A DNA stretch of 64,000 bases from Bacteroidetes bacterium 2013_40CM_41_45. Its GTDB lineage: Bacteria; Bacteroidota; Bacteroidia; AKYH767-A; 2013-40CM-41-45. Position numbers and translations under genes: made by a program. The stretch lies in contig NGFH01000001.1 of the NCBI GenBank assembly GCA_002215675.1, positions 62,001-126,000 of the forward strand, written 5' to 3'. Below, one piece after another: positions 1 through 64,000 of the stretch (position 1 is the first letter of the stretch; each line of letters begins with the position of its first letter). Below the pieces are notes generated by a model. It did no database searches. It had not been told where the DNA came from and was given only the letters and a program-made list of their open reading frames with translations.

Positions 1-1539
1 GACTCCGGAAGTTTTCAATTCACCGACAGTACCGTTATCGTAATTCCGCAATTTATTATTGAAGGCGAGGGGAAATATTTACAATCCCGGCTGGAAAATC
101 TTTTCGGAAAGAAATTGCGAATCGAAAATGCAACTCTCCTAAAGGGAAAATATATTTTGCTTCAACAGGTTGATATGGATGTAAAAACAGGTGATTACTA
201 CCGCCTTAACATTACCGACAGTTCTATAAACATTTACGGAAAGGGAAATGAAGGCATTTTTTGGGGAATACAAACATTGCTTCAATTGTTGGGAGCAAAC
301 GATTCATCTCTAAAAATTCCCTGCTGCCGGATTTATGATTATCCCCGTTACTCCTGGCGTGGGATGCACCTGGATGTATGCCGTCATTTTTTTACCAAAG
401 AAGAAGTAAAAAAATACCTTGACCTGCTTGCGTTCTACAAGTTCAACATTTTTCACTGGCACCTTACCGATGACCAGGGGTGGCGGATTGAAATAAAAAA
501 ATACCCGCTGCTTACACAAATTGGTTCGGTCAGGAAAGAAACCGTTATCGGCAAGCCAAGCGATACAGCAAAATATGACGGCAAACCATACGGAGGGTTT
601 TATAACCAGGATGATATAAAAGAAATAGTTGCATACGCGCAGGAAAGGCACATCACCATCGTTCCTGAAATTGAAATGCCCGGCCATGCGCTTGCTGCAT
701 TGTCTGCATATCCTCAATTTTCCTGTTGCATGGAGCCATTGGAACCTGCAACTACATGGGGCGTTTTTGATGACGTGTATTGCGCAGGCAATGATTCCAC
801 ATTTGAATTCCTTGAGAATATTTTAAGCGAAGTCTGTGAATTATTTCCCGGAAAATATATTCATATTGGTGGAGATGAATGTCCTAAAGACCGTTGGATG
901 CTTTGCGAAAAATGCCAGCGTAGAATTAAAACTGAAAACCTGAAAGACGAACATGAATTGCAAAGTTACTTCATCGGGCGCATTGAAAAATTTCTGAACT
1001 CAAAAGGAAAACAAATCATAGGATGGGACGAAATACTTGAAGGCGGGCTTGCTCCCAATGCAGCCGTAATGAGCTGGCGCGGAACAGATGGAGGTATTGA
1101 AGCAGCAAAACAAAAACATTATGTAGTGATGTCGCCCGGCAAGCCGTGTTATTTCGACCATTATCAGTCAAAAAACAAAAAGAGTGAACCGCTTGCCATA
1201 GGCGGTTATAATCCGCTTGATTCTGTTTATCTTTATGAGCCAACTCCTTCGCAGCTTAAAGAAGATGAAAAAAATTATATTTTGGGAGCGCAGGGAAATG
1301 TATGGACAGAATATATAACGGACTTCAGCCATGTTGAATACATGTCTGTGCCACGAATGTGCGCATTGGCCGAAGTGCTTTGGACACCTGCTGCAAAAAA
1401 GGATTTTAAAAATTTTATTGTCCGGCTAAAAAATCATTCAAAGCTTTTAGACAGGATGAACGTGAATTATGCAAAACATTTTTTAAAAATACGAACCCTA
1501 TGGCGACACGAAGAAGTTTTATCAAATGGTCTGCGATGA
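1..1539 (+). CDS. Beta-N-acetylhexosaminidase, GH20 (5' end outside window)
   Basis: Glycoside hydrolase family 20 enzyme that removes terminal beta-GlcNAc or GalNAc from glycans or chitin oligosaccharides. The frame is open from base 1, so the N-terminus (signal peptide and start of the GH20b domain) lies upstream of the window; a TTG at 115 is internal, not a start. The TIM barrel begins around YSWRGMHLDVCRHF (bases 349-390). Family signatures are HWHLTDDQGWR (454-486), the catalytic Asp-Glu pair in HIGGDE (862-879), WDEILEGG and SWRG. The 3' end overlaps the glycosylasparaginase gene by 40 bases in another frame, so the two are probably co-expressed and act in sequence on N-glycan remnants. 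Family assignment is secure; exact substrate is inference. Confidence 0.93.
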   Translation, partial: DSGSFQFTDSTVIVIPQFIIEGEGKYLQSRLENLFGKKLRIENATLLKGKYILLQQVDMDVKTGDYYRLNITDSSINIYGKGNEGIFWGIQTLLQLLGANDSSLKIPCCRIYDYPRYSWRGMHLDVCRHFFTKEEVKKYLDLLAFYKFNIFHWHLTDDQGWRIEIKKYPLLTQIGSVRKETVIGKPSDTAKYDGKPYGGFYNQDDIKEIVAYAQERHITIVPEIEMPGHALAALSAYPQFSCCMEPLEPATTWGVFDDVYCAGNDSTFEFLENILSEVCELFPGKYIHIGGDECPKDRWMLCEKCQRRIKTENLKDEHELQSYFIGRIEKFLNSKGKQIIGWDEILEGGLAPNAAVMSWRGTDGGIEAAKQKHYVVMSPGKPCYFDHYQSKNKKSEPLAIGGYNPLDSVYLYEPTPSQLKEDEKNYILGAQGNVWTEYITDFSHVEYMSVPRMCALAEVLWTPAAKKDFKNFIVRLKNHSKLLDRMNVNYAKHFLKIRTLWRHEEVLSNGLR

Positions 1540-2474
1540 GCGCAGCAATGGTTTCAATCAGTAAGTCTTATGCAAAAAAAGTTTCCGTTGAAGGAAGCGG
1601 AAGCAAACCCATTGTAATCTCAACCTGGAAGCATGGTATTGATGCCAATGTGGACGCGTGGAAAATTCTTTCCACCGGAGGTAAAGCGCTCGATGCTGTT
1701 GAAAAAGGTGTGATGAATACGGAAAGCGATTTGGGCAACCGCAGCGTAGGGTTGGGTGGCTTGCCAGACCGTGACGGACATGTGACGCTGGATGCCTGCA
1801 TTATGGATGATAAAGGAAATTGCGGCTCAGTTTGTTTTCTTGAACACATCAAGCATCCCATTTCGGTGGCACGAATGGTGATGGAAAAAACTCCGCACGT
1901 TATGCTGGCGGGTGAGGGGGCATTGAAATTTGCTCTTGACAACGGCTTCACAAAAGAAAAATTCGACCGGACACCTGAGGCAGATAAGGCGTGGAAAGAG
2001 TGGCTGAAAAAATCGGAGTACAAACCAGTTATCAACTTTGAAAATCACGACACGATTGGAATGATTGCTTTGGACGCAGCAGGAAATCTTTCCGGCTCAT
2101 GCACCACCAGCGGCCTTGCTTACAAGATGCACGGACGTGTAGGCGATTCTCCGATTATAGGGGCAGGATTATTTGTAGATAACGAAGTGGGCGCGGCAGC
2201 AGCGACAGGAACCGGCGAAGAAGTGATTCGCATTGCCGGCAGTCATACTGTTGTAGAGATGATGCGCGAGGGACATTCGCCTGAAGAGGCCTGCCGCATT
2301 GCCGTTGAACGTATTTCAAAAAGTCCGAAGAATGTCCGCGAAATGCAGATTGGTTTTCTTGCCATCAACAAACATGGAGAGTTCGGGGCCTTTGCGTTGC
2401 AGAAAGGATTCAATTATGCCGTGTATTCAAACGAAATAAAAAATGAACTGAAGGATTCGAAAAACTTGTGGTAA
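1500..2474 (+). CDS. N4-(beta-N-acetylglucosaminyl)-L-asparaginase (glycosylasparaginase), Tat-exported
   Basis: Ntn-hydrolase that cleaves the GlcNAc-asparagine bond left after a glycoprotein N-glycan has been trimmed. The N-terminus TRRSFIKWSAMSAAM resembles a twin-arginine signal, so export to the periplasm is likely. The precursor should autoprocess before the nucleophile Thr185 in NHDTIGMIALD (Thr codon 2052-2054); the SGLAYKMHGRVGDSPIIGAG and GTGEEVIR stretches that follow are typical of the family. At 324 residues it is full length. The ATG at 1500 lies inside the hexosaminidase gene. Tail-to-tail with the next minus-strand gene across a palindromic repeat. Confidence 0.93.
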   Translation: MATRRSFIKWSAMSAAMVSISKSYAKKVSVEGSGSKPIVISTWKHGIDANVDAWKILSTGGKALDAVEKGVMNTESDLGNRSVGLGGLPDRDGHVTLDACIMDDKGNCGSVCFLEHIKHPISVARMVMEKTPHVMLAGEGALKFALDNGFTKEKFDRTPEADKAWKEWLKKSEYKPVINFENHDTIGMIALDAAGNLSGSCTTSGLAYKMHGRVGDSPIIGAGLFVDNEVGAAAATGTGEEVIRIAGSHTVVEMMREGHSPEEACRIAVERISKSPKNVREMQIGFLAINKHGEFGAFALQKGFNYAVYSNEIKNELKDSKNLW

Positions 2475-2476
2475 CA

Positions 2477-2509
2477 CACCTCCCCTGCCCTTCCTCAAAG
2501 GGAAGGGAG
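2477..2509. repeat. Solo copy of the DUF559-element terminal repeat; possible bidirectional terminator
   Basis: A 33-base GC-rich sequence starting CACCTCCCCTG and containing the imperfect palindrome CCCTTCC-TCAAA-GGGAAGGG. It aligns along its length with the left terminal repeat of the acs insertion (8121-8156): same order of a C-rich tract followed by a hairpin and the same GGGAAGGGAG end. It occupies almost all the 45-base gap between two convergent genes. Seen: the sequence match. Inferred: it is a solo or relic repeat now serving as a terminator hairpin. Confidence 0.7.
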
Positions 2510-2519
2510 ATTCCCGCAT

Positions 2520-3938
2520 TTAGTTTTTGATAAACTTTTTGCTGAGAATGGTTTCTCCGTTGCCGGTGATTATAAGTGCATATATCCCGGGGGAGTATGA
2601 AGAGATATCAACTTTTAACTGATTGCTTCCGCGTTTTATATTTTCATCCGAAGAAAAAACTTTTCTTCCTGCTACATCAATAATGGAAATAACTGCTGAA
2701 AATTCTTTGCTGCTCTCATAATAGATGGAAATATTTTTTGCGGAGGGGTTTGGAAAAAGTGACATAGAATTTTTTGCTTGCTTCTTTTCCGAAGACGAAG
2801 TAAGCAATGTATCCGTATCCAGGACAAATAAACCAAGCTGCATATCAGAAGCCAGCAAAATACCGCTCGGTAAATTAACATATGCGCCCCAGCATCCTTG
2901 GTAGGCTTGGCTTTGATAACCACTTATATTTTGCGGGTGTGTGTCGAAATACCCGATTCTGAATGGGTTAAGCGGGTTATCAATATTAAAAATCTGGACT
3001 CCATCCTGGTAGCACGCAATCACCGCTTTGCCATTTTTGATGTATGGATTATGAGGTGTCGCTCCGACATTTGAAACAAACGTTGTGTATATACCGGGAT
3101 TAGTTACATCGGTGACATCAACCAGCTTTACCGGAATGCCCGCAGGTACTTCATCGCAGTTTATCAAAACGGTTCCGTCATCGGAAAGAAAACTGCTGTG
3201 ATTATAATTGCCACTGGGATTAGGCAGATTTCCCCGTTGTGTAAAGGTGTTGTTGGAATTGAACTTATAAATATACAGGCCTTGTGTTCCGCAGGAAGCA
3301 TACACCGTATCGTGGCGCGAAAACATATCGTGCACCGAGCTAATCGCCGGGTAGTCATCATTTAACCTGCGCAGCAGCTGAGGCGTTACAGGATTCGCAA
3401 GAGAGTATACCGCCATGGATGCACCCGGTGACCCTGCCCCGGTGACACTGCCGCAATACAATTTATCTCCGTCAATAAAAATGGTGTGAGAGCGCTTGAA
3501 AATACTGCTGTCGTTGCGAACCAGGTGAACAGAGTCGGGCAGGTAAGACATGTCGGCAATCTGAAATGTGTTTGGCCCGCCATCATCGCTTACGATGTAT
3601 AAATATTTTCCGTAAGTCTGGAATTCGTGCCAGATAGATTTGTTTGCATTTCCAATGCCGGGAACGTAAGCCCTGAGAACCGGTACGGTAGGATTCGTGA
3701 CCTCAATGATATACGTTCCGGGCCTTGATGAGCCGATGGCGGCATATTCACGTCCGTTAGAAGTATCGGCCCAGCCGGTGCATCCCTGGTAACGGATTCC
3801 GTAAACAGGTTCGGGTATAACATTCGCAGAATCATCCCAGATTGAAAGCAGCGACATATTTTGCGAGGCAAATTGTGCTGTAACAATTTGATATGATGCC
3901 GAAAAGATAATAATAAGAATCAGTACGTGTTTTTTCAT
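2520..3938 (-). CDS. Choice-of-anchor B family T9SS-secreted protein (LVIVD-type beta-propeller)
   Basis: Secreted 472-residue protein. Residues 1-21 are a signal peptide ending ...QIVTAQ. The body has repeated units of the form V.D.....P......V, as in LVIVD/choice-of-anchor B proteins, which fold as beta-propellers (for example HSSFLSDDGTVLINCDE, KLVDVTDVTNPG and QIFNIDNPLNPFRIG). The last 80 residues (from SLFPNPSAKNISIYY to KKFIKN) are a type A T9SS sorting domain, which targets the protein through the outer membrane to the surface. The true role is unknown. It ends against the palindromic repeat at 2477-2509 and starts 23 bases downstream of the purine nucleoside phosphorylase gene on the same strand. 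Confidence 0.85.
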   Translation of the reverse strand: MKKHVLILIIIFSASYQIVTAQFASQNMSLLSIWDDSANVIPEPVYGIRYQGCTGWADTSNGREYAAIGSSRPGTYIIEVTNPTVPVLRAYVPGIGNANKSIWHEFQTYGKYLYIVSDDGGPNTFQIADMSYLPDSVHLVRNDSSIFKRSHTIFIDGDKLYCGSVTGAGSPGASMAVYSLANPVTPQLLRRLNDDYPAISSVHDMFSRHDTVYASCGTQGLYIYKFNSNNTFTQRGNLPNPSGNYNHSSFLSDDGTVLINCDEVPAGIPVKLVDVTDVTNPGIYTTFVSNVGATPHNPYIKNGKAVIACYQDGVQIFNIDNPLNPFRIGYFDTHPQNISGYQSQAYQGCWGAYVNLPSGILLASDMQLGLFVLDTDTLLTSSSEKKQAKNSMSLFPNPSAKNISIYYESSKEFSAVISIIDVAGRKVFSSDENIKRGSNQLKVDISSYSPGIYALIITGNGETILSKKFIKN

Positions 3939-3961
3939 AGTATAAATGTAGTATAATTTTT

Positions 3962-4771
3962 TCAGATGGTTTTTAAAAGTTCTTTTATGATAACTGTAAG
4001 CTTGCCTTCAGCTTCCCCCGCGGCTTTCAGCACATCCAGGTGGCTTATAGGAGGCAATTCATCCATTCCGCCCAAATCGGTAATAACAGAAACTGCAAAG
4101 CACGGCAGTTTCATGTGAGAAGCAACAATTACCTCCGGCACAGTAGACATTCCAACGGCATCTCCGCCAATGGCGCGTATGTATTTATATTCTGCAACAG
4201 TTTCAAATGTTGGTCCCGTTACTCCCGTATAAACCCCTGCATGCGCCCTGATATTATTTTGCGCTGCTATTTGTATTGCTTTTTGAATAAGGTTTTTGTT
4301 GTAAGGCTCGCTCATATCCGGAAATCTTGCACCCAGAGATTCATCATTTTTTCCAACCAGGGGATTCGGCATAAGATTAATATGGTCGCGGATAAACATC
4401 AGGTCTCCGATTTTAAAATCAGGATTCACTCCCCCTGCCGCATTGGAAATGAAAAGATTTTTTATGCCTAGAAATTTCATGACACGAACGGGAAATGTAA
4501 TTTCCTGCATGGAATATCCTTCGTAAAAATGAAACCGCCCCTGCATGACGACAACATTTTTTCCCGATAGCTTCCCGAAAATTAATCTCCCGGCATGTCC
4601 CACAACCGTTGAGACCGGAAAATTAAGTATATCTGAATAATTAATTGAATGTTCAATAGAAATTTCTTTCACCAGTCCGCCAAGCCCTGAACCCAGGATG
4701 ATTCCCGTCTCTGGAGTTGTTTTGACAACCGAGCGAATGTTATCTGCGGTTTGTTGTATTTTTTCTGGCAT
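3962..4771 (-). CDS. punA: Purine nucleoside phosphorylase, trimeric type
   Basis: Phosphorolytic cleavage of (deoxy)inosine and guanosine to the free base and (deoxy)ribose-1-phosphate, in purine salvage. Motifs of the trimeric (PNP/MTAP) family: GSGLGGL, GHAGRL, MQGRFHFYEGY, NAAGGVNP, the purine-site region GPTFETVAEYKYIRAIGGDA with VGMSTVPEVIVA, and a late SVITDLG. I choose the ATG at 4771 (protein begins MPEKIQQTADNI, 269 residues, the normal length) over the one 36 bases upstream, which would add a non-conserved hydrophobic tail. Its 5' end overlaps the lpxK 3' end by 32 bases, so the two are translationally linked. Confidence 0.92.
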   Translation of the reverse strand: MPEKIQQTADNIRSVVKTTPETGIILGSGLGGLVKEISIEHSINYSDILNFPVSTVVGHAGRLIFGKLSGKNVVVMQGRFHFYEGYSMQEITFPVRVMKFLGIKNLFISNAAGGVNPDFKIGDLMFIRDHINLMPNPLVGKNDESLGARFPDMSEPYNKNLIQKAIQIAAQNNIRAHAGVYTGVTGPTFETVAEYKYIRAIGGDAVGMSTVPEVIVASHMKLPCFAVSVITDLGGMDELPPISHLDVLKAAGEAEGKLTVIIKELLKTI

Positions 4772-5801
4772 AATCAATAATAGTATTCGCAGCTGTTTCG
4801 GAATCATTGTGCAAAAACTTTATTTCAATGGGCAGTGTATACAGCGGCAACGTTTCCACAATAGGTTTCAGGTTGTCTTTCATCAGCCGCATGTAATCTT
4901 TTTCGGTGGTTAGAATAATTTTTTCTTCTCCGTTAATATTATCAAAAACTTTCCTCACGCGTTTTAGGTCTATTTCGCTAAAATCATAATGGTCGGCAAA
5001 GCGCAACAGGCGCGTAAGTGTGAATGTTCTTTCAACGTAAGTTTTAAGCGGAAGCGGGTCTGCTATGCCTGTTAACAGTAACACTTTTGTTTTCTTTTCA
5101 ATCTTAAAATTCAAAGCTATGTTATGAACCGGCTTAATGTCCATATACTGCACATAAGAAAACCATACACGTTGTTTATGAGTGGGGTTTATTTTTCGCA
5201 CTGCTTTTCTCCTTTTATTGTCATCTAATGATGCAGGGGTTTTGGTAACGATAATAATGTCTGCCCGTTGCCTGTAAAAAAATGGTTCGCGGAAATTTCC
5301 TGCCGGCAAAAGAAAATTAACCCGCGACAGCGAATCGTATTCAAGCAGCAGGATATTTAATCCCGGTTTAACACTGCGGTGCTGAAATGCATCATCCATT
5401 AAAATTACTTCGGGCTTCGGCTGTAATTCAAGAAGCTTATTTATGGCTTCACTTCTTTTTTCCCCGATAGCAACAGTAATATTCTTGTACTTGGTATGAT
5501 ACAGCATGGGTTCGTCACCTATCAGAGATGCATTGGCCGTTTCCGAAACCAGAATAAACCCTTTTGTTTTTCTGCCATAGCCTCGGCTTAAAGTTGCTAC
5601 ACGGTAATGCGGGGAGATTAATTTGATTAGGTACTCGATAGTCGGTGTCTTACCGCTTCCGCCCGCTACCAGATTGCCTACGGATATTACAGGCACTTTA
5701 AAACTGTACACCTTGAATATCTTGAAATCATAGCAAAGGTTTCTGAAAATGATGCCTATGCCATACAGCAGGGAGAATGGAAACAAAAGAATCCGTTTCA
5801 T
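4740..5801 (-). CDS. lpxK: Tetraacyldisaccharide 4'-kinase (lipid A biosynthesis)
   Basis: Inner-membrane kinase that phosphorylates the 4' position of the lipid A disaccharide, showing the cell makes LPS. The N-terminal hydrophobic anchor (RILLFPFSLLYGIGIIFR) is followed by the Walker A region GNLVAGGSGKTP, the LSRGYGRKTKGF segment and VILMDDAFQHR, all characteristic of LpxK. I place the start at the ATG 5801 (MKRILLFP), about 353 residues; an ATG at 5840 would add 13 non-conserved residues. Divergent from glmM with a 94-base gap; followed by the overlapping nucleoside phosphorylase gene. Confidence 0.93.
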   Translation of the reverse strand: MKRILLFPFSLLYGIGIIFRNLCYDFKIFKVYSFKVPVISVGNLVAGGSGKTPTIEYLIKLISPHYRVATLSRGYGRKTKGFILVSETANASLIGDEPMLYHTKYKNITVAIGEKRSEAINKLLELQPKPEVILMDDAFQHRSVKPGLNILLLEYDSLSRVNFLLPAGNFREPFFYRQRADIIIVTKTPASLDDNKRRKAVRKINPTHKQRVWFSYVQYMDIKPVHNIALNFKIEKKTKVLLLTGIADPLPLKTYVERTFTLTRLLRFADHYDFSEIDLKRVRKVFDNINGEEKIILTTEKDYMRLMKDNLKPIVETLPLYTLPIEIKFLHNDSETAANTIIDYARKNTTNRR

Positions 5802-5882
5802 TGGCGAAAAGTACGAAGCCGAAAAGAATCGGCAAGGCAATTCTTAGAATCACAAAAGGAATACCGAATAATATACTTCATA

Positions 5883-5890
5883 TATCTTTG
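5883..5890 (+). promoter_or_regulatory. Bacteroidota -7 box for glmM (TATCTTTG)
   Basis: TATCTTTG matches the Bacteroidota -7 consensus TAnnTTTG. No good TTTG is seen about 19 bases upstream (AATA there). The box ends only five bases before the glmM ATG, so a transcript from it would have almost no leader. Confidence 0.5.
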
Positions 5891-5895
5891 TTCGC

Positions 5896-7287
5896 ATGCC
5901 ACTGATAACTTCTATTTCGGGAATACGCGGAACCATTGGCGGTAATGGTGCCGATGGACTTACGCCTGTTGCTATTGCCCGCTTTGCCTCTGCATTCGGC
6001 ACATGGGTTCTTAAAAATTCCAAATCAAAAAAGAAACGCGTTGTTATAGGCAGGGATGCGCGCATTTCGGGAGAAATGGTGCGGGGCATTGTTGTATCTT
6101 CCTTGAATGCATTGGGGATTGATGTTATTGACTTGGGGTTATCTACGACACCGACCGTTGAAATGGCAGTTACCGATTTAAAAGCGGATGGCGGAATCAT
6201 TATTACGGCAAGCCATAATCCCAAAGAATGGAATGCATTAAAGCTTCTGAACCGCAATGGAGAATTTATCTCTGAAAAAGATGGCACGGAAGTTTTGCAA
6301 ATCGCCAAACAGGAATCATTTTCCTTTGCTCCTGTACATCACCTGGGTTCATACAAGCGTGATAATTCTTTCATCCAAAAACACATAAAGAAAATTCTTG
6401 CGCTGCCGCTGGTTGATGTAAAAGCAATCCGATGGAAAAAATTCAAGGCGGTGATTGATTGCGTGAACTCAACGGGGGGAATTGCTGTACCACTGTTGCT
6501 TCAATCTCTGGGAATAAAACAAATCACAAAATTGTATAGTATTCCTGACGGAAATTTTCCGCACAACCCTGAGCCGCTGCCCGAAAACCTGAAAGTGCTC
6601 GCAAAAGAGGTACGTAAACGGAAAGCTGATATTGGTATTGCCGTTGACCCTGATGTAGACCGCCTTGCTTTGGTTTGCGAGGATGGGAGTATGTTCGGAG
6701 AAGAATACACTCTTGTTGCTGTGGCGGATTATGTTTTGGGAAAAGAAAAAGGGGCCGCGGTTTCCAACCTGTCATCTACCAGAGCACTCAGGGATGTTGC
6801 AGAAAAGCATGGTCAAAAATATTTTGCAAGCGCTGTGGGCGAGGTGAACGTTGTAAGAATGATGAAAGAAAAAAAAGCGGTGATAGGTGGTGAAGGAAAC
6901 GGAGGGGTCATCTATCCCAAGCTGCATTACGGACGCGATGCATTGGTGGGTATCGCTTTGTTCTTGTCACACCTTGCCATATCAGGCAAAAAGAGTTCGG
7001 AGCTAAGAAAAACATACCCGGATTATTTTATGTCGAAAAAGAAAATTGCACTTACCGACGGCATCGATATTGATAAAATTCTCAGGGCGATGCGCGAGCG
7101 TTATTCCAAGTTTGAAATTAATACCAGCGATGGATTGCGTATTGATTTTTCTGATGGATGGATTCACCTTCGCAAATCCAATACTGAACCGATTGTCCGT
7201 GTATACTCAGAAAGCAGCTCAAAGAAAAATGCTGATGAGCTCGCTGAAAAAATTATTAGTGAAATAATATCCATGGTAAATATATGA
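5896..7287 (+). CDS. glmM: Phosphoglucosamine mutase
   Basis: Alpha-D-phosphohexomutase family enzyme, most likely converting glucosamine-6-phosphate to glucosamine-1-phosphate for UDP-GlcNAc, the precursor of peptidoglycan and lipid A. The protein begins [16 protein letters not shown], has the phosphoserine loop [14 protein letters not shown] (Ser106), the metal-binding DPDVDR (from residue 251), the sugar-binding GEGNGG and the C-terminal phosphate-binding [15 protein letters not shown]. 463 residues is the normal length. Phosphomannomutase activity cannot be excluded from sequence alone. Its stop overlaps the acs start (ATGA). Confidence 0.88.
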
Positions 7288-9641
7288 GCAGCCGTATCAC
7301 ATCGTTTGAAGAGTATAAAAATGCATACGAGCGCAGCGTAAACAACCCCGAAGAATTCTGGATGGAGATTGCGGGTGAGTTTGTATGGAGAAAAAAATGG
7401 GATAAAGTATTGGAATGGAATTTCACTGAGCCGGATGTAAAATGGTTTATCGGTGGAAAATTAAATATCACGGAGAATTGCTTAGACCGTCATCTTGCGG
7501 AGAGAGGTGACCAAACCGCAATAATCTGGGAGCCAAACAACCCGGAAGAAAAATTTAAAACGCTTACCTATAATGAACTGCACAAGGAAGTTTGCCGTTT
7601 TGCTAATGTTTTAAAAAACAACGGAGCAAAAAAAGGCGACCGCATATGTATTTATATGCCTATGGTTCCCGAGCTTGCCATTGCAGTGCTGGCTTGTGCG
7701 CGAATCGGAGCCATCCATTCTGTGGTGTTTGGAGGATTTTCTTTTCAGTCGCTGGCAGACCGGATTCATGATGCGGAATGCAATATAGTGGTAACCGCTG
7801 ACGGCGGCTTTCGCGGTGCCAAAGAAGTGCCGTTGAAGCCCGTGATTGATGAAGCGCTGCAAGCGTGTCCGTCAGTAAAAAAAGTTATTGTTTTGAAACG
7901 GACGGGGACTGAAGTTAACATTCAGCCGGAACGCGATGTATGGTGGCATGACGAAATTAAAAAAGTAAATTCCGATTGCCCCCCTGAAACAATGGAAAGT
8001 GAAGATATGCTGTTTATTCTTTACACGTCGGGCTCAACCGGAAAACCGAAAGGTGTTGTTCATACATGCGGAGGGTATATGGTTTACACTGCCTATACCT
8101 TTGAAAATGTTTTTCAGTATCACCCCATCCCCAACCCTTCCCCAAAGGGGAAGGGAGTAATACCCGGATATCACACAACGGATAAGCAAATGTGGAGTCT
8201 GCTTCAGGATAAAGCAGTAGCACATAGAAAAAATCCTACGCCAGCTGAAAGTGCTTTATGGGAATCATTAAGAAGACATGGTGCAAAACATCATTTCAGA
8301 AGGCAACAGATTATTGACAGGTTTATTGTTGATTTCGTTTGTCTTGAAAAATCTCTGGTTGTGGAAGTGGACGGAGATATCCATGACTACCAAAAAGAGG
8401 AAGACGAAGCAAGAACTTCTGTTCTGAATTCGAAGGGTTTTGAAGTGCTACGTTTCAGAAACGATGAAGTAATATCAGGAATAGATAACGTGGTTGCAAA
8501 AATTGTTGAGAAACTGAATACAAGAATTTCTGTTTACAAAACTGAATCCCCGACAGCGCGTCCCCTCCCCTTTGGGGAGGGTCAGGGTGGGGTGTATTGG
8601 TGCACGGCAGATATCGGTTGGATAACCGGACACAGTTATTTAATTTATGGCCCCCTGTTAAACGGGGCAACGACTTTGATGTTTGAAGGAATCCCCACAT
8701 ACCCCGATGCAGGAAGATTTTGGCAAGTGGTAGACAAACATCAAGTGAATATTTTTTACACGGCTCCTACTGCAATCCGTTCGCTGGAAGCAATGGGACT
8801 TGATTATGTGAAGCCATATAACCTCGACTCTCTGCGCGTGCTCGGAACGGTGGGCGAACCCATAAACGTTGAAGCATGGCAGTGGTATTACAAAAATATC
8901 GGGAAGGAAAAATGTCCGATTGTCGATACCTGGTGGCAAACAGAAACGGGAGGCATTATGATTTCTTCTCTGGCAGGAGTAACTCCTCAAAAACCCGGTT
9001 ATGCAACGCTTCCTCTTCCCGGGATTCAGCCCGTTTTAGTGGATGAAATCGGAAACGAAATAAAAGAAAAAGTAGCCGAAGGAAGGTTATGCATAAAATT
9101 TCCCTGGCCTTCCATAATTCGAACCACCTATGGAAATCACGAGCGCTGTCACGACAATTATTTTTCGCAGTACAAAAATCTTTACTTCACCGGTGATGGG
9201 TGCAAGCGTGATGAAAATGGTTTTTATCGAATCACCGGCAGAGTAGACGATGTGATTAAAGTTTCAGGCCACCTGCTGGGCACCGCTGAAATTGAAAATG
9301 CGATTAACCAGCATCCCGATATTGTTGAAAGCGCTGTGGTAGGGTTCCCTCACAATATTAAAGGATGGGGAATTTATGCTTACGTGATTGACGAACACGG
9401 TAGAAAGGATATGGATGAACTGAAAAAGGAAATTGTTGCCACCGTTAATAAATATATGGGACCTATTGCCAAGCCTGATAAAATACAAGTGGTGCGCGGA
9501 CTGCCTAAGACACGCTCGGGAAAAATTATGAGAAGGATTCTGAGAAAAATTGCTGAAGGCGAAACATCGAACCTGGGGGATACTTCTACCCTGCTCGACC
9601 CTGCCGTGGTTGAAGAAATAAAAGCAGGAGCAATTAATTAG
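7284..9641 (+). CDS. acs: Acetyl-CoA synthetase with a 158-codon in-frame DUF559 insertion
   Basis: AMP-forming acetate:CoA ligase. Outside the insertion the gene is complete: P-loop [10 protein letters not shown] (residues 248-257), [19 protein letters not shown] (the WITG stretch lines the acetate pocket), [10 protein letters not shown], and the acetylation-site region TRSGKIMRR with Lys747. The protein is 785 residues against the usual 630-655. The excess is residues 280-437 (bases 8121-8594), which fall between VFQY and YWCTADIGW, where other Acs proteins have only about five residues (YHPGDIYW in enterobacterial Acs). The insertion keeps frame and has no stop, so a fusion protein or a protein with a large extra loop is predicted. 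It starts in the glmM stop codon, and ends directly against the stop of the TPR gene on the other strand. Confidence 0.9.
8121..8156 (+). repeat. Left terminal inverted repeat of the DUF559 element
   Basis: Starts CACCCCATCCCCAACCC and ends in the hairpin CTTCCCCAAAGGGGAAG. Inverted match to 8562-8594 with a few substitutions and one-base gaps. Translated in frame it adds a Pro/Gly/Lys-rich stretch to Acs. Confidence 0.85.
8562..8594 (-). repeat. Right terminal inverted repeat of the DUF559 element
   Basis: Contains the palindrome CCCTCCCCTTTGGGGAGGG and ends GGTGGGGTG. Its complement begins CACCCCACCCTGACCC, matching the left repeat. In the acs frame it encodes [11 protein letters not shown] directly before YWCTAD; GGV may stand in for the GD(I/V) normally found there. 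Confidence 0.85.
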
Positions 9642-11453
9642 CTATTTCTGAGGAGGGGATTTCTTGTTTTCTTTTTCCTTTTCAAGCGCCCTGCGTTTTT
9701 GTTCAAAGTAATTAAGTGCTTCGTGGTCGCCAGGGTCTAGCTCCAGAACTTTTTTAAAGTACCGGTCTATTTCATCAATCGGCTGCTTATGCCTGAAAGC
9801 GTAATCTGCCAGCAGCTTATACGATTCTATTAAACCGCTTTTATATTTCGATAGATTGACAGAATCCTCCAATGCAAACTCTATATATTTTTCGTAAAAT
9901 GGTTTAGCTAATTCCAGTTTCAAGGTGTCGAGAAAATAATTATCCTTTGCTCTCCATAAGTACCCGCTGGGCCATTTCGGGCTCAGCTCATTGAGCTTTG
10001 CAAAAGCGGTATCGGCATCCTGATAACGTTGCGTAAAAAAGTACGATTGGCCAAGCCCGTAATAATCTGCCGCCTTCACTCCTACCCCTGAACTTATTTT
10101 TTCCTTATAAGCCTCTGCAGCTTCTCCGTATTTTTTCATCTTGAAATATATCGATGCTATATCATTCAGCAAATCGGTGCGCGTGGTGTCCATATCAAAT
10201 GCCTGCTGGTAATAAACAGCGGCAGTGGAATCTTCGTTTGTTTTTTGCAACGCCTTTCCGTAATACTCCAAATCTCTGACAGCAATTTTGCTTTTCTCAA
10301 CCTTTTTAAAAATCATATCCAATGTTTCCCTGGTGCGTTTATAATCTCCTGTTTCAAGAGCAGCATACGCTTTGATACGCATTACCGTTATGTTTTCAGG
10401 ATTCATTCTGAGCAGCTGCTCAGCTTCATTCAATGCATTCTGATAATCTTTTGTCCTGAACAGCAAGTTTGCATACCGGAGCCGCGCGCTGAAATTATTT
10501 TTAGATAACGAAAGATATTTTTTGTACTCGTCTTTTGCCCGTTCAACATTTCCCTTCAGGTAATAATTTTCTCCAAGCTCGCGATATGCAGGTGCAAAAG
10601 ACGGATCGACTTTAAGTGCTTCGTTAAGCGTTTCAATGGCAACATCGTAACTGGTGGTACGCCTGTACAGGATTCCTTTCCGCAAAATGGCCTTCACAGA
10701 AATCTTGTCAATGTCGAGCGCTTTGTTGTAATTTATGGCAGCTTCTGAGCCAAGATTTTTTTCGGTATAAATATCTCCTTTTACAATATATGCATCCACA
10801 CTGCGGGAGTCTAATGCAATGGCTTTGTCAATGTATTCCATAGCCTTTTCAAGAAACTTATTTTTCGAAGCCGTCAATGCTTCGGCATACGCAATAAAAG
10901 CGACAGAATTTTTTGGACCCGCAATAGCAAGCGCCTTTTCAAAATTCACATTGGCCTGGTCTATTTTTACTTTTTCTTTATCACGCTCCGTTTTTGCTTT
11001 TTCCGAATTAGCAGATGCCATTTCAACAGCTGTATGCATTTCGTCAGTTTTATTTACAGCACGGTCATATTCTGCTTTCAGTTCGTTATATGCTTTGAGG
11101 GTTTTCTCATATTTCATATTCGATTCCGAAATCTTTGCATCGTTAAGCAGCACTTCTCCGAGGCCGATAAAGTTTAAAGGATTTTTTGCATCGATTTCTG
11201 TTCCCTTCTGAAAAATAATTTTTGCCGAATCCAGGTCTTCCTGCTGAATATAATTCTTGCCGAAATAAAAATAATTGGTTGCATTCTGCGGCTCTTTCTG
11301 TACTAATGCCAGGAAAGCACCGGTTGCTTCTTCGTATTGCTCATTAACAGTAAGGCGAATACCATCCTTCAAGGTCTGAGCGGAAACGCTGCAACAGGAC
11401 ACAATAAAAACCAGAAGAAAAATGCTTTTAAGATTTTTTAATACTTCTTTCAT
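9642..11453 (-). CDS. Exported tetratricopeptide-repeat protein
   Basis: 603-residue protein with an N-terminal signal peptide (hydrophobic stretch ending SCCSVSAQ) and TPR units filling residues about 30 to 590, many with the A-Y-x-x-L-G and A-x-x-x-Y/F patterns (for example AYRELGENYYLKGNVERAKDEYKKYL). A Lys/Glu-rich segment near residues 125-175 (KTDEMHTAVEMASANSEKAK) may be helical. Last gene of the exbB-exbD-exbD-tonB-small protein-PstS-like-TPR run, so probably a periplasmic scaffold linked to TonB function; that role is inference. Its stop abuts the acs stop on the opposite strand with no gap. Confidence 0.85.
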   Translation of the reverse strand: MKEVLKNLKSIFLLVFIVSCCSVSAQTLKDGIRLTVNEQYEEATGAFLALVQKEPQNATNYFYFGKNYIQQEDLDSAKIIFQKGTEIDAKNPLNFIGLGEVLLNDAKISESNMKYEKTLKAYNELKAEYDRAVNKTDEMHTAVEMASANSEKAKTERDKEKVKIDQANVNFEKALAIAGPKNSVAFIAYAEALTASKNKFLEKAMEYIDKAIALDSRSVDAYIVKGDIYTEKNLGSEAAINYNKALDIDKISVKAILRKGILYRRTTSYDVAIETLNEALKVDPSFAPAYRELGENYYLKGNVERAKDEYKKYLSLSKNNFSARLRYANLLFRTKDYQNALNEAEQLLRMNPENITVMRIKAYAALETGDYKRTRETLDMIFKKVEKSKIAVRDLEYYGKALQKTNEDSTAAVYYQQAFDMDTTRTDLLNDIASIYFKMKKYGEAAEAYKEKISSGVGVKAADYYGLGQSYFFTQRYQDADTAFAKLNELSPKWPSGYLWRAKDNYFLDTLKLELAKPFYEKYIEFALEDSVNLSKYKSGLIESYKLLADYAFRHKQPIDEIDRYFKKVLELDPGDHEALNYFEQKRRALEKEKENKKSPPQK

Positions 11454-11476
11454 ATAATTTTCTCAATCCTCATTTT

Positions 11477-12418
11477 TTATTTTATATCCACAATTCTCAC
11501 CGGTATGGTTGCCGGCAACATACCAGCTCTCCGTACTATCATTTGTCCTTTATCGCTTGCAATAAAGGAGGCAAAGCCCGTGCCAAGCCCCACCCTTGCT
11601 TCCCTGCTGATGCTAAAAACGTCACGAATAAGTGGATAATATTTTAATGCAATATAGGCCTGGTAAGGCTTGTAATATTCCGGATTTGTAACCGAACCGG
11701 GGGGCGCCAAAGATACAATCTTCACTTTTTCCAGGAAATCGTTGACCAACGAGTCATTTTTATCGCTTACCCAGTTTACCCCGATTACACCAAGGGCCTT
11801 TTTATGTGCAGTAACGTAATTTATTACTTCCGTATTAGAATTTACAGCAAACACATTTGGCGAAAATGCTGCTTCACCAAGAAATGTTTCTTTCAGGAAG
11901 CGTGCATTAGATGATTGCTTGTTATCAAAAACAATGATGATGCTATCAGGTTTTGACTGGCCTTTTCGCGGGCTCCATGTCTGCACTTCACCCCGCATTA
12001 TTTTAGACAGTTGCTCATAGCTGAGCATGCTGTCGGGGTTTTCGTTATTCACAACCAATGCAACAGCATCAACGGCTATTTTGGTTACACGCGGAGTAAT
12101 TCCATATTGTTGTAGTGCGGCTGTCTCATTTTTTGTCAGAGTTCTGTTTATAATAATTGTCTTTACAGAATCATTCAGCAAATCATTCACTGCTGTATTT
12201 TCATCTGTGTATTTTGCCTCTACCGTTGCTCTTTGATAGAGCGCATGAAAAACTTCCAGTTCCTGAGAAATCAACGGAAAGTAGGATTCATCAACGCTGA
12301 TTTTAATGTTTCCCGAAACGGGAGTATCAAGTTCTTTGCCTGGTTTATTGTTGCAGGAAATTATCAGAGCCGTGATAAAAATAACCGGCAGAAAAAGGGA
12401 TATCCTGAATAAGCGCAT
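11477..12418 (-). CDS. PstS-like substrate-binding lipoprotein
   Basis: 313 residues with a lipobox LIISC (Cys22), hence a lipoprotein. The rest resembles the phosphate-binding-protein-like domain found in PstS: SGNIKISVDESYFPLI at the start, INRTLTKNE, VVNNENPDSMLSYEQLSKIMRGE, TWSPRKGQSKPDSIIIV, a GVIGVNWVSDK segment and SGF/KGQ-type C-terminal helices. No pst transporter genes lie nearby; it sits instead between the TonB complex genes and the TPR gene, so a role in the TonB machinery or in sensing rather than phosphate uptake is more likely (inference). 23 bases separate it from the TPR gene. Confidence 0.85.
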   Translation of the reverse strand: MRLFRISLFLPVIFITALIISCNNKPGKELDTPVSGNIKISVDESYFPLISQELEVFHALYQRATVEAKYTDENTAVNDLLNDSVKTIIINRTLTKNETAALQQYGITPRVTKIAVDAVALVVNNENPDSMLSYEQLSKIMRGEVQTWSPRKGQSKPDSIIIVFDNKQSSNARFLKETFLGEAAFSPNVFAVNSNTEVINYVTAHKKALGVIGVNWVSDKNDSLVNDFLEKVKIVSLAPPGSVTNPEYYKPYQAYIALKYYPLIRDVFSISREARVGLGTGFASFIASDKGQMIVRRAGMLPATIPVRIVDIK

Positions 12419-12453
12419 TGAAACTTTACCTCCTTAATCTTCGCGTGAATAAA

Positions 12454-12660
12454 TTATTTCTGATTGCGTTTCCTAAGAACATACATCCTGAAAATTCCAT
12501 AGCCAATTAAAATAAATCCAACGACATTCTTGTTTGTTTCTGAAAGCGATTCAAATTTCACAACCGTCAGAAGCGCCACACCTGCAGCCACATAAAAGAT
12601 GGTCATAAAATACATGGCATAGTACTTAAAGTCATGCCGGAAGGGAGGTCTCTCTGTCAT
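12454..12660 (-). CDS. Small two-helix membrane protein in the tonB operon
   Basis: 68 residues with two predicted membrane helices (about 14-36, YYAMYFMTIFYVAAGVALLTVV, and 46-60, VGFILIGYGIFRMYV) and a basic C-terminus RKRNQK. I do not recognise the family. It lies 35 bases upstream of the PstS-like gene and is separated from tonB by a heptamer hairpin, on the same strand as both, which supports a real gene with a role tied to the TonB complex. Confidence 0.7.
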   Translation of the reverse strand: MTERPPFRHDFKYYAMYFMTIFYVAAGVALLTVVKFESLSETNKNVVGFILIGYGIFRMYVLRKRNQK

Positions 12661-12754
12661 GTAAGGCGCTTAAAGCAGTAAAGAAGTGCTGTCTAAAGCT
12701 CAAAAATAACAAAAAGGATGCGGAGTTCAGAATAACTACCTAATACCTGATGCC

Positions 12755-12823
12755 GAGTTATATGTTATACGTTACACGTTATTAGAAAAATCCGTACAAC
12801 ATATAACATATAACGTATAACTT
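12755..12823. repeat. Heptamer-repeat hairpin A, flush with the tonB stop codon
   Basis: Left arm 12755-12785 and right arm 12797-12823 are inverted and each made of about four tandem 7-base units of the form GTTATAY (GTTATAT, GTTATAC, GTTACAC), separated by an 11-base loop. The right arm runs into the tonB stop codon. Possibly an mRNA-stabilising or terminating hairpin between tonB and the downstream genes. Confidence 0.8.
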
Positions 12824-13619
12824 ACTTCAGCGTAAAGTTGATAGGAAGATTGTACTGAACGGCAACGGGCCTGCCATTCTGCTTGCCGATTTTCCAATCG
12901 GGCATAGCGCGCACTACGCGCAGAGCTTCTTCATCGCATCCACCACCAATGCCGCGGATAACTTTTGCATCTTTTATTTTTCCTTCTTTATCCACTACAA
13001 AAGTTACATACACTCTACCTTGTATTCCGTTTTCACGGGCAATAGGAGGGTACTTAATGTTCTTCTGCAAAAATTCAAACAGCTTTGTATCGCCTCCGGG
13101 AAATGCTGGCATCTCCTCAACAATAGTGAAAATTTTCCCGGCATCCGGGTCAACAGTCTCTTCGGGAGGTATTTCATCGGTCTTTGCACCTTCCTGTGTA
13201 ACCGTGCTGATGGTTGTTTCGGAAAGTTTTTCCTGTGGTGGCGGTTCTTCTTCCACCGGTGCGTCTTTTACAACGGGCGGTATAAATTTTACCGTCTCTT
13301 TAAGAGGTTCGGGTGGCGGTGGCGGCGGTGGCGGTGGTGTTTCATCAATAGGGGGCGGCTCAGTGAGATTTACCACCACTTCACTTTTTGCCTTGGTAAG
13401 GTTGTCTGCCGTTTTGCCTATTAACTGAATTATAAACGGAGATAGTATCAGCAGCACAAATCCTATAGTCGAAAAAATAAACGCCCTGGTTAACCGCACT
13501 TCATATAATCTGCGGATGTCGTATGCACCATATTCCTTATTGCGGGTTTCAAAAACAAGCTCCGCCCGCTCAGTGTTCTGTGCGCTTTCCCATGCCGGCA
13601 TTAAAAGATTGCTTGCCAT
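12822..13619 (-). CDS. tonB: Energy transducer TonB
   Basis: 265 residues. A cytoplasmic N-terminus is followed by one membrane helix (about residues 48-68, FIFSTIGFVLLILSPFIIQL), a periplasm-spanning Pro/Glu-rich stretch with a run of nine prolines (about 95-140), and a C-terminal TonB domain (about 170-265) beginning MPAFPGGDTKLFEFLQ and containing GRVYVTFVVDKEGKI. It carries proton-motive energy from ExbB-ExbD to outer-membrane receptors such as those at 21.2 and 37.4 kb. The ATG begins one base after the upstream exbD stop. The small protein at 30077 has a homologous C-terminal domain. Confidence 0.93.
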   Translation of the reverse strand: MASNLLMPAWESAQNTERAELVFETRNKEYGAYDIRRLYEVRLTRAFIFSTIGFVLLILSPFIIQLIGKTADNLTKAKSEVVVNLTEPPPIDETPPPPPPPPPEPLKETVKFIPPVVKDAPVEEEPPPQEKLSETTISTVTQEGAKTDEIPPEETVDPDAGKIFTIVEEMPAFPGGDTKLFEFLQKNIKYPPIARENGIQGRVYVTFVVDKEGKIKDAKVIRGIGGGCDEEALRVVRAMPDWKIGKQNGRPVAVQYNLPINFTLK

Positions 13620-13620
13620 T

Positions 13621-14241
13621 TTATTTCACAAATTTTTGTTGCATCAATTCATATTCTTTCGCCATCATATCCACCAGTGCATACTTTCCAACGTTGGTGA
13701 TGTTACATTCGTCAAGCACGTCAATTACGTTTTTGTACTTGGCTTTGTCATCGGTTTTAATGAGGACAAACAGAGATTGCTTTTCGCCCTGTATTTCCAC
13801 TCTTTCTTTTTTAAATGTCGAATCAGCTAATTGTCCCTTCAAAAGTTTTTTCTCAAGCTCCCTTATTTTATCGTTGGCGTAACTGTTTTTATCCAGCAAA
13901 ACTTTGCGGATTCCTTTGGCTGAAAAATCAGTTTCTTCCAGTTGCGTTTCATCGGGTTTAAATTCTCCGTAATACCAAAAGATTCTGTTTTTATCACCAA
14001 GCAAAACAGTAACCGCATTGTTAATCTTTAACTCTACTTCAGGTTTGTCTGGTTTGACGGGCATATTAATTTCCATCGTTTTCGGCTTGGAGAAAGTGGT
14101 GGTAAGCATAAAAAAAGTGAGCAAAAGAAATGCCAAATCCACCATAGGCGTCATATCAATATGGGTGGACGATTTTTTAGCCCTTACCTTCTTGTGCTTG
14201 CCTTTGCCGCTATCCTGCTGGTCGCTTTGTACTTCAGACAT
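13621..14241 (-). CDS. exbD: Biopolymer transporter ExbD (second copy)
   Basis: 206 residues. The N-terminal membrane helix carries the essential Asp in HIDMTPMVDLAFLLLTFFML, followed by a periplasmic domain with DKNRIFWYYGE, KGIRKVLLDKNSY and VLIKTDDKAKYKNVIDVLDE. A proton-channel partner of ExbB powering TonB. Longer than enterobacterial ExbD (about 140 residues) because of an insert between the beta strands, as is usual in Bacteroidota. Paired with a second exbD gene upstream and directly followed by tonB. Confidence 0.92.
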   Translation of the reverse strand: MSEVQSDQQDSGKGKHKKVRAKKSSTHIDMTPMVDLAFLLLTFFMLTTTFSKPKTMEINMPVKPDKPEVELKINNAVTVLLGDKNRIFWYYGEFKPDETQLEETDFSAKGIRKVLLDKNSYANDKIRELEKKLLKGQLADSTFKKERVEIQGEKQSLFVLIKTDDKAKYKNVIDVLDECNITNVGKYALVDMMAKEYELMQQKFVK

Positions 14242-14383
14242 ATTGCTGATATCGAATCAATACGAATATACGAATTTGTGCCCTTGTTTCTAATGATGAT
14301 GCTATAAACATTGAGTTTCCATACCTATCACCATTGTGTTTTTCCTGATTATCTTATTTAACTTTATTTTCCTATTAATTTTT

Positions 14384-15034
14384 CTAACCACTGGGACCGG
14401 GATTAGGATTAGCTTCAAGATTGGTTATAAGATTGAACCGGTTTATTTTTCGCTCCTGGAAAATTTCGACTACTCTTTTAATAGTGGTATAAGTTGCTCC
14501 CCCGTCTCCACGTATTGCAAACCGCAACTGGTCTTTATCATGATTTTTTTTCGCTGCTGTTTCGGCTGCCGCTATTCTGCCGAATGCAATCCAATCGGCA
14601 AGCTGGTTATTGAGACTGTCTATGGGAATGCCTTTAGTCAGCTTATTCATTTCTTTCCTGCCATGCTCATCGGCATCCAGGTACTGTTTAAGATTCAGAA
14701 CCGGCAAACCTATAGTAGAGAGCAAAGCAAAACGGTGCGCTTCCTCCTCGGTAAACGGAACATTATATTTTTTGCCCAAAGCCGTCAGCAATCCTCTTCT
14801 TGTTTCCTGGCCTTCTATGTTATAAAACACACGGCCTATGGAATCAACCGTTATCATCATCACATTTTCGGGAAGAATTTTTTCTGATATAGATGACGGC
14901 ATATCTACAATCACCGGCTCATCAGGGCGAAATTTTGTGGTGAGCATGAAAAATGTAACCAGCAGAAACGCCAAATCTACCATGGGCGTCATATCCAACC
15001 TTGGACTCTTGCTTGGTATTTTAATTTTAGGCAT
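14384..15034 (-). CDS. exbD: Biopolymer transporter ExbD (first copy)
   Basis: 216 residues. Begins MPKIKIPSKSPRLDMTPMVD, with the membrane helix and channel Asp in DMTPMVDLAFLLVTFFML, then a periplasmic domain with MMITVDSIGRVFYNIEG and RFAIRGDGGATYTTIKRVVE. Same insert-type architecture as the downstream paralogue, to which it is only distantly similar outside the helix. A 142-base gap separates the two. Immediately upstream lies the IVS cassette that splits it from exbB. Confidence 0.92.
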   Translation of the reverse strand: MPKIKIPSKSPRLDMTPMVDLAFLLVTFFMLTTKFRPDEPVIVDMPSSISEKILPENVMMITVDSIGRVFYNIEGQETRRGLLTALGKKYNVPFTEEEAHRFALLSTIGLPVLNLKQYLDADEHGRKEMNKLTKGIPIDSLNNQLADWIAFGRIAAAETAAKKNHDKDQLRFAIRGDGGATYTTIKRVVEIFQERKINRFNLITNLEANPNPGPSG

Positions 15035-15044
15035 TTTGTATTAA

Positions 15045-15498
15045 GTAGGCAGTAAGCAGTGGCAGTTGGCAGTTAGTTCTTTGGTAAAAATTTTTCCGGA
15101 TTACTAGCCATGCTTCCGAGCATTCTGCCAACTTCCTCGTATTCTTTATATAATCTATCTCGAATTTCTAATGACATGTATTTACATTCTTTTGAAAAAT
15201 CGAGCCATATTTGTGTTTCCGTACACTCTCCATCAGAATCCGTCATCTTACTGGAAAAATGTTTTGGGTATTTACGTTTTCTATAACCTTCTCCGATATT
15301 CACGCATACTGAGCGTGATGATCTCCTGATTTGATCGGTAAGAGAATAAATTTCTTCTCTTGGAAATGACTTTGTGACTTCAAAAACTTCCATCGCTAAT
15401 TTAAATGAAAGCTGATACACTTTCAAATCTTTATATCCTTGTTGCATATCCCGTTTTTTTACTGCTTACTGCAACTGCCAACTGCTGCTTGCTAACTA
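15045..15498 (-). mobile_element. IVS-type four-helix-bundle cassette bounded by inverted GCAGT arrays
   Basis: Left array 15045-15077 and right array 15461-15498 contain GCAGT (left) or its complement ACTGC (right) four times each, spaced 7, 6 and 7 bases. A perfect 13-base inverted match GCAGTTGGCAGTT pairs 15062-15074 with 15473-15485, and AGTAAGCAGT (15051) is the complement of 15461-15470. Between them lies one gene for a 23S-IVS-type protein whose stop codon is inside the left array. The cassette fills the whole gap between exbB and exbD. Inferred to be an inserted mobile unit. Confidence 0.78.
15073..15447 (-). CDS. Four-helix-bundle protein (23S rRNA intervening-sequence protein family)
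   Basis: 124 residues with the family hallmarks KDLKVYQLSFKLAMEVFEVT, FPREEIYSLTDQIRRSSRSV, NIGEGYRKRKYPKHFSSK and a C-terminal GRMLGSMASNPEKFL. The family is known from ORFs inside 23S rRNA intervening sequences of Leptospira and Coxiella, where the sequence forms a hairpin removed by RNase III; the protein is a four-helix bundle of unknown function. Here it is not in an rRNA gene but between exbB and exbD. Start ATG at 15447 (MQQGYKDLKVY). Confidence 0.9.
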   Translation of the reverse strand: MQQGYKDLKVYQLSFKLAMEVFEVTKSFPREEIYSLTDQIRRSSRSVCVNIGEGYRKRKYPKHFSSKMTDSDGECTETQIWLDFSKECKYMSLEIRDRLYKEYEEVGRMLGSMASNPEKFLPKN

Positions 15499-15519
15499 AA
15501 CGAAATCAGTCTTTTTCTA

Positions 15520-16317
15520 TTATTTATTCTTTGCTGCAAAATTCTGTACTATCGTGTACCCTGCTTCGTCTATGCCATAGGTTAATGCATCAATCTTATT
15601 GGTGAAGTAGTTGTAAAAAATAATGGCAATAGCAGAGGTAAGAATTCCAAGAGCTGTATTTATAAGCGCTTCAGAAATACCGGTTGAAAGAGCAATAGCA
15701 TCGGGTGCACCTGCCTGGGCCAACGCTTTAAAAGCGCGTATCATCCCGATAACCGTTCCTAACAATCCCATCAGTGTGGCGATGGAAGCGATGGTTGAAA
15801 TAATCACAAGATTTTTTGAGAGCATCGGAAGTTCGAGCGTTGTTGCTTCTTCAAGCTCTTTCTGTATGGCAAGAATTTTTCTTTCCTTGTCCAGCTCTTT
15901 GTCCTGTTCCATTTGCTTATACATATTCAGTCCTGCCTTTACAACATTGGCAATGGAGCCTTTCTGGCGGTCGCACTCCTGTTCTGCTGCTGAAAAATCA
16001 TGATTGGTAACCAGTGCGCGAATGCGGCTTATAAAAGAATCCACCGAACCTTTGCCTTTGGCCGCCCGTATGGTGAGCATCCTCTCAACGGTAAAGGTGA
16101 TTACAATCAGGAACATTGCAATAAGGACCGGCACAATGATTCCTCCTTTGTATATGACACCAAGGTAACTGCCTACGCCTTCCTTGATGGGCTCTCCGGC
16201 AGGATTATTTTCGATAAAGTTGGCGGGATTGCCCAGCACAAATGAAAAAATCATAAATGCTACGATAAGCGCCACAGGAATTACAATGGCAGCAAACATG
16301 GTTTTAATGTTCTTCAT
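15520..16317 (-). CDS. exbB: MotA/TolQ/ExbB proton channel
   Basis: 265-residue inner-membrane protein with hydrophobic segments at about 8-30, 55-75, 160-185 and 200-225. The conserved channel region SIATLMGLLGTVIGMIRAFKAL and GISEALINTALGILTSAIAI identify ExbB/TolQ. First gene of the minus-strand TonB operon; partners ExbD and TonB follow. The gap of 485 bases to the first exbD is filled by the IVS cassette. Confidence 0.93.
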   Translation of the reverse strand: MKNIKTMFAAIVIPVALIVAFMIFSFVLGNPANFIENNPAGEPIKEGVGSYLGVIYKGGIIVPVLIAMFLIVITFTVERMLTIRAAKGKGSVDSFISRIRALVTNHDFSAAEQECDRQKGSIANVVKAGLNMYKQMEQDKELDKERKILAIQKELEEATTLELPMLSKNLVIISTIASIATLMGLLGTVIGMIRAFKALAQAGAPDAIALSTGISEALINTALGILTSAIAIIFYNYFTNKIDALTYGIDEAGYTIVQNFAAKNK

Positions 16318-16442
16318 ATTAAATGTGTTGTTGATTGATTAAAAATTTTTTAGGGATGGCAATAATAGTAAAAAGAGATTAATTCCAAAACGAATGTAAG
16401 GAGGGTTTATTATAAAATAACATTGTATCCATCCTCAAACAT

Positions 16443-17618
16443 TTACTCAAAAGCGCTTATTCCGGTAACATCCATTCCTGTGATGAGCAGGTGGATGTCA
16501 TGAGTTCCTTCGTAGGTGATTACGCTTTCAAGGTTCATCATGTGGCGCATGATGGGATATTCTCCCGTTATTCCCATGCCCCCGTGTATTTGTCGTGCTT
16601 CGCGTGCAATTTCAAGAGCCATGTTTACGTTATTCCGTTTTGCCAGTGAAATCTGTGCAGGCGTTGCGCGGTTTTCATTTTTCAAAACACCCAGTCGCCA
16701 GCAGAGCAATTGCGCCTTGGTGATTTCGGTAATCATTTCGGCAAGTTTTTTCTGCGTGAGCTGAAATGCTCCTATCGGTTTACCGAATTGGATTCTCTCT
16801 TTGGAATATCTTAAGGCCGAATCATAACAATCCATTGCAGCTCCTACCGCCCCCCATGAAATACCATACCGTGCCGAGTTAAGGCAGCCCAGCGGGCCCT
16901 TCAATCCTTTAACATTCGGAAAAATATTTTCTTTCGGAACTTTTACATTATCAAAAACCAGTTCGCCTGTTGCACTGGCGCGCAGCGACCATTTACCATG
17001 CGTTTCGGGCGTGGTGAATCCTTTCATTCCCCGTTCAAGAATCAGCCCGTTTATTTCCCCCTTTTCATCTTTGGCCCATACCACGGCAACATCTGCAAAC
17101 GGAGCATTGCTAATCCACATTTTTGAACCATTGAGAATTACATGGTCGCCTTTATCTTTAAAGTTAGACAGCATGCCGGACGGATTGGAACCGAAATCGG
17201 GTTCTGTTAATCCAAAGCATCCCATCCATTCGCCGGTTGCAAGCTTTGGCAAATATTTTTTACGCTGCCCTTCGCTTCCATACGTGTAAATCGGATACAT
17301 AACCAGCGAGCTTTGCACCGATGCTGTGGAACGGATGCCGGAATCACCGCGCTCAAGTTCCTGCATAATTAATCCGTATGAAACCTGGTCGAGCCCGCCT
17401 CCACCATACTGCTGCGGAAGGTAAGGGCCAAATGCACCGATGTGAGCAAGGCCTTTTATAAGGTGTTTGGGGAATTCTGCTTTTTGCGCCGCTTGTTCTA
17501 TGATGGGCGATATTTCTTTTTTCACCCACTCACGTACACTGTTGCGTACAAGTTTTTGCTCTTCGGTCAGGAGCTCATCTATCCAGTAATAATCGGGTGC
17601 TGTAAAACGGTCGGTCAT
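16443..17618 (-). CDS. gcdH: Acyl-CoA dehydrogenase, glutaryl-CoA dehydrogenase type
   Basis: 391-residue FAD enzyme, most like glutaryl-CoA dehydrogenase (oxidative decarboxylation to crotonyl-CoA in lysine/tryptophan breakdown). Diagnostic stretches: GDSGIRSTASVQSSLVMYPI, GCFGLTEPDFGSNPSGM, LNSARYGISWGAVGAAMDC, QIHGGMGITGEYPIMRHMMN and the catalytic Glu in TYEGTHDIH. Many Bacteroidota carry this gene alone. Substrate is inferred from similarity to GcdH. A heptamer array lies right upstream of its start. Confidence 0.85.
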   Translation of the reverse strand: MTDRFTAPDYYWIDELLTEEQKLVRNSVREWVKKEISPIIEQAAQKAEFPKHLIKGLAHIGAFGPYLPQQYGGGGLDQVSYGLIMQELERGDSGIRSTASVQSSLVMYPIYTYGSEGQRKKYLPKLATGEWMGCFGLTEPDFGSNPSGMLSNFKDKGDHVILNGSKMWISNAPFADVAVVWAKDEKGEINGLILERGMKGFTTPETHGKWSLRASATGELVFDNVKVPKENIFPNVKGLKGPLGCLNSARYGISWGAVGAAMDCYDSALRYSKERIQFGKPIGAFQLTQKKLAEMITEITKAQLLCWRLGVLKNENRATPAQISLAKRNNVNMALEIAREARQIHGGMGITGEYPIMRHMMNLESVITYEGTHDIHLLITGMDVTGISAFE

Positions 17619-17622
17619 GGCA

Positions 17623-17651
17623 GATTTTGGGTTTGAGGTTTGAGGGTTTGA
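17623..17651. repeat. Single-arm heptamer array (GGTTTGA), upstream of gcdH
   Basis: GGTTTGA at 17630-17636, 17637-17643 and 17645-17651, with a related unit before it. No inverted partner is seen. It begins five bases upstream of the gcdH start codon. The unit resembles the complement of the CAAATCT unit inside the GT9 gene (58661-58695). Confidence 0.7.
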
Positions 17652-17860
17652 ACTCCTAACCCCATCTTATGATTAATTATATAGAAGGCGAAAGTAGAAA
17701 AGATGTTTTATTATGTTGGCACTGCCGTTAACAATCCGTTGGTTCAACCTGAATATTTAACCACTCGCTATTATTAATTAGCAGTCAAATAGTTGCATTT
17801 CACCCACGAAATTATATTGTTTGCATTTAATTTTATTTTTGTGACTTTCAACAAGGCACT
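17652..17860. other. AT-rich intergenic spacer between divergent genes
   Basis: About 210 bases between gcdH and the T9SS protein gene. It holds a TATTTTTG (17834-17841), a possible -7 box for the plus-strand gene, 20 bases before its ATG. I see no other gene or clear repeat. Confidence 0.5.
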
Positions 17861-18733
17861 ATGAAAACTTCAATCACCGTTATCACACTGTTTATTACAG
17901 TTACACTTCTCATCGTTCAGTCCTGCTACCAGGAAGGATTCACCAATGTTGCAGGCGCCCCTGTAGGCCGCGCAGCATCTCCATTCGATTTTGGCGGGCT
18001 TACCTGCAATGTCAGCGGATGTCACAGCAGTTTTCCTTTGGGCTCACGGTCTGGCTGGATTACTTCCAATATTCCGGGAAGCGGTTACATTGCAGGGCAA
18101 ACCTACACCATTACGGCTACAGCAACCTCATCCGCAAGTTGTGTACGGTTTGGATTCGAAATTTCTCCGCAGACTGCAACAGGCGTCACGGCAGGAACCG
18201 CAATTATTACCAATGCTACTCTGACAAAACTGGCATTGTCTACGAGTACACGGTGGATAACTCATACCCAGACAGGTACTTCTGCGGCTGCAACTCCCGG
18301 AACAAAAACATGGAGCTTTAACTGGACAGCTCCTGTATCAGGAACGGGAACTGTAACTTTTTACGGTGCTTTCAACCGCGCCAATAACAGCGGGACATCA
18401 GTTGGTGACAGCATTTTTACTTCGCAACTTGTAGTGCCCGAAAATCCTACGGCCGTATGGGAAGAAGCCAGGCAAAATCTTTCGTTCAGCGTTTACCCAA
18501 TCCCAGCCAGTGGAAATATTTTTGTACGTTTAAAAACCGATGATAATTCTTTACCCGAAATTGAATTGACCGATGTTTCAGGAAAAATAATCCGCAAAGT
18601 TTCCGATACAATGTCATCTTTTGCTCCCGAATACATCTTCAACATAAACACCATAGATATCGATTCCGGAATTTATTTTATCAGGATTATTCATGGCTCC
18701 GATGTTTCAGTTAAGAAAATTATAATCCTCTGA
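17861..18733 (+). CDS. Choice-of-anchor V type T9SS-secreted protein
   Basis: 290 residues. Signal peptide with a Cys at its end (LIVQSCYQEG), possibly a lipoprotein. The next segment, AASPFDFGGLTCNVSGCHSSFP, has the paired cysteines and His typical of choice-of-anchor V proteins, but the spacing is CX4CH, not a heme CXXCH. A reeler-like beta-sandwich follows (about 60-190, FNWTAPVSGTGTVTFYGAFN). The C-terminal 75 residues (FSVYPIPASGNIFVR to VKKIIIL) are a T9SS sorting domain. Function unknown. Confidence 0.8.
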   Translation: MKTSITVITLFITVTLLIVQSCYQEGFTNVAGAPVGRAASPFDFGGLTCNVSGCHSSFPLGSRSGWITSNIPGSGYIAGQTYTITATATSSASCVRFGFEISPQTATGVTAGTAIITNATLTKLALSTSTRWITHTQTGTSAAATPGTKTWSFNWTAPVSGTGTVTFYGAFNRANNSGTSVGDSIFTSQLVVPENPTAVWEEARQNLSFSVYPIPASGNIFVRLKTDDNSLPEIELTDVSGKIIRKVSDTMSSFAPEYIFNINTIDIDSGIYFIRIIHGSDVSVKKIIIL

Positions 18734-18796
18734 TTTAAGATTGTATACTTCATCAAATACTTGCTCTTTATGTGTCCCTGACACGCCTGTTTCCTG

Positions 18797-19387
18797 ATGG
18801 CTGAAGAAACAAAATCGAATGGTGGAAGCAGTATCAGGGTTGTTGTAAGCCGGTGGTCAAAGGCATATAAAATTCTTCTTGCCGCCTGTCTCTTTTCAAT
18901 GGTTATTGGCACAGGCACCAGTATTTTTTTCTTTGTTAAATGGTACCAGGCCGAGCAGCGGTACGGAGAAACCAAAAGGGAAGACACCAAATCAAAACAA
19001 AAATTCGAATTCCTGAAAAGGGATTATGAAACCATGCTTCGCGAGCAATCAATTATCCGCGATGTTAATGCCCATATAGTTAACCTTAAAGACCCTACGG
19101 GCAACTCAACCAGCTACGCCCGCATTTACTGGAACAGGTTTTCAGGCGAAGTTTTTATTGATGTAATATTTCTTCCTGTTCCGCCATTGGGAAAAGAATA
19201 CCGGGTATGGGTATTTGACAGTGGTGTATCGTCTGATATAGGCACATTTAAGCTGACTTTTGATAACCGCTTGCAATCTTTGTATTCTGTCATTGGTGCT
19301 GAAAGTTGGGTAGTATCTCTTGAACCGGAAGGAGGCAGCAAGGAACTGATGAAAGAAAACATCGTTTTACGTTCAGAGAAAAATTAA
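18797..19387 (+). CDS. Membrane protein with an anti-sigma-K (RskA) C-terminal-like domain
   Basis: 196 residues: short cytoplasmic tail, one membrane helix (about 27-49, ILLAACLFSMVIGTGTSIFFFV), a coiled-coil-like stretch (about 52-85), and a periplasmic domain (about 95-190) with ARIYWNRFSGEVFIDVIFLP, PVPPLGKEYRVWVFDSG and a final VVSLEPEGGS, which resemble the anti-sigma-K extracytoplasmic domain. The N-terminal sigma-binding (zinc-binding) part is missing and no ECF sigma gene lies nearby. It may have another signalling role or be an incomplete relative. Starts 63 bases after the upstream gene. Confidence 0.65.
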   Translation: MAEETKSNGGSSIRVVVSRWSKAYKILLAACLFSMVIGTGTSIFFFVKWYQAEQRYGETKREDTKSKQKFEFLKRDYETMLREQSIIRDVNAHIVNLKDPTGNSTSYARIYWNRFSGEVFIDVIFLPVPPLGKEYRVWVFDSGVSSDIGTFKLTFDNRLQSLYSVIGAESWVVSLEPEGGSKELMKENIVLRSEKN

Positions 19388-19394
19388 AAATCAC

Positions 19395-19425
19395 TCTGAA
19401 ATCACTTTACGATTCACTAACTTTG
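19395..19425 (+). promoter_or_regulatory. Promoter of the 19431 gene
   Basis: TCTG at 19395-19398, a 19-base spacer and TAACTTTG at 19418-19425, matching Bacteroidota TTTG-N19-TAnnTTTG with one mismatch at -33. The ATG is five bases downstream, so the transcript would be nearly leaderless. Confidence 0.6.
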
Positions 19426-19430
19426 CATCA

Positions 19431-20168
19431 ATGAACAGAATAGCGCTTTTGTTGTGCCTGTTGCTACCGGTTGAATTTTTGTTTGCGCAAACTTCTGAAC
19501 CTTCTATTCTGGATGAGGACCAAACCATGATGTACCGCTACGAAGCGGCCGGAGGTTTCTTTTTGCATTCTGCCGGATGGGGGCTGTCGTACCGTAAAGG
19601 CAAACATGTTACCGGTTACTCAAAAAAGTTTTTCGAAATAGAGTTCGCCACAATGAAGAACTCAAAAGAAATAAAGGTCACCAATCGCAACTACGAAAAC
19701 AGCAAGCCATTTGTATTCGGCAAGCTGAACTTTTTCATGCTGTTGCGCGGCGGTGTGGGAATGCAGAAAACATTATTCGGCAGAGGCAGGCATAACGGAG
19801 TTGAAATACGATACCTGTACTCCGGAGGTGTTGATGCAGGATTTACAAAGCCGGTGTACCTCGAAATCATTAAGCCCGACCAACTTCCGCAGGCGGAAGC
19901 CTACGACCCCAATAAACACGATGTCAATAATATTTTTGGAAGAGCCGCATTCACCTACGGGCTGGATAAAATGAAATTGTATCCCGGCGCCTACGGAAAA
20001 TTTGCGCTGAGCTTTGAGTATGGCAGCACAAGCACCGATATTAAAACTATAGAAACGGGTATTTTTGCAGATGTCTTTGTGCGCGACGTTCCTATTATGG
20101 CATATATCGAGAATAGAAATTATTTTATTAACCTGTACGTTGCCCTTACCTGGGGTGGCAAGTGGTAA
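19431..20168 (+). CDS. Uncharacterised exported protein, probable outer-membrane beta-barrel
   Basis: 245 residues with a signal peptide (LLCLLLPVEFLFAQ) and alternating beta-strand segments ending in an aromatic residue (NRNYFINLYVALTWGGKW), as in outer-membrane barrels. No motif of known function is recognised; related proteins are seen in other Bacteroidota genomes next to lipA, where the function is unknown (recalled, not checked). It lies 23 bases before lipA on the same strand, so the two may be co-transcribed. Confidence 0.7.
   Translation: MNRIALLLCLLLPVEFLFAQTSEPSILDEDQTMMYRYEAAGGFFLHSAGWGLSYRKGKHVTGYSKKFFEIEFATMKNSKEIKVTNRNYENSKPFVFGKLNFFMLLRGGVGMQKTLFGRGRHNGVEIRYLYSGGVDAGFTKPVYLEIIKPDQLPQAEAYDPNKHDVNNIFGRAAFTYGLDKMKLYPGAYGKFALSFEYGSTSTDIKTIETGIFADVFVRDVPIMAYIENRNYFINLYVALTWGGKW
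19884..19899. repeat. Palindrome CTTCCGCAGGCGGAAG inside a coding sequence
   Basis: Seven-base arms around AG, in the uncharacterised gene at 19431 (residues around QLPQAEAYD). Shares CCGCAGGC with the palindrome upstream of rpoN. Confidence 0.5.
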
Positions 20169-20191
20169 ACTGATTTTCCCGGATAGTATTT

Positions 20192-21070
20192 ATGTCTGAA
20201 ACAAACATTTCGGAAAATATTCAACGGGTGAAAAAACCCGATTGGCTGCGAGTAAAATTACCCTCGGGCGCAAATTATTCTATGGTGCGCGAAACGGTAA
20301 ACACGCATAAGCTGCATACCATTTGCCAGAGCGGAAACTGCCCCAATATGGGAGAGTGCTGGGGTGCAGGAACTGCCACATTTATGATTCTCGGAAACAT
20401 CTGCACCCGCTCGTGCGGCTTTTGTTCTGTCGCTACGGGAAGGCCGCTGGCTGTGGATTATGCCGAGCCGATGCGCGTTGCCGAATCCGTCCGCATTATG
20501 AAAGTAAAACATTGTGTTATCACTTGTGTTGACCGTGATGATTTGGAAGATGGCGGTGCTTTGGTTTGGGCAATGACTATACGAGCTGTGCGAAAATTGA
20601 ATCCGTCAACCACCATGGAAACGTTGGTTGGTGATTTTGCAGGCCAGTGGCAAAATCTTCAGAAGGTGATTGACGAAAAGCCTGAGGTTATCTCTCATAA
20701 CATTGAAACGGTAAGGCGGCTTACCAAACAAGTAAGGGTGCAAGCCAAGTACGACAGGAGTTTGGAAGCCTTGCGTATCATAAGCGCATCGGGCGCCAGG
20801 ACAAAATCAGGAATTATGCTCGGGCTTGGTGAGACAAACGATGAAGTTCTTGAAACCATTGACGACCTTAGAAATGCCGGGGTTCAGGTGCTTACCATAG
20901 GGCAATATCTTCAGCCCACGAAAGAACATTTGCCGGTCGCAGAATTTATTCACCCCGACCGGTTTGCTGAATTGAGGGAAATAGCTCTTTCCAAAGGGTT
21001 CATGTTTGTGGAAAGCGGCCCCCTGGTTCGCTCCTCATATCATGCAGAAAAGCATGTTGTGCGGGCTTAA
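20192..21070 (+). CDS. lipA: Lipoyl synthase
   Basis: Radical-SAM enzyme that inserts two sulfurs into octanoylated lipoyl domains. The auxiliary 4Fe-4S cluster ligands are Cys45, Cys50 and Cys56 in [12 protein letters not shown]; the SAM cluster motif CTRSCGFC is Cys71, Cys75 and Cys78. The C-terminus carries [12 protein letters not shown] with the terminal RSSY serine ligand. 292 residues is full length. Followed by a large nested inverted repeat before the convergent TonB receptor gene. Confidence 0.97.
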
Positions 21071-21125
21071 TAGCTAACTTCACCTCAGGTTTTTATCAAG
21101 GGACGCTGCCCATACCTGCTATTAT

Positions 21126-21213
21126 TTTCCCGGCAGTCACAGAGAGCGCTCACATGCACGCCCTCTGTGATGAATTCGGAAACGATAAACGAAACATTGC
21201 CGGGAAATTTTTT
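21126..21213 (+). terminator. Nested inverted repeat with T-run after lipA
   Basis: Outer stem TTTCCCGGCA (21126-21135) pairs with TGCCGGGAAA (21198-21207); inner stem TCACAGAG (21137-21144) pairs with CTCTGTGA (21163-21170). A T-run (21208-21213) follows the outer stem, so it could end lipA transcription. Its size (about 80 bases) is larger than a simple terminator. Confidence 0.6.
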
Positions 21214-23674
21214 ACTGCTCCGATTTCTTTTTACTGAAATCAACTGGCACAATGAGTTTGAAACTTATGTTGCGTCCCATGTTGTAAATGCCGAGGTGTC
21301 CATTTGGTGAGGCAGTGTATTGTTCAAAATATTTCAACCTGTTCAGGTGCGCCTGGTAAGCTACATCGGTAATGTTATTTCCAAGAATGCTTAAACTGAA
21401 AAGAACTTTGCCGGATTTATTAGTTATATCTCCACCAATGCCTGCATCAAAGAGCGTGTAACCAAGTGTAGGCGTTTCGGTATTGAATGCGAGATAGGCG
21501 CGGTCTTGTTTTGCGTACCACTGCATTCCAACTTTCAAATAGAGAGAAGAGAAATGAGTGAATTTTTTCTTAAAGTTTGCGCGCAATTCTGTAAGTGTAT
21601 GCAACGGCGGAATGAAAGGTAAATATTTTGCACTGTCCGTAACAAGAATTCCCGGCACTCCTTTATTATTACCATAGGTGACGGAGATTGCATTTTCGAA
21701 ATGCAGCCAGTCCAGCGGATGAGGATGAATGTCCAAGCTTGCTTCACCACCATACAATTGCGCTTCTGCCGCCTGAAACTGGAAGAATGTATTTCCTTGC
21801 CCATCTGTAGAATCCCGACCTATATTGTTTAATAACTTTTCATTGTAGATATAATTTGAAATATCATTGCTGAAAAATTCAAGACCACCTGTTACGTGTG
21901 TTGTGGAAAATAAAATTCCAACATCTTCCTGCAAACTGAACTCAGGTTTAAAGTCTGGATTACCTACCTGATAAATATTTGTTCCGGGGTGAACACCGTT
22001 GGCGGAGATTTCAGCAATATTAGGCGCGCGAAAGCCACGTGCTATGTTTGCTTTAATCAAAAAATGTTCAGTGAAATTATATGTTGCGCCAAAACTTCCT
22101 GAAACACCAGAGAAAGTATGCTTGTAATTTGAAAACGGATTACCCGCCCCTGAAGTATCAGGAGGACTTACCTGCATATCAAAACCGGTTTCGGGATTGG
22201 ATGAGACAAACATTTGGTCGTTACTGAAAGAACGGCTGTCGTAGCGAACGCCTGCGCTTATATCTAACTTATGAATTGACTTTTTAGCAAAAGCAAATGG
22301 ACCAAAGTCAAACAGTTTATAATCGGGAATAATAAACTCAGTTCCCCTGTTCGCATTGATTTGATGCATGCCGTTTACTCCTATGGTAGTTTCCCATCCA
22401 TTAGTCTCAGGCAGATAATATTTTGCATCATAAGTATACGTTGGTAATACGAGATAAAGCCCGGGAAGGTCAGGATTCAACGGATGGCTGAACTCCCTGC
22501 GCACACTTTCCTGATAGCCCAGCGTTAGTGCCAACTTTGATCTTCCCAAAATGAAACTGTTTGCCGAAATCATTCTGTAATGCTGCACATGCTGATGTAA
22601 GGTGGTAATTGCATAAGATGTTAATTCATTATCTGTAACAATTAGCCTAATGGTGTCTTCTTCGGTAATCTGCTTTGTAAACTTTCTTGTTAATGAATCG
22701 CGGCTGCCATCGGGAATTTCCTGCAAGTCATCATAAAGAGAAAACCGAAGATGTGAGTATCCCCATTTTTTATTTAACCCGATATAAGCGTTTGCATCCG
22801 TTTCATGGAAGGCGGTTCCATAAACACGACTATCAATACTGTTCTGATAATTGGTCGCCATTTTATTTGTGAATCTTGCCCCCCATACAAAGCCTTTTAT
22901 GTTACCGAAAGTTGCGACTGACAATCCGACCAAGCCATTATTGCTTTGGTAATTGGAAAGAAGCTCTCCATTTATTGTTCCCTCCGATACGGGAGGAGTG
23001 GGCAGTAAATTCACAACACCTGCTAAAGCATCAGAGCCATACGTTAGACTGGAAGGTCCTTTAACAATCTCAATCCTATCAATGGAATATTCATCCGCTT
23101 CAATGCCATGTTCATCACCCCACTGTTGACCTTCCTGCCGGACACCATCGTATAGTGTGAGAACGCGATTAAACCCAAGACCTCGGATATAGGGTTTAGA
23201 AACATTGGGTCCTGTTGTAACAGCGTTTACTCCCGGCTGTCTTGCAATTGCATCAATCGCATTGGTGGAAGGAATTTGTCTCAACTGTATTGGTGAGACA
23301 GTTAAAATGGGAATAGGCGTTCTGCTTTTTTCCGCTGCCTGAGAAAGCCCCGTTACGACAACTTCGTTTAGCTCCGTTACTGTTTCTTCAAGTGCAAAAT
23401 TCTTTGTAGTTGTCGCAGCTAAGTCAACTTTCTCCACGATTAATTTATAGCCGATGAAATGCACTTGCACAAGGACTTTGGATTTTGGAAGGTTTTCAAT
23501 CTTGTATGTTCCCTTTACATTTGATACTCCGCCTGTTTTTAAGTCAGAGATATAAACCGTAACACCAGGAATCGGCTCGCCTGTTTTTTTATCGGTGATT
23601 TTTCCCGACAATATCTGTGCAGAAGCAGACACAACTGCACATAAAATAAATATATTTATGAATAATATTTTCAT
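21212..23674 (-). CDS. TonB-dependent outer-membrane receptor, likely metal-related
   Basis: 820 residues: signal peptide (1-19), a carboxypeptidase-regulatory-like domain (20-100, GKITDKKTGEPIPGVTVYIS), a plug domain (about 115-225, GLGFNRVLTLYDGVRQEGQQ ... EIVKGPSSLTYGSDALAGVV), and a C-terminal beta-barrel ending MGRNISFKLIVPV. It sits downstream of a His/Cys-rich small protein gene, the common arrangement of metal-uptake loci in this phylum, which suggests zinc or copper; the substrate is inference. Stop overlaps the terminator region of lipA. Confidence 0.85.
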   Translation of the reverse strand: MKILFINIFILCAVVSASAQILSGKITDKKTGEPIPGVTVYISDLKTGGVSNVKGTYKIENLPKSKVLVQVHFIGYKLIVEKVDLAATTTKNFALEETVTELNEVVVTGLSQAAEKSRTPIPILTVSPIQLRQIPSTNAIDAIARQPGVNAVTTGPNVSKPYIRGLGFNRVLTLYDGVRQEGQQWGDEHGIEADEYSIDRIEIVKGPSSLTYGSDALAGVVNLLPTPPVSEGTINGELLSNYQSNNGLVGLSVATFGNIKGFVWGARFTNKMATNYQNSIDSRVYGTAFHETDANAYIGLNKKWGYSHLRFSLYDDLQEIPDGSRDSLTRKFTKQITEEDTIRLIVTDNELTSYAITTLHQHVQHYRMISANSFILGRSKLALTLGYQESVRREFSHPLNPDLPGLYLVLPTYTYDAKYYLPETNGWETTIGVNGMHQINANRGTEFIIPDYKLFDFGPFAFAKKSIHKLDISAGVRYDSRSFSNDQMFVSSNPETGFDMQVSPPDTSGAGNPFSNYKHTFSGVSGSFGATYNFTEHFLIKANIARGFRAPNIAEISANGVHPGTNIYQVGNPDFKPEFSLQEDVGILFSTTHVTGGLEFFSNDISNYIYNEKLLNNIGRDSTDGQGNTFFQFQAAEAQLYGGEASLDIHPHPLDWLHFENAISVTYGNNKGVPGILVTDSAKYLPFIPPLHTLTELRANFKKKFTHFSSLYLKVGMQWYAKQDRAYLAFNTETPTLGYTLFDAGIGGDITNKSGKVLFSLSILGNNITDVAYQAHLNRLKYFEQYTASPNGHLGIYNMGRNISFKLIVPVDFSKKKSEQ

Positions 23675-23716
23675 TTTTGAAATAGGTTAAAATATGAATT
23701 GAATAAAAGAAAACGC

Positions 23717-23735
23717 CTTAGAGCAATGCTCTAAG
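23717..23735. promoter_or_regulatory. 19-base perfect palindrome between the His-rich gene and the TonB receptor
   Basis: CTTAGAGCAATGCTCTAAG: two 9-base arms around a central A. On the minus strand it is followed by GGCGTTTTCTTTTATT, so it could act as an intrinsic terminator/attenuator before the receptor gene, or as a repressor operator for metal control. The sequence does not decide between these. Confidence 0.6.
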
Positions 23736-23778
23736 CAATTCAATATTCAGAATGCGGATAACTACCGAAACTGAATGA

Positions 23779-24111
23779 CTAAATCAAAAATAAAGCGGGA
23801 GGTCCCCTGAAAAATAAAAAGGGAGAGGAAGAAAAATGATAACTGCTTTTGCTTTCAACCGAAATGACACAAAACAATTCGGAAGAAGCAAAGGAAAAAT
23901 TATTTACTGCTTGATGAAAAGGAGGGGTAACGAGTTGAAGAACTTCGCAATGCTGGTGAGGTTTGCTGAAATGTTGAGCACATGCATCCGTACAAACTTT
24001 ATCTTCTGTATCGTGATGATTGAGAAATTCATGAAGTAGTTCTTTCGGAGCGAGGAAAAGCGAAAGTGATGCCAGAAGAATTACTGAAATATGTATGCGG
24101 AAACTTTTCAT
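23779..24111 (-). CDS. Small exported His/Cys-rich protein
   Basis: 110 residues with an N-terminal hydrophobic signal (ILLASLSLFLAP), the His/Asp stretch HEFLNHHDTED, and Cys/His-rich CTDACAQHFSKPHQHCEV, which look like metal ligands. It precedes the TonB receptor on the same strand with a palindrome between. Similar small proteins are found upstream of metal-related receptors in Bacteroidota (recalled). The function, metal binding or signalling, is inferred only from residues and context. Confidence 0.7.
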   Translation of the reverse strand: MKSFRIHISVILLASLSLFLAPKELLHEFLNHHDTEDKVCTDACAQHFSKPHQHCEVLQLVTPPFHQAVNNFSFASSELFCVISVESKSSYHFSSSPFLFFRGPPALFLI

Positions 24112-24248
24112 TCAATGGGCAAATATAAGAATTAGCTAATATAATCTCCTCCTCTCTGTAACAACCGGGAAAATTGAAACAGAATTTCTGCTGTATAAAA
24201 CTTTTGCTTACCTTTAACCCTTCAAAATTTACACATCCAAAACAACAG

Positions 24249-27074
24249 ATGAAAACATTACTCAGAAAAGCATCAGCGCTTATTGTAACTGCAGTATTAT
24301 TTGGCTCAACAAACTTTGTGTCTGCACAGCAAAGTCACTTTTGCGGAACCGATGAGAAAATGGCGGAGATGCTAAAAAATAATCCTGACGCGCTGAGTGC
24401 CCAGCAGGAGCTCGATGCATTTACACGTGAGTATATCCGTACCCATGAACCGGTTGTTTCTGAAAGAGGAGGGCCTCCTACATATATTATTCCCATAGTG
24501 TTTCACATCATTCATGAGAACGGTGTTGAAAATGTTTCCAATAACACCATATTTCAACAGGTAGATACCATGACCCGGGATTACAGAAGACTTAATCCTG
24601 ATACTGCCGAAGTACAGTGGGGGTTCCAGCATTTAGTTGCTGATTGCAACATTGAATTTCGCCTGGCACAGAAAGACCCTGATGGTAATTGTACCAACGG
24701 CATTGACAGAGTATATTCATACCGAACCAACCAGGGAGATGACAGGTCTAAGGTGGTTGTATGGGACAGAAAAAATTATTTGAACGTATGGGTTGTTAAA
24801 ACCCTTTCCAATCCTAACGTGGCTGCATACGCATACCTGCCGGCAGGTGCCGCAGGTTTGGGATATAAAGTGGATGGCTGTATCGCACGATACAACTATG
24901 TGGGAGGAACTAACAGGACTTTAACGCATGAAATCGGGCACTGCTTTAATCTTTCTCACACGTGGGGCGGAGGTACTGTTGCAACTGCGTGCGGAGATGA
25001 CGGAGTAGCGGATACACCGGTAACGGAAGGAGCAACAAGTTGTCCCAGCAACAGTCCAAACGGCAAAGTAGATTTTACATGCTCCCGCGATACAATAAAG
25101 AAAACATACCAGTTCGATTCTGTTACTGTAGCTTCAGGAACTACTGAACCCAATCCTCCCATGCTCGTGGTTAATCGTATTAATGCCGATACCGCTCTTA
25201 CCTTAATGAACTTTTCAGCAGTGGGCTTATCGGCAAATTCAGCAACAGATTCTGTTTTTGCTTTCTCCGGTTGGGATACCGGAGGCATAAATGGCGATAC
25301 TGCTTTTTACAGCCACACCGATACAATAAACCCCGGAAAATATTATGAGTTCACCGTTCGCCCTCAATTAGGCCAGGGGATAACGCTTACAGGTATCAGG
25401 CTTTTTGTTAAACGTTCTACCACCGGGCCTCGCATGTTTTGTGTGCGCTCAAGCGAAACCAATAACTTTCATTCCAATTTAACTTCTTCTGTTTTTCCTG
25501 CTAACACTAATATCTCGGTACGCACAGACACCCTTGGATTTGACACTCCCAATACATTTTATTTTAATAGTGATACTTCGCTCTTGCTGAAGGGAGCAAG
25601 AATAACATTATCCGGGGCGCTCTATACAAATACCGATGATACTGTTACTTTCCGAATCTATGCATGGAATGCTGAAGATGCTGCAGGAACTTTTGACATC
25701 GACAGTGTTGCTTTGCTGGGAACCTTCGGAAGGATAGAGAACCTAGACAATTACATGGATTATACTTTTTGCATGAACATGTTTACCCTCGGTCAGGCAG
25801 ATAGAATGCATGCTGCGTTAGAAAGCTCTATTTCATTTCGCAATAATTTATGGACGAGCGCTAACCATACGCTTACCGGTATTGATAATCCTCAAACATG
25901 TCCTCCGCAAGCCGATTTTTATACCAATAAGTCTATGGCTTGTCAGAACGCTGTAGGTAACAACACTATTCAGTTTTTTGATAACTCAACACGCGGAACC
26001 GTTGTAAGCAGAACCTGGACATTCCCTAACGGAACTCCTTCCACGTCTACCGTAGCAAACCCTATAGTTACATTCAATGCATTGTGGAATCAATCCGCAA
26101 CATTAATGGTAACCAATTCTGCAGGTTCAACCAGCATTACAAAGAACCTTGTTTGGGTAGCTCCAACGTGGGCTGATTACAGCGGCCTTTTTTCAGAGGA
26201 CTTTGAAAATGCTTCGGAATTTAATCTTGCGTGGCGTGTAGATAACCGTTCCGACAACGTATCAAGCTGGCAAGTTACTAACGATGGTGTATTCCCCAGC
26301 GGAACCCACGGTTTAAGACTGAATGCATTCAGCCCTATGATTCTTTCAACCAATACCACACCCCAGATTGTTCTTGATTGGGGAATTGGCAGCGATGATA
26401 AAGACGCCTTCATTACACCTTCCTTTGATTTATCTCACATAATTAACAATGGTACCGGAAAATTAGAATTTAAACTTTCAGGAGCTACCAGGGGCACTAC
26501 TCCCGGAGACATGGAGGATACGCTGAGAGTATTTTACTCTGTCAATTGCGGCAATACATGGACTCTTTTCCCGGCCAGTGCCAGCGTATATAGCGGCGCA
26601 TTGCTGTGCAATGCCGGCTCCTGGCAAGATTATTACACTCCAAGTGTGTTATCGCAATGGGTTCAGAAATCTATTAATTTGCCTGTACAAACGCTGGTTT
26701 CCAACGTAAGGTTTAAGTTCGAGTATGTAAGCGGTGATTTAAGCAATAACATTTATATTGATGACGTTAATATTTCCGGAGCTGTCGGAATCGAAGACAT
26801 TAATTCTGCCGTAGCGACAGACCTTGTTGTTTATCCGAACCCTGCAGGAGAGGACGTTTCCGTAACGTACCGGTTATCGGCTTCAAGAAATGTAAAGCTC
26901 CAGATATTTGATGCACTTGGAAATCTGGTGTATGACCTGGTTAACCAGAAACAAGCAGCAGGAAGTTATTCGGTTAATTTTAAGACCTCTAAAATTTCGA
27001 ACGGGGTTTACTATGTAAAACTTTCGGGCGATAACGTAAATTTAAGAACTGAAAAGATTGTAGTTATCAGGTAA
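24249..27074 (+). CDS. M43 (pappalysin/cytophagalysin-type) metalloprotease with T9SS sorting domain
   Basis: 941 residues from the ATG at 24249 (MKTLLRKASALIV, a signal peptide; the in-frame start 75 bases upstream adds non-signal sequence). Zinc-binding site HEIGHCFNLSH starts at residue 227; family consensus is HEXXHXXGXXH, so the usual Gly is Asn here. The Met-turn is NYMDYT. Later domains include a PKD-like segment (FDNSTRGTVVSRTWTFPNG) and a beta-sandwich. The final 85 residues (VVYPNPAGEDVSVT to EKIVVIR) are a T9SS type A sorting domain. Likely a surface or secreted peptidase. Confidence 0.85.
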   Translation: MKTLLRKASALIVTAVLFGSTNFVSAQQSHFCGTDEKMAEMLKNNPDALSAQQELDAFTREYIRTHEPVVSERGGPPTYIIPIVFHIIHENGVENVSNNTIFQQVDTMTRDYRRLNPDTAEVQWGFQHLVADCNIEFRLAQKDPDGNCTNGIDRVYSYRTNQGDDRSKVVVWDRKNYLNVWVVKTLSNPNVAAYAYLPAGAAGLGYKVDGCIARYNYVGGTNRTLTHEIGHCFNLSHTWGGGTVATACGDDGVADTPVTEGATSCPSNSPNGKVDFTCSRDTIKKTYQFDSVTVASGTTEPNPPMLVVNRINADTALTLMNFSAVGLSANSATDSVFAFSGWDTGGINGDTAFYSHTDTINPGKYYEFTVRPQLGQGITLTGIRLFVKRSTTGPRMFCVRSSETNNFHSNLTSSVFPANTNISVRTDTLGFDTPNTFYFNSDTSLLLKGARITLSGALYTNTDDTVTFRIYAWNAEDAAGTFDIDSVALLGTFGRIENLDNYMDYTFCMNMFTLGQADRMHAALESSISFRNNLWTSANHTLTGIDNPQTCPPQADFYTNKSMACQNAVGNNTIQFFDNSTRGTVVSRTWTFPNGTPSTSTVANPIVTFNALWNQSATLMVTNSAGSTSITKNLVWVAPTWADYSGLFSEDFENASEFNLAWRVDNRSDNVSSWQVTNDGVFPSGTHGLRLNAFSPMILSTNTTPQIVLDWGIGSDDKDAFITPSFDLSHIINNGTGKLEFKLSGATRGTTPGDMEDTLRVFYSVNCGNTWTLFPASASVYSGALLCNAGSWQDYYTPSVLSQWVQKSINLPVQTLVSNVRFKFEYVSGDLSNNIYIDDVNISGAVGIEDINSAVATDLVVYPNPAGEDVSVTYRLSASRNVKLQIFDALGNLVYDLVNQKQAAGSYSVNFKTSKISNGVYYVKLSGDNVNLRTEKIVVIR

Positions 27075-27101
27075 GTTCTCTGCAATTGACAATGGTATTA
27101 A

Positions 27102-27128
27102 ACGGGGCTTTGCCGCCCCGTTTTTTTT
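27102..27128 (+). terminator. Intrinsic terminator after the M43 protease gene
   Basis: Stem ACGGGGC (27102-27108) with GCCCCGT (27115-27121), six-base loop, then eight T residues. Confidence 0.9.
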
Positions 27129-27163
27129 GTCCTGTTTTTTTTCGGAAACTGGTTTCTGCGCCG

Positions 27164-27171
27164 TATCTTTA
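27164..27171 (+). promoter_or_regulatory. Probable -7 box for tatA
   Basis: TATCTTTA matches TAnnTTTG except the last base; TTCG lies 19 bases upstream (27141-27144). The ATG of tatA is 18 bases downstream. Confidence 0.45.
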
Positions 27172-27189
27172 CAGTATAAAAAATATCTC

Positions 27190-27420
27190 ATGCAAAATCA
27201 TTTGTTGTTTCTGAATCTGGGCGGAGGCGAGGTTTTTGTCATCATGCTGGTGGTGCTTCTTTTTTTCGGGGCAAAAGGAATTCCGCAGGTAGCCAAAGGG
27301 CTTGGACGTGGTATGCGCGAATTCCGCGATGCTATGAATGGCATTGAAAGAGAAATCAATCAGGAAACCAATAAGGTGAAAGACGAAGTGAAAAAAATTG
27401 AAGAAGATACAAATGGCTGA
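27190..27420 (+). CDS. tatA: Sec-independent translocase TatA/TatE
   Basis: 76 residues. The start is ATG 27190 (MQNHLLFLNLGGGE); the longer frame from 27127 runs through the terminator. One membrane helix (EVFVIMLVVLLFFG), a hinge (AKGIPQVAKGLGRGMREF) and a charged amphipathic tail (NQETNKVKDEVKKIEED). The FGAKGIPQVAKGLGRG pattern is typical of Bacteroidota TatA. tatC is not in the window. It would serve Tat substrates such as the glycosylasparaginase and superoxide dismutase encoded here. Confidence 0.93.
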   Translation: MQNHLLFLNLGGGEVFVIMLVVLLFFGAKGIPQVAKGLGRGMREFRDAMNGIEREINQETNKVKDEVKKIEEDTNG

Positions 27421-27503
27421 ATGATTGTGTAATAAACAACAGACCCTTGTGCTTTTGCTTGTCATTCCCTATTCTTCTCTTGCATGCTGGTTAGAATTTT
27501 GAA

Positions 27504-28823
27504 ATGAATACTTCTCTTTCCACCAATAATTTATTTATTCCCTCTTCTCCCCTGCCGCGTGTCATAATCATTGGCGGAGGATTTGCCGGAATTGAGTTTG
27601 GCAAAAAGCTGTCGCACGAAAAGTTTCAGCTTGTCATGCTCGACCGGCATAACTATCACACTTTTCAACCGCTGCTATACCAGGTAGCCACCAGCGGACT
27701 GGAGCCCGACTCTATCTCCATGCCGCTGCGGAAAATTTTTGCACACCGGAAAAATTCTTATTTCCGCCTGTGCGAAGTGCTTGCTGTTGAGCCGGACAAA
27801 AAACTGCTGCGCACCAACATTGGCCAGCTTACATACGATTATCTCATTATTGCCACCGGTTCGTCTACAAATTATTTCGGCATGGAAAATATTATGCGCT
27901 ATGCCATGCCCATGAAATCCGTTCCCGAAGCGCTTGACCTGCGCAGTTTAATTCTCCAGAATATTGAGCAGTCGCTGCTGGTTGATGATAAAAAAATCCG
28001 GCAGAGTTTTCTCGATATCGTTATTGTAGGGGGAGGCCCCACAGGAGTGGAGCTGGCAGGCGCTTTATCTGAATTAAAAAATCACGTATTGCCCAACGAT
28101 TATTCTGAAATTGATTTCCGCCTTATGAATATTCATATCGTGGAAATGGGAGCGCGGCTTTTAGGGGGCATGTCAGAAAAAGCATCTGAAAAAGCGCAGG
28201 AATTTCTTGAAGATTTTGGCGTGAAGGTTTGGCTCGGTGTTAGTGTAACCGACTGCAACGACATAGAGGTAAAACTGAGCAGTGGCGGAACGTTATTTAC
28301 TAAAACACTTATATGGACTGCCGGAGTGCAGGGAATGGCAATTGATGGAATTCCACCTGCTTCCGTAACAAAAGGTAACCGGATTCTTGTAGATGAGTTC
28401 AGCAAAGTGAGTGGCGCAGAAAATATTTTTGCTGTGGGCGATGTTGCTGCCATGGTTACAAAAGAAAATTCGCACCCTCATCCCATGGTTGCCCAGGTAG
28501 CCATTCAGCAGGGAAGGCTTCTTGCAAAAAACCTGAACCTGTCGTTGCGCAAAAAACCAATGATTCCATTCCGCTATCGTGACCTGGGAACCCTGGCAAC
28601 CATCGGCAGAAACCGTGCAGTGGCCGATTTTGCCTTTGTTCGCCTGCAGGGGCGCATCGCATGGTTTACCTGGTTATTTATCCACCTCATGCAGTTGGTT
28701 GGCTTTCGCAACCGGCTGGTGGTTTTAGTAAACTGGATGTGGAGTTATGTAAGTTACGACAGCGCCATACGGCTCATTATACGGCCGTTTATAAGGCGGA
28801 AAAAATTGCAGGAAGGGCAGTGA
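27504..28823 (+). CDS. ndh: Type II NADH:quinone oxidoreductase
   Basis: 439 residues. FAD-binding GxGxxG as GGGFAGIEFGKKLS near the N-terminus, an NADH-binding IVIVGGGPTGVELAGALSEL at about residues 172-192, ATGSSTNYFG, a C-terminal FAD contact NIFAVGDVAAM, and a hydrophobic C-terminal region that anchors to the membrane. Non-proton-pumping entry of NADH electrons to quinone. Confidence 0.92.
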   Translation: MNTSLSTNNLFIPSSPLPRVIIIGGGFAGIEFGKKLSHEKFQLVMLDRHNYHTFQPLLYQVATSGLEPDSISMPLRKIFAHRKNSYFRLCEVLAVEPDKKLLRTNIGQLTYDYLIIATGSSTNYFGMENIMRYAMPMKSVPEALDLRSLILQNIEQSLLVDDKKIRQSFLDIVIVGGGPTGVELAGALSELKNHVLPNDYSEIDFRLMNIHIVEMGARLLGGMSEKASEKAQEFLEDFGVKVWLGVSVTDCNDIEVKLSSGGTLFTKTLIWTAGVQGMAIDGIPPASVTKGNRILVDEFSKVSGAENIFAVGDVAAMVTKENSHPHPMVAQVAIQQGRLLAKNLNLSLRKKPMIPFRYRDLGTLATIGRNRAVADFAFVRLQGRIAWFTWLFIHLMQLVGFRNRLVVLVNWMWSYVSYDSAIRLIIRPFIRRKKLQEGQ

Positions 28824-28839
28824 AAAAACAGAATTCCTG

Positions 28840-29007
28840 TTACGGATTTTCTTCTGGAGTTCTATCTTTCACCATAACACGAATCCAGATGACACATGCA
28901 ATAAACCCCGACCCGATAAGGAAGATGTTTACTATGGCTCCAATAGAAGGCATGATAGAAAAAAGCGCCTGGAAAATTGACCCGAGAAAATACCAGAAAG
29001 CTGTCAT
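28840..29007 (-). CDS. 55-residue membrane protein
   Basis: ATG at 29007, stop at 28840-28842: MTAFWYFLGSIFQALFSIMP and onward, with two hydrophobic stretches (about 3-23 and 24-44) and a charged C-terminus VMVKDRTPEENP. Its length, the clear start and the charged tail favour a real gene over chance, and it fills the gap between ndh and the WD40 gene. Family not recognised. Confidence 0.55.
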   Translation of the reverse strand: MTAFWYFLGSIFQALFSIMPSIGAIVNIFLIGSGFIACVIWIRVMVKDRTPEENP

Positions 29008-29058
29008 GTTATTTTAGTTTTGCAGTGGCAAATATAAAAATATTTTGCAACCATTCCT

Positions 29059-29988
29059 GTGACGGTAATTTCGGAGAAATATTCTATTCGCAAGCTTAAT
29101 CATTTTACCGGGCACCAGGGAGCCATATATGCGCTCGAGGCATCGGGCGAAAAAAAATTTTTCTTTTCCGGAAGCAGCGATAATTATGTAACCCGGTGGG
29201 ATTCTGCCGGCCTTGTAAACCCCGAAGCCATCATACGCGCGCAGACAACCGTTTACTCCTTGTGTTTTATAGGAGAAAAAAACCTCCTGGTAATTGGTGA
29301 ATCGTCCGGGGCATTTCATGTAATAGACCTGGATAGTAAAAAAGAAATTCACAACATTGTTTTTCATAAGGCTGGAATTTATGATGTGAAATTTTCACAA
29401 CGGTATAACCGGCTTTTTACTGCATCAGGTGACGGAACCATGGGAGTATGGGATGGCGATTCGTTCAAACTTTTATTGAGCAAAAAGTTATGTGAACAAA
29501 AAATAAGAGGCATTGCCATCAGCGACAAGCATTCCCTTGTGGCATTTGCCTGCGGTGATGGGACCATTGCTGTTTACAATGCCGATTCTCTGAATGAATT
29601 GATTCGTTTCAGTTCTCATGACCTTTCGGCTAACTGCGTGTATTTTCATCCCAACGGAAAACAATTGCTCAGTGGCGGGCGCGATGCTCACCTCAGAGTT
29701 TGGAACATTGAAAATAATTTTGAGCTGGTAAAAGAGATTCCGGCCCATAATTATGCCATCTATAAAATCGTTTTCAATAGCAGCGGTAAATTATTTGCAA
29801 CGGCAAGCCGCGATAAAACAATTAAGATATGGGATGCCGATGATGCATCTTTTCTTGTCCGCCTCGATAAAGAAAATTTTAACGGGCATTTGAATTCTGT
29901 AAACTCTGCCTTGTGGCTTGATGATGGCACCCTTGTTTCGGCTGGCGATGACCGCTCTATCGTTGTCTGGGAAATTACCGAAAAGTAA
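29059..29988 (+). CDS. WD40-repeat beta-propeller protein
   Basis: 309 residues starting with GTG (29059). At least six WD40-like repeats, recognisable by GH ... WD/WN ends: YVTRWDSAG, GDGTMGVWDGDS, GRDAHLRVWNIENN, ASRDKTIKIWDADD, AGDDRSIVVWEITEK. No signal peptide, so probably cytoplasmic; no enzymatic domain. A scaffold or interaction protein; partner unknown. Confidence 0.88.
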   Translation: MTVISEKYSIRKLNHFTGHQGAIYALEASGEKKFFFSGSSDNYVTRWDSAGLVNPEAIIRAQTTVYSLCFIGEKNLLVIGESSGAFHVIDLDSKKEIHNIVFHKAGIYDVKFSQRYNRLFTASGDGTMGVWDGDSFKLLLSKKLCEQKIRGIAISDKHSLVAFACGDGTIAVYNADSLNELIRFSSHDLSANCVYFHPNGKQLLSGGRDAHLRVWNIENNFELVKEIPAHNYAIYKIVFNSSGKLFATASRDKTIKIWDADDASFLVRLDKENFNGHLNSVNSALWLDDGTLVSAGDDRSIVVWEITEK

Positions 29989-30076
29989 GCTCCCTGGCTT
30001 AAAAAATCACCCGATTTCATCCCTGAAAATATTTTATTAAATTTGACTTCACATTTCAACCCTCAAAAAAATCATT

Positions 30077-30532
30077 ATGAAAAAAGCCCTGATTATTTTT
30101 TCGCTGCTGTTCATAGCAACGGCCGTGAATTTTTCTTTTGCCCAAAATACAACCCCTGTAACCGGTCATCCGGCTAAAACAGATGTTAAAACCCAATCTA
30201 CTCCTGTGCTTACAAGTGCAGAGGTAATGCCTTCTTTCCCCGGGGGAGATGAAAAATTTCAACAGTTTTTGAAGGATAATATCCATTATCCTAAGGAAGC
30301 ATTAGATAACAAGATAGAGGGGAAGGTATATGTTTCCTTTGTTGTGGATGAAACCGGTAAAATATCTAACGTGCAAATGCAGAAGCGGATGGCTTACGGT
30401 ATGGACCAGGAAGCCATGCGCGTTGTAACCATGATGCCAAACTGGATTCCCGGAAAGGAGAAAGGCACACCGGTTACTGTTCAGATGACACTACCGATTG
30501 CTTTTTCATTAGGCAATTCAAAGACTAAATAA
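30077..30532 (+). CDS. Signal-peptide TonB C-terminal domain protein
   Basis: 151 residues. N-terminal signal peptide (ALIIFSLLFIATAVNFSFAQ), a short linker, then a TonB_C domain (about 50-145) with MPSFPGGDEKFQQFL, GKVYVSFVVDETGKI and MPNWIPGKEKGTPVTVQMTL, clearly homologous to the C-terminus of TonB at 12822. It lacks the membrane anchor and proline-rich stretch, so it is likely a free periplasmic protein. It may bind TonB boxes or regulate receptors (inference). Confidence 0.85.
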   Translation: MKKALIIFSLLFIATAVNFSFAQNTTPVTGHPAKTDVKTQSTPVLTSAEVMPSFPGGDEKFQQFLKDNIHYPKEALDNKIEGKVYVSFVVDETGKISNVQMQKRMAYGMDQEAMRVVTMMPNWIPGKEKGTPVTVQMTLPIAFSLGNSKTK

Positions 30533-30554
30533 TTTTCCAGCAGATACCTTTTCT

Positions 30555-30590
30555 AAATCGCTTCCAGGTCTTTTTCGGGAGCGATTTTTT
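30555..30590 (+). terminator. Intrinsic terminator after the TonB-domain gene
   Basis: Stem AAATCGCTTCC (30555-30565) with GGGAGCGATTT (30577-30587), one G-T pair, followed by T-rich sequence. Confidence 0.85.
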
Positions 30591-30652
30591 ATTTCTGCCC
30601 TTCGGCATTTGATTCGTTTTAATATTTTCTGAATCCTTTGAATCAATACTCA

Positions 30653-30660
30653 TACTTTTG
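30653..30660 (+). promoter_or_regulatory. Possible -7 box for gltX
   Basis: TACTTTTG fits TAnnTTTG; no clear TTTG at the right spacing. The gltX ATG follows after six bases. Confidence 0.4.
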
Positions 30661-30666
30661 CCGGCT

Positions 30667-32217
30667 ATGAGCATGCCAAAAGTCCGGGTACGTTTTGCGC
30701 CCAGCCCTACAGGTCCCTTGCATATTGGAGGGCTGCGCACTGCTTTGTATAATTATCTGTTTGCCAAAAAGTACAGCGGTGATTTTATTCTCCGTATAGA
30801 AGACACCGACCGTGAACGTTTTGTTCCGGGCGCTGAGGATTACATCGTTGAATCTCTGAAATGGTGTGGCGTTGCTCCAAACGAAGGTGTCGGTTTTGGA
30901 GATGGCCCTTTTGCTCCTTACCGGCAAAGCGAACGAAAAAATCTTTATAAAAACTATGCAGATACGCTTGTGGAAAGTGGAAGTGCATATTATGCTTTCG
31001 ACACCGGGCCCGAATTGGAGGAGCTGCGAAAAAAAACACATCCCGCTGGAGCAAGCCCTCTGCAATACGATACTTCAACCCGTATGAGCATGAAAAATTC
31101 TCTTGTTCTTCCTGCAGCCGAAGTAAAACGGAGAATTGATTCGGGAGAAAAATATGTAGTCCGCATAAAGATGCCTGCCGATGAGGAAATAAAAGTTACA
31201 GACCTGATTCGTGGCGAAGTAATTGTTCATACTTCACAGCTTGATGATAAAGTGCTTTTCAAATCGGACGGCATGCCTACCTATCACCTTGCTAATGTTG
31301 TAGACGATTACCTGATGAAAATTACGCACGTCATCCGCGGGGAGGAATGGCTTCCTTCGGCCCCGCTGCATGTTTTGCTTTATAAATATTTTGGATGGGA
31401 AAATGTGATGCCACAATTTGTGCACCTTCCGCTGCTTCTGAAACCCGATGGGCATGGCAAGCTTAGCAAACGCGATGGCGACCAACTCGGTTTTCCTGTT
31501 TTTCCGCTGGAATGGACAGACCCCGCTACAAACGAAGTTTCATCCGGCTACCGCGAGAGCGGTTATTTTCCCGATGCTGTTATAAATATACTGGCGCTCC
31601 TGGGATGGCATCCCACTCAGGCACAGGAAATTTTTACCCTGGACGAACTGGTTCATGAATTTTCTCTCGAGCACGTTGCCAAAGGCGGTGCAAAATTCGA
31701 CCCCGAAAAAGCAAAGTGGCTCAACCAGCAATACCTGAGAAGTAAAAGCGATGATACTGTAGCAGAAGTTTTTCAGAAGCAGTTGTCCGATAAGCAAAAA
31801 ATCTACGGATTTAAAATGCCTGATTCAGAATACCTGAAAAAAGTTTGTCACCTACTCAAGGAGAAAGCAAGCTTTATAAATGAATTCTGGAGCCTTGGGA
31901 AATATTTTTTTATTGCTCCTGATAAGTACGATACGGATATCGTCCGCAAAAAATGGAATGAAAAAAATGCAGGTTTTTTTTCAGCACTGAAAGAAAAATT
32001 TCTTGTTCAGAAAAGTTTTACGCATGATGAGCTTGAAAAAACCTTTAAGCAGGAAGCTACAGGGCTCGGCATAAAGCCCGGTGAAGTGATGCAGCTCTTT
32101 CGGGTAATAATTACGGGCGGAGCTGGCGGGCCTGCATTGTTTGAAGTGGTTGCATTGCTGGGTAAAGACGAAGTGATGAAAAGAATAGAACGGGCGTTAA
32201 CTGAGTTTAAGTTTTGA
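30667..32217 (+). CDS. gltX: Glutamyl-tRNA synthetase
   Basis: 516 residues from ATG 30667 (MSMPKVRVRFAPSPTG); a TTG nine bases upstream is less likely. Class I synthetase: HIGH motif PTGPLHIGGLRTALYNY and KMSKS variant HGKLSKRDGDQ, with FVPGAEDYIVE and VIRGEEWLPSAPLHVLLY. Charges tRNA-Glu. No zinc-site cysteines are seen, as in many Bacteroidota GltX. Two bases separate its stop from the folB ATG. Confidence 0.96.
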   Translation: MSMPKVRVRFAPSPTGPLHIGGLRTALYNYLFAKKYSGDFILRIEDTDRERFVPGAEDYIVESLKWCGVAPNEGVGFGDGPFAPYRQSERKNLYKNYADTLVESGSAYYAFDTGPELEELRKKTHPAGASPLQYDTSTRMSMKNSLVLPAAEVKRRIDSGEKYVVRIKMPADEEIKVTDLIRGEVIVHTSQLDDKVLFKSDGMPTYHLANVVDDYLMKITHVIRGEEWLPSAPLHVLLYKYFGWENVMPQFVHLPLLLKPDGHGKLSKRDGDQLGFPVFPLEWTDPATNEVSSGYRESGYFPDAVINILALLGWHPTQAQEIFTLDELVHEFSLEHVAKGGAKFDPEKAKWLNQQYLRSKSDDTVAEVFQKQLSDKQKIYGFKMPDSEYLKKVCHLLKEKASFINEFWSLGKYFFIAPDKYDTDIVRKKWNEKNAGFFSALKEKFLVQKSFTHDELEKTFKQEATGLGIKPGEVMQLFRVIITGGAGGPALFEVVALLGKDEVMKRIERALTEFKF

Positions 32218-32219
32218 TA

Positions 32220-32591
32220 ATGGGAACCTTAAAAGTTAAAGGCATAAAACTTTATTGTTATCACGGCTGCCTGCCCGAGGAAGAAAAGATTGGCGGATGG
32301 TATGAGACAGATGTGGAAGTTGATGCTGATATAACCGGCGCTGTCCAAACAGATGACCTTTCAAAAACAGTGGATTATTCGGAGATAAACAAAATTGTAA
32401 GAAATGAAATGGGCATTCGTTCTAAATTAGTGGAGCATGTTGCGGGAAGAATTGCATCAGCATTGCTACGGCAAATCCCCGGCATCAGGGAAGTGCTGGT
32501 TACAGTGAGTAAATTAAATCCACCTGTGGAGGGAGAGGCAGAGCGTTTCAGCGTTTCCATAAAAATGAAAAGAACCGACTTGATGGGGTAA
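32220..32591 (+). CDS. folB: Dihydroneopterin aldolase
   Basis: 123 residues from ATG 32220 (MGTLKVKGIKLYCYHGCLPEEEK), folate pathway step. The LYCYHGCLPEE stretch, TVDYSEINKIV and the final VEGEAERFSVSIK are the family's substrate-contact and barrel features. A TTG six bases upstream would be an alternative start. Directly downstream of gltX and upstream of tRNA-Cys. Confidence 0.9.
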   Translation: MGTLKVKGIKLYCYHGCLPEEEKIGGWYETDVEVDADITGAVQTDDLSKTVDYSEINKIVRNEMGIRSKLVEHVAGRIASALLRQIPGIREVLVTVSKLNPPVEGEAERFSVSIKMKRTDLMG

Positions 32592-32630
32592 ATTAGTATG
32601 TTTGCCGCGCAAAAATATTTCTTTCAAAAA

Positions 32631-32701
32631 GGTCGCGTGGCCGAGTGGTTAGGCAGAGGTCTGCAAAACCTTGTACAGCGGTTCAAATCCGCTCGCGACC
32701 T
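32631..32701 (+). tRNA. trnC: tRNA-Cys (GCA)
   Basis: 71 bases with a 7-bp acceptor stem GGTCGCG/CGCGACC, a short D arm, anticodon loop TCTGCAAAA with anticodon GCA, T arm AGCGGTTCAAATCCGCT and discriminator U, as expected for Cys. CCA is not encoded. Confidence 0.95.
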
Positions 32702-32782
32702 CGAATTTTCTCTTTCAGACCGCAGTTTTTTGCACGAAGAATTATTCCGGTTTTTATTTTTCCGTTAAAATATTTTAACCTG

Positions 32783-33817
32783 ATGCTTCGATTTCTGATT
32801 TGTACTGTAGTGATTTTCCTCGGCTGCGGACTTTTTAATTATTCCCACTCCCAGGATTATCCTGCAAAAAATATTTACCGGATATTCACGGAAATGAATG
32901 TTCAGCATTCCCCCCAACGTGCATTTGAAGATGTATCGGGCTTGTATGGTTTTACATCGGTATCTACCCTGGTAAATGTTCCTCTGGTTTCAAAGGTCAC
33001 AGAAGGAAAAGACCTTACTAAAAAACTTCTGGGCATTACTGCAAAGGGAAAAGGAGAAATCACATTGCCTAAAATCAGCTTTATCAAGTCAGACCATTTG
33101 CTGATTAATCTTGCGGCAAGTTTAAATGCCTTATACAACGGCAACAAAAATACATGGCAGGGAACGTTTACCACTTCGCTGGCCGAAGATAACTATACCC
33201 TCGCCCTTCCTCAAATACGTTTTGCCGGAAGTCTTTTGTTCACCCGGCGGGCAAGCCTGGATTTTGCCTATACACTTGGCGCGGCTTATAGTTACGTCTA
33301 TGGCGAAGGCAGATTTCTTCCTCTCATCGGCAGCATAGTGCGGATTGATGCAGACGACCGTATTGCCGCTCTCTTGCCCATGCATATTTCATGGATACAT
33401 ACGTACAGTTTTGTAAACGTAATGCGGGTTTATATTGCTCCCTCCGGAGGAGTGAACCGTTTCAGGAATAACAATAATTTGTTTCCCAAGGCGCCTGATG
33501 TTATTTTTTTCCGAAGGCGTGAATTTAAAGCCGGAGTTCTGTGGCGCATTAAACCGGCGCCTCCGCTTATCATCAGCTTCGGAGGAGGAATCCTGTTGAA
33601 AAGGAATATTTATTTCTCCGAGAAAGATAATTCGGATTACCTGCTTCATCAAATGCCTCAACCTTTCTGGTTTGCCGAAGCAGGAATCAAATTCCGGTTT
33701 GGCACAAAAAAACTTTATGAATTTATGCGTCCTGACGAGTTGATGTTTAATGAAACTGATTTTCTTAATTACCTGTTCGACACCGATGAGAACCAGGTGC
33801 CGAAAGAAATTTACTGA
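32783..33817 (+). CDS. Uncharacterised outer-membrane beta-barrel-like protein
   Basis: 344 residues from the ATG at 32783 (MLRFLICTVVIFLGCGLFNYSHSQ, signal peptide; a longer frame runs through the tRNA gene). Alternating-strand segments such as FAYTLGAAYSYVYGEGRFLP, FVNVMRVYIAPSGG and LIISFGGGILLKRN suggest a beta-barrel, resembling DUF6268-type proteins (weak recollection). No known function. Lies between tRNA-Cys and an epimerase gene. Confidence 0.65.
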   Translation: MLRFLICTVVIFLGCGLFNYSHSQDYPAKNIYRIFTEMNVQHSPQRAFEDVSGLYGFTSVSTLVNVPLVSKVTEGKDLTKKLLGITAKGKGEITLPKISFIKSDHLLINLAASLNALYNGNKNTWQGTFTTSLAEDNYTLALPQIRFAGSLLFTRRASLDFAYTLGAAYSYVYGEGRFLPLIGSIVRIDADDRIAALLPMHISWIHTYSFVNVMRVYIAPSGGVNRFRNNNNLFPKAPDVIFFRRREFKAGVLWRIKPAPPLIISFGGGILLKRNIYFSEKDNSDYLLHQMPQPFWFAEAGIKFRFGTKKLYEFMRPDELMFNETDFLNYLFDTDENQVPKEIY

Positions 33818-33832
33818 CGGGTTTAGAAAGAC

Positions 33833-34744
33833 ATGTCAATGAAAAAAATTCTGATAGCAGGTGGCAGCGGGTTTATCGGAAAAATGCTTTCAGAGTATTT
33901 TCTTTCAAAAGGGTTTGATGTTGCTATTTTATCGAGGGAAAAACGGGATGAGAAAAACATTTTTTCCTGGGACCCGCAGAAAGAAGAAATGGACGAGAAT
34001 GCATTCCGCGGCATTTCATGCATCATTAATCTAAGCGGTGCCTCCATATCCGGAAAACGCTGGACACGAAAACGCAAACAGGAAATCGTTAACAGCAGAA
34101 TGCAGAGTACGGATTTTTTATATGAAAAGCTCAGAACCGAAAAGCATGAAGTGGATACTTTTATATCCGCGTCGGGTGTCGGTTATTATGGAAGTCACAA
34201 AGACGAATGGCTGGACGAAACATCTCTTCCTTCTTATGACTTTCTTTCAACCTGTTGCCGCTATTGGGAAGAATCTGCATCAAAAGTTTCTTCTCTCGGA
34301 ATTCGTGTTGTGATTTTCAGATTGGGGATAGTTTTATCCTTACGAGGAGGCGCATTACCTGAATTTGCACTGCCGGTAAAATTATTTGCCGGTTCGCCAT
34401 TGGGCAGCGGCAAGCAATTCATTTCCTGGATTCATCATGCGGATTTATGCTCGCTTTTTCTCAAAGCTGCCGAAGACAAAAACATGCATGAAATTTACAA
34501 TGCAGTTTCTCCCGAGCCGGTTACCAATCGAGTGTTTGTAAAAACGCTGGCACAAACACTAAAGCGGCCCATGTTTTTACCGCCTGTCCCATCGTTCGTG
34601 TTAAATCTAATCCTTGGTGAAATGGCTTCCGCTGTCACTCAGGGGCAACGTGTTTCCTGCAAAAAAAATATTGAGGCGGGCTTTAAGTATCAGTTCCCAC
34701 AGATGAATGAGGCTCTTAAAAATATTTACGCTCAAAACTCATAG
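33833..34744 (+). CDS. TIGR01777-family NAD-dependent epimerase
   Basis: 303-residue Rossmann-fold protein (ILIAGGSGFIGKMLSEYF), with NLSGASISGKRWTRKRKQEI, ASGVGYYGSHKDEWLDE and QFISWIHHADLC, which identify the TIGR01777/SulA-like family of SDR proteins. C-terminal DUF1731-like segment (MFLPPVPSFVLNLILGEMA). Substrate unknown. Its stop overlaps the M20 peptidase stop by six bases, tail to tail. Confidence 0.85.
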   Translation: MSMKKILIAGGSGFIGKMLSEYFLSKGFDVAILSREKRDEKNIFSWDPQKEEMDENAFRGISCIINLSGASISGKRWTRKRKQEIVNSRMQSTDFLYEKLRTEKHEVDTFISASGVGYYGSHKDEWLDETSLPSYDFLSTCCRYWEESASKVSSLGIRVVIFRLGIVLSLRGGALPEFALPVKLFAGSPLGSGKQFISWIHHADLCSLFLKAAEDKNMHEIYNAVSPEPVTNRVFVKTLAQTLKRPMFLPPVPSFVLNLILGEMASAVTQGQRVSCKKNIEAGFKYQFPQMNEALKNIYAQNS

Positions 34745-36187
34745 TGCGGAGTTTTCAATCATGCGCATATAAAACCGTACCACGTCTTTATAATTTTCAA
34801 TATTGATGCGTTCATTGAGGCCATGCATACGTTTCAGGTCTTCATCATTCAGAACAAGAGGGATAAAACGATAAATATTTTTTGAAACTTTTTGATAATG
34901 GCGCGCGTCCGTTGCCCCCACGACAAGATATGGCGCGACAATTACTTCAGGAAAAGTTTCTTTTATCGTTTTGGAAATAAGTTTGAATTCTGAACCCTCA
35001 TCTGAAACTGCCGAAGGATTGTCATATCCTTCCCGGAGTTTTATTTTAACCCGTTCATCGCTGACAACATTTTTCACATGATTCACAACATCTTCTGCGG
35101 TTTCACCGGGAAGAATCCTGAAGTTAACGACAGCCGATGCATGAGTCGGAAGAACGTTTTCCTTTTCTCCTCCTTTAAAAATGGTTACGGCTGTTGTAGT
35201 TCGTATCGCTGCGTTGGTTGAATTCTTTCCCGACAATATTTTTTTGATGACAGGCCCGAATAGCCATGCGTTGGCAAATATCATTTTAGAAACGAAATTC
35301 ATTTCCGGCGCGATATAATCAAACAGCGCTTTTGTTCCGCCATCATAGCGAGCGTCAAACGGATGCGCCTCCAATTTCGAAATGGCATCGCTTAAAACCC
35401 CTATGGCAGTTTGCTTTGGCGGCATAGAAGAATGTCCGCCCTCTATATCAACAGAAAGGTCTACAGTTGCTCTTCCTTTTTCGGCAATGCCGATTAAAGC
35501 AACATCGGGTTTTACTTCTTTAATGATGCCGCTGGTTATGCTGCCTCCTTCGTCAAGAATAAATTCGGCCTCTATGTTTTTTTTCTGCAGATACCGTGCT
35601 ATTTCTTGTGCTCCGCTGCCTTTAGTCTCTTCGTCATGCCCGAAAGCAAAATAGATGGTTCGTTTTGGCTTAACGTTTTTATTCAAAAGATATTCTGCCG
35701 CTTCAAGCAATCCCAGCACTCCACATTTATCATCAATGGTTCCACGCCCGTAAATAAACTGAGCATCCACATCACCCGAAAAAGGCACATGCGTCCATTT
35801 AGAGCCTTCATCCGTTGCCGGAACAACATCCTGGTGTGAAAGAAAAATCACCGGCTTCAGCGAAGCATCGCTTCCATCCCAGCGCAACAGCATGCTTTGA
35901 GATGAAATATTTTCTTTTACAAATGTTGAAAATGCAAGAGGATATGTTTGATAAAGAAACTTATGAAATGAAGAAAACACAGAAGTATCTCTGAGCGAAT
36001 CATTCTCATACGAGACTGTTTTAAACCGCACTGCTGCTGCAAGGTTCTGAATGACACTATCAGAAACCTGTACTTTTTCAATTGCCGGAAACTTCTGCTG
36101 CCTGGAAGAAAAAAAGAAAGTCCTTATTACCAGTACAGCAACGAGAAATAAGAGTAAAAATAAAACTCCCTTGGCAAAACTTTTCAT
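34739..36187 (-). CDS. M20 family peptidase (PM20D1/carboxypeptidase S type)
   Basis: 482 residues. N-terminal membrane anchor or signal (FLLLFLVAVLVIRTFFF). Zinc ligands and catalytic residues in LSHQDVVPA, YGRGTIDDKCG, GHDEETKGSG and the distal KRMHGLNERI. The insert between GTIDD and GHDEE is the dimerisation/lid region. This branch includes N-acyl amino-acid hydrolases and carboxypeptidases, so substrate is open. 15 bases from dprA, same strand, likely one transcript. Confidence 0.88.
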   Translation of the reverse strand: MKSFAKGVLFLLLFLVAVLVIRTFFFSSRQQKFPAIEKVQVSDSVIQNLAAAVRFKTVSYENDSLRDTSVFSSFHKFLYQTYPLAFSTFVKENISSQSMLLRWDGSDASLKPVIFLSHQDVVPATDEGSKWTHVPFSGDVDAQFIYGRGTIDDKCGVLGLLEAAEYLLNKNVKPKRTIYFAFGHDEETKGSGAQEIARYLQKKNIEAEFILDEGGSITSGIIKEVKPDVALIGIAEKGRATVDLSVDIEGGHSSMPPKQTAIGVLSDAISKLEAHPFDARYDGGTKALFDYIAPEMNFVSKMIFANAWLFGPVIKKILSGKNSTNAAIRTTTAVTIFKGGEKENVLPTHASAVVNFRILPGETAEDVVNHVKNVVSDERVKIKLREGYDNPSAVSDEGSEFKLISKTIKETFPEVIVAPYLVVGATDARHYQKVSKNIYRFIPLVLNDEDLKRMHGLNERINIENYKDVVRFYMRMIENSAL

Positions 36188-36202
36188 CGCTCCGGAAAAT
36201 TA

Positions 36203-37345
36203 TTATGCAATGCTGTACATTTTTCCAGGAAGCGAACGCACAATGCCCTGGAATTCCAGGTTTAGCAATACGCTTGATACCTTGCTCATCGGGAGTTTGG
36301 CCCGCAAGCAAATACTGTCGATAGCAAGCTTACCATTTTGCTGAAGAATATTTACTAATTCCTTTTCATCCTGTTTCAACTCGTTGAAGATAGCGAGCTG
36401 CGATGGTTTTGACTTTTTCGCCCCATCATTTTTCTGCCACCCAAGTTGTTGTATTATATCTTCTGCCGATTCTACCAGAGCCGCCTTATTCGCCTTAATC
36501 AGGTAGTTGCATCCGCCCGAAAATTTATCATCGGTTCGTCCCGGTATTGCAAACACATCGCGATTATAGGTACTTGCAATTTCTGCAGTAATGAGACCTC
36601 CCCCATCCACTTTCGATTCAATAACTATAACCGCATCGCTCATACCAGCAATTATGCGATTACGCCTTGGAAAAAACGCGGGGTCTAAGTTTGTGCCGGA
36701 TATAAATTCGGTGACCACTCCGCCATTGTCCTGCATCTTTGATGCGAGCGGTTTGTTTTCGGCAGGATAGAGCATATCCAATCCGTGCGCCAAAACACCT
36801 ACAGTCGGCAAATTATTTTTTACTGCGGATTTGTGTGCGGCGGTATCAATACCGTAAGCCAGCCCACTGACAATATAAACATCGATAGCTGCTAAATCTG
36901 CTACAATGTTTTCACACATTTTTTTTCCGTAGTCGGTAGCGTGACGGGTTCCTACAAGTGCCAAAACCCGCTGATGATTTAAGCTTCCCGTTCCTTTGTA
37001 ATAAAGCAATACCGGGGCATCTTCGCAATGTCTCAAACGGTGCGGGTATTCCTCATCGGTGAAAAACAAAACGCTTATGTCATTCTTTTTTACAAAAACA
37101 ACTTCTTCCTCCGCTCTTTTCATTACATCGCTTCCCGCAATAGATTCTGCAAGCCCTGCTTTGATACCGGGAATTCTTTTCAGGCGATTTTTACTTTCCT
37201 TGAAAACCGCCTCGGGACTTCCGCAATAACTCACCAGCGTTTTGCCAAGCACAGGCCCTATTCCGGGAATCTGAGTTATGGCAATCTGGTACTTCAGTTT
37301 TTCCTCGTTATTTTTCAAAACCGATTCGTTGTATATTTCGGACAA
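36203..37345 (-). CDS. dprA: DNA processing protein DprA
   Basis: 380 residues; binds incoming single-stranded DNA and loads RecA during natural transformation. N-terminal helix-hairpin-helix domain (ITQIPGIGPVLGKTLVSYCG, ... RIPGIKAGLAE), Rossmann-fold core with VGTRHATDYGKK, VSGLAYGIDTAAHKSA, FFPRRNRIIAGMSDAVIVIE and GCNYLIKANKA, and a C-terminal winged-helix (LRAKLPMSKVSSVLLNLEFQ). Starts at ATG 37345. Divergent from a TonB receptor gene with a 21-base gap. Confidence 0.93.
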   Translation of the reverse strand: MSEIYNESVLKNNEEKLKYQIAITQIPGIGPVLGKTLVSYCGSPEAVFKESKNRLKRIPGIKAGLAESIAGSDVMKRAEEEVVFVKKNDISVLFFTDEEYPHRLRHCEDAPVLLYYKGTGSLNHQRVLALVGTRHATDYGKKMCENIVADLAAIDVYIVSGLAYGIDTAAHKSAVKNNLPTVGVLAHGLDMLYPAENKPLASKMQDNGGVVTEFISGTNLDPAFFPRRNRIIAGMSDAVIVIESKVDGGGLITAEIASTYNRDVFAIPGRTDDKFSGGCNYLIKANKAALVESAEDIIQQLGWQKNDGAKKSKPSQLAIFNELKQDEKELVNILQQNGKLAIDSICLRAKLPMSKVSSVLLNLEFQGIVRSLPGKMYSIA

Positions 37346-37366
37346 AAATAATTTAAAAAATTTCTT

Positions 37367-39646
37367 ATGCAGAGAATGCGGTTGCTAAGTACTTTTTTTA
37401 TTCTGTGTTGCTGCCATCCCTCGCTGGCACAGCAGGCAACGGTGAGCGGAATCATTAAGCACGCAACCTCAGGCGAAAATCTTTTGGGAGTGATTGTAAT
37501 CAATGACACTACCCCGGCAGCGGTTTCGGATACAAATGGATTTTACAAACTGACTCTTGCTCCAGGTTCGTACCGGCTTACATTTAAGCTGCTTGGTTTT
37601 GAAAGCAGAACCATAAATATAGCCCTTATGGAGAATGAAACAAAAAGCATTAATGTTTCACTCTCGCCTTCTGCAAAAGAATTGGGCACCGTTGTGGTAA
37701 GCGCGGGACGGTTTGAGCAGCGGCTTGAGGATGTCACCGTTTCGATGAATGTTATTAAGCCGCGCCTTATTGAAAACACCAATGTTGTTAACATGGAGGA
37801 TTTTATGGGCCAGGTACCCGGAGTAAATGTAACAGACGGCCAGATAAATATCCGGGGCGGAAGCGGGTGGAGCTACGGTGCCGGAAGCCGGGTGCTGGTA
37901 TTGGTGGATGATATTCCGCTTCTTGCTGCCGATGCCAATGATGTAAAATGGAATTTTATTCCGGTGGAAAATCTTGAGCAGATTGAAGTTATAAAGGGCG
38001 CTTCGTCTGCATTGTTCGGATCTTCTGCACTTAATGGCGTTGTAAATTTCCGGACCGCATATCCTAAATCAACGCCTGCAACCCAGGTAATATTACACAC
38101 CGGGTTTTATGACACTCCTGCACGCAAAGAACTCAAATGGTGGGGCGATAACCGGCAGATGACTTCAGGATTCAGCATTTTTCATAGCGAACAATTAAAG
38201 CAGAATGATATTGTTGCCGGGGCAAATTATTTCAGGGATGATGGCTACCGCGCGGGAGAGGACGAAGAACGGTTCCGTTTCAATGTCAACTACCGTTATC
38301 GCTTTAAAAAAATTGAGGGGCTTACCGCCGGACTGAAAACAAATGCCATGTTTTCACAAAGCGGAATATTTTTTATCTGGGCCAACGACAGCACCGGGGC
38401 GCTTACTCCTCTTGGCGGACTCGATACGGCTACCACAAGCATAAGCAGGAATAGCCTTATCCGTTACAGCGTTGACCCGTTTTTCACATACGTAAAAAAC
38501 AACGGAACATCTCATAAGCTAAGTACAAGATATTTTACAACCATTAATAAAAACAACACCGACCAGGCATCAACAGCTGCCTGGTATTTTGCAGAATACC
38601 AGTTCCAGAAAAAAATAAAAGATGCCATAACTCTTACCGCCGGAATTACCGATGCATACTCCGATGTGGTGAGCCAGCTATACGGAAACCATAACGGAAA
38701 TAACCTTGCCGCATTTGCACAGGCAGATATTAAATACAAAAAAGTATCTCTCTCTCTGGGTGGAAGGCTTGAAGCCAGCCGGATAGATACCGTTGAAGGC
38801 GACCCGACTCCGGTAATACGTTCGGGATTAAATTTTCACTTGTTCAAAGACACTTACCTGCGTACATCGTATGGACAGGGTTACCGCTTTCCATCCATAG
38901 CAGAGAAATATATTTCGACACAAGTTGCAGGTGTGAGCATTTATCCGAATGATTCTTTGAAACCCGAAACAGGCTGGAGCGCTGAAATAGGTATTATGCA
39001 GGGAATAAAAGTTTTTGGCTGGAAAGGATATTTTGATGCTGCCGTCTTTCAAAGCGAGTACAAGGAGATGATGGAATTTACATTCGGACAGTGGGGAGCA
39101 TCTGTTCCTCCTCAGTATGGGCTGGGTTTTAAATCTCTCAATATCGGCAATACAAAAATCAGGGGCTTCGATATTTCGCTTTCAGGCACAGGAAGTATAG
39201 GTAAAGTTACAGATGTGAATGTGCTGATTGGGTATACGTACACCGACCCGAGGCAAACTAACTTTAACCCTGCGGTTGATACCTCCAGGAATTCACTGCC
39301 AACAAATCTTTTGAAATATCGTTACCGTCATTTATTTAAGGGAGACATAGAGGGCACCATAAAAAAATTATCTGCCGGCGTCAGCGTACGTTATAATAGT
39401 TTTATGGAAAACATCGACAGGCTTTTTGAAAGCGGTATTCAACCTTTTCTTCCGCCTATGGGTGAATACCGGAAGAAACATAATACGGGAGACATTGTTT
39501 GGGATGTACGCTGTTCATACAAAGTGCTGTCAAATCTTAAGACATCATTCCTCATAAAAAATTTATTTAACCTGGAGTATGTTGGTAGGCCCTATGATAT
39601 GCAGCCGCCACGAAGTTTTACATTACAATTTTCTTTAACATTGTAG
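37367..39646 (+). CDS. TonB-dependent receptor
   Basis: 759 residues. Signal peptide ending HPSLAQ, carboxypeptidase-regulatory-like domain (22-105, GIIKHATSGENLLGVIVIND), plug with GVNVTDGQINIRGGSGWSYG and EVIKGASSALFGSSALNGV, and a barrel ending PYDMQPPRSFTLQFSLTL. The receptor carries no obvious partner gene, so its substrate is unknown. The start lies 21 bases from the divergent dprA gene; kdsB follows in the same orientation. Confidence 0.85.
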   Translation: MQRMRLLSTFFILCCCHPSLAQQATVSGIIKHATSGENLLGVIVINDTTPAAVSDTNGFYKLTLAPGSYRLTFKLLGFESRTINIALMENETKSINVSLSPSAKELGTVVVSAGRFEQRLEDVTVSMNVIKPRLIENTNVVNMEDFMGQVPGVNVTDGQINIRGGSGWSYGAGSRVLVLVDDIPLLAADANDVKWNFIPVENLEQIEVIKGASSALFGSSALNGVVNFRTAYPKSTPATQVILHTGFYDTPARKELKWWGDNRQMTSGFSIFHSEQLKQNDIVAGANYFRDDGYRAGEDEERFRFNVNYRYRFKKIEGLTAGLKTNAMFSQSGIFFIWANDSTGALTPLGGLDTATTSISRNSLIRYSVDPFFTYVKNNGTSHKLSTRYFTTINKNNTDQASTAAWYFAEYQFQKKIKDAITLTAGITDAYSDVVSQLYGNHNGNNLAAFAQADIKYKKVSLSLGGRLEASRIDTVEGDPTPVIRSGLNFHLFKDTYLRTSYGQGYRFPSIAEKYISTQVAGVSIYPNDSLKPETGWSAEIGIMQGIKVFGWKGYFDAAVFQSEYKEMMEFTFGQWGASVPPQYGLGFKSLNIGNTKIRGFDISLSGTGSIGKVTDVNVLIGYTYTDPRQTNFNPAVDTSRNSLPTNLLKYRYRHLFKGDIEGTIKKLSAGVSVRYNSFMENIDRLFESGIQPFLPPMGEYRKKHNTGDIVWDVRCSYKVLSNLKTSFLIKNLFNLEYVGRPYDMQPPRSFTLQFSLTL

Positions 39647-39653
39647 CCCGAAA

Positions 39654-40394
39654 ATGGAAATCCTCGGAATAATTCCGGCCCGGTACGCCTCCACGCGCCT
39701 CCCCGGCAAACCGCTTGTAGAAATCAACGGTAAGCCCATGGTACAGCTTGTTTACGAACAAGCCGTTCAATCTAAGATGCTTAAGAAAGTTATTGTGGCG
39801 ACAGACGATGACAAAATTTTCAATCATGTGCTTGAGTTTGGCGGAGAAGTGATTATGACTTCACCTCAGCACCAGAGTGGCACCGACCGTTGTGCAGAAA
39901 TCATCAGTAAGTCCGACCAGCAAAACTGGGATGTGATTATAAACATACAGGGCGATGAGCCGTTTATAAATCCTGTTCAGATTGATTTGCTATGCCGTTG
40001 TTTTGAAAACCCCAATACCCAGATTGCAACGCTTATAAAAGAAATACAGGCAAATGAGGAATTGTTTAATCATAATAACGTGAAGGTGATTATCAACAAG
40101 TACAAACAGGCATTGTATTTCAGCCGTTCACCCGTTCCGTATTGCAGAAATTTCCCTGACCAGGAATGGCTGAAACAGAATACATATTATAAGCACATTG
40201 GTATTTATGGATACCGGGCTGCCGTGCTCAGAGAGATTGCCGTGCTTCCAAAAACAAAACTCGAAATCACCGAATCGCTCGAACAGCTGCGTTGGCTCGA
40301 GAACGGATATATTATCAACACTGAAATAACTTCTTCAGAAAGCATGGCAGTGGACACTCCTGATGATTTGCTTCGTATAAAAAACGCATCGTAA
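39654..40394 (+). CDS. kdsB: 3-deoxy-manno-octulosonate cytidylyltransferase (CMP-KDO synthetase)
   Basis: 246 residues, activating KDO for LPS inner-core synthesis. PARYASTRLPGKPL, NIQGDEPFI, YFSRSPVPY, YKHIGIYGYR and TPDDL are family motifs. Begins eight bases after the receptor stop and precedes the HU/SPOR gene by nine bases, so it sits in a tight plus-strand run. Confidence 0.96.
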   Translation: MEILGIIPARYASTRLPGKPLVEINGKPMVQLVYEQAVQSKMLKKVIVATDDDKIFNHVLEFGGEVIMTSPQHQSGTDRCAEIISKSDQQNWDVIINIQGDEPFINPVQIDLLCRCFENPNTQIATLIKEIQANEELFNHNNVKVIINKYKQALYFSRSPVPYCRNFPDQEWLKQNTYYKHIGIYGYRAAVLREIAVLPKTKLEITESLEQLRWLENGYIINTEITSSESMAVDTPDDLLRIKNAS

Positions 40395-40403
40395 GAGATA
40401 GCA

Positions 40404-41462
40404 ATGCTTGATAAAAAAATAAACTCTCTTCTTTTCACTCATGATTGTGTGATTGTTCCGGGACTGGGCGGATTTGTTGCATCACACTCCTCGGCAAAGC
40501 ATAACGCTATTCACCACACATTTATTCCTCCGGCGCGTGTAATAGCGTTTAATGTTTTTCTCAGGCAGAATGACGGGTTGCTGGCAAACTTTATTTCGGC
40601 AGAAGAAAAAATTTCGTTCAGCGATGCGATAAAAATTATTGAAAGATATGTGGAGCGGTGCTTTATGGAACTTGAGGCGGGCAGAAAGGTTACCGTTGCA
40701 GATATAGGGCAGCTTTATTACGACCACGAAAAAAATATTCAGTTCAATCCCGATGACACTGCCATACATTCTTTTGATGCATTTGGCCTGGCGTCTTTGC
40801 GCGCTGTGCCGGTAACAACCGGGGCGAAAAAAGAAAACATATTCTTTTCACCGCTTCGTTCATCCGCTAAAAAAGAAAAGGGCCGCAAGGCGGGCGGGCA
40901 GAAAAAAACAACATCAATACCCACAGGCAACCGGTTTGTAAACGCAGGGCTCGTAGTAGGGGTTTTGCTTTGGGCTATGTTTAATGTTTACATTATAGCT
41001 CCGCGAAATTTTAATCTAAGCGCGCTGAACCCATTTGAAAAAACTATTTCATCCAGGATTCGTCCTGTGCAACAGGCTGAACCCCTAAAGGAAGAGCCCT
41101 CTCCGAAAAATATTCCCTCCCCTTCTCCAGTCATAACTCCTCCTGCCACTGAAAAAATACATTCTGAAAATACGATAGAAAAAATTAAGGAAGAAAATAT
41201 TCCTGCTTCTTCGCCAAAGAAGAATCCAGAGGTAGTAAATGGTAATTATTTTGCAGTGGTTGGTGCGTTTAACATCCGGTCTAATGCGGAGAAAATGCTC
41301 GCCAGGTTGCGGGATAACGGCTATCAAAACCCCGGCTCCATTGAAAGAGAAAATAAGCCAACTATGGTCTATGCTGCGCAATGCCTTCAAAAAGCAGATG
41401 CTCTTGAATCCATCCAACATCTGAAAGAACAGGGAATTGATGCATGGGTTCTTGCCCGCTAA
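40404..41462 (+). CDS. CCDC81-like HU domain protein with C-terminal SPOR domain
   Basis: 352 residues: an N-terminal pair of HU-like domains as in prokaryotic CCDC81 proteins (about 1-130, FTHDCVIVPGLGGFVA, VIAFNVFLRQNDGLLANFIS), a Lys/Arg-rich linker, a membrane helix (about 177-193, NAGLVVGVLLWAMFNVYII), a Pro-rich periplasmic stretch, and a SPOR domain (about 275-352, YFAVVGAFNIRSNAEKML). SPOR domains bind denuded septal peptidoglycan, suggesting a division or cell-wall role; the HU-like part may act in the cytoplasm on another protein or on DNA. Confidence 0.85.
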   Translation: MLDKKINSLLFTHDCVIVPGLGGFVASHSSAKHNAIHHTFIPPARVIAFNVFLRQNDGLLANFISAEEKISFSDAIKIIERYVERCFMELEAGRKVTVADIGQLYYDHEKNIQFNPDDTAIHSFDAFGLASLRAVPVTTGAKKENIFFSPLRSSAKKEKGRKAGGQKKTTSIPTGNRFVNAGLVVGVLLWAMFNVYIIAPRNFNLSALNPFEKTISSRIRPVQQAEPLKEEPSPKNIPSPSPVITPPATEKIHSENTIEKIKEENIPASSPKKNPEVVNGNYFAVVGAFNIRSNAEKMLARLRDNGYQNPGSIERENKPTMVYAAQCLQKADALESIQHLKEQGIDAWVLAR

Positions 41463-41548
41463 CCCTGCGTTGATTTTTTTCAGTAATCAGAATTTTTCAC
41501 CAGAAATATTTTCGTCAGCATAATTTTTTCAGTTTTTTTGCGCTATTG

Positions 41549-41580
41549 CTTGACACTTTTCCGCGTTGTTTCTATCTTAG
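41549..41580 (+). promoter_or_regulatory. Putative rpoN promoter
   Basis: CTTG at 41549-41552, 20-base spacer, TATCTTAG at 41573-41580, similar to TTTG-N19-TAnnTTTG. A palindrome CCTGCCGCAGGCAGG (41586-41600) follows in the leader. Confidence 0.45.
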
Positions 41581-41585
41581 CCGTT

Positions 41586-41600
41586 CCTGCCGCAGGCAGG
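41586..41600. repeat. GC-rich palindrome CCTGCCGCAGGCAGG in the rpoN leader
   Basis: Six-base arms CCTGCC/GGCAGG around GCA. It shares the octamer CCGCAGGC with a second palindrome, CTTCCGCAGGCGGAAG at 19884-19899, inside a coding region. Confidence 0.6.
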
Positions 41601-41619
41601 TATTTTATTCTAAATATTT

Positions 41620-43086
41620 ATGTTAAAACAGGGATTACAACAGAAACTGCTTCAAAAACTCTCACCACAGCAGATTCAGCTTATGAAGCTGCTTCAGGTG
41701 CCGGTTTTTGAATTAGAGCAGCGCATTAAGGAGGAATTGCAGAATAATCCTGCCCTTGAAGAAGGCAAGGAGGAAAATGAAGAGGAGTCTGAAGAAGAAA
41801 CCCAGGGCGAAACCGATACCGAAGAAAATATTACGGAACGGGAAGACGATTTTAATATTGATGAATACATACAGGACGATGAGATTCCCGATTATAAAAC
41901 CGCACAACGAACCAGCGGTCCCGATGAAGAGCGAAGGGAAGCTCCCGTTGTGTCGGGAAATTCTTTCCAGGAACAATTGCTCGACCAGCTTCAGCTGTGT
42001 GATTTTGATGACCGGCAGGAGCATCTTGCCCGGCAGCTTATCGGCAGCATTGATGATGACGGGTACTTGCGGAGGGATTTAAAAGCCATGACCGATGATT
42101 TGGCTTTTTCTCAAAACATTCAGACATCAGAAGAGGAATTGCAGGAAATTCTTGCGGAGATTCAAACCTTTGACCCACCCGGAATTGGTGCACGCACACT
42201 GCAGGAATGTTTACTTATTCAGTTGCTCCGGAAAGATGACAACAGTGACACCCTTGTGCTTGCCGAGAAAATTCTTACCCGGTATATGAATGAGTTTACC
42301 GGCAAGCAATACGAAAAAATTATGCGTTTCATGGAAATCAGCGAAGCACAGCTGAAGGCCGCCATTCATGAAATTCTCAAACTTAATCCGCGCCCGGGAG
42401 GCAGCACCTACGAGGGACAGAAATCGTTGCAGCACATCATTCCCGATTTCATCATTGCAAATAACAGTGGAAAACTTGAACTCTCGCTTAACTCAAAAAA
42501 TGCTCCTGAATTAAGGCTAAGCCGCGATTATAAGGAGATGCTTGACCACTACATAAAGGAAAAGAAAAATAAAAGCAACCGTACCTCCCGTGAAGCTGTT
42601 TCTTTTGTGCGGCAAAAAATTGAAGCCGCCAAATGGTTTATTGATGCCATGAAAACCCGTCAGAACACTTTGTTTTCCACTATGAAAACCATCATGGATT
42701 ACCAGTACGAATATTTTCTTGACGGAGACCAGAAAAAACTTCGCCCCATGGTGCTTCGCGATATTGCACTGCTAACCGGGCTTGACATTTCAACCGTATC
42801 GCGCGTTTCAAACAGCAAATATGTACAGACTCCATTCGGAACTTTTTTGCTGAAAAGTTTTTTCTCCGAAGCATTGCAAACCGAAAGCGGTGAAGAAGTG
42901 TCGAGCAAAGAGGTAAAACAGATTTTGTCTGACAGTGTTGCCGCTGAGGATAAACGCAATCCCGTTACGGACGATGCTCTTGCTAAAATTCTAAAAGAGA
43001 AAGGATACCCGATAGCGCGAAGAACCGTTGCCAAATACCGCGAAATGCTTGGCATTCCCGTTGCCCGGCTTCGAAAAGAATTATGA
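41620..43086 (+). CDS. rpoN: RNA polymerase sigma-54 factor
   Basis: 488 residues. N-terminal Gln/Leu-rich activator-interacting region (QGLQQKLLQKLSPQQIQLMK), an acidic linker (about 48-105), core-binding domain (FDPPGIGARTLQECL), and the C-terminal RpoN box ARRTVAKYRE, which binds the -24 element. Enhancer-binding activators are not in the window. Stop overlaps the next gene by four bases. Confidence 0.95.
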   Translation: MLKQGLQQKLLQKLSPQQIQLMKLLQVPVFELEQRIKEELQNNPALEEGKEENEEESEEETQGETDTEENITEREDDFNIDEYIQDDEIPDYKTAQRTSGPDEERREAPVVSGNSFQEQLLDQLQLCDFDDRQEHLARQLIGSIDDDGYLRRDLKAMTDDLAFSQNIQTSEEELQEILAEIQTFDPPGIGARTLQECLLIQLLRKDDNSDTLVLAEKILTRYMNEFTGKQYEKIMRFMEISEAQLKAAIHEILKLNPRPGGSTYEGQKSLQHIIPDFIIANNSGKLELSLNSKNAPELRLSRDYKEMLDHYIKEKKNKSNRTSREAVSFVRQKIEAAKWFIDAMKTRQNTLFSTMKTIMDYQYEYFLDGDQKKLRPMVLRDIALLTGLDISTVSRVSNSKYVQTPFGTFLLKSFFSEALQTESGEEVSSKEVKQILSDSVAAEDKRNPVTDDALAKILKEKGYPIARRTVAKYREMLGIPVARLRKEL

Positions 43087-43691
43087 GCGGTTTTATCCGG
43101 CAGTTTTTTTCCTGGGTGTTTCACCCCATTTTTATGCCGCTGGTCGGATGCCTTGTTATATGGTACGCTTACCCTTCCATTATTTTCCTTATGCAAAAAC
43201 CGCAGGCCATTATGCTTGCCTCGGTATTGCTGCTCAATACAATCCTGATACCGGGCCTTGCAACGTTTTACCTTGCCCGCAAAAAAATTATTTCTTCGCT
43301 TCACCTGCCCGAGAAAAATGAAAGGCGTATTCCATTCCTGATAACTGCGGCCAGCCATGCCATTGCCTGCTATATGATTCGGGTATTTTTTCTGCCGAAA
43401 CAATTTTACCTCGTGCTTCTTGGTGCTGCTGCTGCTTCTTCTATAGCCCTTGTCGTAAATTACAAGTGGAAAATCAGCATTCACATGGTGGGAATGGGCG
43501 GTGTGACCGGAATTATTGCTGCCGTTATGAATGTGGCTTCAAACGATATGTCGTATTTACTCATACTTCAGATTATCCTTTCAGGAATTGTAGGCGCAGT
43601 CCGGATAGCGGGGCATGAACATTCATCCGAACAAATTTACACCGGCTTTGCCGTGGGATTCTTCTGCGAATATTTGATTCTTAATCTTTGA
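43083..43691 (+). CDS. PAP2-like integral membrane protein
   Basis: 202 residues with about six hydrophobic helices. Two short sequences, KISIHMVGMGGVTG and RIAGHEHSSEQIYTGFAVG, resemble the C2/C3 motifs of PAP2 phosphatases (SxH and RxxxxxHxxxD) in a degenerate form, so phosphatase activity is uncertain. Overlaps the rpoN 3' end, so co-transcribed. Confidence 0.7.
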   Translation: MSGFIRQFFSWVFHPIFMPLVGCLVIWYAYPSIIFLMQKPQAIMLASVLLLNTILIPGLATFYLARKKIISSLHLPEKNERRIPFLITAASHAIACYMIRVFFLPKQFYLVLLGAAAASSIALVVNYKWKISIHMVGMGGVTGIIAAVMNVASNDMSYLLILQIILSGIVGAVRIAGHEHSSEQIYTGFAVGFFCEYLILNL

Positions 43692-43692
43692 A

Positions 43693-44388
43693 TCAGGGAG
43701 TGAATGAAATGCCGATGGAATAGGGAAGAATTGTCATGCCTTCACCATCTCCGAATAATGTTGTGAGAGACCTAAAATAGCTCACGCCTATTTTTCCAAA
43801 GCCAAGGCGCGCAGTTAACCCATAATGAAGGTCGGGAATATTTTTAAGATGATATGTTTTCACTTTAATATCTCCATCATCAAACTTGGTGTGCGCATTA
43901 AGCAAAACACCAAGCTTAAATCCCATACTTAGTTTCAGCCTGTTGCCCTTTGCATTGGCATTGGTGCGGAACCGAAGCTCAAGCGGAATATCCAGATAAT
44001 TTACAGAAAGTTTATTCAAATCATACTGGATAGAGTCCGCAAATGGTGTAAACCCACTAGTATCTACATTCGTATCCTGAACGTACTGTGCATTGGTATG
44101 AAAATTCTGCGAGCTGAATCCAATGCCCCAGGCAAAAGCAACGTTGCCTTTACCAAACTGTTTCTCATCCATGAACATAATATTCACTCCGCGCGAACGC
44201 CCTCCTTTAAGTTCAACTCCTTCCGGTTTTTTATCCCAGTTGTCAAAATTGATGTCAAGAATCAAACGGTCTTGTTTGCTTTTCCAGTTTGAAATTTTTG
44301 GCTTCATTGCATCGGTAACGATTTGCGCCGAAATCTTGCCTTGGAATGATATAGTAAACAGCGCAACAGCTATTATTAAATAGCGCAT
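43693..44388 (-). CDS. PorT-like outer-membrane beta-barrel protein
   Basis: 231 residues from ATG 44388 (MRYLIIAVALFTISFQGKISAQ, signal peptide). Beta-strand-rich, with VNYLDIPLELRFRTN, LKLSMGFKLGVLLNAHTKF and a C-terminal LPYSIGISFTP, as in the PorT/outer-membrane beta-barrel family. Role unknown; related proteins take part in gliding/T9SS secretion. An upstream ATG at 44415 is an alternative start. Confidence 0.7.
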   Translation of the reverse strand: MRYLIIAVALFTISFQGKISAQIVTDAMKPKISNWKSKQDRLILDINFDNWDKKPEGVELKGGRSRGVNIMFMDEKQFGKGNVAFAWGIGFSSQNFHTNAQYVQDTNVDTSGFTPFADSIQYDLNKLSVNYLDIPLELRFRTNANAKGNRLKLSMGFKLGVLLNAHTKFDDGDIKVKTYHLKNIPDLHYGLTARLGFGKIGVSYFRSLTTLFGDGEGMTILPYSIGISFTP

Positions 44389-44546
44389 AGGATGATCAGA
44401 AACTTGACTTTTCATTTGCTTTTTGTGTCCTGCACTATAATAATCGTGCCACTTGATTCAATATTACTTATGAAAACGAAGTTGCAGCGTGTTTGGTTGC
44501 AAATAAAAACAGACAACCAGCATTTACGCTTGATTGTCCGCTTTTG

Positions 44547-44620
44547 TGGGCCCACCTGGGCTCGAACCAGGGACCACTTGATTATGAGTCAAGTGCTCTA
44601 ACCAACTGAGCTATGGGCCC
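44547..44620 (-). tRNA. tRNA with CAU anticodon (Met or Ile2)
   Basis: 74 bases, no encoded CCA. Acceptor GGGCCCA/TGGGCCC, D arm GCTCAGTTGGTTAGAGC, anticodon arm CTTGA-CTCATAA-TCAAG with anticodon CAT, T arm CCTGGTTCGAGCCCAGG, discriminator A. Elongator Met and lysidine-modified Ile2 both use CAT; I do not decide which. Confidence 0.95.
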
Positions 44621-44677
44621 GAATGTTGTTTTAAAAATAAGGAGTGCGAATTTATAGTTTTGCCGGCAATAAAAAAT

Positions 44678-45316
44678 ATGCACGCTATTCGTAATATCAT
44701 TTTTGACCTGGGAGGAGTTGTTCTTGATATCAATTATAACCTTACCCGCAATGCATTTCTAAAGCTCGGCTTCGTAGATTTTGAAACTGTTTATTCGCAA
44801 CTAAAGCAAGAGTTGATTTTTGATTTGTTTGAAACCGGGAATATATCGGCAAGCGATTTCCGCGATGTGCTCCGCAACTACGCGGAAAAAAATTTTAAAG
44901 ACAGCGAAATTGATGCTGCGTGGAATGCTATGATTATCGGGTTGCCTGAAGAGAGGGTTACTCTCCTGAAAAAATTAAAGACGTCTCACCGCTTATTTCT
45001 TTTAAGCAACACCAATGAGATTCACGAAAGAGAATTTTTGCGCAGCATAACTTCTGCTTTTGGAAAAAACATACTGCCTGACCTTTTTGAAAAAATTTAT
45101 TATTCTCATCATGTGGGCATACGTAAGCCGCAGCCTGAAATCTTTAAAAGGATATTAGAGGAGAATGCGATTGTTGCAGAAGAAACTTTATTCATTGATG
45201 ACTCCCTTCAGCACGTTGAAGGGGCATTGCGAACAGGATTAAAGGGAATTCTTCTTGACCATACTAAAACCGCACTTGAAAAACTTCTAGCAGAAATTCC
45301 CCTCGCCAGGCATTAG
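44678..45316 (+). CDS. HAD-family hydrolase
   Basis: 212 residues from ATG 44678. HAD motif I FDLGGVVLD, motif II LLSNTN, motif III Lys in IRKPQPEIF and motif IV FIDDSLQHVEG. A phosphatase with a helical cap (residues about 20-85). The GGVVLD form is that of the HAD-IA/epoxide-hydrolase-N-like group; substrate unknown. Convergent with mce, overlapping it by four bases. Confidence 0.87.
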   Translation: MHAIRNIIFDLGGVVLDINYNLTRNAFLKLGFVDFETVYSQLKQELIFDLFETGNISASDFRDVLRNYAEKNFKDSEIDAAWNAMIIGLPEERVTLLKKLKTSHRLFLLSNTNEIHEREFLRSITSAFGKNILPDLFEKIYYSHHVGIRKPQPEIFKRILEENAIVAEETLFIDDSLQHVEGALRTGLKGILLDHTKTALEKLLAEIPLARH

Positions 45317-45720
45317 CCCGCTTTTATTTCCTGGCATAATTCAACCAGCACGCCGTTGCTGCTTTTGGGATGAATAAAACAAACCAGCTTATTGTCTGCT
45401 CCTCGGAAAGGTTTTTCTCTAAGCAGCTGAAATCCTTTCTCTTTCAGGCGAGCCATTTCCTGCTCAATGTTATCTACTTCAAAAGCGATGTGGTGCAACC
45501 CTTCTCCTCGCTTTTCAATAAACATCGCAATTGCGCTCTCAGGCGATGATGCTTGAAGAAGTTCAATCTTACTTTCCCCCGTTTTGAAAAAAGCAGTTGT
45601 TACTTTTTCTGACTCTACCTCTTCTGTTTTGTAACATGAAACGTTCAGGAGTGCTTCAAAAAGCTTCACAGACTCCGAAACGTTTTTCACCGCTATACCT
45701 ATATGCTCTATCTTTAACAT
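45313..45720 (-). CDS. mce: Methylmalonyl-CoA epimerase
   Basis: 135 residues, VOC superfamily. IEHIGIAVKNVSESVKLFE, GLHHIAFEVDNIEQEMARL, and LVELCQE at the end carry the metal-binding His and Glu residues of the family. It interconverts the epimers of methylmalonyl-CoA in propionate/succinate metabolism; mutase genes are not in the window. Confidence 0.92.
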   Translation of the reverse strand: MLKIEHIGIAVKNVSESVKLFEALLNVSCYKTEEVESEKVTTAFFKTGESKIELLQASSPESAIAMFIEKRGEGLHHIAFEVDNIEQEMARLKEKGFQLLREKPFRGADNKLVCFIHPKSSNGVLVELCQEIKAG

Positions 45721-45737
45721 GGTTTAATTTTTGTTTT

Positions 45738-45768
45738 CAAAGATAGCATGCACCGTATTCTAAGCGAA
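45738..45768 (-). promoter_or_regulatory. mce promoter, inside the divergent intergenic region
   Basis: On the minus strand: TTCG, 19-base spacer, TATCTTTG (45745 down to 45738), followed by the mce ATG 18 bases later. Upstream part overlaps the start of the plus-strand gene at 45748. Confidence 0.5.
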
Positions 45769-46392
45769 ACTGTTTTTTCGGGCGTACGAATTTCTCTCTT
45801 GCTTATACTTGTTTTAGGTGAGACCGCGCTTTCTTCAGCACAGGTTAAACAACCCGGCGGATTTTTTTCAAAGCGGCTCTCCATTTCCGCCGGTGCAAGT
45901 TACTCCCCGCAGGAAGAAACTACTCCCGCATCTGCCGGAATAGGTTTGTCCCCACAGCTTTTTATTAGTACTGCTTTTACTGATTTTTCGGTTTCAATTA
46001 ATCCTTCGCCGGGAATTTTCTATTCTTTCTCCGACTCGCAAGATGTTTCGAAAAAAATATTCTTCCAGCTTCCGGTCATGGCTCACGTAAATATAGGACA
46101 TCTTGCATCAAAAGACTTTCACAGCACGTATGGTTTTTTTGCAGGCGCAGGCTGGAATCTTCAGCTCGGCCAAGGTAAGAGCACAGGCGGCTTTGCCTGG
46201 GATGCAGGAATCCGCTTCTGGCTCTTCGGGCAATCTTTTACCGCCATGTACCACGGACTGCCCGTGCATGAAAAAATATTTTCCTCCGGCAATTTTTTTT
46301 CGCTGCAGATTAATCTCGGAAAATATTTGTCGCTGGTGAAAGCGAACAACAAAGTCACCAATTTTATGAAGCCGTATAGAGAGAAAAAATAA
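45748..46392 (+). CDS. Uncharacterised exported protein, possible outer-membrane barrel
   Basis: 214 residues. Hydrophobic N-terminus (SLLLILVLGETALSSAQ) as signal peptide and beta-strand-like segments (FSVSINPSPGIFYSF, YGFFAGAGWNLQLGQG, FFSLQINLGKYLSLV) ending in a hydrophobic stretch. No recognised domain. Divergent from mce, 27 bases apart. Confidence 0.6.
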   Translation: MHRILSETVFSGVRISLLLILVLGETALSSAQVKQPGGFFSKRLSISAGASYSPQEETTPASAGIGLSPQLFISTAFTDFSVSINPSPGIFYSFSDSQDVSKKIFFQLPVMAHVNIGHLASKDFHSTYGFFAGAGWNLQLGQGKSTGGFAWDAGIRFWLFGQSFTAMYHGLPVHEKIFSSGNFFSLQINLGKYLSLVKANNKVTNFMKPYREKK

Positions 46393-46440
46393 TTTTTCGG
46401 TAATGAACAATTTATTGTTTAAAAAATATTTAGGAACAGC

Positions 46441-46471
46441 GTTGAAACCTTTTCATATAATAGTATGTTTG
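46441..46471 (+). promoter_or_regulatory. Promoter for the 22-residue Lys-rich protein
   Basis: GTTG (46441-46444), 19-base spacer, TATGTTTG (46464-46471): a near-perfect Bacteroidota promoter. Transcription would start near 46475, 24 bases before the ATG at 46499. Confidence 0.7.
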
Positions 46472-46498
46472 AACTATAAATTCTAAAACCATAAAACA

Positions 46499-46567
46499 AT
46501 GGCAAAAAAGAAAAAAGCCGCTAAAAAAGGCGGAAAGAAAAAAGGCGGAAAGAAGAGAAAGAAATAA
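46499..46567 (+). CDS. 22-residue Lys/Gly-rich basic protein
   Basis: ATG 46499 to TAA 46567. The product is MAKKKKAAKKGG followed by two more KKK-GG/R repeats: 22 residues, 14 of them Lys and one Arg, with Gly-Gly spacers. Extremely basic, so likely to bind nucleic acid (DNA, rRNA or mRNA), comparable to the small basic tails of histone H1-like proteins. It has its own promoter and a terminator pair, which is unusual for so short a frame. Family not recognised. Confidence 0.65.
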   Translation: MAKKKKAAKKGGKKKGGKKRKK

Positions 46568-46578
46568 CGTTCTCTAAT

Positions 46579-46597
46579 CCGCTCCCAGAGCGGTTTT
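46579..46597 (+). terminator. First terminator after the Lys-rich gene
   Basis: CCGCTC (46579-46584), CCA loop, GAGCGG (46588-46593), then TTTT. Confidence 0.8.
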
Positions 46598-46600
46598 CCT

Positions 46601-46637
46601 GTTCCCTTCTTCTCACGAGGAAGGGAACTTTCTTTTT
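46601..46637 (+). terminator. Second terminator after the Lys-rich gene
   Basis: GTTCCCTTC (46601-46609) with GAAGGGAAC (46620-46628), then TTTCTTTTT. Confidence 0.85.
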
Positions 46638-46655
46638 ATGGCTATCTGTTAACGC

Positions 46656-46663
46656 TAAATTTG
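46656..46663 (+). promoter_or_regulatory. Possible -7 box for the BNR/T9SS gene
   Basis: TAAATTTG fits TAnnTTTG; TTTT 19 bases upstream. Gene ATG at 46694. Confidence 0.4.
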
Positions 46664-46693
46664 TATTTTGGTTCTCTCAAAAAATATTCCCCG

Positions 46694-49495
46694 ATGCGTG
46701 GTATAAAAAAAGTTTCCGCCTTTGCTGTCCTATTGACTTTCGTATTCACATATCTGCACTTCCGCAGCAGTGAAAAAAAATCTGAGCCTGAAATTATTTT
46801 AGGCGATGGGTACGCTGCCGGTGATAATGATAACCCATATGCACGTTATGAATATGAACGCATGATGCTGATGGATCCGGCTACAGGAGAAATTCCTGCA
46901 GGAATACGCGAGCGTGAACTTGAATTTGCAACGCTGCTTCCCAGTGTGGACGATGATGCATCACGCTCTTCTATAAGCTGGACAAACCGCGGACCCTGGA
47001 ATGTGGGAGGAATGACGCGCGCCCTTGCTATGGATGTCAACAACGAAAATGTAATGATAGCCGGAACAAACTCCGGAAGCTTATGGCGCACTACCGATGG
47101 CGGCACAACATGGGCAGAAACCACTCCGAAAAATGTTTACCACGGAATCACCTGTCTCGCACAAGACAAACGTCCGGGGCACAGCAACGTGTGGTATTAT
47201 GGAAGTGGAGATCCTTGGGCATCGGCAAGTGGAAACTCTTCGTCCTATTATACAGGAACAGGAATGTATAAATCGCTCGACAGCGGAATGACCTGGACAT
47301 CTCTTCCTTCAACAGCAACAGGAAATCTTCAGACGTTTGACAATGTTTGGGATATTATTTACCGCATTGTGCCTGATAAAAGTAACACGGTGCAGGATGT
47401 TGTTTATGCTGCAACGTATGGATGTATTTTCCGGAGTGTTGACGGAGGAAATGCGTGGACACTCGTGCGGGGCGGATCAGCGTCCTCTCCTTATTTTACA
47501 AATGTTGAATTAACGAGCACCGGTATCGTGTATGCAACATTGAGCAGTGACGGGCTTCACGCCGGAATCTGGCGCTCTGTAGATGGAATAAACTATGTCA
47601 GTATTCTTCCTGCAGGTTTTCCTGCAACATTCGACCGCATGGTTTCTGCCATTGCACCTTCAAATGAGAACATCGTTTATTTTATTTGTAACACCCCCGG
47701 TTTCGGAACGCCTGATACAAACTTCCTGGGAACAGTAGAATGGAACAGCTTGTGGAAATATACTTACTTGTCGGGTGATGGCTCGGGAAGTGGCGGCATG
47801 TGGCAAGACCTTTCTTCAAGTTTACCAACAATGGGGGGAACGTTTGACAAATTCCAGTGCCAGGGTTCATACGATTTAATTATCAAAGTAAAACCTGATG
47901 ACCCCAATACTGTTTTCCTTGGAGGAACAAATCTTTACCGTTCCACCGACGGTTTTGCAGATACACTTCAAACTACTTTTATAGGTGGATATGAAAAGGG
48001 CTGCGAGTTTCCCTATGTACGTTCCTATCTTAACCATCACCCCGACCAGCACGAAATATTATTCCTCCCATCCAATCCCAATATTCTTTTCTCGGGAAAT
48101 GATGGCGGCATGTTCAGAACCGATAATTGTTTAGACAGCCTTGTAACCTGGACTTCACTCGATAACGGTTATCTGACTGCAATGTTTTATACCGTTGCCC
48201 TTGACCATGCCACGGCAAACAGCAATGTGATTATTGGAGGCACGCAGGATAACGGAACATGGTACACAAGAAGCACAAACTCTACTTCTCCGTGGACACA
48301 TCCCGGAGGAGGTGACGGTTCATTCTGTTATGTAGCAAATAATGAATCTGCATTTTATACTTCTGTTCAAAACGGCAAAGTGTACCGTGGATTTCTTGAC
48401 ACAACCGGTGCTGTTACCGCCTTTTCACGCATCGACCCTATTGGAGGCCATGGATATCTTTTCGTTAATCCGTTTACCATTGACCCGAATAATAATAACC
48501 GCATGTATCTTGCCGGCGGCTCCGCGCTCTGGAGAAATAATGACCTCTCCGGTATTCCCATGAATAACACGTTCGACAGCATCAGCACAAACTGGTTTAT
48601 GTTTCCTGATACCTTGACAACCGTTGGAATAAAAATTACCGCACTTGCTGTTTCAAATATTCCTGCTAACCGGCTTTATGTGGGTACCAACAAAGGAAAG
48701 GTATACCGCATAAACAATGCTAACACTGATACGGCCGTGTTTACAAACATCACCTCAACCACTCCTAATGCAGTATTTCCCTCGAATGGATATGTGAGCT
48801 GTGTGGCTGTCGACCCATCTCATGCTGATAATGTAATTGTGGTGTTTTCTAATTACTCAGTTTACAGTTTGTTTTATACCAATAACGGTGGCACATCGTG
48901 GAAAAAAATTGCTGGCAACCTTGAACAATTCTCAAGCGGAGGCGGTAATGGTCCTTCCTGCCGCTGGGCAAGCATTATGCCGGTTACCAATGGCAATGTC
49001 TATTTGGTTGGAACAAGTATTGGCCTCTATGCAACAAATTTTCTTGACAGCATCAATACGGTCTGGTATCAGCAGGGTGCAAACACCATCGGAAGAACCG
49101 TTGTGCCCATGCTCGACACTCGTTTCTCTGACGGCATAGTTGCAGTTGCAACGCATGCAAACGGAATTTACACAGCTTCTGTATTGGATTTTAATGATGT
49201 GGTAGGAATAAGTCAGAAAGAAAATGCCGTATTGAATATTTCTGCTTCTGCATTTCCCAACCCGTCATCCGATGTTGTCTTTATCCGTTACCAGTCAAAA
49301 AAATCTGGTGATGTGGAATTAAATATCATGGATAATAATGGAAGACTGGTAAAAAGAATTATTCCAGGGAACAAAGATGCCGGCAGGCACGAAGTTTCTT
49401 TAGATGCTTCTTCGCTGAAGACGGGTTTGTATTTTGCCGTATTGAAAAGCTCTTACGGAGAATCGGCGGTAACAAAATTTGTTGTGACTAGATAA
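46694..49495 (+). CDS. BNR/VPS10-type beta-propeller T9SS-secreted protein
   Basis: 933 residues from ATG 46694 (MRGIKKVSAFAVLLTFVFTYL, signal peptide). Repeated Asp-box motifs (SLWRTTDGGTTWAE, MYKSLDSGMTWTSL, CIFRSVDGGNAWTLV, LYRSTDGF, NNGGTSWKK) mark a BNR/VPS10-like propeller. The last 75 residues (ASAFPNPSSDVVFIRY to TKFVVTR) are a T9SS sorting domain. Similar to sialidase-type propellers but no catalytic Arg triad or FRIP motif is obvious, so a glycan-binding or structural role is more likely than sialidase (inference). Confidence 0.82.
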   Translation: MRGIKKVSAFAVLLTFVFTYLHFRSSEKKSEPEIILGDGYAAGDNDNPYARYEYERMMLMDPATGEIPAGIRERELEFATLLPSVDDDASRSSISWTNRGPWNVGGMTRALAMDVNNENVMIAGTNSGSLWRTTDGGTTWAETTPKNVYHGITCLAQDKRPGHSNVWYYGSGDPWASASGNSSSYYTGTGMYKSLDSGMTWTSLPSTATGNLQTFDNVWDIIYRIVPDKSNTVQDVVYAATYGCIFRSVDGGNAWTLVRGGSASSPYFTNVELTSTGIVYATLSSDGLHAGIWRSVDGINYVSILPAGFPATFDRMVSAIAPSNENIVYFICNTPGFGTPDTNFLGTVEWNSLWKYTYLSGDGSGSGGMWQDLSSSLPTMGGTFDKFQCQGSYDLIIKVKPDDPNTVFLGGTNLYRSTDGFADTLQTTFIGGYEKGCEFPYVRSYLNHHPDQHEILFLPSNPNILFSGNDGGMFRTDNCLDSLVTWTSLDNGYLTAMFYTVALDHATANSNVIIGGTQDNGTWYTRSTNSTSPWTHPGGGDGSFCYVANNESAFYTSVQNGKVYRGFLDTTGAVTAFSRIDPIGGHGYLFVNPFTIDPNNNNRMYLAGGSALWRNNDLSGIPMNNTFDSISTNWFMFPDTLTTVGIKITALAVSNIPANRLYVGTNKGKVYRINNANTDTAVFTNITSTTPNAVFPSNGYVSCVAVDPSHADNVIVVFSNYSVYSLFYTNNGGTSWKKIAGNLEQFSSGGGNGPSCRWASIMPVTNGNVYLVGTSIGLYATNFLDSINTVWYQQGANTIGRTVVPMLDTRFSDGIVAVATHANGIYTASVLDFNDVVGISQKENAVLNISASAFPNPSSDVVFIRYQSKKSGDVELNIMDNNGRLVKRIIPGNKDAGRHEVSLDASSLKTGLYFAVLKSSYGESAVTKFVVTR

Positions 49496-49505
49496 ATTAT
49501 CCCTG

Positions 49506-50195
49506 CTACTCTTTTATAATCCGCACTTCCGTTCTTCTATTCTGTTGTCTTCCTCCTTCGGTCTGATTGGTTGAAGCGGGCTGCGTTTCTCCGTATCCTT
49601 TGGCTGTTACTCTTTCTTTGGCAATTCCTTTTCCTATCAAATAGTCTCTGACTGATTCTGCTCTTGCCTGCGAAAGTTTAAGGTTTGCCGCATCGTCCCC
49701 CACGTCATCGGTATGGCCGGCAATCTCGATAACCATTTTCTTTTTGAACCGCATCACTTCTGCCAAATCATTAAGAGCTGGAAAGGATTCAGGACGCAGA
49801 GTTGCTTTCCCCGTATCAAAATGGACATTGCGCAGCGTATATACTTTCGTAGGCTCTACAGTAAGTGTAAATTCAAAAAAAATCTTTCCTTTTTCATAAG
49901 GGATTTCAATCTTGCTGTAATCCACAGAATCCTGGAAGTTTTTATAACGGATATTATAGGAGTCTCCTTTAGGAAGCAGCAGATAAAATGTTCCGCTATC
50001 CCCTGTAACTCCGCTGAAAGTTTTTTTCGACTTTACTCCTTCAAAATAAATTTGCTCACCCTCACGGATGGTTTTATCGGAGTTTTGGGCAATCACCGTG
50101 AGTAGCGCCTCTTTTTCTGTCGGCTCCGGTCGTTGCGAAAAGCTATATTGGGAAAGGCCGGCACTCAGCAAAACCACAAGTAGAATTTTTTTCAT
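49506..50195 (-). CDS. OmpA-family peptidoglycan-associated protein
   Basis: 229 residues, signal peptide (VVLLSAGLSQYSFSQ), an N-terminal beta-sandwich-like region (FSGVTGDSGTFYLLLPKGDS) and a C-terminal OmpA domain (about 120-229) with VHFDTGKATLRPESF, IAGHTDDVGDDAANLKLSQARA and AKGYGETQP, which binds peptidoglycan via the conserved Asp/Arg of QARAESVRDYL. Anchors outer membrane to wall. Confidence 0.9.
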   Translation of the reverse strand: MKKILLVVLLSAGLSQYSFSQRPEPTEKEALLTVIAQNSDKTIREGEQIYFEGVKSKKTFSGVTGDSGTFYLLLPKGDSYNIRYKNFQDSVDYSKIEIPYEKGKIFFEFTLTVEPTKVYTLRNVHFDTGKATLRPESFPALNDLAEVMRFKKKMVIEIAGHTDDVGDDAANLKLSQARAESVRDYLIGKGIAKERVTAKGYGETQPASTNQTEGGRQQNRRTEVRIIKE

Positions 50196-50345
50196 AGCTG
50201 TATGATTTTTAAAAACGAAAATTACTCATAAGAAATGTGATGAGAAAGTTTTTTTCACTCCGTTTTGCTACGAAAAGTTTTTTGTTTTTTTTCTTTCTGT
50301 TTTATTTATCCTTTTACATTTGCTTTTTCAACAAAAAACCTGGCC

Positions 50346-51320
50346 ATGAATCGCGGACCTATATCACAGTTCATGGAGAAGCATTATCTCCACTTTAATG
50401 CAGCGTCTATGGTAGATGCCGCCAAGGCGTATGAGAAACATATAAACGAGGGCGGTAAAATGATGGTGACTCTGGCAGGCGCCATGAGCACGGCAGAACT
50501 GGGCATTTCTCTTGCCGAAATGATTCGCAATGACAAAGTGCAGATTATTTCATGCACCGGGGCAAATCTTGAAGAGGATGTGATGAATTTGGTGGCGCAT
50601 AGCCACTACAAACGCGTTCCCAACTACCGCGACCTGACACCCAAAGATGAATGGGAGTTGCTTGAATCACATTTTAACCGCGTTACGGATACTTGTATTC
50701 CCGAAGAAGAAGCATTTCGCAGAATAGAAGGGTTTGTATTAAAGCTCTGGAAGGAAACACAGGATAAAGGCGAACGGTATTTCCCCCATGAATATTTTTA
50801 CCAGATTCTGCGCTCCGGTGTGCTTAAAAAATATTACGAGATTGACCCGAAGAATTCATGGATGATTGCCGCTGCGGAAAAGAATATCCCCATTATTGTG
50901 GGCGGGTGGGAAGACAGCACACTCGGGAATATTTTTGCCGCTTATATTATAAAGGGAGAGCTGAAGGCAACCACTGTAAAATCAGGTGTTGAATACATGG
51001 TATATCTTACTGACTGGTATAAAAAAAATTCAGGGGGAAAAGGAGTTGGATTTTTCCAGATTGGCGGTGGCATTGCGGGCGATTTTCCTATTTGCGTTGT
51101 GCCCATGATGTACCAGGATTTGAAATGGAAGGATGTGCCCTTCTGGAGCTATTTCTGCCAAATCAGTGACAGCACAACGAGCTTCGGTTCATACTCCGGA
51201 GCCGTGCCGAACGAAAAAATTACGTGGGGAAAACTGGACATAGAGACGCCCAAATTTATCATTGAAAGTGATGCTACAATTGTAGCCCCGCTTATTTTCG
51301 GCTGGGTGCTGGGCTGGTGA
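50346..51320 (+). CDS. Deoxyhypusine synthase-like protein
   Basis: 324 residues from ATG 50346 (MNRGPISQFMEKHYLHFNAA; a frame from 50265 adds a hydrophobic, non-conserved tail). NAD-dependent deoxyhypusine-synthase family: SCTGANLEEDVMN, IIVGGWEDSTLGN, GIAGDFPI and a Lys in the equivalent of the catalytic WGK motif (ITWGKLDIE). The eukaryotic enzyme modifies eIF5A; bacteria lack eIF5A, and some bacterial homologues act as homospermidine synthases or in related polyamine chemistry. Exact reaction unknown here. Confidence 0.85.
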   Translation: MNRGPISQFMEKHYLHFNAASMVDAAKAYEKHINEGGKMMVTLAGAMSTAELGISLAEMIRNDKVQIISCTGANLEEDVMNLVAHSHYKRVPNYRDLTPKDEWELLESHFNRVTDTCIPEEEAFRRIEGFVLKLWKETQDKGERYFPHEYFYQILRSGVLKKYYEIDPKNSWMIAAAEKNIPIIVGGWEDSTLGNIFAAYIIKGELKATTVKSGVEYMVYLTDWYKKNSGGKGVGFFQIGGGIAGDFPICVVPMMYQDLKWKDVPFWSYFCQISDSTTSFGSYSGAVPNEKITWGKLDIETPKFIIESDATIVAPLIFGWVLGW

Positions 51321-51328
51321 TTTTTTCG

Positions 51329-52039
51329 TCAAAGCATTTCTACATTCTCCAAAAGCGGTTCTCCTTTGTAACGAAGAAATAATTGCGCAACCGTAAGCAC
51401 ATCCTTACGGCAATACCGTACAATTCTTTCAAGGTCTTTCTGTTTCCAATACACTTCGTTCACCATACTGCCGTCAATATCATCTTTTGGTGTAGGTATT
51501 TTAAAAATGGTGGCGAGAAGATTGAGCGAGGTGTATGCCTTGTAATCCCCAAATTTCCATAACTCCATAGTATCGAGATGTGAAATTTCCCATGGTTTTT
51601 TACCTGCAGTGTCCAGCGGAGGAGGCAAAGGGATGCCGTTTATTAACATTCGCCTTGCCACGAAAGGATAATCGAACTCTTTTCCGTTGTGAGCGCAGAG
51701 ATATTTATCCGCTCCTGAAAAAAATCTTTTGACCAGCTCCGAAAATTCATTTAACAATTTTGATTCATCGTCACCGCTGAACGCCTTAATACGCATTACC
51801 CGGTTTTCTTTTGAGCCTGAAATGTATCCCACCCCAATGCAAATAATTTTTCCAAACTCCGCGTATTTGCCTGCATGCCGGTATGCATCAGCTTCAGATT
51901 CGTCCTCTTTTTTTATATGCCTTGCTTTTAATTCCCACAAACTTTTCATTTCTTCCGGGAGGTTTGCAAAACTGTCCACATGAGGGACCGTTTCAATATC
52001 CAGGAAAAGAATATTTTCTAAGGCAATGTTTGCAAGCAT
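51329..52039 (-). CDS. Predicted 3'-5' exonuclease, PolB exonuclease-like
   Basis: 236 residues of DEDD-type RNase-H-like fold: ILFLDIETVPHVD (Exo I), LCAHNGKEFDYPFVARRM (Exo II) and the Exo III-like YCRKDVLTVAQLFLRY. Belongs to the predicted DNA-polymerase-B exonuclease family that is common in Bacteroidota; specific role unknown. Eight bases lie between its stop and the DHS-like gene stop, convergent. Confidence 0.83.
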   Translation of the reverse strand: MLANIALENILFLDIETVPHVDSFANLPEEMKSLWELKARHIKKEDESEADAYRHAGKYAEFGKIICIGVGYISGSKENRVMRIKAFSGDDESKLLNEFSELVKRFFSGADKYLCAHNGKEFDYPFVARRMLINGIPLPPPLDTAGKKPWEISHLDTMELWKFGDYKAYTSLNLLATIFKIPTPKDDIDGSMVNEVYWKQKDLERIVRYCRKDVLTVAQLFLRYKGEPLLENVEML

Positions 52040-52046
52040 AAATTGG

Positions 52047-52451
52047 TCATCGTATCATGACGCCCGGCTTATTAATATGAGGGATGAGAGTAAGATGCTC
52101 TTCGCGGATAGATTCGGGGAGAAAAATATATTTCTTATCGTAAATTTCCTTGCCTATGTAAAAACTTACCCAGTATTCATTGTTGAGCCCGAAGACATCT
52201 TTTATTATAGCCTCAATTCTGGCGGATTGCCCCGGCAGAATTTCACCTATAAGATGCCGAAGGGTCGTAGTTTTTACATTTTCACCATCATGAATTCCGT
52301 ATCCTTTTGAGCTTACCAGCACATTTTCAATTTTTTTGTCGTACAGATTAATGAGATAAACACTCCACTTTTCGTCCTGCTCGTTCTCGCTCTCCCTGAC
52401 CACAGCTACTATTATTTTATCCACAACGGGATTATGAATATCTTTCAGCAT
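52047..52451 (-). CDS. Conserved hypothetical protein
   Basis: 134 residues, no signal peptide or membrane helix. Begins MLKDIHNPVVDKIIVAVVRE, with a likely beta-sandwich pattern (KWSVYLINLYDKKIENVLVSS). No recognised motif. Same strand as the exonuclease gene, 7 bases upstream of it, so probably co-transcribed. Confidence 0.7.
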   Translation of the reverse strand: MLKDIHNPVVDKIIVAVVRESENEQDEKWSVYLINLYDKKIENVLVSSKGYGIHDGENVKTTTLRHLIGEILPGQSARIEAIIKDVFGLNNEYWVSFYIGKEIYDKKYIFLPESIREEHLTLIPHINKPGVMIR

Positions 52452-52545
52452 ATTAAAATGATTTCAAATATACTAAATGGAAGTGAGCACAAAATATAAT
52501 GTCAACCGCTTTCCATTTTTATATTTTTACCCAGATTGATTTCAT

Positions 52546-53421
52546 ATGCCTGAAGGATATTTCAACACTTGCCCTTTGTGCGGTTCAAAAGACCTGCGTG
52601 TGGTAAAAGAGTACACGCGCCACCACCTTGTAAAATGCGGGAATTGTTCTTTTGTATTCAGCCATAAAATTCCTTCTGATTCCGAACTTGCTTATGTTTA
52701 CAATACTTTTTTTCTTATTCAGCAAAGTGTTTCTCCCATAACGGTTAAGCGCTATCATGAATTACTCGATTATTTTGAGCGCTTTAGAAAAACCAATAAT
52801 ATTATTGACGTAGGTTGCGGTGACGGATATTTCCTGGATGAAGCCAAAAAGCGCTCGTGGAATGTTTACGGAACTGAGTATATGGAAAGTAAGGTCGAGT
52901 TTTGCAGGCAGAAGGGAATAAGCATGGCTCAGGGAATTTTAGACCCGCAAAATTATGCCCCCGATTTTTTTGATGTGGTGGTTTCCATTGAAGTGATTGA
53001 ACACATCAACAATGCTAAAGAGGAAATAAAAAACTTTCACCGCATTGTAAGGCCGGGCGGTATCGTTTATCTCACTACACCTCATTACAATTCTTTGTCG
53101 CGGCACGTGTTTCGCGGGAAATGGAATATTATTAATTACCCTTCACACCTTAGTTTTTATACCAAAAGAACGTTAAGAAGGCTTTTTGAAAATTCCGGTT
53201 TTACACTTCAACGTTTTGCAACTACCGGTTTGTCTGTTTCGCAGGCAAAATTAAGTTTGGGAAAAAGCGAGGGGCGGAAAACCGTTTCTGTTTCTGACAC
53301 CGATGTGCGCGAAGTAATAGAAGGCAACAGGGCTTTACAATGGGGAAAGAAGCTGGCTAATTTCGTGCTTACTGCTTTTAATCTCGGGGACACGATTAAA
53401 GCGGTCTTCGTAAAGAAATAA
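52546..53421 (+). CDS. SAM-dependent methyltransferase with N-terminal zinc ribbon
   Basis: 291 residues. N-terminus CPLCGS ... CGNC (about residues 9-36) is a zinc ribbon, followed by a class I methyltransferase fold with motif I IIDVGCGDGYFLDEA (about 85-99) and VVVSIEVIEHINNA. C-terminal region resembles the O-antigen/LPS-associated methyltransferases. Substrate unknown. Four bases upstream of purN. Confidence 0.82.
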   Translation: MPEGYFNTCPLCGSKDLRVVKEYTRHHLVKCGNCSFVFSHKIPSDSELAYVYNTFFLIQQSVSPITVKRYHELLDYFERFRKTNNIIDVGCGDGYFLDEAKKRSWNVYGTEYMESKVEFCRQKGISMAQGILDPQNYAPDFFDVVVSIEVIEHINNAKEEIKNFHRIVRPGGIVYLTTPHYNSLSRHVFRGKWNIINYPSHLSFYTKRTLRRLFENSGFTLQRFATTGLSVSQAKLSLGKSEGRKTVSVSDTDVREVIEGNRALQWGKKLANFVLTAFNLGDTIKAVFVKK

Positions 53422-53425
53422 ACAG

Positions 53426-54016
53426 ATGCCGGAAAACGGAATAATAATTTTTGCTTCGGGAAAAGGTCGTAATGCTGAAAACATTATGTGGCATTTCAAA
53501 TCATCAGGCGACAGGCGGGTACTTGCTTTGCTTACGAACAACCCGGATGCAGGTGTAATTCAAAAGGCAAAACAATATGGAGTGCCTGTAAAAGTTTTCA
53601 ATAAGAAAGGGTTTTATGAAACGGAAGATGTATTGAATTTTCTCCTGCAGAAAAATCCTTCTTTAATTGTGCTTGCCGGTTTTCTTTGGCTGATTCCTGA
53701 AAAAATTATCCATGCATTTCCCCGCAGAATAATAAACATTCATCCCGCTCTTTTGCCAAAGTTTGGAGGGAAGGGAATGTTTGGCAGCAATGTCCACAAA
53801 CAGGTTATTGAATCAGGTGAAAAGGAATCGGGAATAACTATTCACTATGTGGATGAATTGTACGATGCGGGAGATATAATTTTTCAGAAAAAAAGTTCTG
53901 TGGATAGTGCCGATACTCCGCAATCACTGGCGGAGAAAATTCACTCGCTGGAAATAAAATATTTTCCCTTGGTTATTGAATCCCTGCTGCAGAAAAAAAA
54001 TGTGGACTCACTTTAA
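53426..54016 (+). CDS. purN: Phosphoribosylglycinamide formyltransferase
   Basis: 196 residues, GART step 3 of purine synthesis using 10-formyl-THF. [15 protein letters not shown] (phosphate loop), [15 protein letters not shown] (catalytic Asn/His) and [17 protein letters not shown] (catalytic Asp). Overlaps the 3' end of the SOD gene on the other strand by nine bases. Confidence 0.93.
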
Positions 54017-54748
54017 GGCGAGCGAGTACAGGCGAGACACCTCATCCCAGTTCACTACATTCCACCAGGCAGTAATATAGTCAGGTCGTTTGTTCTGATA
54101 TTTTAAATAGTACGCATGTTCCCAGACATCAAGCCCCAGGACCGGAGTGCCTTTGAGGTCTGAAATATCCATCAACGGATTATCCTGGTTAGGAGTTGTA
54201 CCGATGGAAAGTTTTTTATTCGAATCAACGAGCAACCATGCCCATCCGGAACCGAAAACACTTTTCGCTTTGTCTGAAAAACTTGTTTTAAAATTTTCAA
54301 TTGAAGTGAACGATTTATTGATTGCGTCCGCCAAAGCCCCGGATGGACTTCCGCCTCCTGACGGTTTCATCAACGTCCAGAAAAGAGAATGGTTAAAATG
54401 CCCGCCGGCATTGTTGCGAACAGCGGTGTTATAGCCAGAAATTTTTTTGCAGATATTTTCGAGCGAATCGTGTGTGTCTTTTTTGCCCATCTCGCCCAAC
54501 GCTTTGTTAAGATTATTCACATATGCCTGATGATGCTTGGTGTGGTGAATCTCCATTGTCATTTTATCAATGTGCGGTTCAAGCGCATCATAGGCGTATG
54601 GTAATGGAGGAAGAGAAAAGTCATTTTCGGGTACAACTTCTGAAAAAATATTTTCCAAACGGCTCGTTTGGGCTGACGCAGAGGCAACCATACCACCTGC
54701 GCCTACGAGCGCTGCCTTTTGCAGAAAATTACGTCTTGATGTTTTCAT
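54008..54748 (-). CDS. sodA: Fe/Mn superoxide dismutase with Tat-type leader
   Basis: 246 residues. N-terminus [19 protein letters not shown] is a twin-arginine signal, so the enzyme is exported. Metal ligands: His in [14 protein letters not shown], His in [10 protein letters not shown], and Asp/His in [12 protein letters not shown]. Fe versus Mn cannot be told from sequence. Exported Fe/Mn-SODs protect the periplasm from superoxide. Follows no operon partner. Confidence 0.93.
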
Positions 54749-54783
54749 TAGTACTGATTTTCCTCTAACATACGATTTTTTTT

Positions 54784-56946
54784 CTACATTTTTAATGAAG
54801 ACAGCTTCATTTCGTTCAGCAGGTATCCTGCCCCCTCAACTCTATCAATCACCCAGAGTGTATACCGGATGTCGACTGCAATGTTGCGGCAACGGTCAGG
54901 CGAAAACATGACATCGCTCATGGTTCCTTCCCAAACGCGGTCAAAGTTTGTACCTATTAATTCCCCGCCGGCGTTTATAACCGGGCTTCCGCTATTTCCG
55001 CCTGTAGTATGACTCGTGGTGAGGAAACAAACCTGCAGCGTATCATTGACGGCATATGTTCCGAAGTTCTTTTTATCAATCATTGAAAGAACTTTTTCCG
55101 GCATGTAAAATTCCTCGTTGCCCGTGCGGAATTTTTCCCCGATACCATCGGTAGTCGTCCGGTAGATGTAATTCATACCGTCATTTGGTCTATATCCTTT
55201 CACTTTCCCGAATGCAATCCGCAGTGTTAAGTTTGCATCAGGATAGAAATTCTTTTGTGCCTGCATTTCTCTTTGCGCTGCCATATAGTTACGCATCTGA
55301 ATAGCTATCGCAGAATTAATTTCCGGCAGCCGTAAGGTAAGAGCATCATAATTTTCACTTATGGCCGATGCAAGAGCATAGGCAGGATCTTTCTCCAGCT
55401 TTTTTGGTGATGATTTTCCAAAGCTGCCCAGCAGTGCCAAAACTTTTTCTTTCGATGCAAAGACTGATTTGCTGAAAACATATTCAGAAAAACGGAACAT
55501 ATCCCCTTTGAATTTTTGATTCATCGTTTTAAAATATTGGGGAAGATGCTCACTCTTCATGCTGTCGCGATAGATGACCAGGAGCTCAGCAAACATCTCC
55601 CGGTCAACGCGCTCATCATAGTCCTTAAAGAATCCCTCTGCTCTCTTTTTCGCATTGCCAACCATCAAGTCTATTTCATTTTGCTTCACAGAATCTTTTT
55701 TTGCGAGCGCAATCAACTCTGAAAATGAATTTGCAAAGCCGAGTATTTCTACTCCGAATGCTGCTTCATTGGTATAATCTGAAATCCTGGAAAGCGGGCG
55801 CGCCAGCGCAAAAAGTGAATCGAGCTGATGAAGCGTATTGCCATATTTTTTCAAACGGTCACCGCTTTGCTGTGTCCATTTAGTAAATTCTGTCTCGAAT
55901 GTTTTTTTCTTTTCCAGCGCATCAAATGATTTCAACCCAAGAATTTCTCCCTGCCATTTTTTGTAAGCATTAGCGATTCCCTTGTACTTAGGCAGGTACT
56001 TGAGACGTACTGTATCACTCATATGAATGCCTTCATCCATGATTTTCAAACGCAGGTCGCGTATAGCTACTCGGTTCGGGTCGGTGCTGTTCATAATCAT
56101 ATCCACGGCAGAAGCAGGAATATATTCAGTAGTCCGGCCGGGAAAACCGTATACCATGGCAAAATCATCTTCTTTCACTCCAGTCATGGAAATGGTGAAA
56201 TATTTTTTTGGTGTATACGGAACATTGTCGGCAGAATAATCCGCGGGCTTATTGTCTTTGCCGGCATAAATACGGAAAAGAGAAAAATCGCCTGTATGAC
56301 GGGGCCAAATCCAATTGTCGGTTTCGCCTCCGAAATTCCCGATGGCGGATGGCGGAGCAACTACAAGGCGGATGTCTTTAAAAGTCTCCGTGACAAAAAG
56401 ATAAAATTCATTGCCGTAAAAAAACGAACGGACTTTTGCATCGTAGTGCGTTTCTTTTACGGCCTCTTTTTCAATTGTTGATGAGATATCTGCTATTTTT
56501 TTATTGCGCTGCACTTCTGTCATTTCAGATGCAAGTGAATCCAAAATGCGTTTGGTTACATCTTCGATACGGACTACAAATGTTACCGTAAGCCCGGGAG
56601 AAGGCAGCTCTTCTGTCTTATTCATGGCTGCATATCCATTCGTGAGGTAATCTTTTTCTAGCGTGCTTAACCGCTGAATTGCTCCATAGCCACAATGATG
56701 GTTGGTAAGCACTAATCCCTGTGAAGAAATCACTTCTCCCGTGCATCCGCCTCCAAATTGCACAACAGCATCTTTGAGGGAAGATTGGTTTGCATTGTAG
56801 ATATCTTCTGCCGAAAGCCTGCAGCCCTTTGCCTGCATATCTGCAATATTTTTCCCAATGAGCAGCGGAATCCACATGCCTTCATCGGCACGGGCATGCA
56901 ACTGAATGATTAAAAAAGTGAAGACAAATACAATTAGCTTTTTCAT
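54784..56946 (-). CDS. S46 family dipeptidyl-peptidase, DPP11-like
   Basis: 720 residues, signal peptide ([17 protein letters not shown]). Catalytic residues: His in [13 protein letters not shown] (near residue 84), Asp in the [13 protein letters not shown] region, and Ser in [10 protein letters not shown]... The residue 18 positions after the catalytic Ser is Arg (in TNFDRVWEG), the position that is Arg in DPP11 (Asp/Glu at P1) and Gly in DPP7 (hydrophobic P1). An acidic-specific exported dipeptidyl peptidase is predicted. Terminal SSLKM lies close to the window's next gene. Confidence 0.88.
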
Positions 56947-56952
56947 GATAAT

Positions 56953-57720
56953 TTATTTTCCAAAGATTTTTGTAGAATTCTCTGTTGTAATCCGTGCAAC
57001 TTCTTCCACAGAAATATTTTTGACGACTGCTACTTTTTCCGCCACAAGTTTAATATAAGCCGGAAGGTTTCTTTTCCCTCTATGCGGAGCAGGAGCAAGA
57101 TACGGAGCATCGGTTTCAAGTACAACATTCTTTAGATGAACCCCCGCCAGCGTACCATCAAGTCCCGAATTTTTAAATGTTACTACTCCGCCAATGCCAA
57201 GATAAAATCCCAAATCAATAGCGCGATTCGCCTGGTCAACATTTCCCGTAAAGCAATGGAATGCTCCGCAGGGCTGTTCTTTTTTTGTTTCAAGAAGAAT
57301 AGAATAAATTTCTTCAAACGATTCGCGTGAGTGAATGCTAACAGGGAGCTTATAATGATTTGCCAGCTCTACTTGTCTTCTGAAAACTTCTTTCTGCTCT
57401 TTCACAAATGTTTTGTCCCAGTATAAATCAATGCCGATTTCTCCGACAGCAAAATATTTTCTTTCGCTTAGTTTCTTCTCCACCAATTCCAGTTCTGCTT
57501 TCCAATTTTCTTTTACGGAGGTTGGATGTAATCCCATCATGGCAAAACAATTCTTAGGATACTTTTTCTCCAGCGCATGCATTGCATTGAAAGAGCTGCT
57601 GTCAATATTCGGCAGAAAAAAACGTTCTATGCCTGATGTCCTCGCTTCAGCCATCAGCGTGTCCCTGTCGGAATCAAATTCCGGGAGATATAGATGCGTG
57701 TGAGTATCGGTCAAAATCAT
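56953..57720 (-). CDS. tatD: TatD-family metal-dependent hydrolase
   Basis: 255 residues from ATG 57720 (MILTDTHTHLYLPEFD); the longer frame to 57792 would be translated from the heptamer hairpin. Metal ligands in THTH, GEIGIDLYWD, SIHSRES, FHCFTG and ETDAPYLAP. A 3'-5' DNA exonuclease or related hydrolase. Its start codon is flush with the heptamer hairpin at 57721. Confidence 0.9.
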   Translation of the reverse strand: MILTDTHTHLYLPEFDSDRDTLMAEARTSGIERFFLPNIDSSSFNAMHALEKKYPKNCFAMMGLHPTSVKENWKAELELVEKKLSERKYFAVGEIGIDLYWDKTFVKEQKEVFRRQVELANHYKLPVSIHSRESFEEIYSILLETKKEQPCGAFHCFTGNVDQANRAIDLGFYLGIGGVVTFKNSGLDGTLAGVHLKNVVLETDAPYLAPAPHRGKRNLPAYIKLVAEKVAVVKNISVEEVARITTENSTKIFGK

Positions 57721-57804
57721 TGCGAATTTCGGATTGGGAATTGCGAATTGATTAGCAAAAATGAACATAAATCCGCAATTTAAAATTCGCAATCCGCAAT
57801 CATT
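57721..57804. repeat. Heptamer-repeat hairpin C between tatD and the GT9 gene
   Basis: Left arm 57721-57751 (GCGAATT, TCGGATT, GGGAATT and GCGAATT in tandem) and inverted right arm 57770-57804 (AATCCGC, AATTTAA, AATTCGC, AATCCGC, AATCATT). Eighteen-base loop. The left arm begins directly at the tatD start codon and the right arm ends 20 bases before the GT9 ATG. Confidence 0.85.
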
Positions 57805-57823
57805 GTTCTATTTTCGTCCGTCC

Positions 57824-58804
57824 ATGCCCAAGGTTCTCATATTGCGCTTTTCATCCATTGGCGATATTGTCCTGACCACTCCTGTGGTCCGCTGTCTTAA
57901 GCAACAAGTTAAGGGCGCAGAAGTGCATTATGCGATGAAAAAAAACTTTTCCGACGTTCTTGCACATAATCCATATATAGATAAAAAGTTCTTTCTTGAA
58001 GATGATTTATCTGCACTGAATAACGAACTAAAAAAAGAAAAATACGATTACGTTATTGACCTGCATCATAACCTGCGCACGTTGGTTATCAAGCAGCGCC
58101 TGGGGGTAAAAAGTTTTTCATTCAACAAGCTGAATTTTGAAAAGTGGCTGCTGGTGAATTTTAAAATCGACCGGCTGCCCCACATCAGCATCGTTGACCG
58201 CTATATGAAAACCATAGAACCGTTTGGAGTAAAAAGTGACGGGCAAGGTTTAGATTATTTTATTTCAGAAGAAGATGAAAAAATTATTTCATCGCTGCCG
58301 GAAACATATCGCAACGGCTGCATTGCCTTTGTGATTGGCGCAAAACATTTCACCAAGCAGCTTCCCGCCGAAAAAATAATTTCCATCTGCAAAAAAATTT
58401 CATCCCCTGTTATCCTGCTGGGAGGAAAAGAAGATTTTAACAAAGGAAAAAAAATTCTTTCTGCGCTTCAGACTCAAACCCTAAACCTCTGCGGGAAACT
58501 TTCACTCAATCAATCGGCCGCAGTCATCAAACACTCCCGCAAGGTAATTACACACGATACAGGGCTCATGCATATTGCTGCTGCTTTTAAAAAAGAAATT
58601 ATTTCTGTCTGGGGAAACACGGTACCGGAATTCGGAATGGCGCCATATTATGGAGATACTCAAATCTCAAATCTCAAATCTCAAATCTTAAATCTCTCTT
58701 GCCGTCCTTGTACAAAAATCGGTTATGATAAATGTCCAAAAGGACATTTTAAGTGCATGCTGTTGCAGGATGAAAATGAAATTGCCGTTGTGGTGAATCA
58801 GTAA
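57824..58804 (+). CDS. Glycosyltransferase family 9 (heptosyltransferase-like)
   Basis: 326 residues from ATG 57824 (MPKVLILRFSSIGDIVLTTP). ADP-heptose:LPS heptosyltransferase family: LRFSSIGDIVLTTP, AVIKHSRKVITHDTGLMHIAAAF and CRPCTKIGYDKCPKG. Likely adds heptose to LPS inner core with lpxK and kdsB products. A tandem CAAATCT array inserted in frame before the CRPC segment (58661-58695) encodes the odd TQISNLKSQILNLS stretch. Stop abuts the DUF3078 gene on the other strand. Confidence 0.85.
   Translation: MPKVLILRFSSIGDIVLTTPVVRCLKQQVKGAEVHYAMKKNFSDVLAHNPYIDKKFFLEDDLSALNNELKKEKYDYVIDLHHNLRTLVIKQRLGVKSFSFNKLNFEKWLLVNFKIDRLPHISIVDRYMKTIEPFGVKSDGQGLDYFISEEDEKIISSLPETYRNGCIAFVIGAKHFTKQLPAEKIISICKKISSPVILLGGKEDFNKGKKILSALQTQTLNLCGKLSLNQSAAVIKHSRKVITHDTGLMHIAAAFKKEIISVWGNTVPEFGMAPYYGDTQISNLKSQILNLSCRPCTKIGYDKCPKGHFKCMLLQDENEIAVVVNQ
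58661..58695 (+). repeat. Tandem heptamer array inside the GT9 coding sequence
   Basis: Four perfect CAAATCT units (58661-58688) plus TAAATCT (58689-58695). No inverted partner nearby. Its complement (GATTTGA-like) resembles the GGTTTGA array upstream of gcdH. Confidence 0.9.
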
Positions 58805-59770
58805 TCAGAATTTATAAGAAACCCCCAGTCCGAAAAGCTCTTTGAATTGTGTTTTCGGTCCGGAGCCGACAATAGTTTTCACACCCCCGATAGTTTCGTA
58901 GGTCGGAAGGTCGATGTTGTCGTCATAAATTAAATTAGTGAAGAGCGATGCGGTGATGAACTTTCCCGCTTTCAGAGCAAGCAGCGTTTCCCAATTCACA
59001 TCTACATTGTCGCGGTTAGACGCATCCTTGTCCGTGTAATTGTCAAACAAGGCAAGCGTGGTGGAGAGATTGAAATTTGTAACGAGGTCTTTCTGAAACT
59101 TAGCACGGAAATATGCTCCGAACTCAAAGCGGATTGTTTTTCCGTCAGCAATTTTATTTCCGAGCGCATCATAATCTGCCGGAGCAACACCATAAGCGCC
59201 TAAATCGGCAAGCGTTTGGTCGGTCACAAAAGTGAATTTGCCTGTTGCAGGTGAAATGAATGCGGAAAAAAATTCGCTTGGCTTGTAATCTAGTCCCACT
59301 GCAACAATGAGATAGGCAGGAGCGGCAAAGCGCGATATTACCGTGCTGTCATTTGGATAATTATAGCCTGGAGCAAACTGGCTTTTGAAGTTTACCAGTG
59401 CGCTGTAATAGAAATTTCCAAATGCTTTGTATCCATATTTGGAGCCGAGGTCAATATTGTCTTCGTTTTTTCGTGCTGCTGCCTCCCCTGTTTTTACTAA
59501 TCCGTAGCCGAGGTCGATATAATTCTCCCAGGTAATTTTATCCTTGGCATAGTTGGCAAACACGTGGAACAGCACAACGCCCGAATATGCGTCTTCTCCT
59601 CCCGCTGCCCAATTGCTTAGAGAAACCTGGGTGAAGCTAAGCGATATGAATCCGCCCTTCTTCCACGAAGTGTCAACCGGAGCCTGCGTCCGTGCAGTGT
59701 CAGAAGGTGTTTGTGAATATGCCGCGAAGGCAAGAAATGGCAGGACTAAGAGTAGTTTAAATGGTGTCAT
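58805..59770 (-). CDS. DUF3078 family outer-membrane protein
   Basis: 321 residues with a signal peptide ending FAAYSQ. WKKGGFISLSFTQVSLSNWA and later SLFTNLIYDDNIDLP are characteristic of DUF3078, a Bacteroidota outer-membrane protein family of unknown function, with beta-strand-like repeats. Convergent with the GT9 gene. Confidence 0.85.
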   Translation of the reverse strand: MTPFKLLLVLPFLAFAAYSQTPSDTARTQAPVDTSWKKGGFISLSFTQVSLSNWAAGGEDAYSGVVLFHVFANYAKDKITWENYIDLGYGLVKTGEAAARKNEDNIDLGSKYGYKAFGNFYYSALVNFKSQFAPGYNYPNDSTVISRFAAPAYLIVAVGLDYKPSEFFSAFISPATGKFTFVTDQTLADLGAYGVAPADYDALGNKIADGKTIRFEFGAYFRAKFQKDLVTNFNLSTTLALFDNYTDKDASNRDNVDVNWETLLALKAGKFITASLFTNLIYDDNIDLPTYETIGGVKTIVGSGPKTQFKELFGLGVSYKF

Positions 59771-59787
59771 GCCATAAAAATAATAAA

Positions 59788-60165
59788 TTATTTCTTTAGT
59801 AAGTCGCGGATTTCGGTGAGCAGCTGTTGGTCTTTAGTGGGCACCGGCGGAGCCGAAGGAGCCGCTTCTTCTTTTTTCATCATGCGGTTCATTGCTTTTA
59901 TCATGAGGAAAATGACAAAGGCAATAATGATAAAGTCAATGATGGAGCCGATGAATAGTCCATACTTGATTTCCGCATCCCCTACCTTTATCATGAGGTC
60001 TTGAAATTTCATTCCCTGCATAAGGACTCCGATAATAGGCATGAGAATATTGTCTACCAGGGATGAAACTATTTTTCCGAAAGCAGCTCCGATAATAACA
60101 CCGACTGCAAGATCCATAACATTGCCACGCATGGCAAATGCCTTAAATTCTTTCATCATTGACAT
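59788..60165 (-). CDS. mscL: Large-conductance mechanosensitive channel
   Basis: 125 residues. Family N-terminal sequence [20 protein letters not shown], pore helix TM1 with [22 protein letters not shown]2 ([15 protein letters not shown]) and a charged C-terminal helix. Opens under membrane tension to release osmotic stress. Starts after the DUF3078 gene on the same strand. Confidence 0.93.
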
Positions 60166-60218
60166 AGTGGTTAGGTTTAAAAGGTTAGTGTTTAAGCAGA
60201 TATTGTAAAATTACTATT

Positions 60219-62018
60219 TCAAAGACGCGATGCAAGCACACATGTTTTCTTAAACGATTTCACCAAGCCGTCTAACTTGTACACTTCGACAAAGACAATA
60301 TAAATCCCTATGCTTGCTTTCTCGCGCTTGTCATTCACACCATCCCATACAAAAGAGCCGCTTGTACCGAGCAACTCGTTAGCTGTTAATTTTCTCACTT
60401 GTCTTCCGCGCGAATCAAAGATGATTACGTTGGCTGTATAACCCGCTGCATCAAAGTGATAATTAATAGTTGCGACATCGTTATACCCGTCATTGTCGGG
60501 AGAAAAAATTTCGGGAACTACAGCAATCTCACTGCCGTCACCCGATGTTTCGCTGTACTGTGAATTGCGGTACCCCGGAGTGGCAAAGCCAGCGCTCTCT
60601 GCTGCCGAATGCCAGTTTGTATTGTCCTGTGATAGCTTGCCAGGATTGATTCGTTCAAGAGAAACACCCTTCGTATCGTTAAGTAATGGAAACTGCCAGG
60701 TGTCACTGTACAGAAGCCGGTCAATAACAGTTTGCGAAGCATCAACAAGAGCTACAATATCATTATCGATATTGTAAGCGGGCATAGATGCAACCTGCAC
60801 AAACGCGCCCGGTGAGGCAGAATAATATTGCGACATTACCGCTTCCGGCGATTCGGTGAGTACAGCATATTCTCCCGGAAACAGAAAAACATTTTCTGTT
60901 GTAATTGCATTTATATCATCCAGAATCTGCGTGTCGTAATCACCGCTCGCAATATTTAATGCGGCCAGGTTAATGACTTTTGGCGAACGATTATATAGCT
61001 CCACAAAATCTTCTCCGCCGGTTAGAGGGTCGTAAAGAATTTCATTGATAACAATATCATTGGGTTGTGCGGCCTCAGCAATTACAAAATCCATAGTTGA
61101 ATTCGAAGTCAGAGTATTTCCTGACAAATCTGAAATGTTATTTGCGGTCAATGTATACAGGAGAGAACTTTGAAAAGACGTAGCGAAAGTTAGATGTACA
61201 AGCGTTAAATCTGATAAATCTCTTTGCGCGTTTGCCGGAATCCCTATGCTATTATTTACCGAATAGTTATTTACGTTTTGCGCCGTACTGCTGTCAATCT
61301 GCTCATTGAAATGAACATCGAGCTGTGTGGATGATAAAACACTGGCCCCTGTTAACATAGGCGGAATGGTATCGAGTATCATAGGGCCTACGTAAAAGTC
61401 ATCGAAATAAAACTTTGTTGCATTAGAGCTGGTGTATTTACAAACCATGCCGAAATAAGAAGTAGCATTAAAAACTGAATCCGTGCCGGTTGCTTCCAAC
61501 TGAAATGCATTTCCTCCTGCCGGGTCGATATAAAGCCGCCACGTAGCCAACGCATCACGTGTAACTTTTACACGAATGGCAAAGTTGGTGGCAATAAGAG
61601 TTGTTCCCCGACAAACAGAAATTAACGTGTTTCCACTCTGACGAAAAAGCTCCACCTGGTCATTCGTCAGTGCTTCTCCGAACTGAAGGTAATACCCATT
61701 AAGCGGGCTTTTAAGATTTTGCTGGTCTGAAACAAGATATACACGCGCATTATTGCTCGATGACGGTGGAAGGTTAAGCCGAATCCAAAAATTCCATTCA
61801 CAATTATTCAGGCTTACCGTGTTTGGAACAGACAGATAACTGGAATCTGTTCCGGTTGAATTAAGCTGTAGCTGAAAGCCGGTATTTACAACAAACTTTG
61901 CGGCATCTCCGCTCCATGCAGGGCTGTTTGTAAAATCGCCATCCGAAAAATTATCTGTTACCTGAGCAAAACAAAGTTCCGTAATGAAAAGAAACAGAAC
62001 GTATAAAAACTTTTTCAT
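60219..62018 (-). CDS. Lamin-tail-domain secreted protein with FlgD-like C-terminus
   Basis: 599 residues, signal peptide (LYVLFLFITELCFAQ). N-terminal beta-sandwich (about 20-210), an Ig-like segment (about 215-310, VLSSTQLDVHFNEQIDSSTA), a lamin-tail domain (about 318-450, NDIVINEILYDPLTGGEDFVELYN) and a C-terminal FlgD-like/T9SS type-B-like domain (PEIFSPDNDGYNDV to VLASRL). Likely a surface or secreted structural protein; substrate unknown. Confidence 0.8.
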   Translation of the reverse strand: MKKFLYVLFLFITELCFAQVTDNFSDGDFTNSPAWSGDAAKFVVNTGFQLQLNSTGTDSSYLSVPNTVSLNNCEWNFWIRLNLPPSSSNNARVYLVSDQQNLKSPLNGYYLQFGEALTNDQVELFRQSGNTLISVCRGTTLIATNFAIRVKVTRDALATWRLYIDPAGGNAFQLEATGTDSVFNATSYFGMVCKYTSSNATKFYFDDFYVGPMILDTIPPMLTGASVLSSTQLDVHFNEQIDSSTAQNVNNYSVNNSIGIPANAQRDLSDLTLVHLTFATSFQSSLLYTLTANNISDLSGNTLTSNSTMDFVIAEAAQPNDIVINEILYDPLTGGEDFVELYNRSPKVINLAALNIASGDYDTQILDDINAITTENVFLFPGEYAVLTESPEAVMSQYYSASPGAFVQVASMPAYNIDNDIVALVDASQTVIDRLLYSDTWQFPLLNDTKGVSLERINPGKLSQDNTNWHSAAESAGFATPGYRNSQYSETSGDGSEIAVVPEIFSPDNDGYNDVATINYHFDAAGYTANVIIFDSRGRQVRKLTANELLGTSGSFVWDGVNDKREKASIGIYIVFVEVYKLDGLVKSFKKTCVLASRL

Positions 62019-62029
62019 CGGGCTTTTAA

Positions 62030-62037
62030 TACTTTTG
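62030..62037 (+). promoter_or_regulatory. Possible -7 box for asd
   Basis: TACTTTTG fits TAnnTTTG; no TTTG at the right spacing. asd ATG 24 bases downstream. Confidence 0.35.
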
Positions 62038-62060
62038 AAGCCTGAAAATTAATTAAAAAT

Positions 62061-63050
62061 ATGAAAGTTGCCGTTGTAGGCGCTACCGGCTTGGTGGGCG
62101 GAATGATCCTGAAAGTTCTTGAAGAAAGGAATTTCCCTGTAACGGCACTCATTCCAGTCGCTTCAGAAAGATCTGTCGGGAAAGAGATTGTGTTTCAAAA
62201 TACAAAATTCAAAGTTCATGGTATGGCAGAAGCGATGAATATGCGGGCGGATATTGCGCTCTTCAGTGCCGGAGGAAATACATCACTGGAATGGGCGCCA
62301 AAATTTGCTGAAGCGGGCGCCACCGTTATTGACAACTCTTCTGCATGGCGAATGGACCCCCAGAAAAAATTAGTAGTTCCTGAAATAAATGGCGATGCGC
62401 TGACAGCGGCTGATAAAATCATTGCCAACCCCAATTGTTCAACCATTCAGATGGTGATGGTTCTCCATCCACTGCACAAAAAATTCCGTATCAAAAGAAT
62501 CGTTGTATCAACATACCAGGCGGTTTCAGGAGCCGGTAAAAAAGGGGTCGACCAGATGATGAACGAAAGAAAAGGCGTTGATGGTGGAAAGGTCTATCCT
62601 CACCCCATTGACCTGAACGTGATTCCGCAGGTGGATGTTTTCCTCGACAATGACTATACCAAAGAAGAAATGAAGATGGTGAACGAAACCAGGAAAATTC
62701 TTCGCGATGATTCATTACGCATCACAGCAACCTGCGTTCGTGTTCCGGTTCTTACCGGGCATTCCGAATCGGTGAACGTAGAATTTGAAAACGATTTTTC
62801 TGTGGATGATGTAAAAAATATTTTGTCATCAACTCCTGGAGTTAAAGTTGTGGATGATGCAAAAAAAGGGCTGTATCCGCTTCCCATCCATGCTGCGGGC
62901 TCCGATGATTCTTTTGTCGGACGAATCCGAAGGGATGAATCGCATCCGCGCTCGCTGAATATGTGGATTGTTTCTGATAACCTGCGAAAAGGCGCAGCAA
63001 CCAACGCGGTGCAGATTGCAGAATACCTGGCCGGCAAAAAACTTATTTAA
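62061..63050 (+). CDS. asd: Aspartate-semialdehyde dehydrogenase
   Basis: 329 residues, NADPH-dependent step in the lysine/threonine/methionine pathway (also a source of DAP for the cell wall). VGATGLVGGMILKVLEER (dinucleotide-binding), NPNCSTIQMV with the catalytic Cys, the YQAVSGAGKKG segment and HSESVNVEFE. Convergent with lspA, overlapping it by four bases. Confidence 0.95.
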   Translation: MKVAVVGATGLVGGMILKVLEERNFPVTALIPVASERSVGKEIVFQNTKFKVHGMAEAMNMRADIALFSAGGNTSLEWAPKFAEAGATVIDNSSAWRMDPQKKLVVPEINGDALTAADKIIANPNCSTIQMVMVLHPLHKKFRIKRIVVSTYQAVSGAGKKGVDQMMNERKGVDGGKVYPHPIDLNVIPQVDVFLDNDYTKEEMKMVNETRKILRDDSLRITATCVRVPVLTGHSESVNVEFENDFSVDDVKNILSSTPGVKVVDDAKKGLYPLPIHAAGSDDSFVGRIRRDESHPRSLNMWIVSDNLRKGAATNAVQIAEYLAGKKLI

Positions 63051-63688
63051 CTCTGCACAGTTTGTTCTGCCGCAGCGGGCCCGGCGATATCTTCTTCCTT
63101 ATGAAAATATTTTTTCTGGAAAAGCAATATCATTGCTACGCCTATGGTTATGGAGGAATCTGAAATGTTGAAAACAGGCCGGAAAAAAATAAACTCCTGG
63201 TTTGCCCAGAATGGAACCCACGAGGGGAAGTGCCCTTCTATAATGGGGAAGTAAAGCATATCCACTACCCTTCCCTGGAGGAATGAGGCATAGCCGCCCT
63301 CGGGAGGAAAAAGTTTTGCAATCTGGAAATTGCTTTCAGAAAAAATCATTCCGTAAAATGCGCTGTCAATAATATTGCCGATGGCACCGGCAAAAATCAA
63401 TGCAAACGCAGCGATTTGTCCTTTATGCTTTTTGTGCAAGACGAGATGCCGCAGGTACCAACCTATGCCGATTACAGCAGCTATCCTGAAAATACTCAGC
63501 AGAAGCTTTCCGATGCTTCCTCCCAATTCAAGCCCGAAGGCCATTCCATAATTTTCCGTGAAATGAATTATAAACCCGTTTCCTATCACATGGATTTCCT
63601 GCCCCAGGTACATGTGGGTCTTGACCAGGATTTTCACAACCTGGTCAACGAGCAGTACCAAAAAAATTATCAGGAGCGGCCTTTTCAA
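63047..63688 (-). CDS. lspA: Lipoprotein signal peptidase II
   Basis: Aspartyl inner-membrane peptidase cleaving prolipoprotein signal peptides. Four hydrophobic helices; catalytic Asp residues lie in GAIGNIIDSAFYGM and FNISDSSITIGV; HFTENYGMAFGL is another family segment. I place the start at TTG 63688 (LKRPLLIIFLVLLVDQ), as no in-frame ATG exists; upstream in-frame sequence (to TTG 63742) is made of the heptamer hairpin. The element appears to have displaced the original start. Confidence 0.88.
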   Translation of the reverse strand: MKRPLLIIFLVLLVDQVVKILVKTHMYLGQEIHVIGNGFIIHFTENYGMAFGLELGGSIGKLLLSIFRIAAVIGIGWYLRHLVLHKKHKGQIAAFALIFAGAIGNIIDSAFYGMIFSESNFQIAKLFPPEGGYASFLQGRVVDMLYFPIIEGHFPSWVPFWANQEFIFFRPVFNISDSSITIGVAMILLFQKKYFHKEEDIAGPAAAEQTVQS

Positions 63689-63690
63689 TT

Positions 63691-63761
63691 GCGAATTGAG
63701 GATTGGTGATTGCGAATATAATTCACGCGTCTCAGCCCGCAATTTAAAATCCGCAATCCGA
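63691..63761. repeat. Heptamer-repeat hairpin D at the lspA start
   Basis: Left arm 63691-63718 (GCGAATT, GAGGATT, GGTGATT, GCGAATA) and right arm 63734-63761 (AGCCCGC, AATTTAA, AATCCGC, AATCCGA), inverted. The right arm matches that of hairpin C (AATTTAAAAT[TC]CGCAATCCG), so the two are copies of one element. It fills the gap between lspA and the DksA-like gene. Confidence 0.88.
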
Positions 63762-63768
63762 AATGTTC

Positions 63769-64000
63769 CTAATCCCTATACTGGCTTAGCTTCGCTTCTA
63801 TGCTTTGCGTTGTGTGAGGAACAGCGCGAAGACGTTCCTTAGGAATCAATTTTCCTGTAACGCGGCATATGCCATACGTCTTATTCTCTATGCGGATAAG
63901 AGCGTTTTCAAGCTGCTCGATAAACTTTTTTTGCCGTGCTGCCAATTGCCCTGCCTCTTCTTTAGCAAGTGTGTCGGAACCGTCTTCAAGCACTTTAAAT
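63769..64000 (-). CDS. DksA/TraR-family regulator (5' end outside window)
   Basis: At least 76 visible residues: the frame is open to the window edge, so the N-terminus is missing. The visible part has IRIENKTYGICRVTGKLIPK and the terminal RLRAVPHTTQSIEAKLSQYRD typical of the DksA/TraR family, which binds RNA polymerase in the secondary channel. Only one Cys of the normal four-Cys zinc finger is seen (GICRVTG with no second Cys, no C-terminal CXXC), so it is a degenerate, probably zinc-free form. ileS-dksA-lspA is a familiar order in the phylum. Confidence 0.85.
   Translation of the reverse strand, partial: FKVLEDGSDTLAKEEAGQLAARQKKFIEQLENALIRIENKTYGICRVTGKLIPKERLRAVPHTTQSIEAKLSQYRD

Follow-up and report, generated by a model that had tools for sequence, protein, structure and literature searches.

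To our knowledge, most work on IVS has treated them as a curiosity of rRNA genes, and no role is known for the protein they encode. In rRNA these inserts replace tetraloops. The rRNA IVS of Coxiella, Leptospira and others share two features with the locus described here: a common protein family and an ORF enclosed by complementary ends. For the 23S IVS of Coxiella, PMC4990558 describes two or three tandem GACAGAT heptamers before the ORF, depending on the strain, and a 28-bp terminal stem with the RNase III ends inside it; it also names RNase III as the enzyme that excises rRNA IVS. Our copy differs in that it lies between protein genes and not in rRNA; RNase III excision is described for the rRNA IVS and would be a prediction here.

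A second comparison is with MITE-autonomous pairs and with REP/RAYT (the REPtron), where RAYT proteins promote the spread of REP sequences. As there, we find dispersed ORF-less arrays and palindromes; over 24 elements of 5 genomes, but not for the window's own element, the unit tends to resemble the arrays around the protein-coding copies of the same genome. Unlike RAYTs, the element in our window carries no Y1 (HUH) transposase, and its ends are tandem heptamers that are specific to the locus, whereas REP is one conserved palindrome. Intergenic arrays of 7-nt units are also found as the heptameric repeats of Xanthomonas (GGGAATC), Nostoc and Beggiatoaceae (TAACTGA). PMC4692102 counts 186 heptamer arrays in X. 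campestris and, among them, convergent inverted pairs in 70 cases, and the S23 protein of this species has a solved structure (PDB 2gsc). What differs from these repeats is the tie to PF05635 genes that we draw here: the main text of PMC4692102 and PMC4679880 does not contain the term "S23", nor does that of PMC4692102 contain XCC0516, and we found no paper in the open-access literature that ties S23/IVS genes to heptamer arrays outside rRNA. Each of the three, the rRNA IVS, the heptamer repeats and the S23 family, has been described before; the connection among them is drawn here.

An IVS-type gene between exbB and exbD

The window, that is, the whole 64,000-nucleotide stretch of the Bacteroidetes bacterium 2013_40CM_41_45 genome that we analysed, carries on its minus strand the order exbB, PF05635 ORF, exbD, exbD, tonB. 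The upstream neighbour is exbB (15520..16317; PF01618, MotA_ExbB); the downstream neighbour is exbD (14384..15034; PF02472), which starts 14 nt past the array described below and is followed by a second exbD (13621..14241; PF02472) and by tonB (12822..13619; TonB_C). The ORF between them (15447..15073, minus strand, 124 aa) belongs by profile search to PF05635 ("23S_rRNA_IVP"; E 1.6e-33) and to TIGR02436, a profile named "four helix bundle protein" (E 6.8e-30), and its PDB matches are 2gsc and 2rld, with 5 chains each. In the profile searches it gave PF05635 and bAvd-like matches only, and no transposase, nuclease or reverse transcriptase family. Rfam gave no match at 12500-16500, around the element, and a search of 50,697 phage records found none either.

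Four copies of ACTGC on the plus strand (starts 15461, 15468, 15474 and 15481) form a heptamer array at 15461..15485, on the 5' side of the ORF, and four copies of GCAGT (starts 15049, 15056, 15062 and 15069) form the inverted array at 15049..15074 on its 3' side, overlapping the stop codon. The spacing is 7, 6 and 7 nt in each, and the autocorrelation at lag 7 is.64 on both sides. Exact inverted pairs join 15062-15074 to 15473-15485 (13 nt) and 15049-15060 to 15461-15472 (12 nt); since these two perfect pairings cross, one perfect hairpin is impossible. Read from the coordinates of the inverted pairs, a stem in register would retain all four GCAGT cores, with mismatches between the cores. In silico, the sense RNA of the element folds better than 100/100 dinucleotide shuffles (z -3.65), with 17.4 expected arm-arm pairs in the sense and 13.8 in the antisense RNA. 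The locus has a PF05635/TIGR02436 ORF and complementary ends around it, imperfect in register and crossing in their perfect halves, as an IVS element should; it also has heptameric repeats beside the ORF, a mark that we propose here and that is published for Coxiella. Its site is the exbB/exbD gap and not an rRNA helix loop, where a strictly rRNA-resident IVS would lie. The sequence-only reading had described an IVS-type four-helix-bundle gene that splits exbB-exbD-exbD-tonB, with inverted GCAGT/ACTGC arrays of equal spacing that would fold together in a transcript. The profile matches of the ORF and its neighbours and the array coordinates confirm this description, and the folding is consistent with the predicted pairing.

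The same reading took the gene to be inserted, and we compared the junction in relatives. An exbB match was found in 44 genomes of the same order, of which 29 loci were fetched; in 29/29 of those read, the exbB-exbD gap is 19-127 nt long and holds no PF05635-type ORF. ORF-less heptamer hairpins occupy this junction in three of them (G006, G021 and G014); G014 has no PF05635 match. At a permease-ATPase junction, probably pstA-pstB as judged from PF00528 and PF00005, the gap is 448 nt in this genome versus -76..69 nt in 23 relatives (the six of the 29 fetched that have only 36-39% identity were left out). The nuoH-nuoI gap, examined in 27/29 relatives (two at 47-48% were left out, and 8 had no measurable junction), is 426 nt in this genome versus 1-139 nt in 18 of the 19 measurable ones. 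The nineteenth, G008, has 343 nt with long heptamer arrays and no long ORF, and ORF-less heptamer hairpins are present at nuoH-nuoI in G006 and G005 as well. Comparison of these junction sequences shows that the window's element is an insertion. The relatives read lack the IVS gene at this place, and arrays do flank other IVS genes, as shown below; either finding, had it been reversed, was to count against the sequence-only reading.

This genome has ten PF05635 matches, all on the strand of both neighbours, and the ten diverse copies occupy ten unlike places. Besides exbB/exbD, the probable pstA-pstB and nuoH-nuoI, the split pairs include PaaB/PaaA_PaaC, PTPS/GTP cyclohydrolase I, amidohydrolase/FTCD and aminotransferase V/2-hydroxyacid dehydrogenase, among others. 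Inverted repeats of at least 9 nt surround nine of the ten copies, being weak and partly outside the arrays at two loci (L004 and L008); the tenth (L009) has no inverted repeat of that length, though heptamer-like arrays are visible. In 8/10 copies one flank or more passes 0.64 at a period of 7 or 8, in 4/10 both flanks do, and the repeat unit varies among the ten loci. Exact GGCAGTNNGCAGT was tried as a genome-wide signature and gave 5 hits, two of them the element's own array, versus 2 in a reversed-pattern control; it was rejected because the unit is specific to each locus.

Period and polarity of the flanking arrays

We examined the class in two sets. The order set comprises 82 of the 123 PF05635 matches of the order, taken strongest first apart from this genome's ten, with contig-edge and weaker matches left out; the named set comprises the best 80 of at least 581 matches from a contig profile search, 79 of the 80 having usable flanks. 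By record title these best 80 of at least 581 are mostly Bacteroidota, with Fibrobacter, Opitutae, Alphaproteobacteria, Planctomycetaceae, Paceibacterota, SAR324, Syntrophobacterales, Treponema and Oscillospiraceae also appearing; as many of the records are MAGs, a phylum label may be a binning error. The elements are not independent either, since 31 plus 12 loci have common junctions and two pairs of the 162 are the same DNA.

When the upstream flank was compared with the inverted downstream flank, the median score in the order set (n = 82) was 36 versus 18 for mismatched pairs; 61/82 elements scored above the 95th percentile of the control and 52/82 above the 99th, which 15/82 also exceeded in direct orientation. 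Among the best 80 of at least 581, the inverted score exceeded the 95th percentile in 41/79 and the 99th in 21/79, and the direct score exceeded the control in 15/79, this control being inflated by common junctions. In both sets the autocorrelation of the flanks peaks at lags 7, 14 and 21. At lag 7 it reaches at least 0.75 in 27/82 and 30/82 flanks of the order set versus 4/80 and 0/76 distant segments, and in 26/79 and 31/79 flanks of the best 80 of at least 581 versus 1/77 and 5/75 controls. A period of 7 or 8 at >=0.64 appears on one side or more in 64/82 order elements and 70/80 named ones (best 80 of at least 581), and on both sides in 47/82 and 46/80, respectively; 21/307 control segments have such a period, and 18/82 order elements have no clear periodic array on either side. 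By this comparison, the array-ORF-array unit is a property of the class.

The arms have a polarity, too: reading inward, they are G-rich in 112/128 scored elements and C-rich in 12, and the arms of ORF-less hairpins are G-rich in 18/19. On plasmids, where 17 of 43 records were read (14 of them cyanobacterial), 14/17 inverted scores exceed the control 95th percentile, and some units are 8 nt long. Four of the loci (L289, L292, L293 and L294) have an 8-nt and not a 7-nt period, and some of the arrays are G-rich. Taken over all elements tested, the two arms agree in the order of their units more closely than when the units are shuffled (Wilcoxon 4e-10), but single elements reach p<0.05 in only 8/69 cases. 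A common unit consensus was sought and rejected as weak (3.9 versus about 3.1 bits in scrambled controls), its signal probably being weighted by the 31-member junction described below. The period of 7 nt (sometimes 8 nt) and the inward G-rich polarity recur, and the unit sequence differs between loci. The expectation that other IVS genes would be flanked by similar inverted arrays has thus held, with 52/82 inverted scores above the control 99th percentile, but the arrays do not form a fixed GCAGT signature: the unit varies by locus, and only the 7-nt (sometimes 8-nt) period is common.

None of the 162 element loci (82 of the order and the best 80 of at least 581) hit 23S sequence, in keeping with the earlier claim that IVS proteins are not confined to rRNA genes. 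One locus connects the class to the classical insert. This is a tblastn match on an Azospirillum lipoferum plasmid (L288; E 3e-12 over 68% of the query), and Rfam model RF02541 covers its whole locus, which places it within 23S rRNA. It is flanked by inverted heptamers, with lag-7 values of.68 and.71 and an inverted score of 52, against a control 95th percentile of 35.9 and 99th of 53.9. Since the same package is found in the operons of numerous bacteria and, at one locus of our sample, within a 23S gene, the rRNA insert looks like a branch of a larger mobile family.

Mobility, placement and dispersed arrays

A sign of movement comes from G026, which has two copies 3.5 kb apart within an efflux operon. 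They are 92.9% identical over 436 nt, from the inside of the 5' array through the 3' array, and their flanks are unrelated. At one of the two junctions the congener G035 has 12 nt from stop to ATG, an empty site. In this one close full/empty pair, whose DNA pieces are 76-96% identical, no target-site duplication is visible. The comparison reveals one duplication of the unit together with its arrays, and, with the empty G035 site, these sequences support the wider mobile family that the sequence-only reading had suggested. A pair in G004 (C7) was also considered as a transposition and proved instead to be a 1.17-kb duplication (98.9%). Clusters of PF05635 genes were seen as well, with three matches within about 4 kb in G004 (C54) and about 14 kb in G026 (C48).

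Other copies appear to have stayed in place. The junction between 3HCDH/ECH and thiolase is occupied in 31 loci across Bacteroidota (among the best 80 of at least 581), and because of this, many copies look old and vertically kept. One member of this junction belongs with the signs of mobility: the element protein of Flavobacterium fluvii is 95% identical to one in another context, yet at most 61% identical to the 30 other members. The element proteins are evidently maintained: dN/dS is 0.03-0.16 in 11/14 pairs, the remaining three comprising one without nonsynonymous change and two that are saturated. Such low values in these comparisons are a mark of purifying selection and imply that the element protein is used.

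Placement is close to the ends of genes. In 115 elements, the distance from the start of the upstream stop codon to the arm has a median of 4 nt and quartiles of -2 and 10; in the window's element, some 35 nt separate the exbB stop from the upstream array. At the 3HCDH/ECH-thiolase junction, 25/31 upstream genes end in TAG versus 12/32 other ORFs of these loci; this TAG opens the array, and by eye the downstream array ends near the next ATG in most. Both neighbours are co-oriented with the element in 53/82 of the order set, 11/82 being antisense, and in 71/80 of the best 80 of at least 581, with 1/80 antisense. Several individual settings deserve mention. On cyanobacterial plasmids, PF05635-type genes lie between cas6/cas4 and cas10/cmr3 at three loci (L285, L287 and L292), flanked by inverted 7- or 8-nt arrays; the 23S rRNA IVP is named in a figure legend of a survey of CRISPR-linked genes (PMC10910872), possibly because elements sit in cas loci. 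On a Nostoc plasmid, an element in antisense orientation (L281) separates subunit genes of ribonucleotide reductase. A Flavobacterium element (L191) lies beside a PF16872 (putative abortive infection) gene and has long ACATTATACAAC-type arrays, partly in direct orientation.

Heptamer arrays are also found away from any ORF of this family. The window has, where tonB ends (12756..12822), a hairpin of GTTATAY heptamers that lacks an ORF, another such hairpin of ATTGCGA-type heptamers (57715..57804) and a single array of AAATCTC (58653..58700). The heptamers of the two hairpins are degenerate, and the GTTATAY type recurs in several stretches of the genome. Over 464 kb of this genome (the window and 20 further stretches) we counted 48 arrays at lag 7, and 14, 4 and 7 at the comparison lags of 6, 8 and 9; shuffled DNA gave 1-2. 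Across 19 genomes of the order, sampled by small stretches of 6-464 kb each, density was 6.8-20 per 100 kb in 6/8 genomes with five or more PF05635 matches and 0-2.5 per 100 kb in 9/9 genomes with none or one. The value of 6.8 is that of G005, where the arrays of an IVS element in one stretch (L246) were left out of the count. Dispersed arrays were zero in the other two PF05635-rich genomes, G004 and G026 (40 kb each), and in 100 kb of G013, which has 4 PF05635 genes. Density rises with PF05635 count over the 19 genomes (Mann-Whitney p 0.012; Spearman 0.52, p 0.022), with relatedness ignored. Comparison of genomes thus associates dispersed heptamer arrays with PF05635-rich genomes. Element arms were closer to arrays of their own genome than to those of others in 18/24 elements from 5 genomes (0/200 permutations), a likeness that stems mainly from G008 and one G022 element; for the window's element the value is -0.01.

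These arrays raise the strongest alternative, in which the heptamer hairpins are independent repeats, made by slippage or by another mobile repeat, and the IVS ORFs drop into their loops. The ORF-less hairpins at exbB-exbD in 3/29 relatives and at nuoH-nuoI in G006 and G005 fit such an order of events, as does G014, which has a hairpin and no PF05635 match. However, in five genomes where 40-100 kb each held no dispersed array, 12/14 elements are nevertheless periodic on at least one side and 11/14 on both, from which we take it that the arrays travel with the gene. In addition, one G026 copy sits with its arrays at a site whose G035 homologue has none. We therefore regard independent repeats as unlikely, while still the alternative to be taken most seriously.

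RNA pairing and a proposed mechanism

The sequence-only reading had also raised the possibility that the insert is a host RNA-processing device, in which RNase III cuts the stem, separates the exbB and exbD messages and sets their ratio. The arms are predicted to pair, at the z-score and expected pairs given above, and RNase III excises rRNA IVS according to PMC4990558; RNase III cleavage of such a stem is plausible. Against a host device, the insert is absent from 29/29 relatives read and occurs in unrelated operons, and the arms themselves do not look like an RNA duplex under selection. Their mismatches comprise 167 G.T versus 233 A.C, with no G.U excess, and G.U covariation as a proof of RNA selection was accordingly dropped. 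When every second element of the list was folded (64 elements), pairing was.66 in sense,.67 in antisense and.16 in shuffled RNA. The mismatch pattern gives no sign of selection for pairing in the sense RNA; the lack of G.U excess and the equal pairing of both strands make the arms look like copies that are held alike in the DNA, or that were made recently. A device of this kind is thus very improbable.

We give even less weight to the idea that the protein serves a reverse transcriptase, such as that of a diversity-generating retroelement. The bAvd proteins of such retroelements are a related four-helix-bundle family, and the ORF matches PF22296 (bAvd) at 37.5 bits and Avd (NF033474) at 30.7 bits, but both scores are under the cut-offs (40 and 80, respectively), and no RVT_1 was found at E <= 1e-8 in this genome, G005 or G008, which have 10, 11 and 9 PF05635 matches. 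Elsewhere, a weak PF05635 match (24.7 bits, below the cut-off) adjoins an RVT_1 match in G018 (C10:19845-21414), possibly a diversity-generating retroelement with its Avd. Least credible of all is an ancestral gene of the exb system, which would explain the position within the operon and on its strand but not why 0/29 relatives read have the ORF while ten copies occupy ten unlike places here.

We therefore return to the mobile element, and consider it probable that the window's feature is an intergenic member of the 23S rRNA IVS family: a mobile hairpin element with an S23-type protein that would recognise the array of its own copy. The unit, an inverted heptamer array, the S23-type ORF and a second inverted array, about 430 nt in all, entered the gap between exbB and exbD in the same direction as the operon. 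Units of the class typically run from the stop codon of one gene to a point just short of the next start codon; in this way neither host gene is disrupted, and transcription of the host genes can carry the ORF along. Either the array or the hairpin folded from it may be what the S23-type protein recognises, and the protein may promote the spread of the element and of ORF-less copies, as a RAYT does with REP. The strand-transfer chemistry would then be supplied by something other than this protein. A Y1 transposase was considered as the partner and rejected: Y1_Tnp is present in 34/42 genomes of the order, and the element ORF itself has only its PF05635 and weak bAvd matches. The one Y1_Tnp match of this genome (E <= 1e-8) has an internal stop and lies on contig C1, outside the window. 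In the transcript, the two arrays could form a stem around the ORF, which RNase III may trim as it does in rRNA IVS; with such trimming, rRNA and mRNA alike would tolerate the insert.

A broader reading can be offered tentatively, at odds a little short of even. Here a widespread class of very small protein-coding hairpin elements would be set apart by the period of the inverted ends and by their polarity, whatever their sequence, and every lineage of S23 protein would retain a heptamer of its own and seed ORF-less arrays from it; the enigmatic heptamer repeats of Bacteroidota, cyanobacteria, xanthomonads and Beggiatoaceae might then be its non-autonomous fallout, and the rRNA IVS a branch that settled in rRNA helices.

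For annotation, our results are a warning that PF05635-type genes in CRISPR, ribonucleotide reductase and nuo operons may be passengers. If the rRNA copies are members of a mobile family that inverted 7-nt arrays mark, the unexplained S23p protein, the unexplained excess of heptamer repeats known from several phyla and the question of how fragmented rRNA arose would join up.
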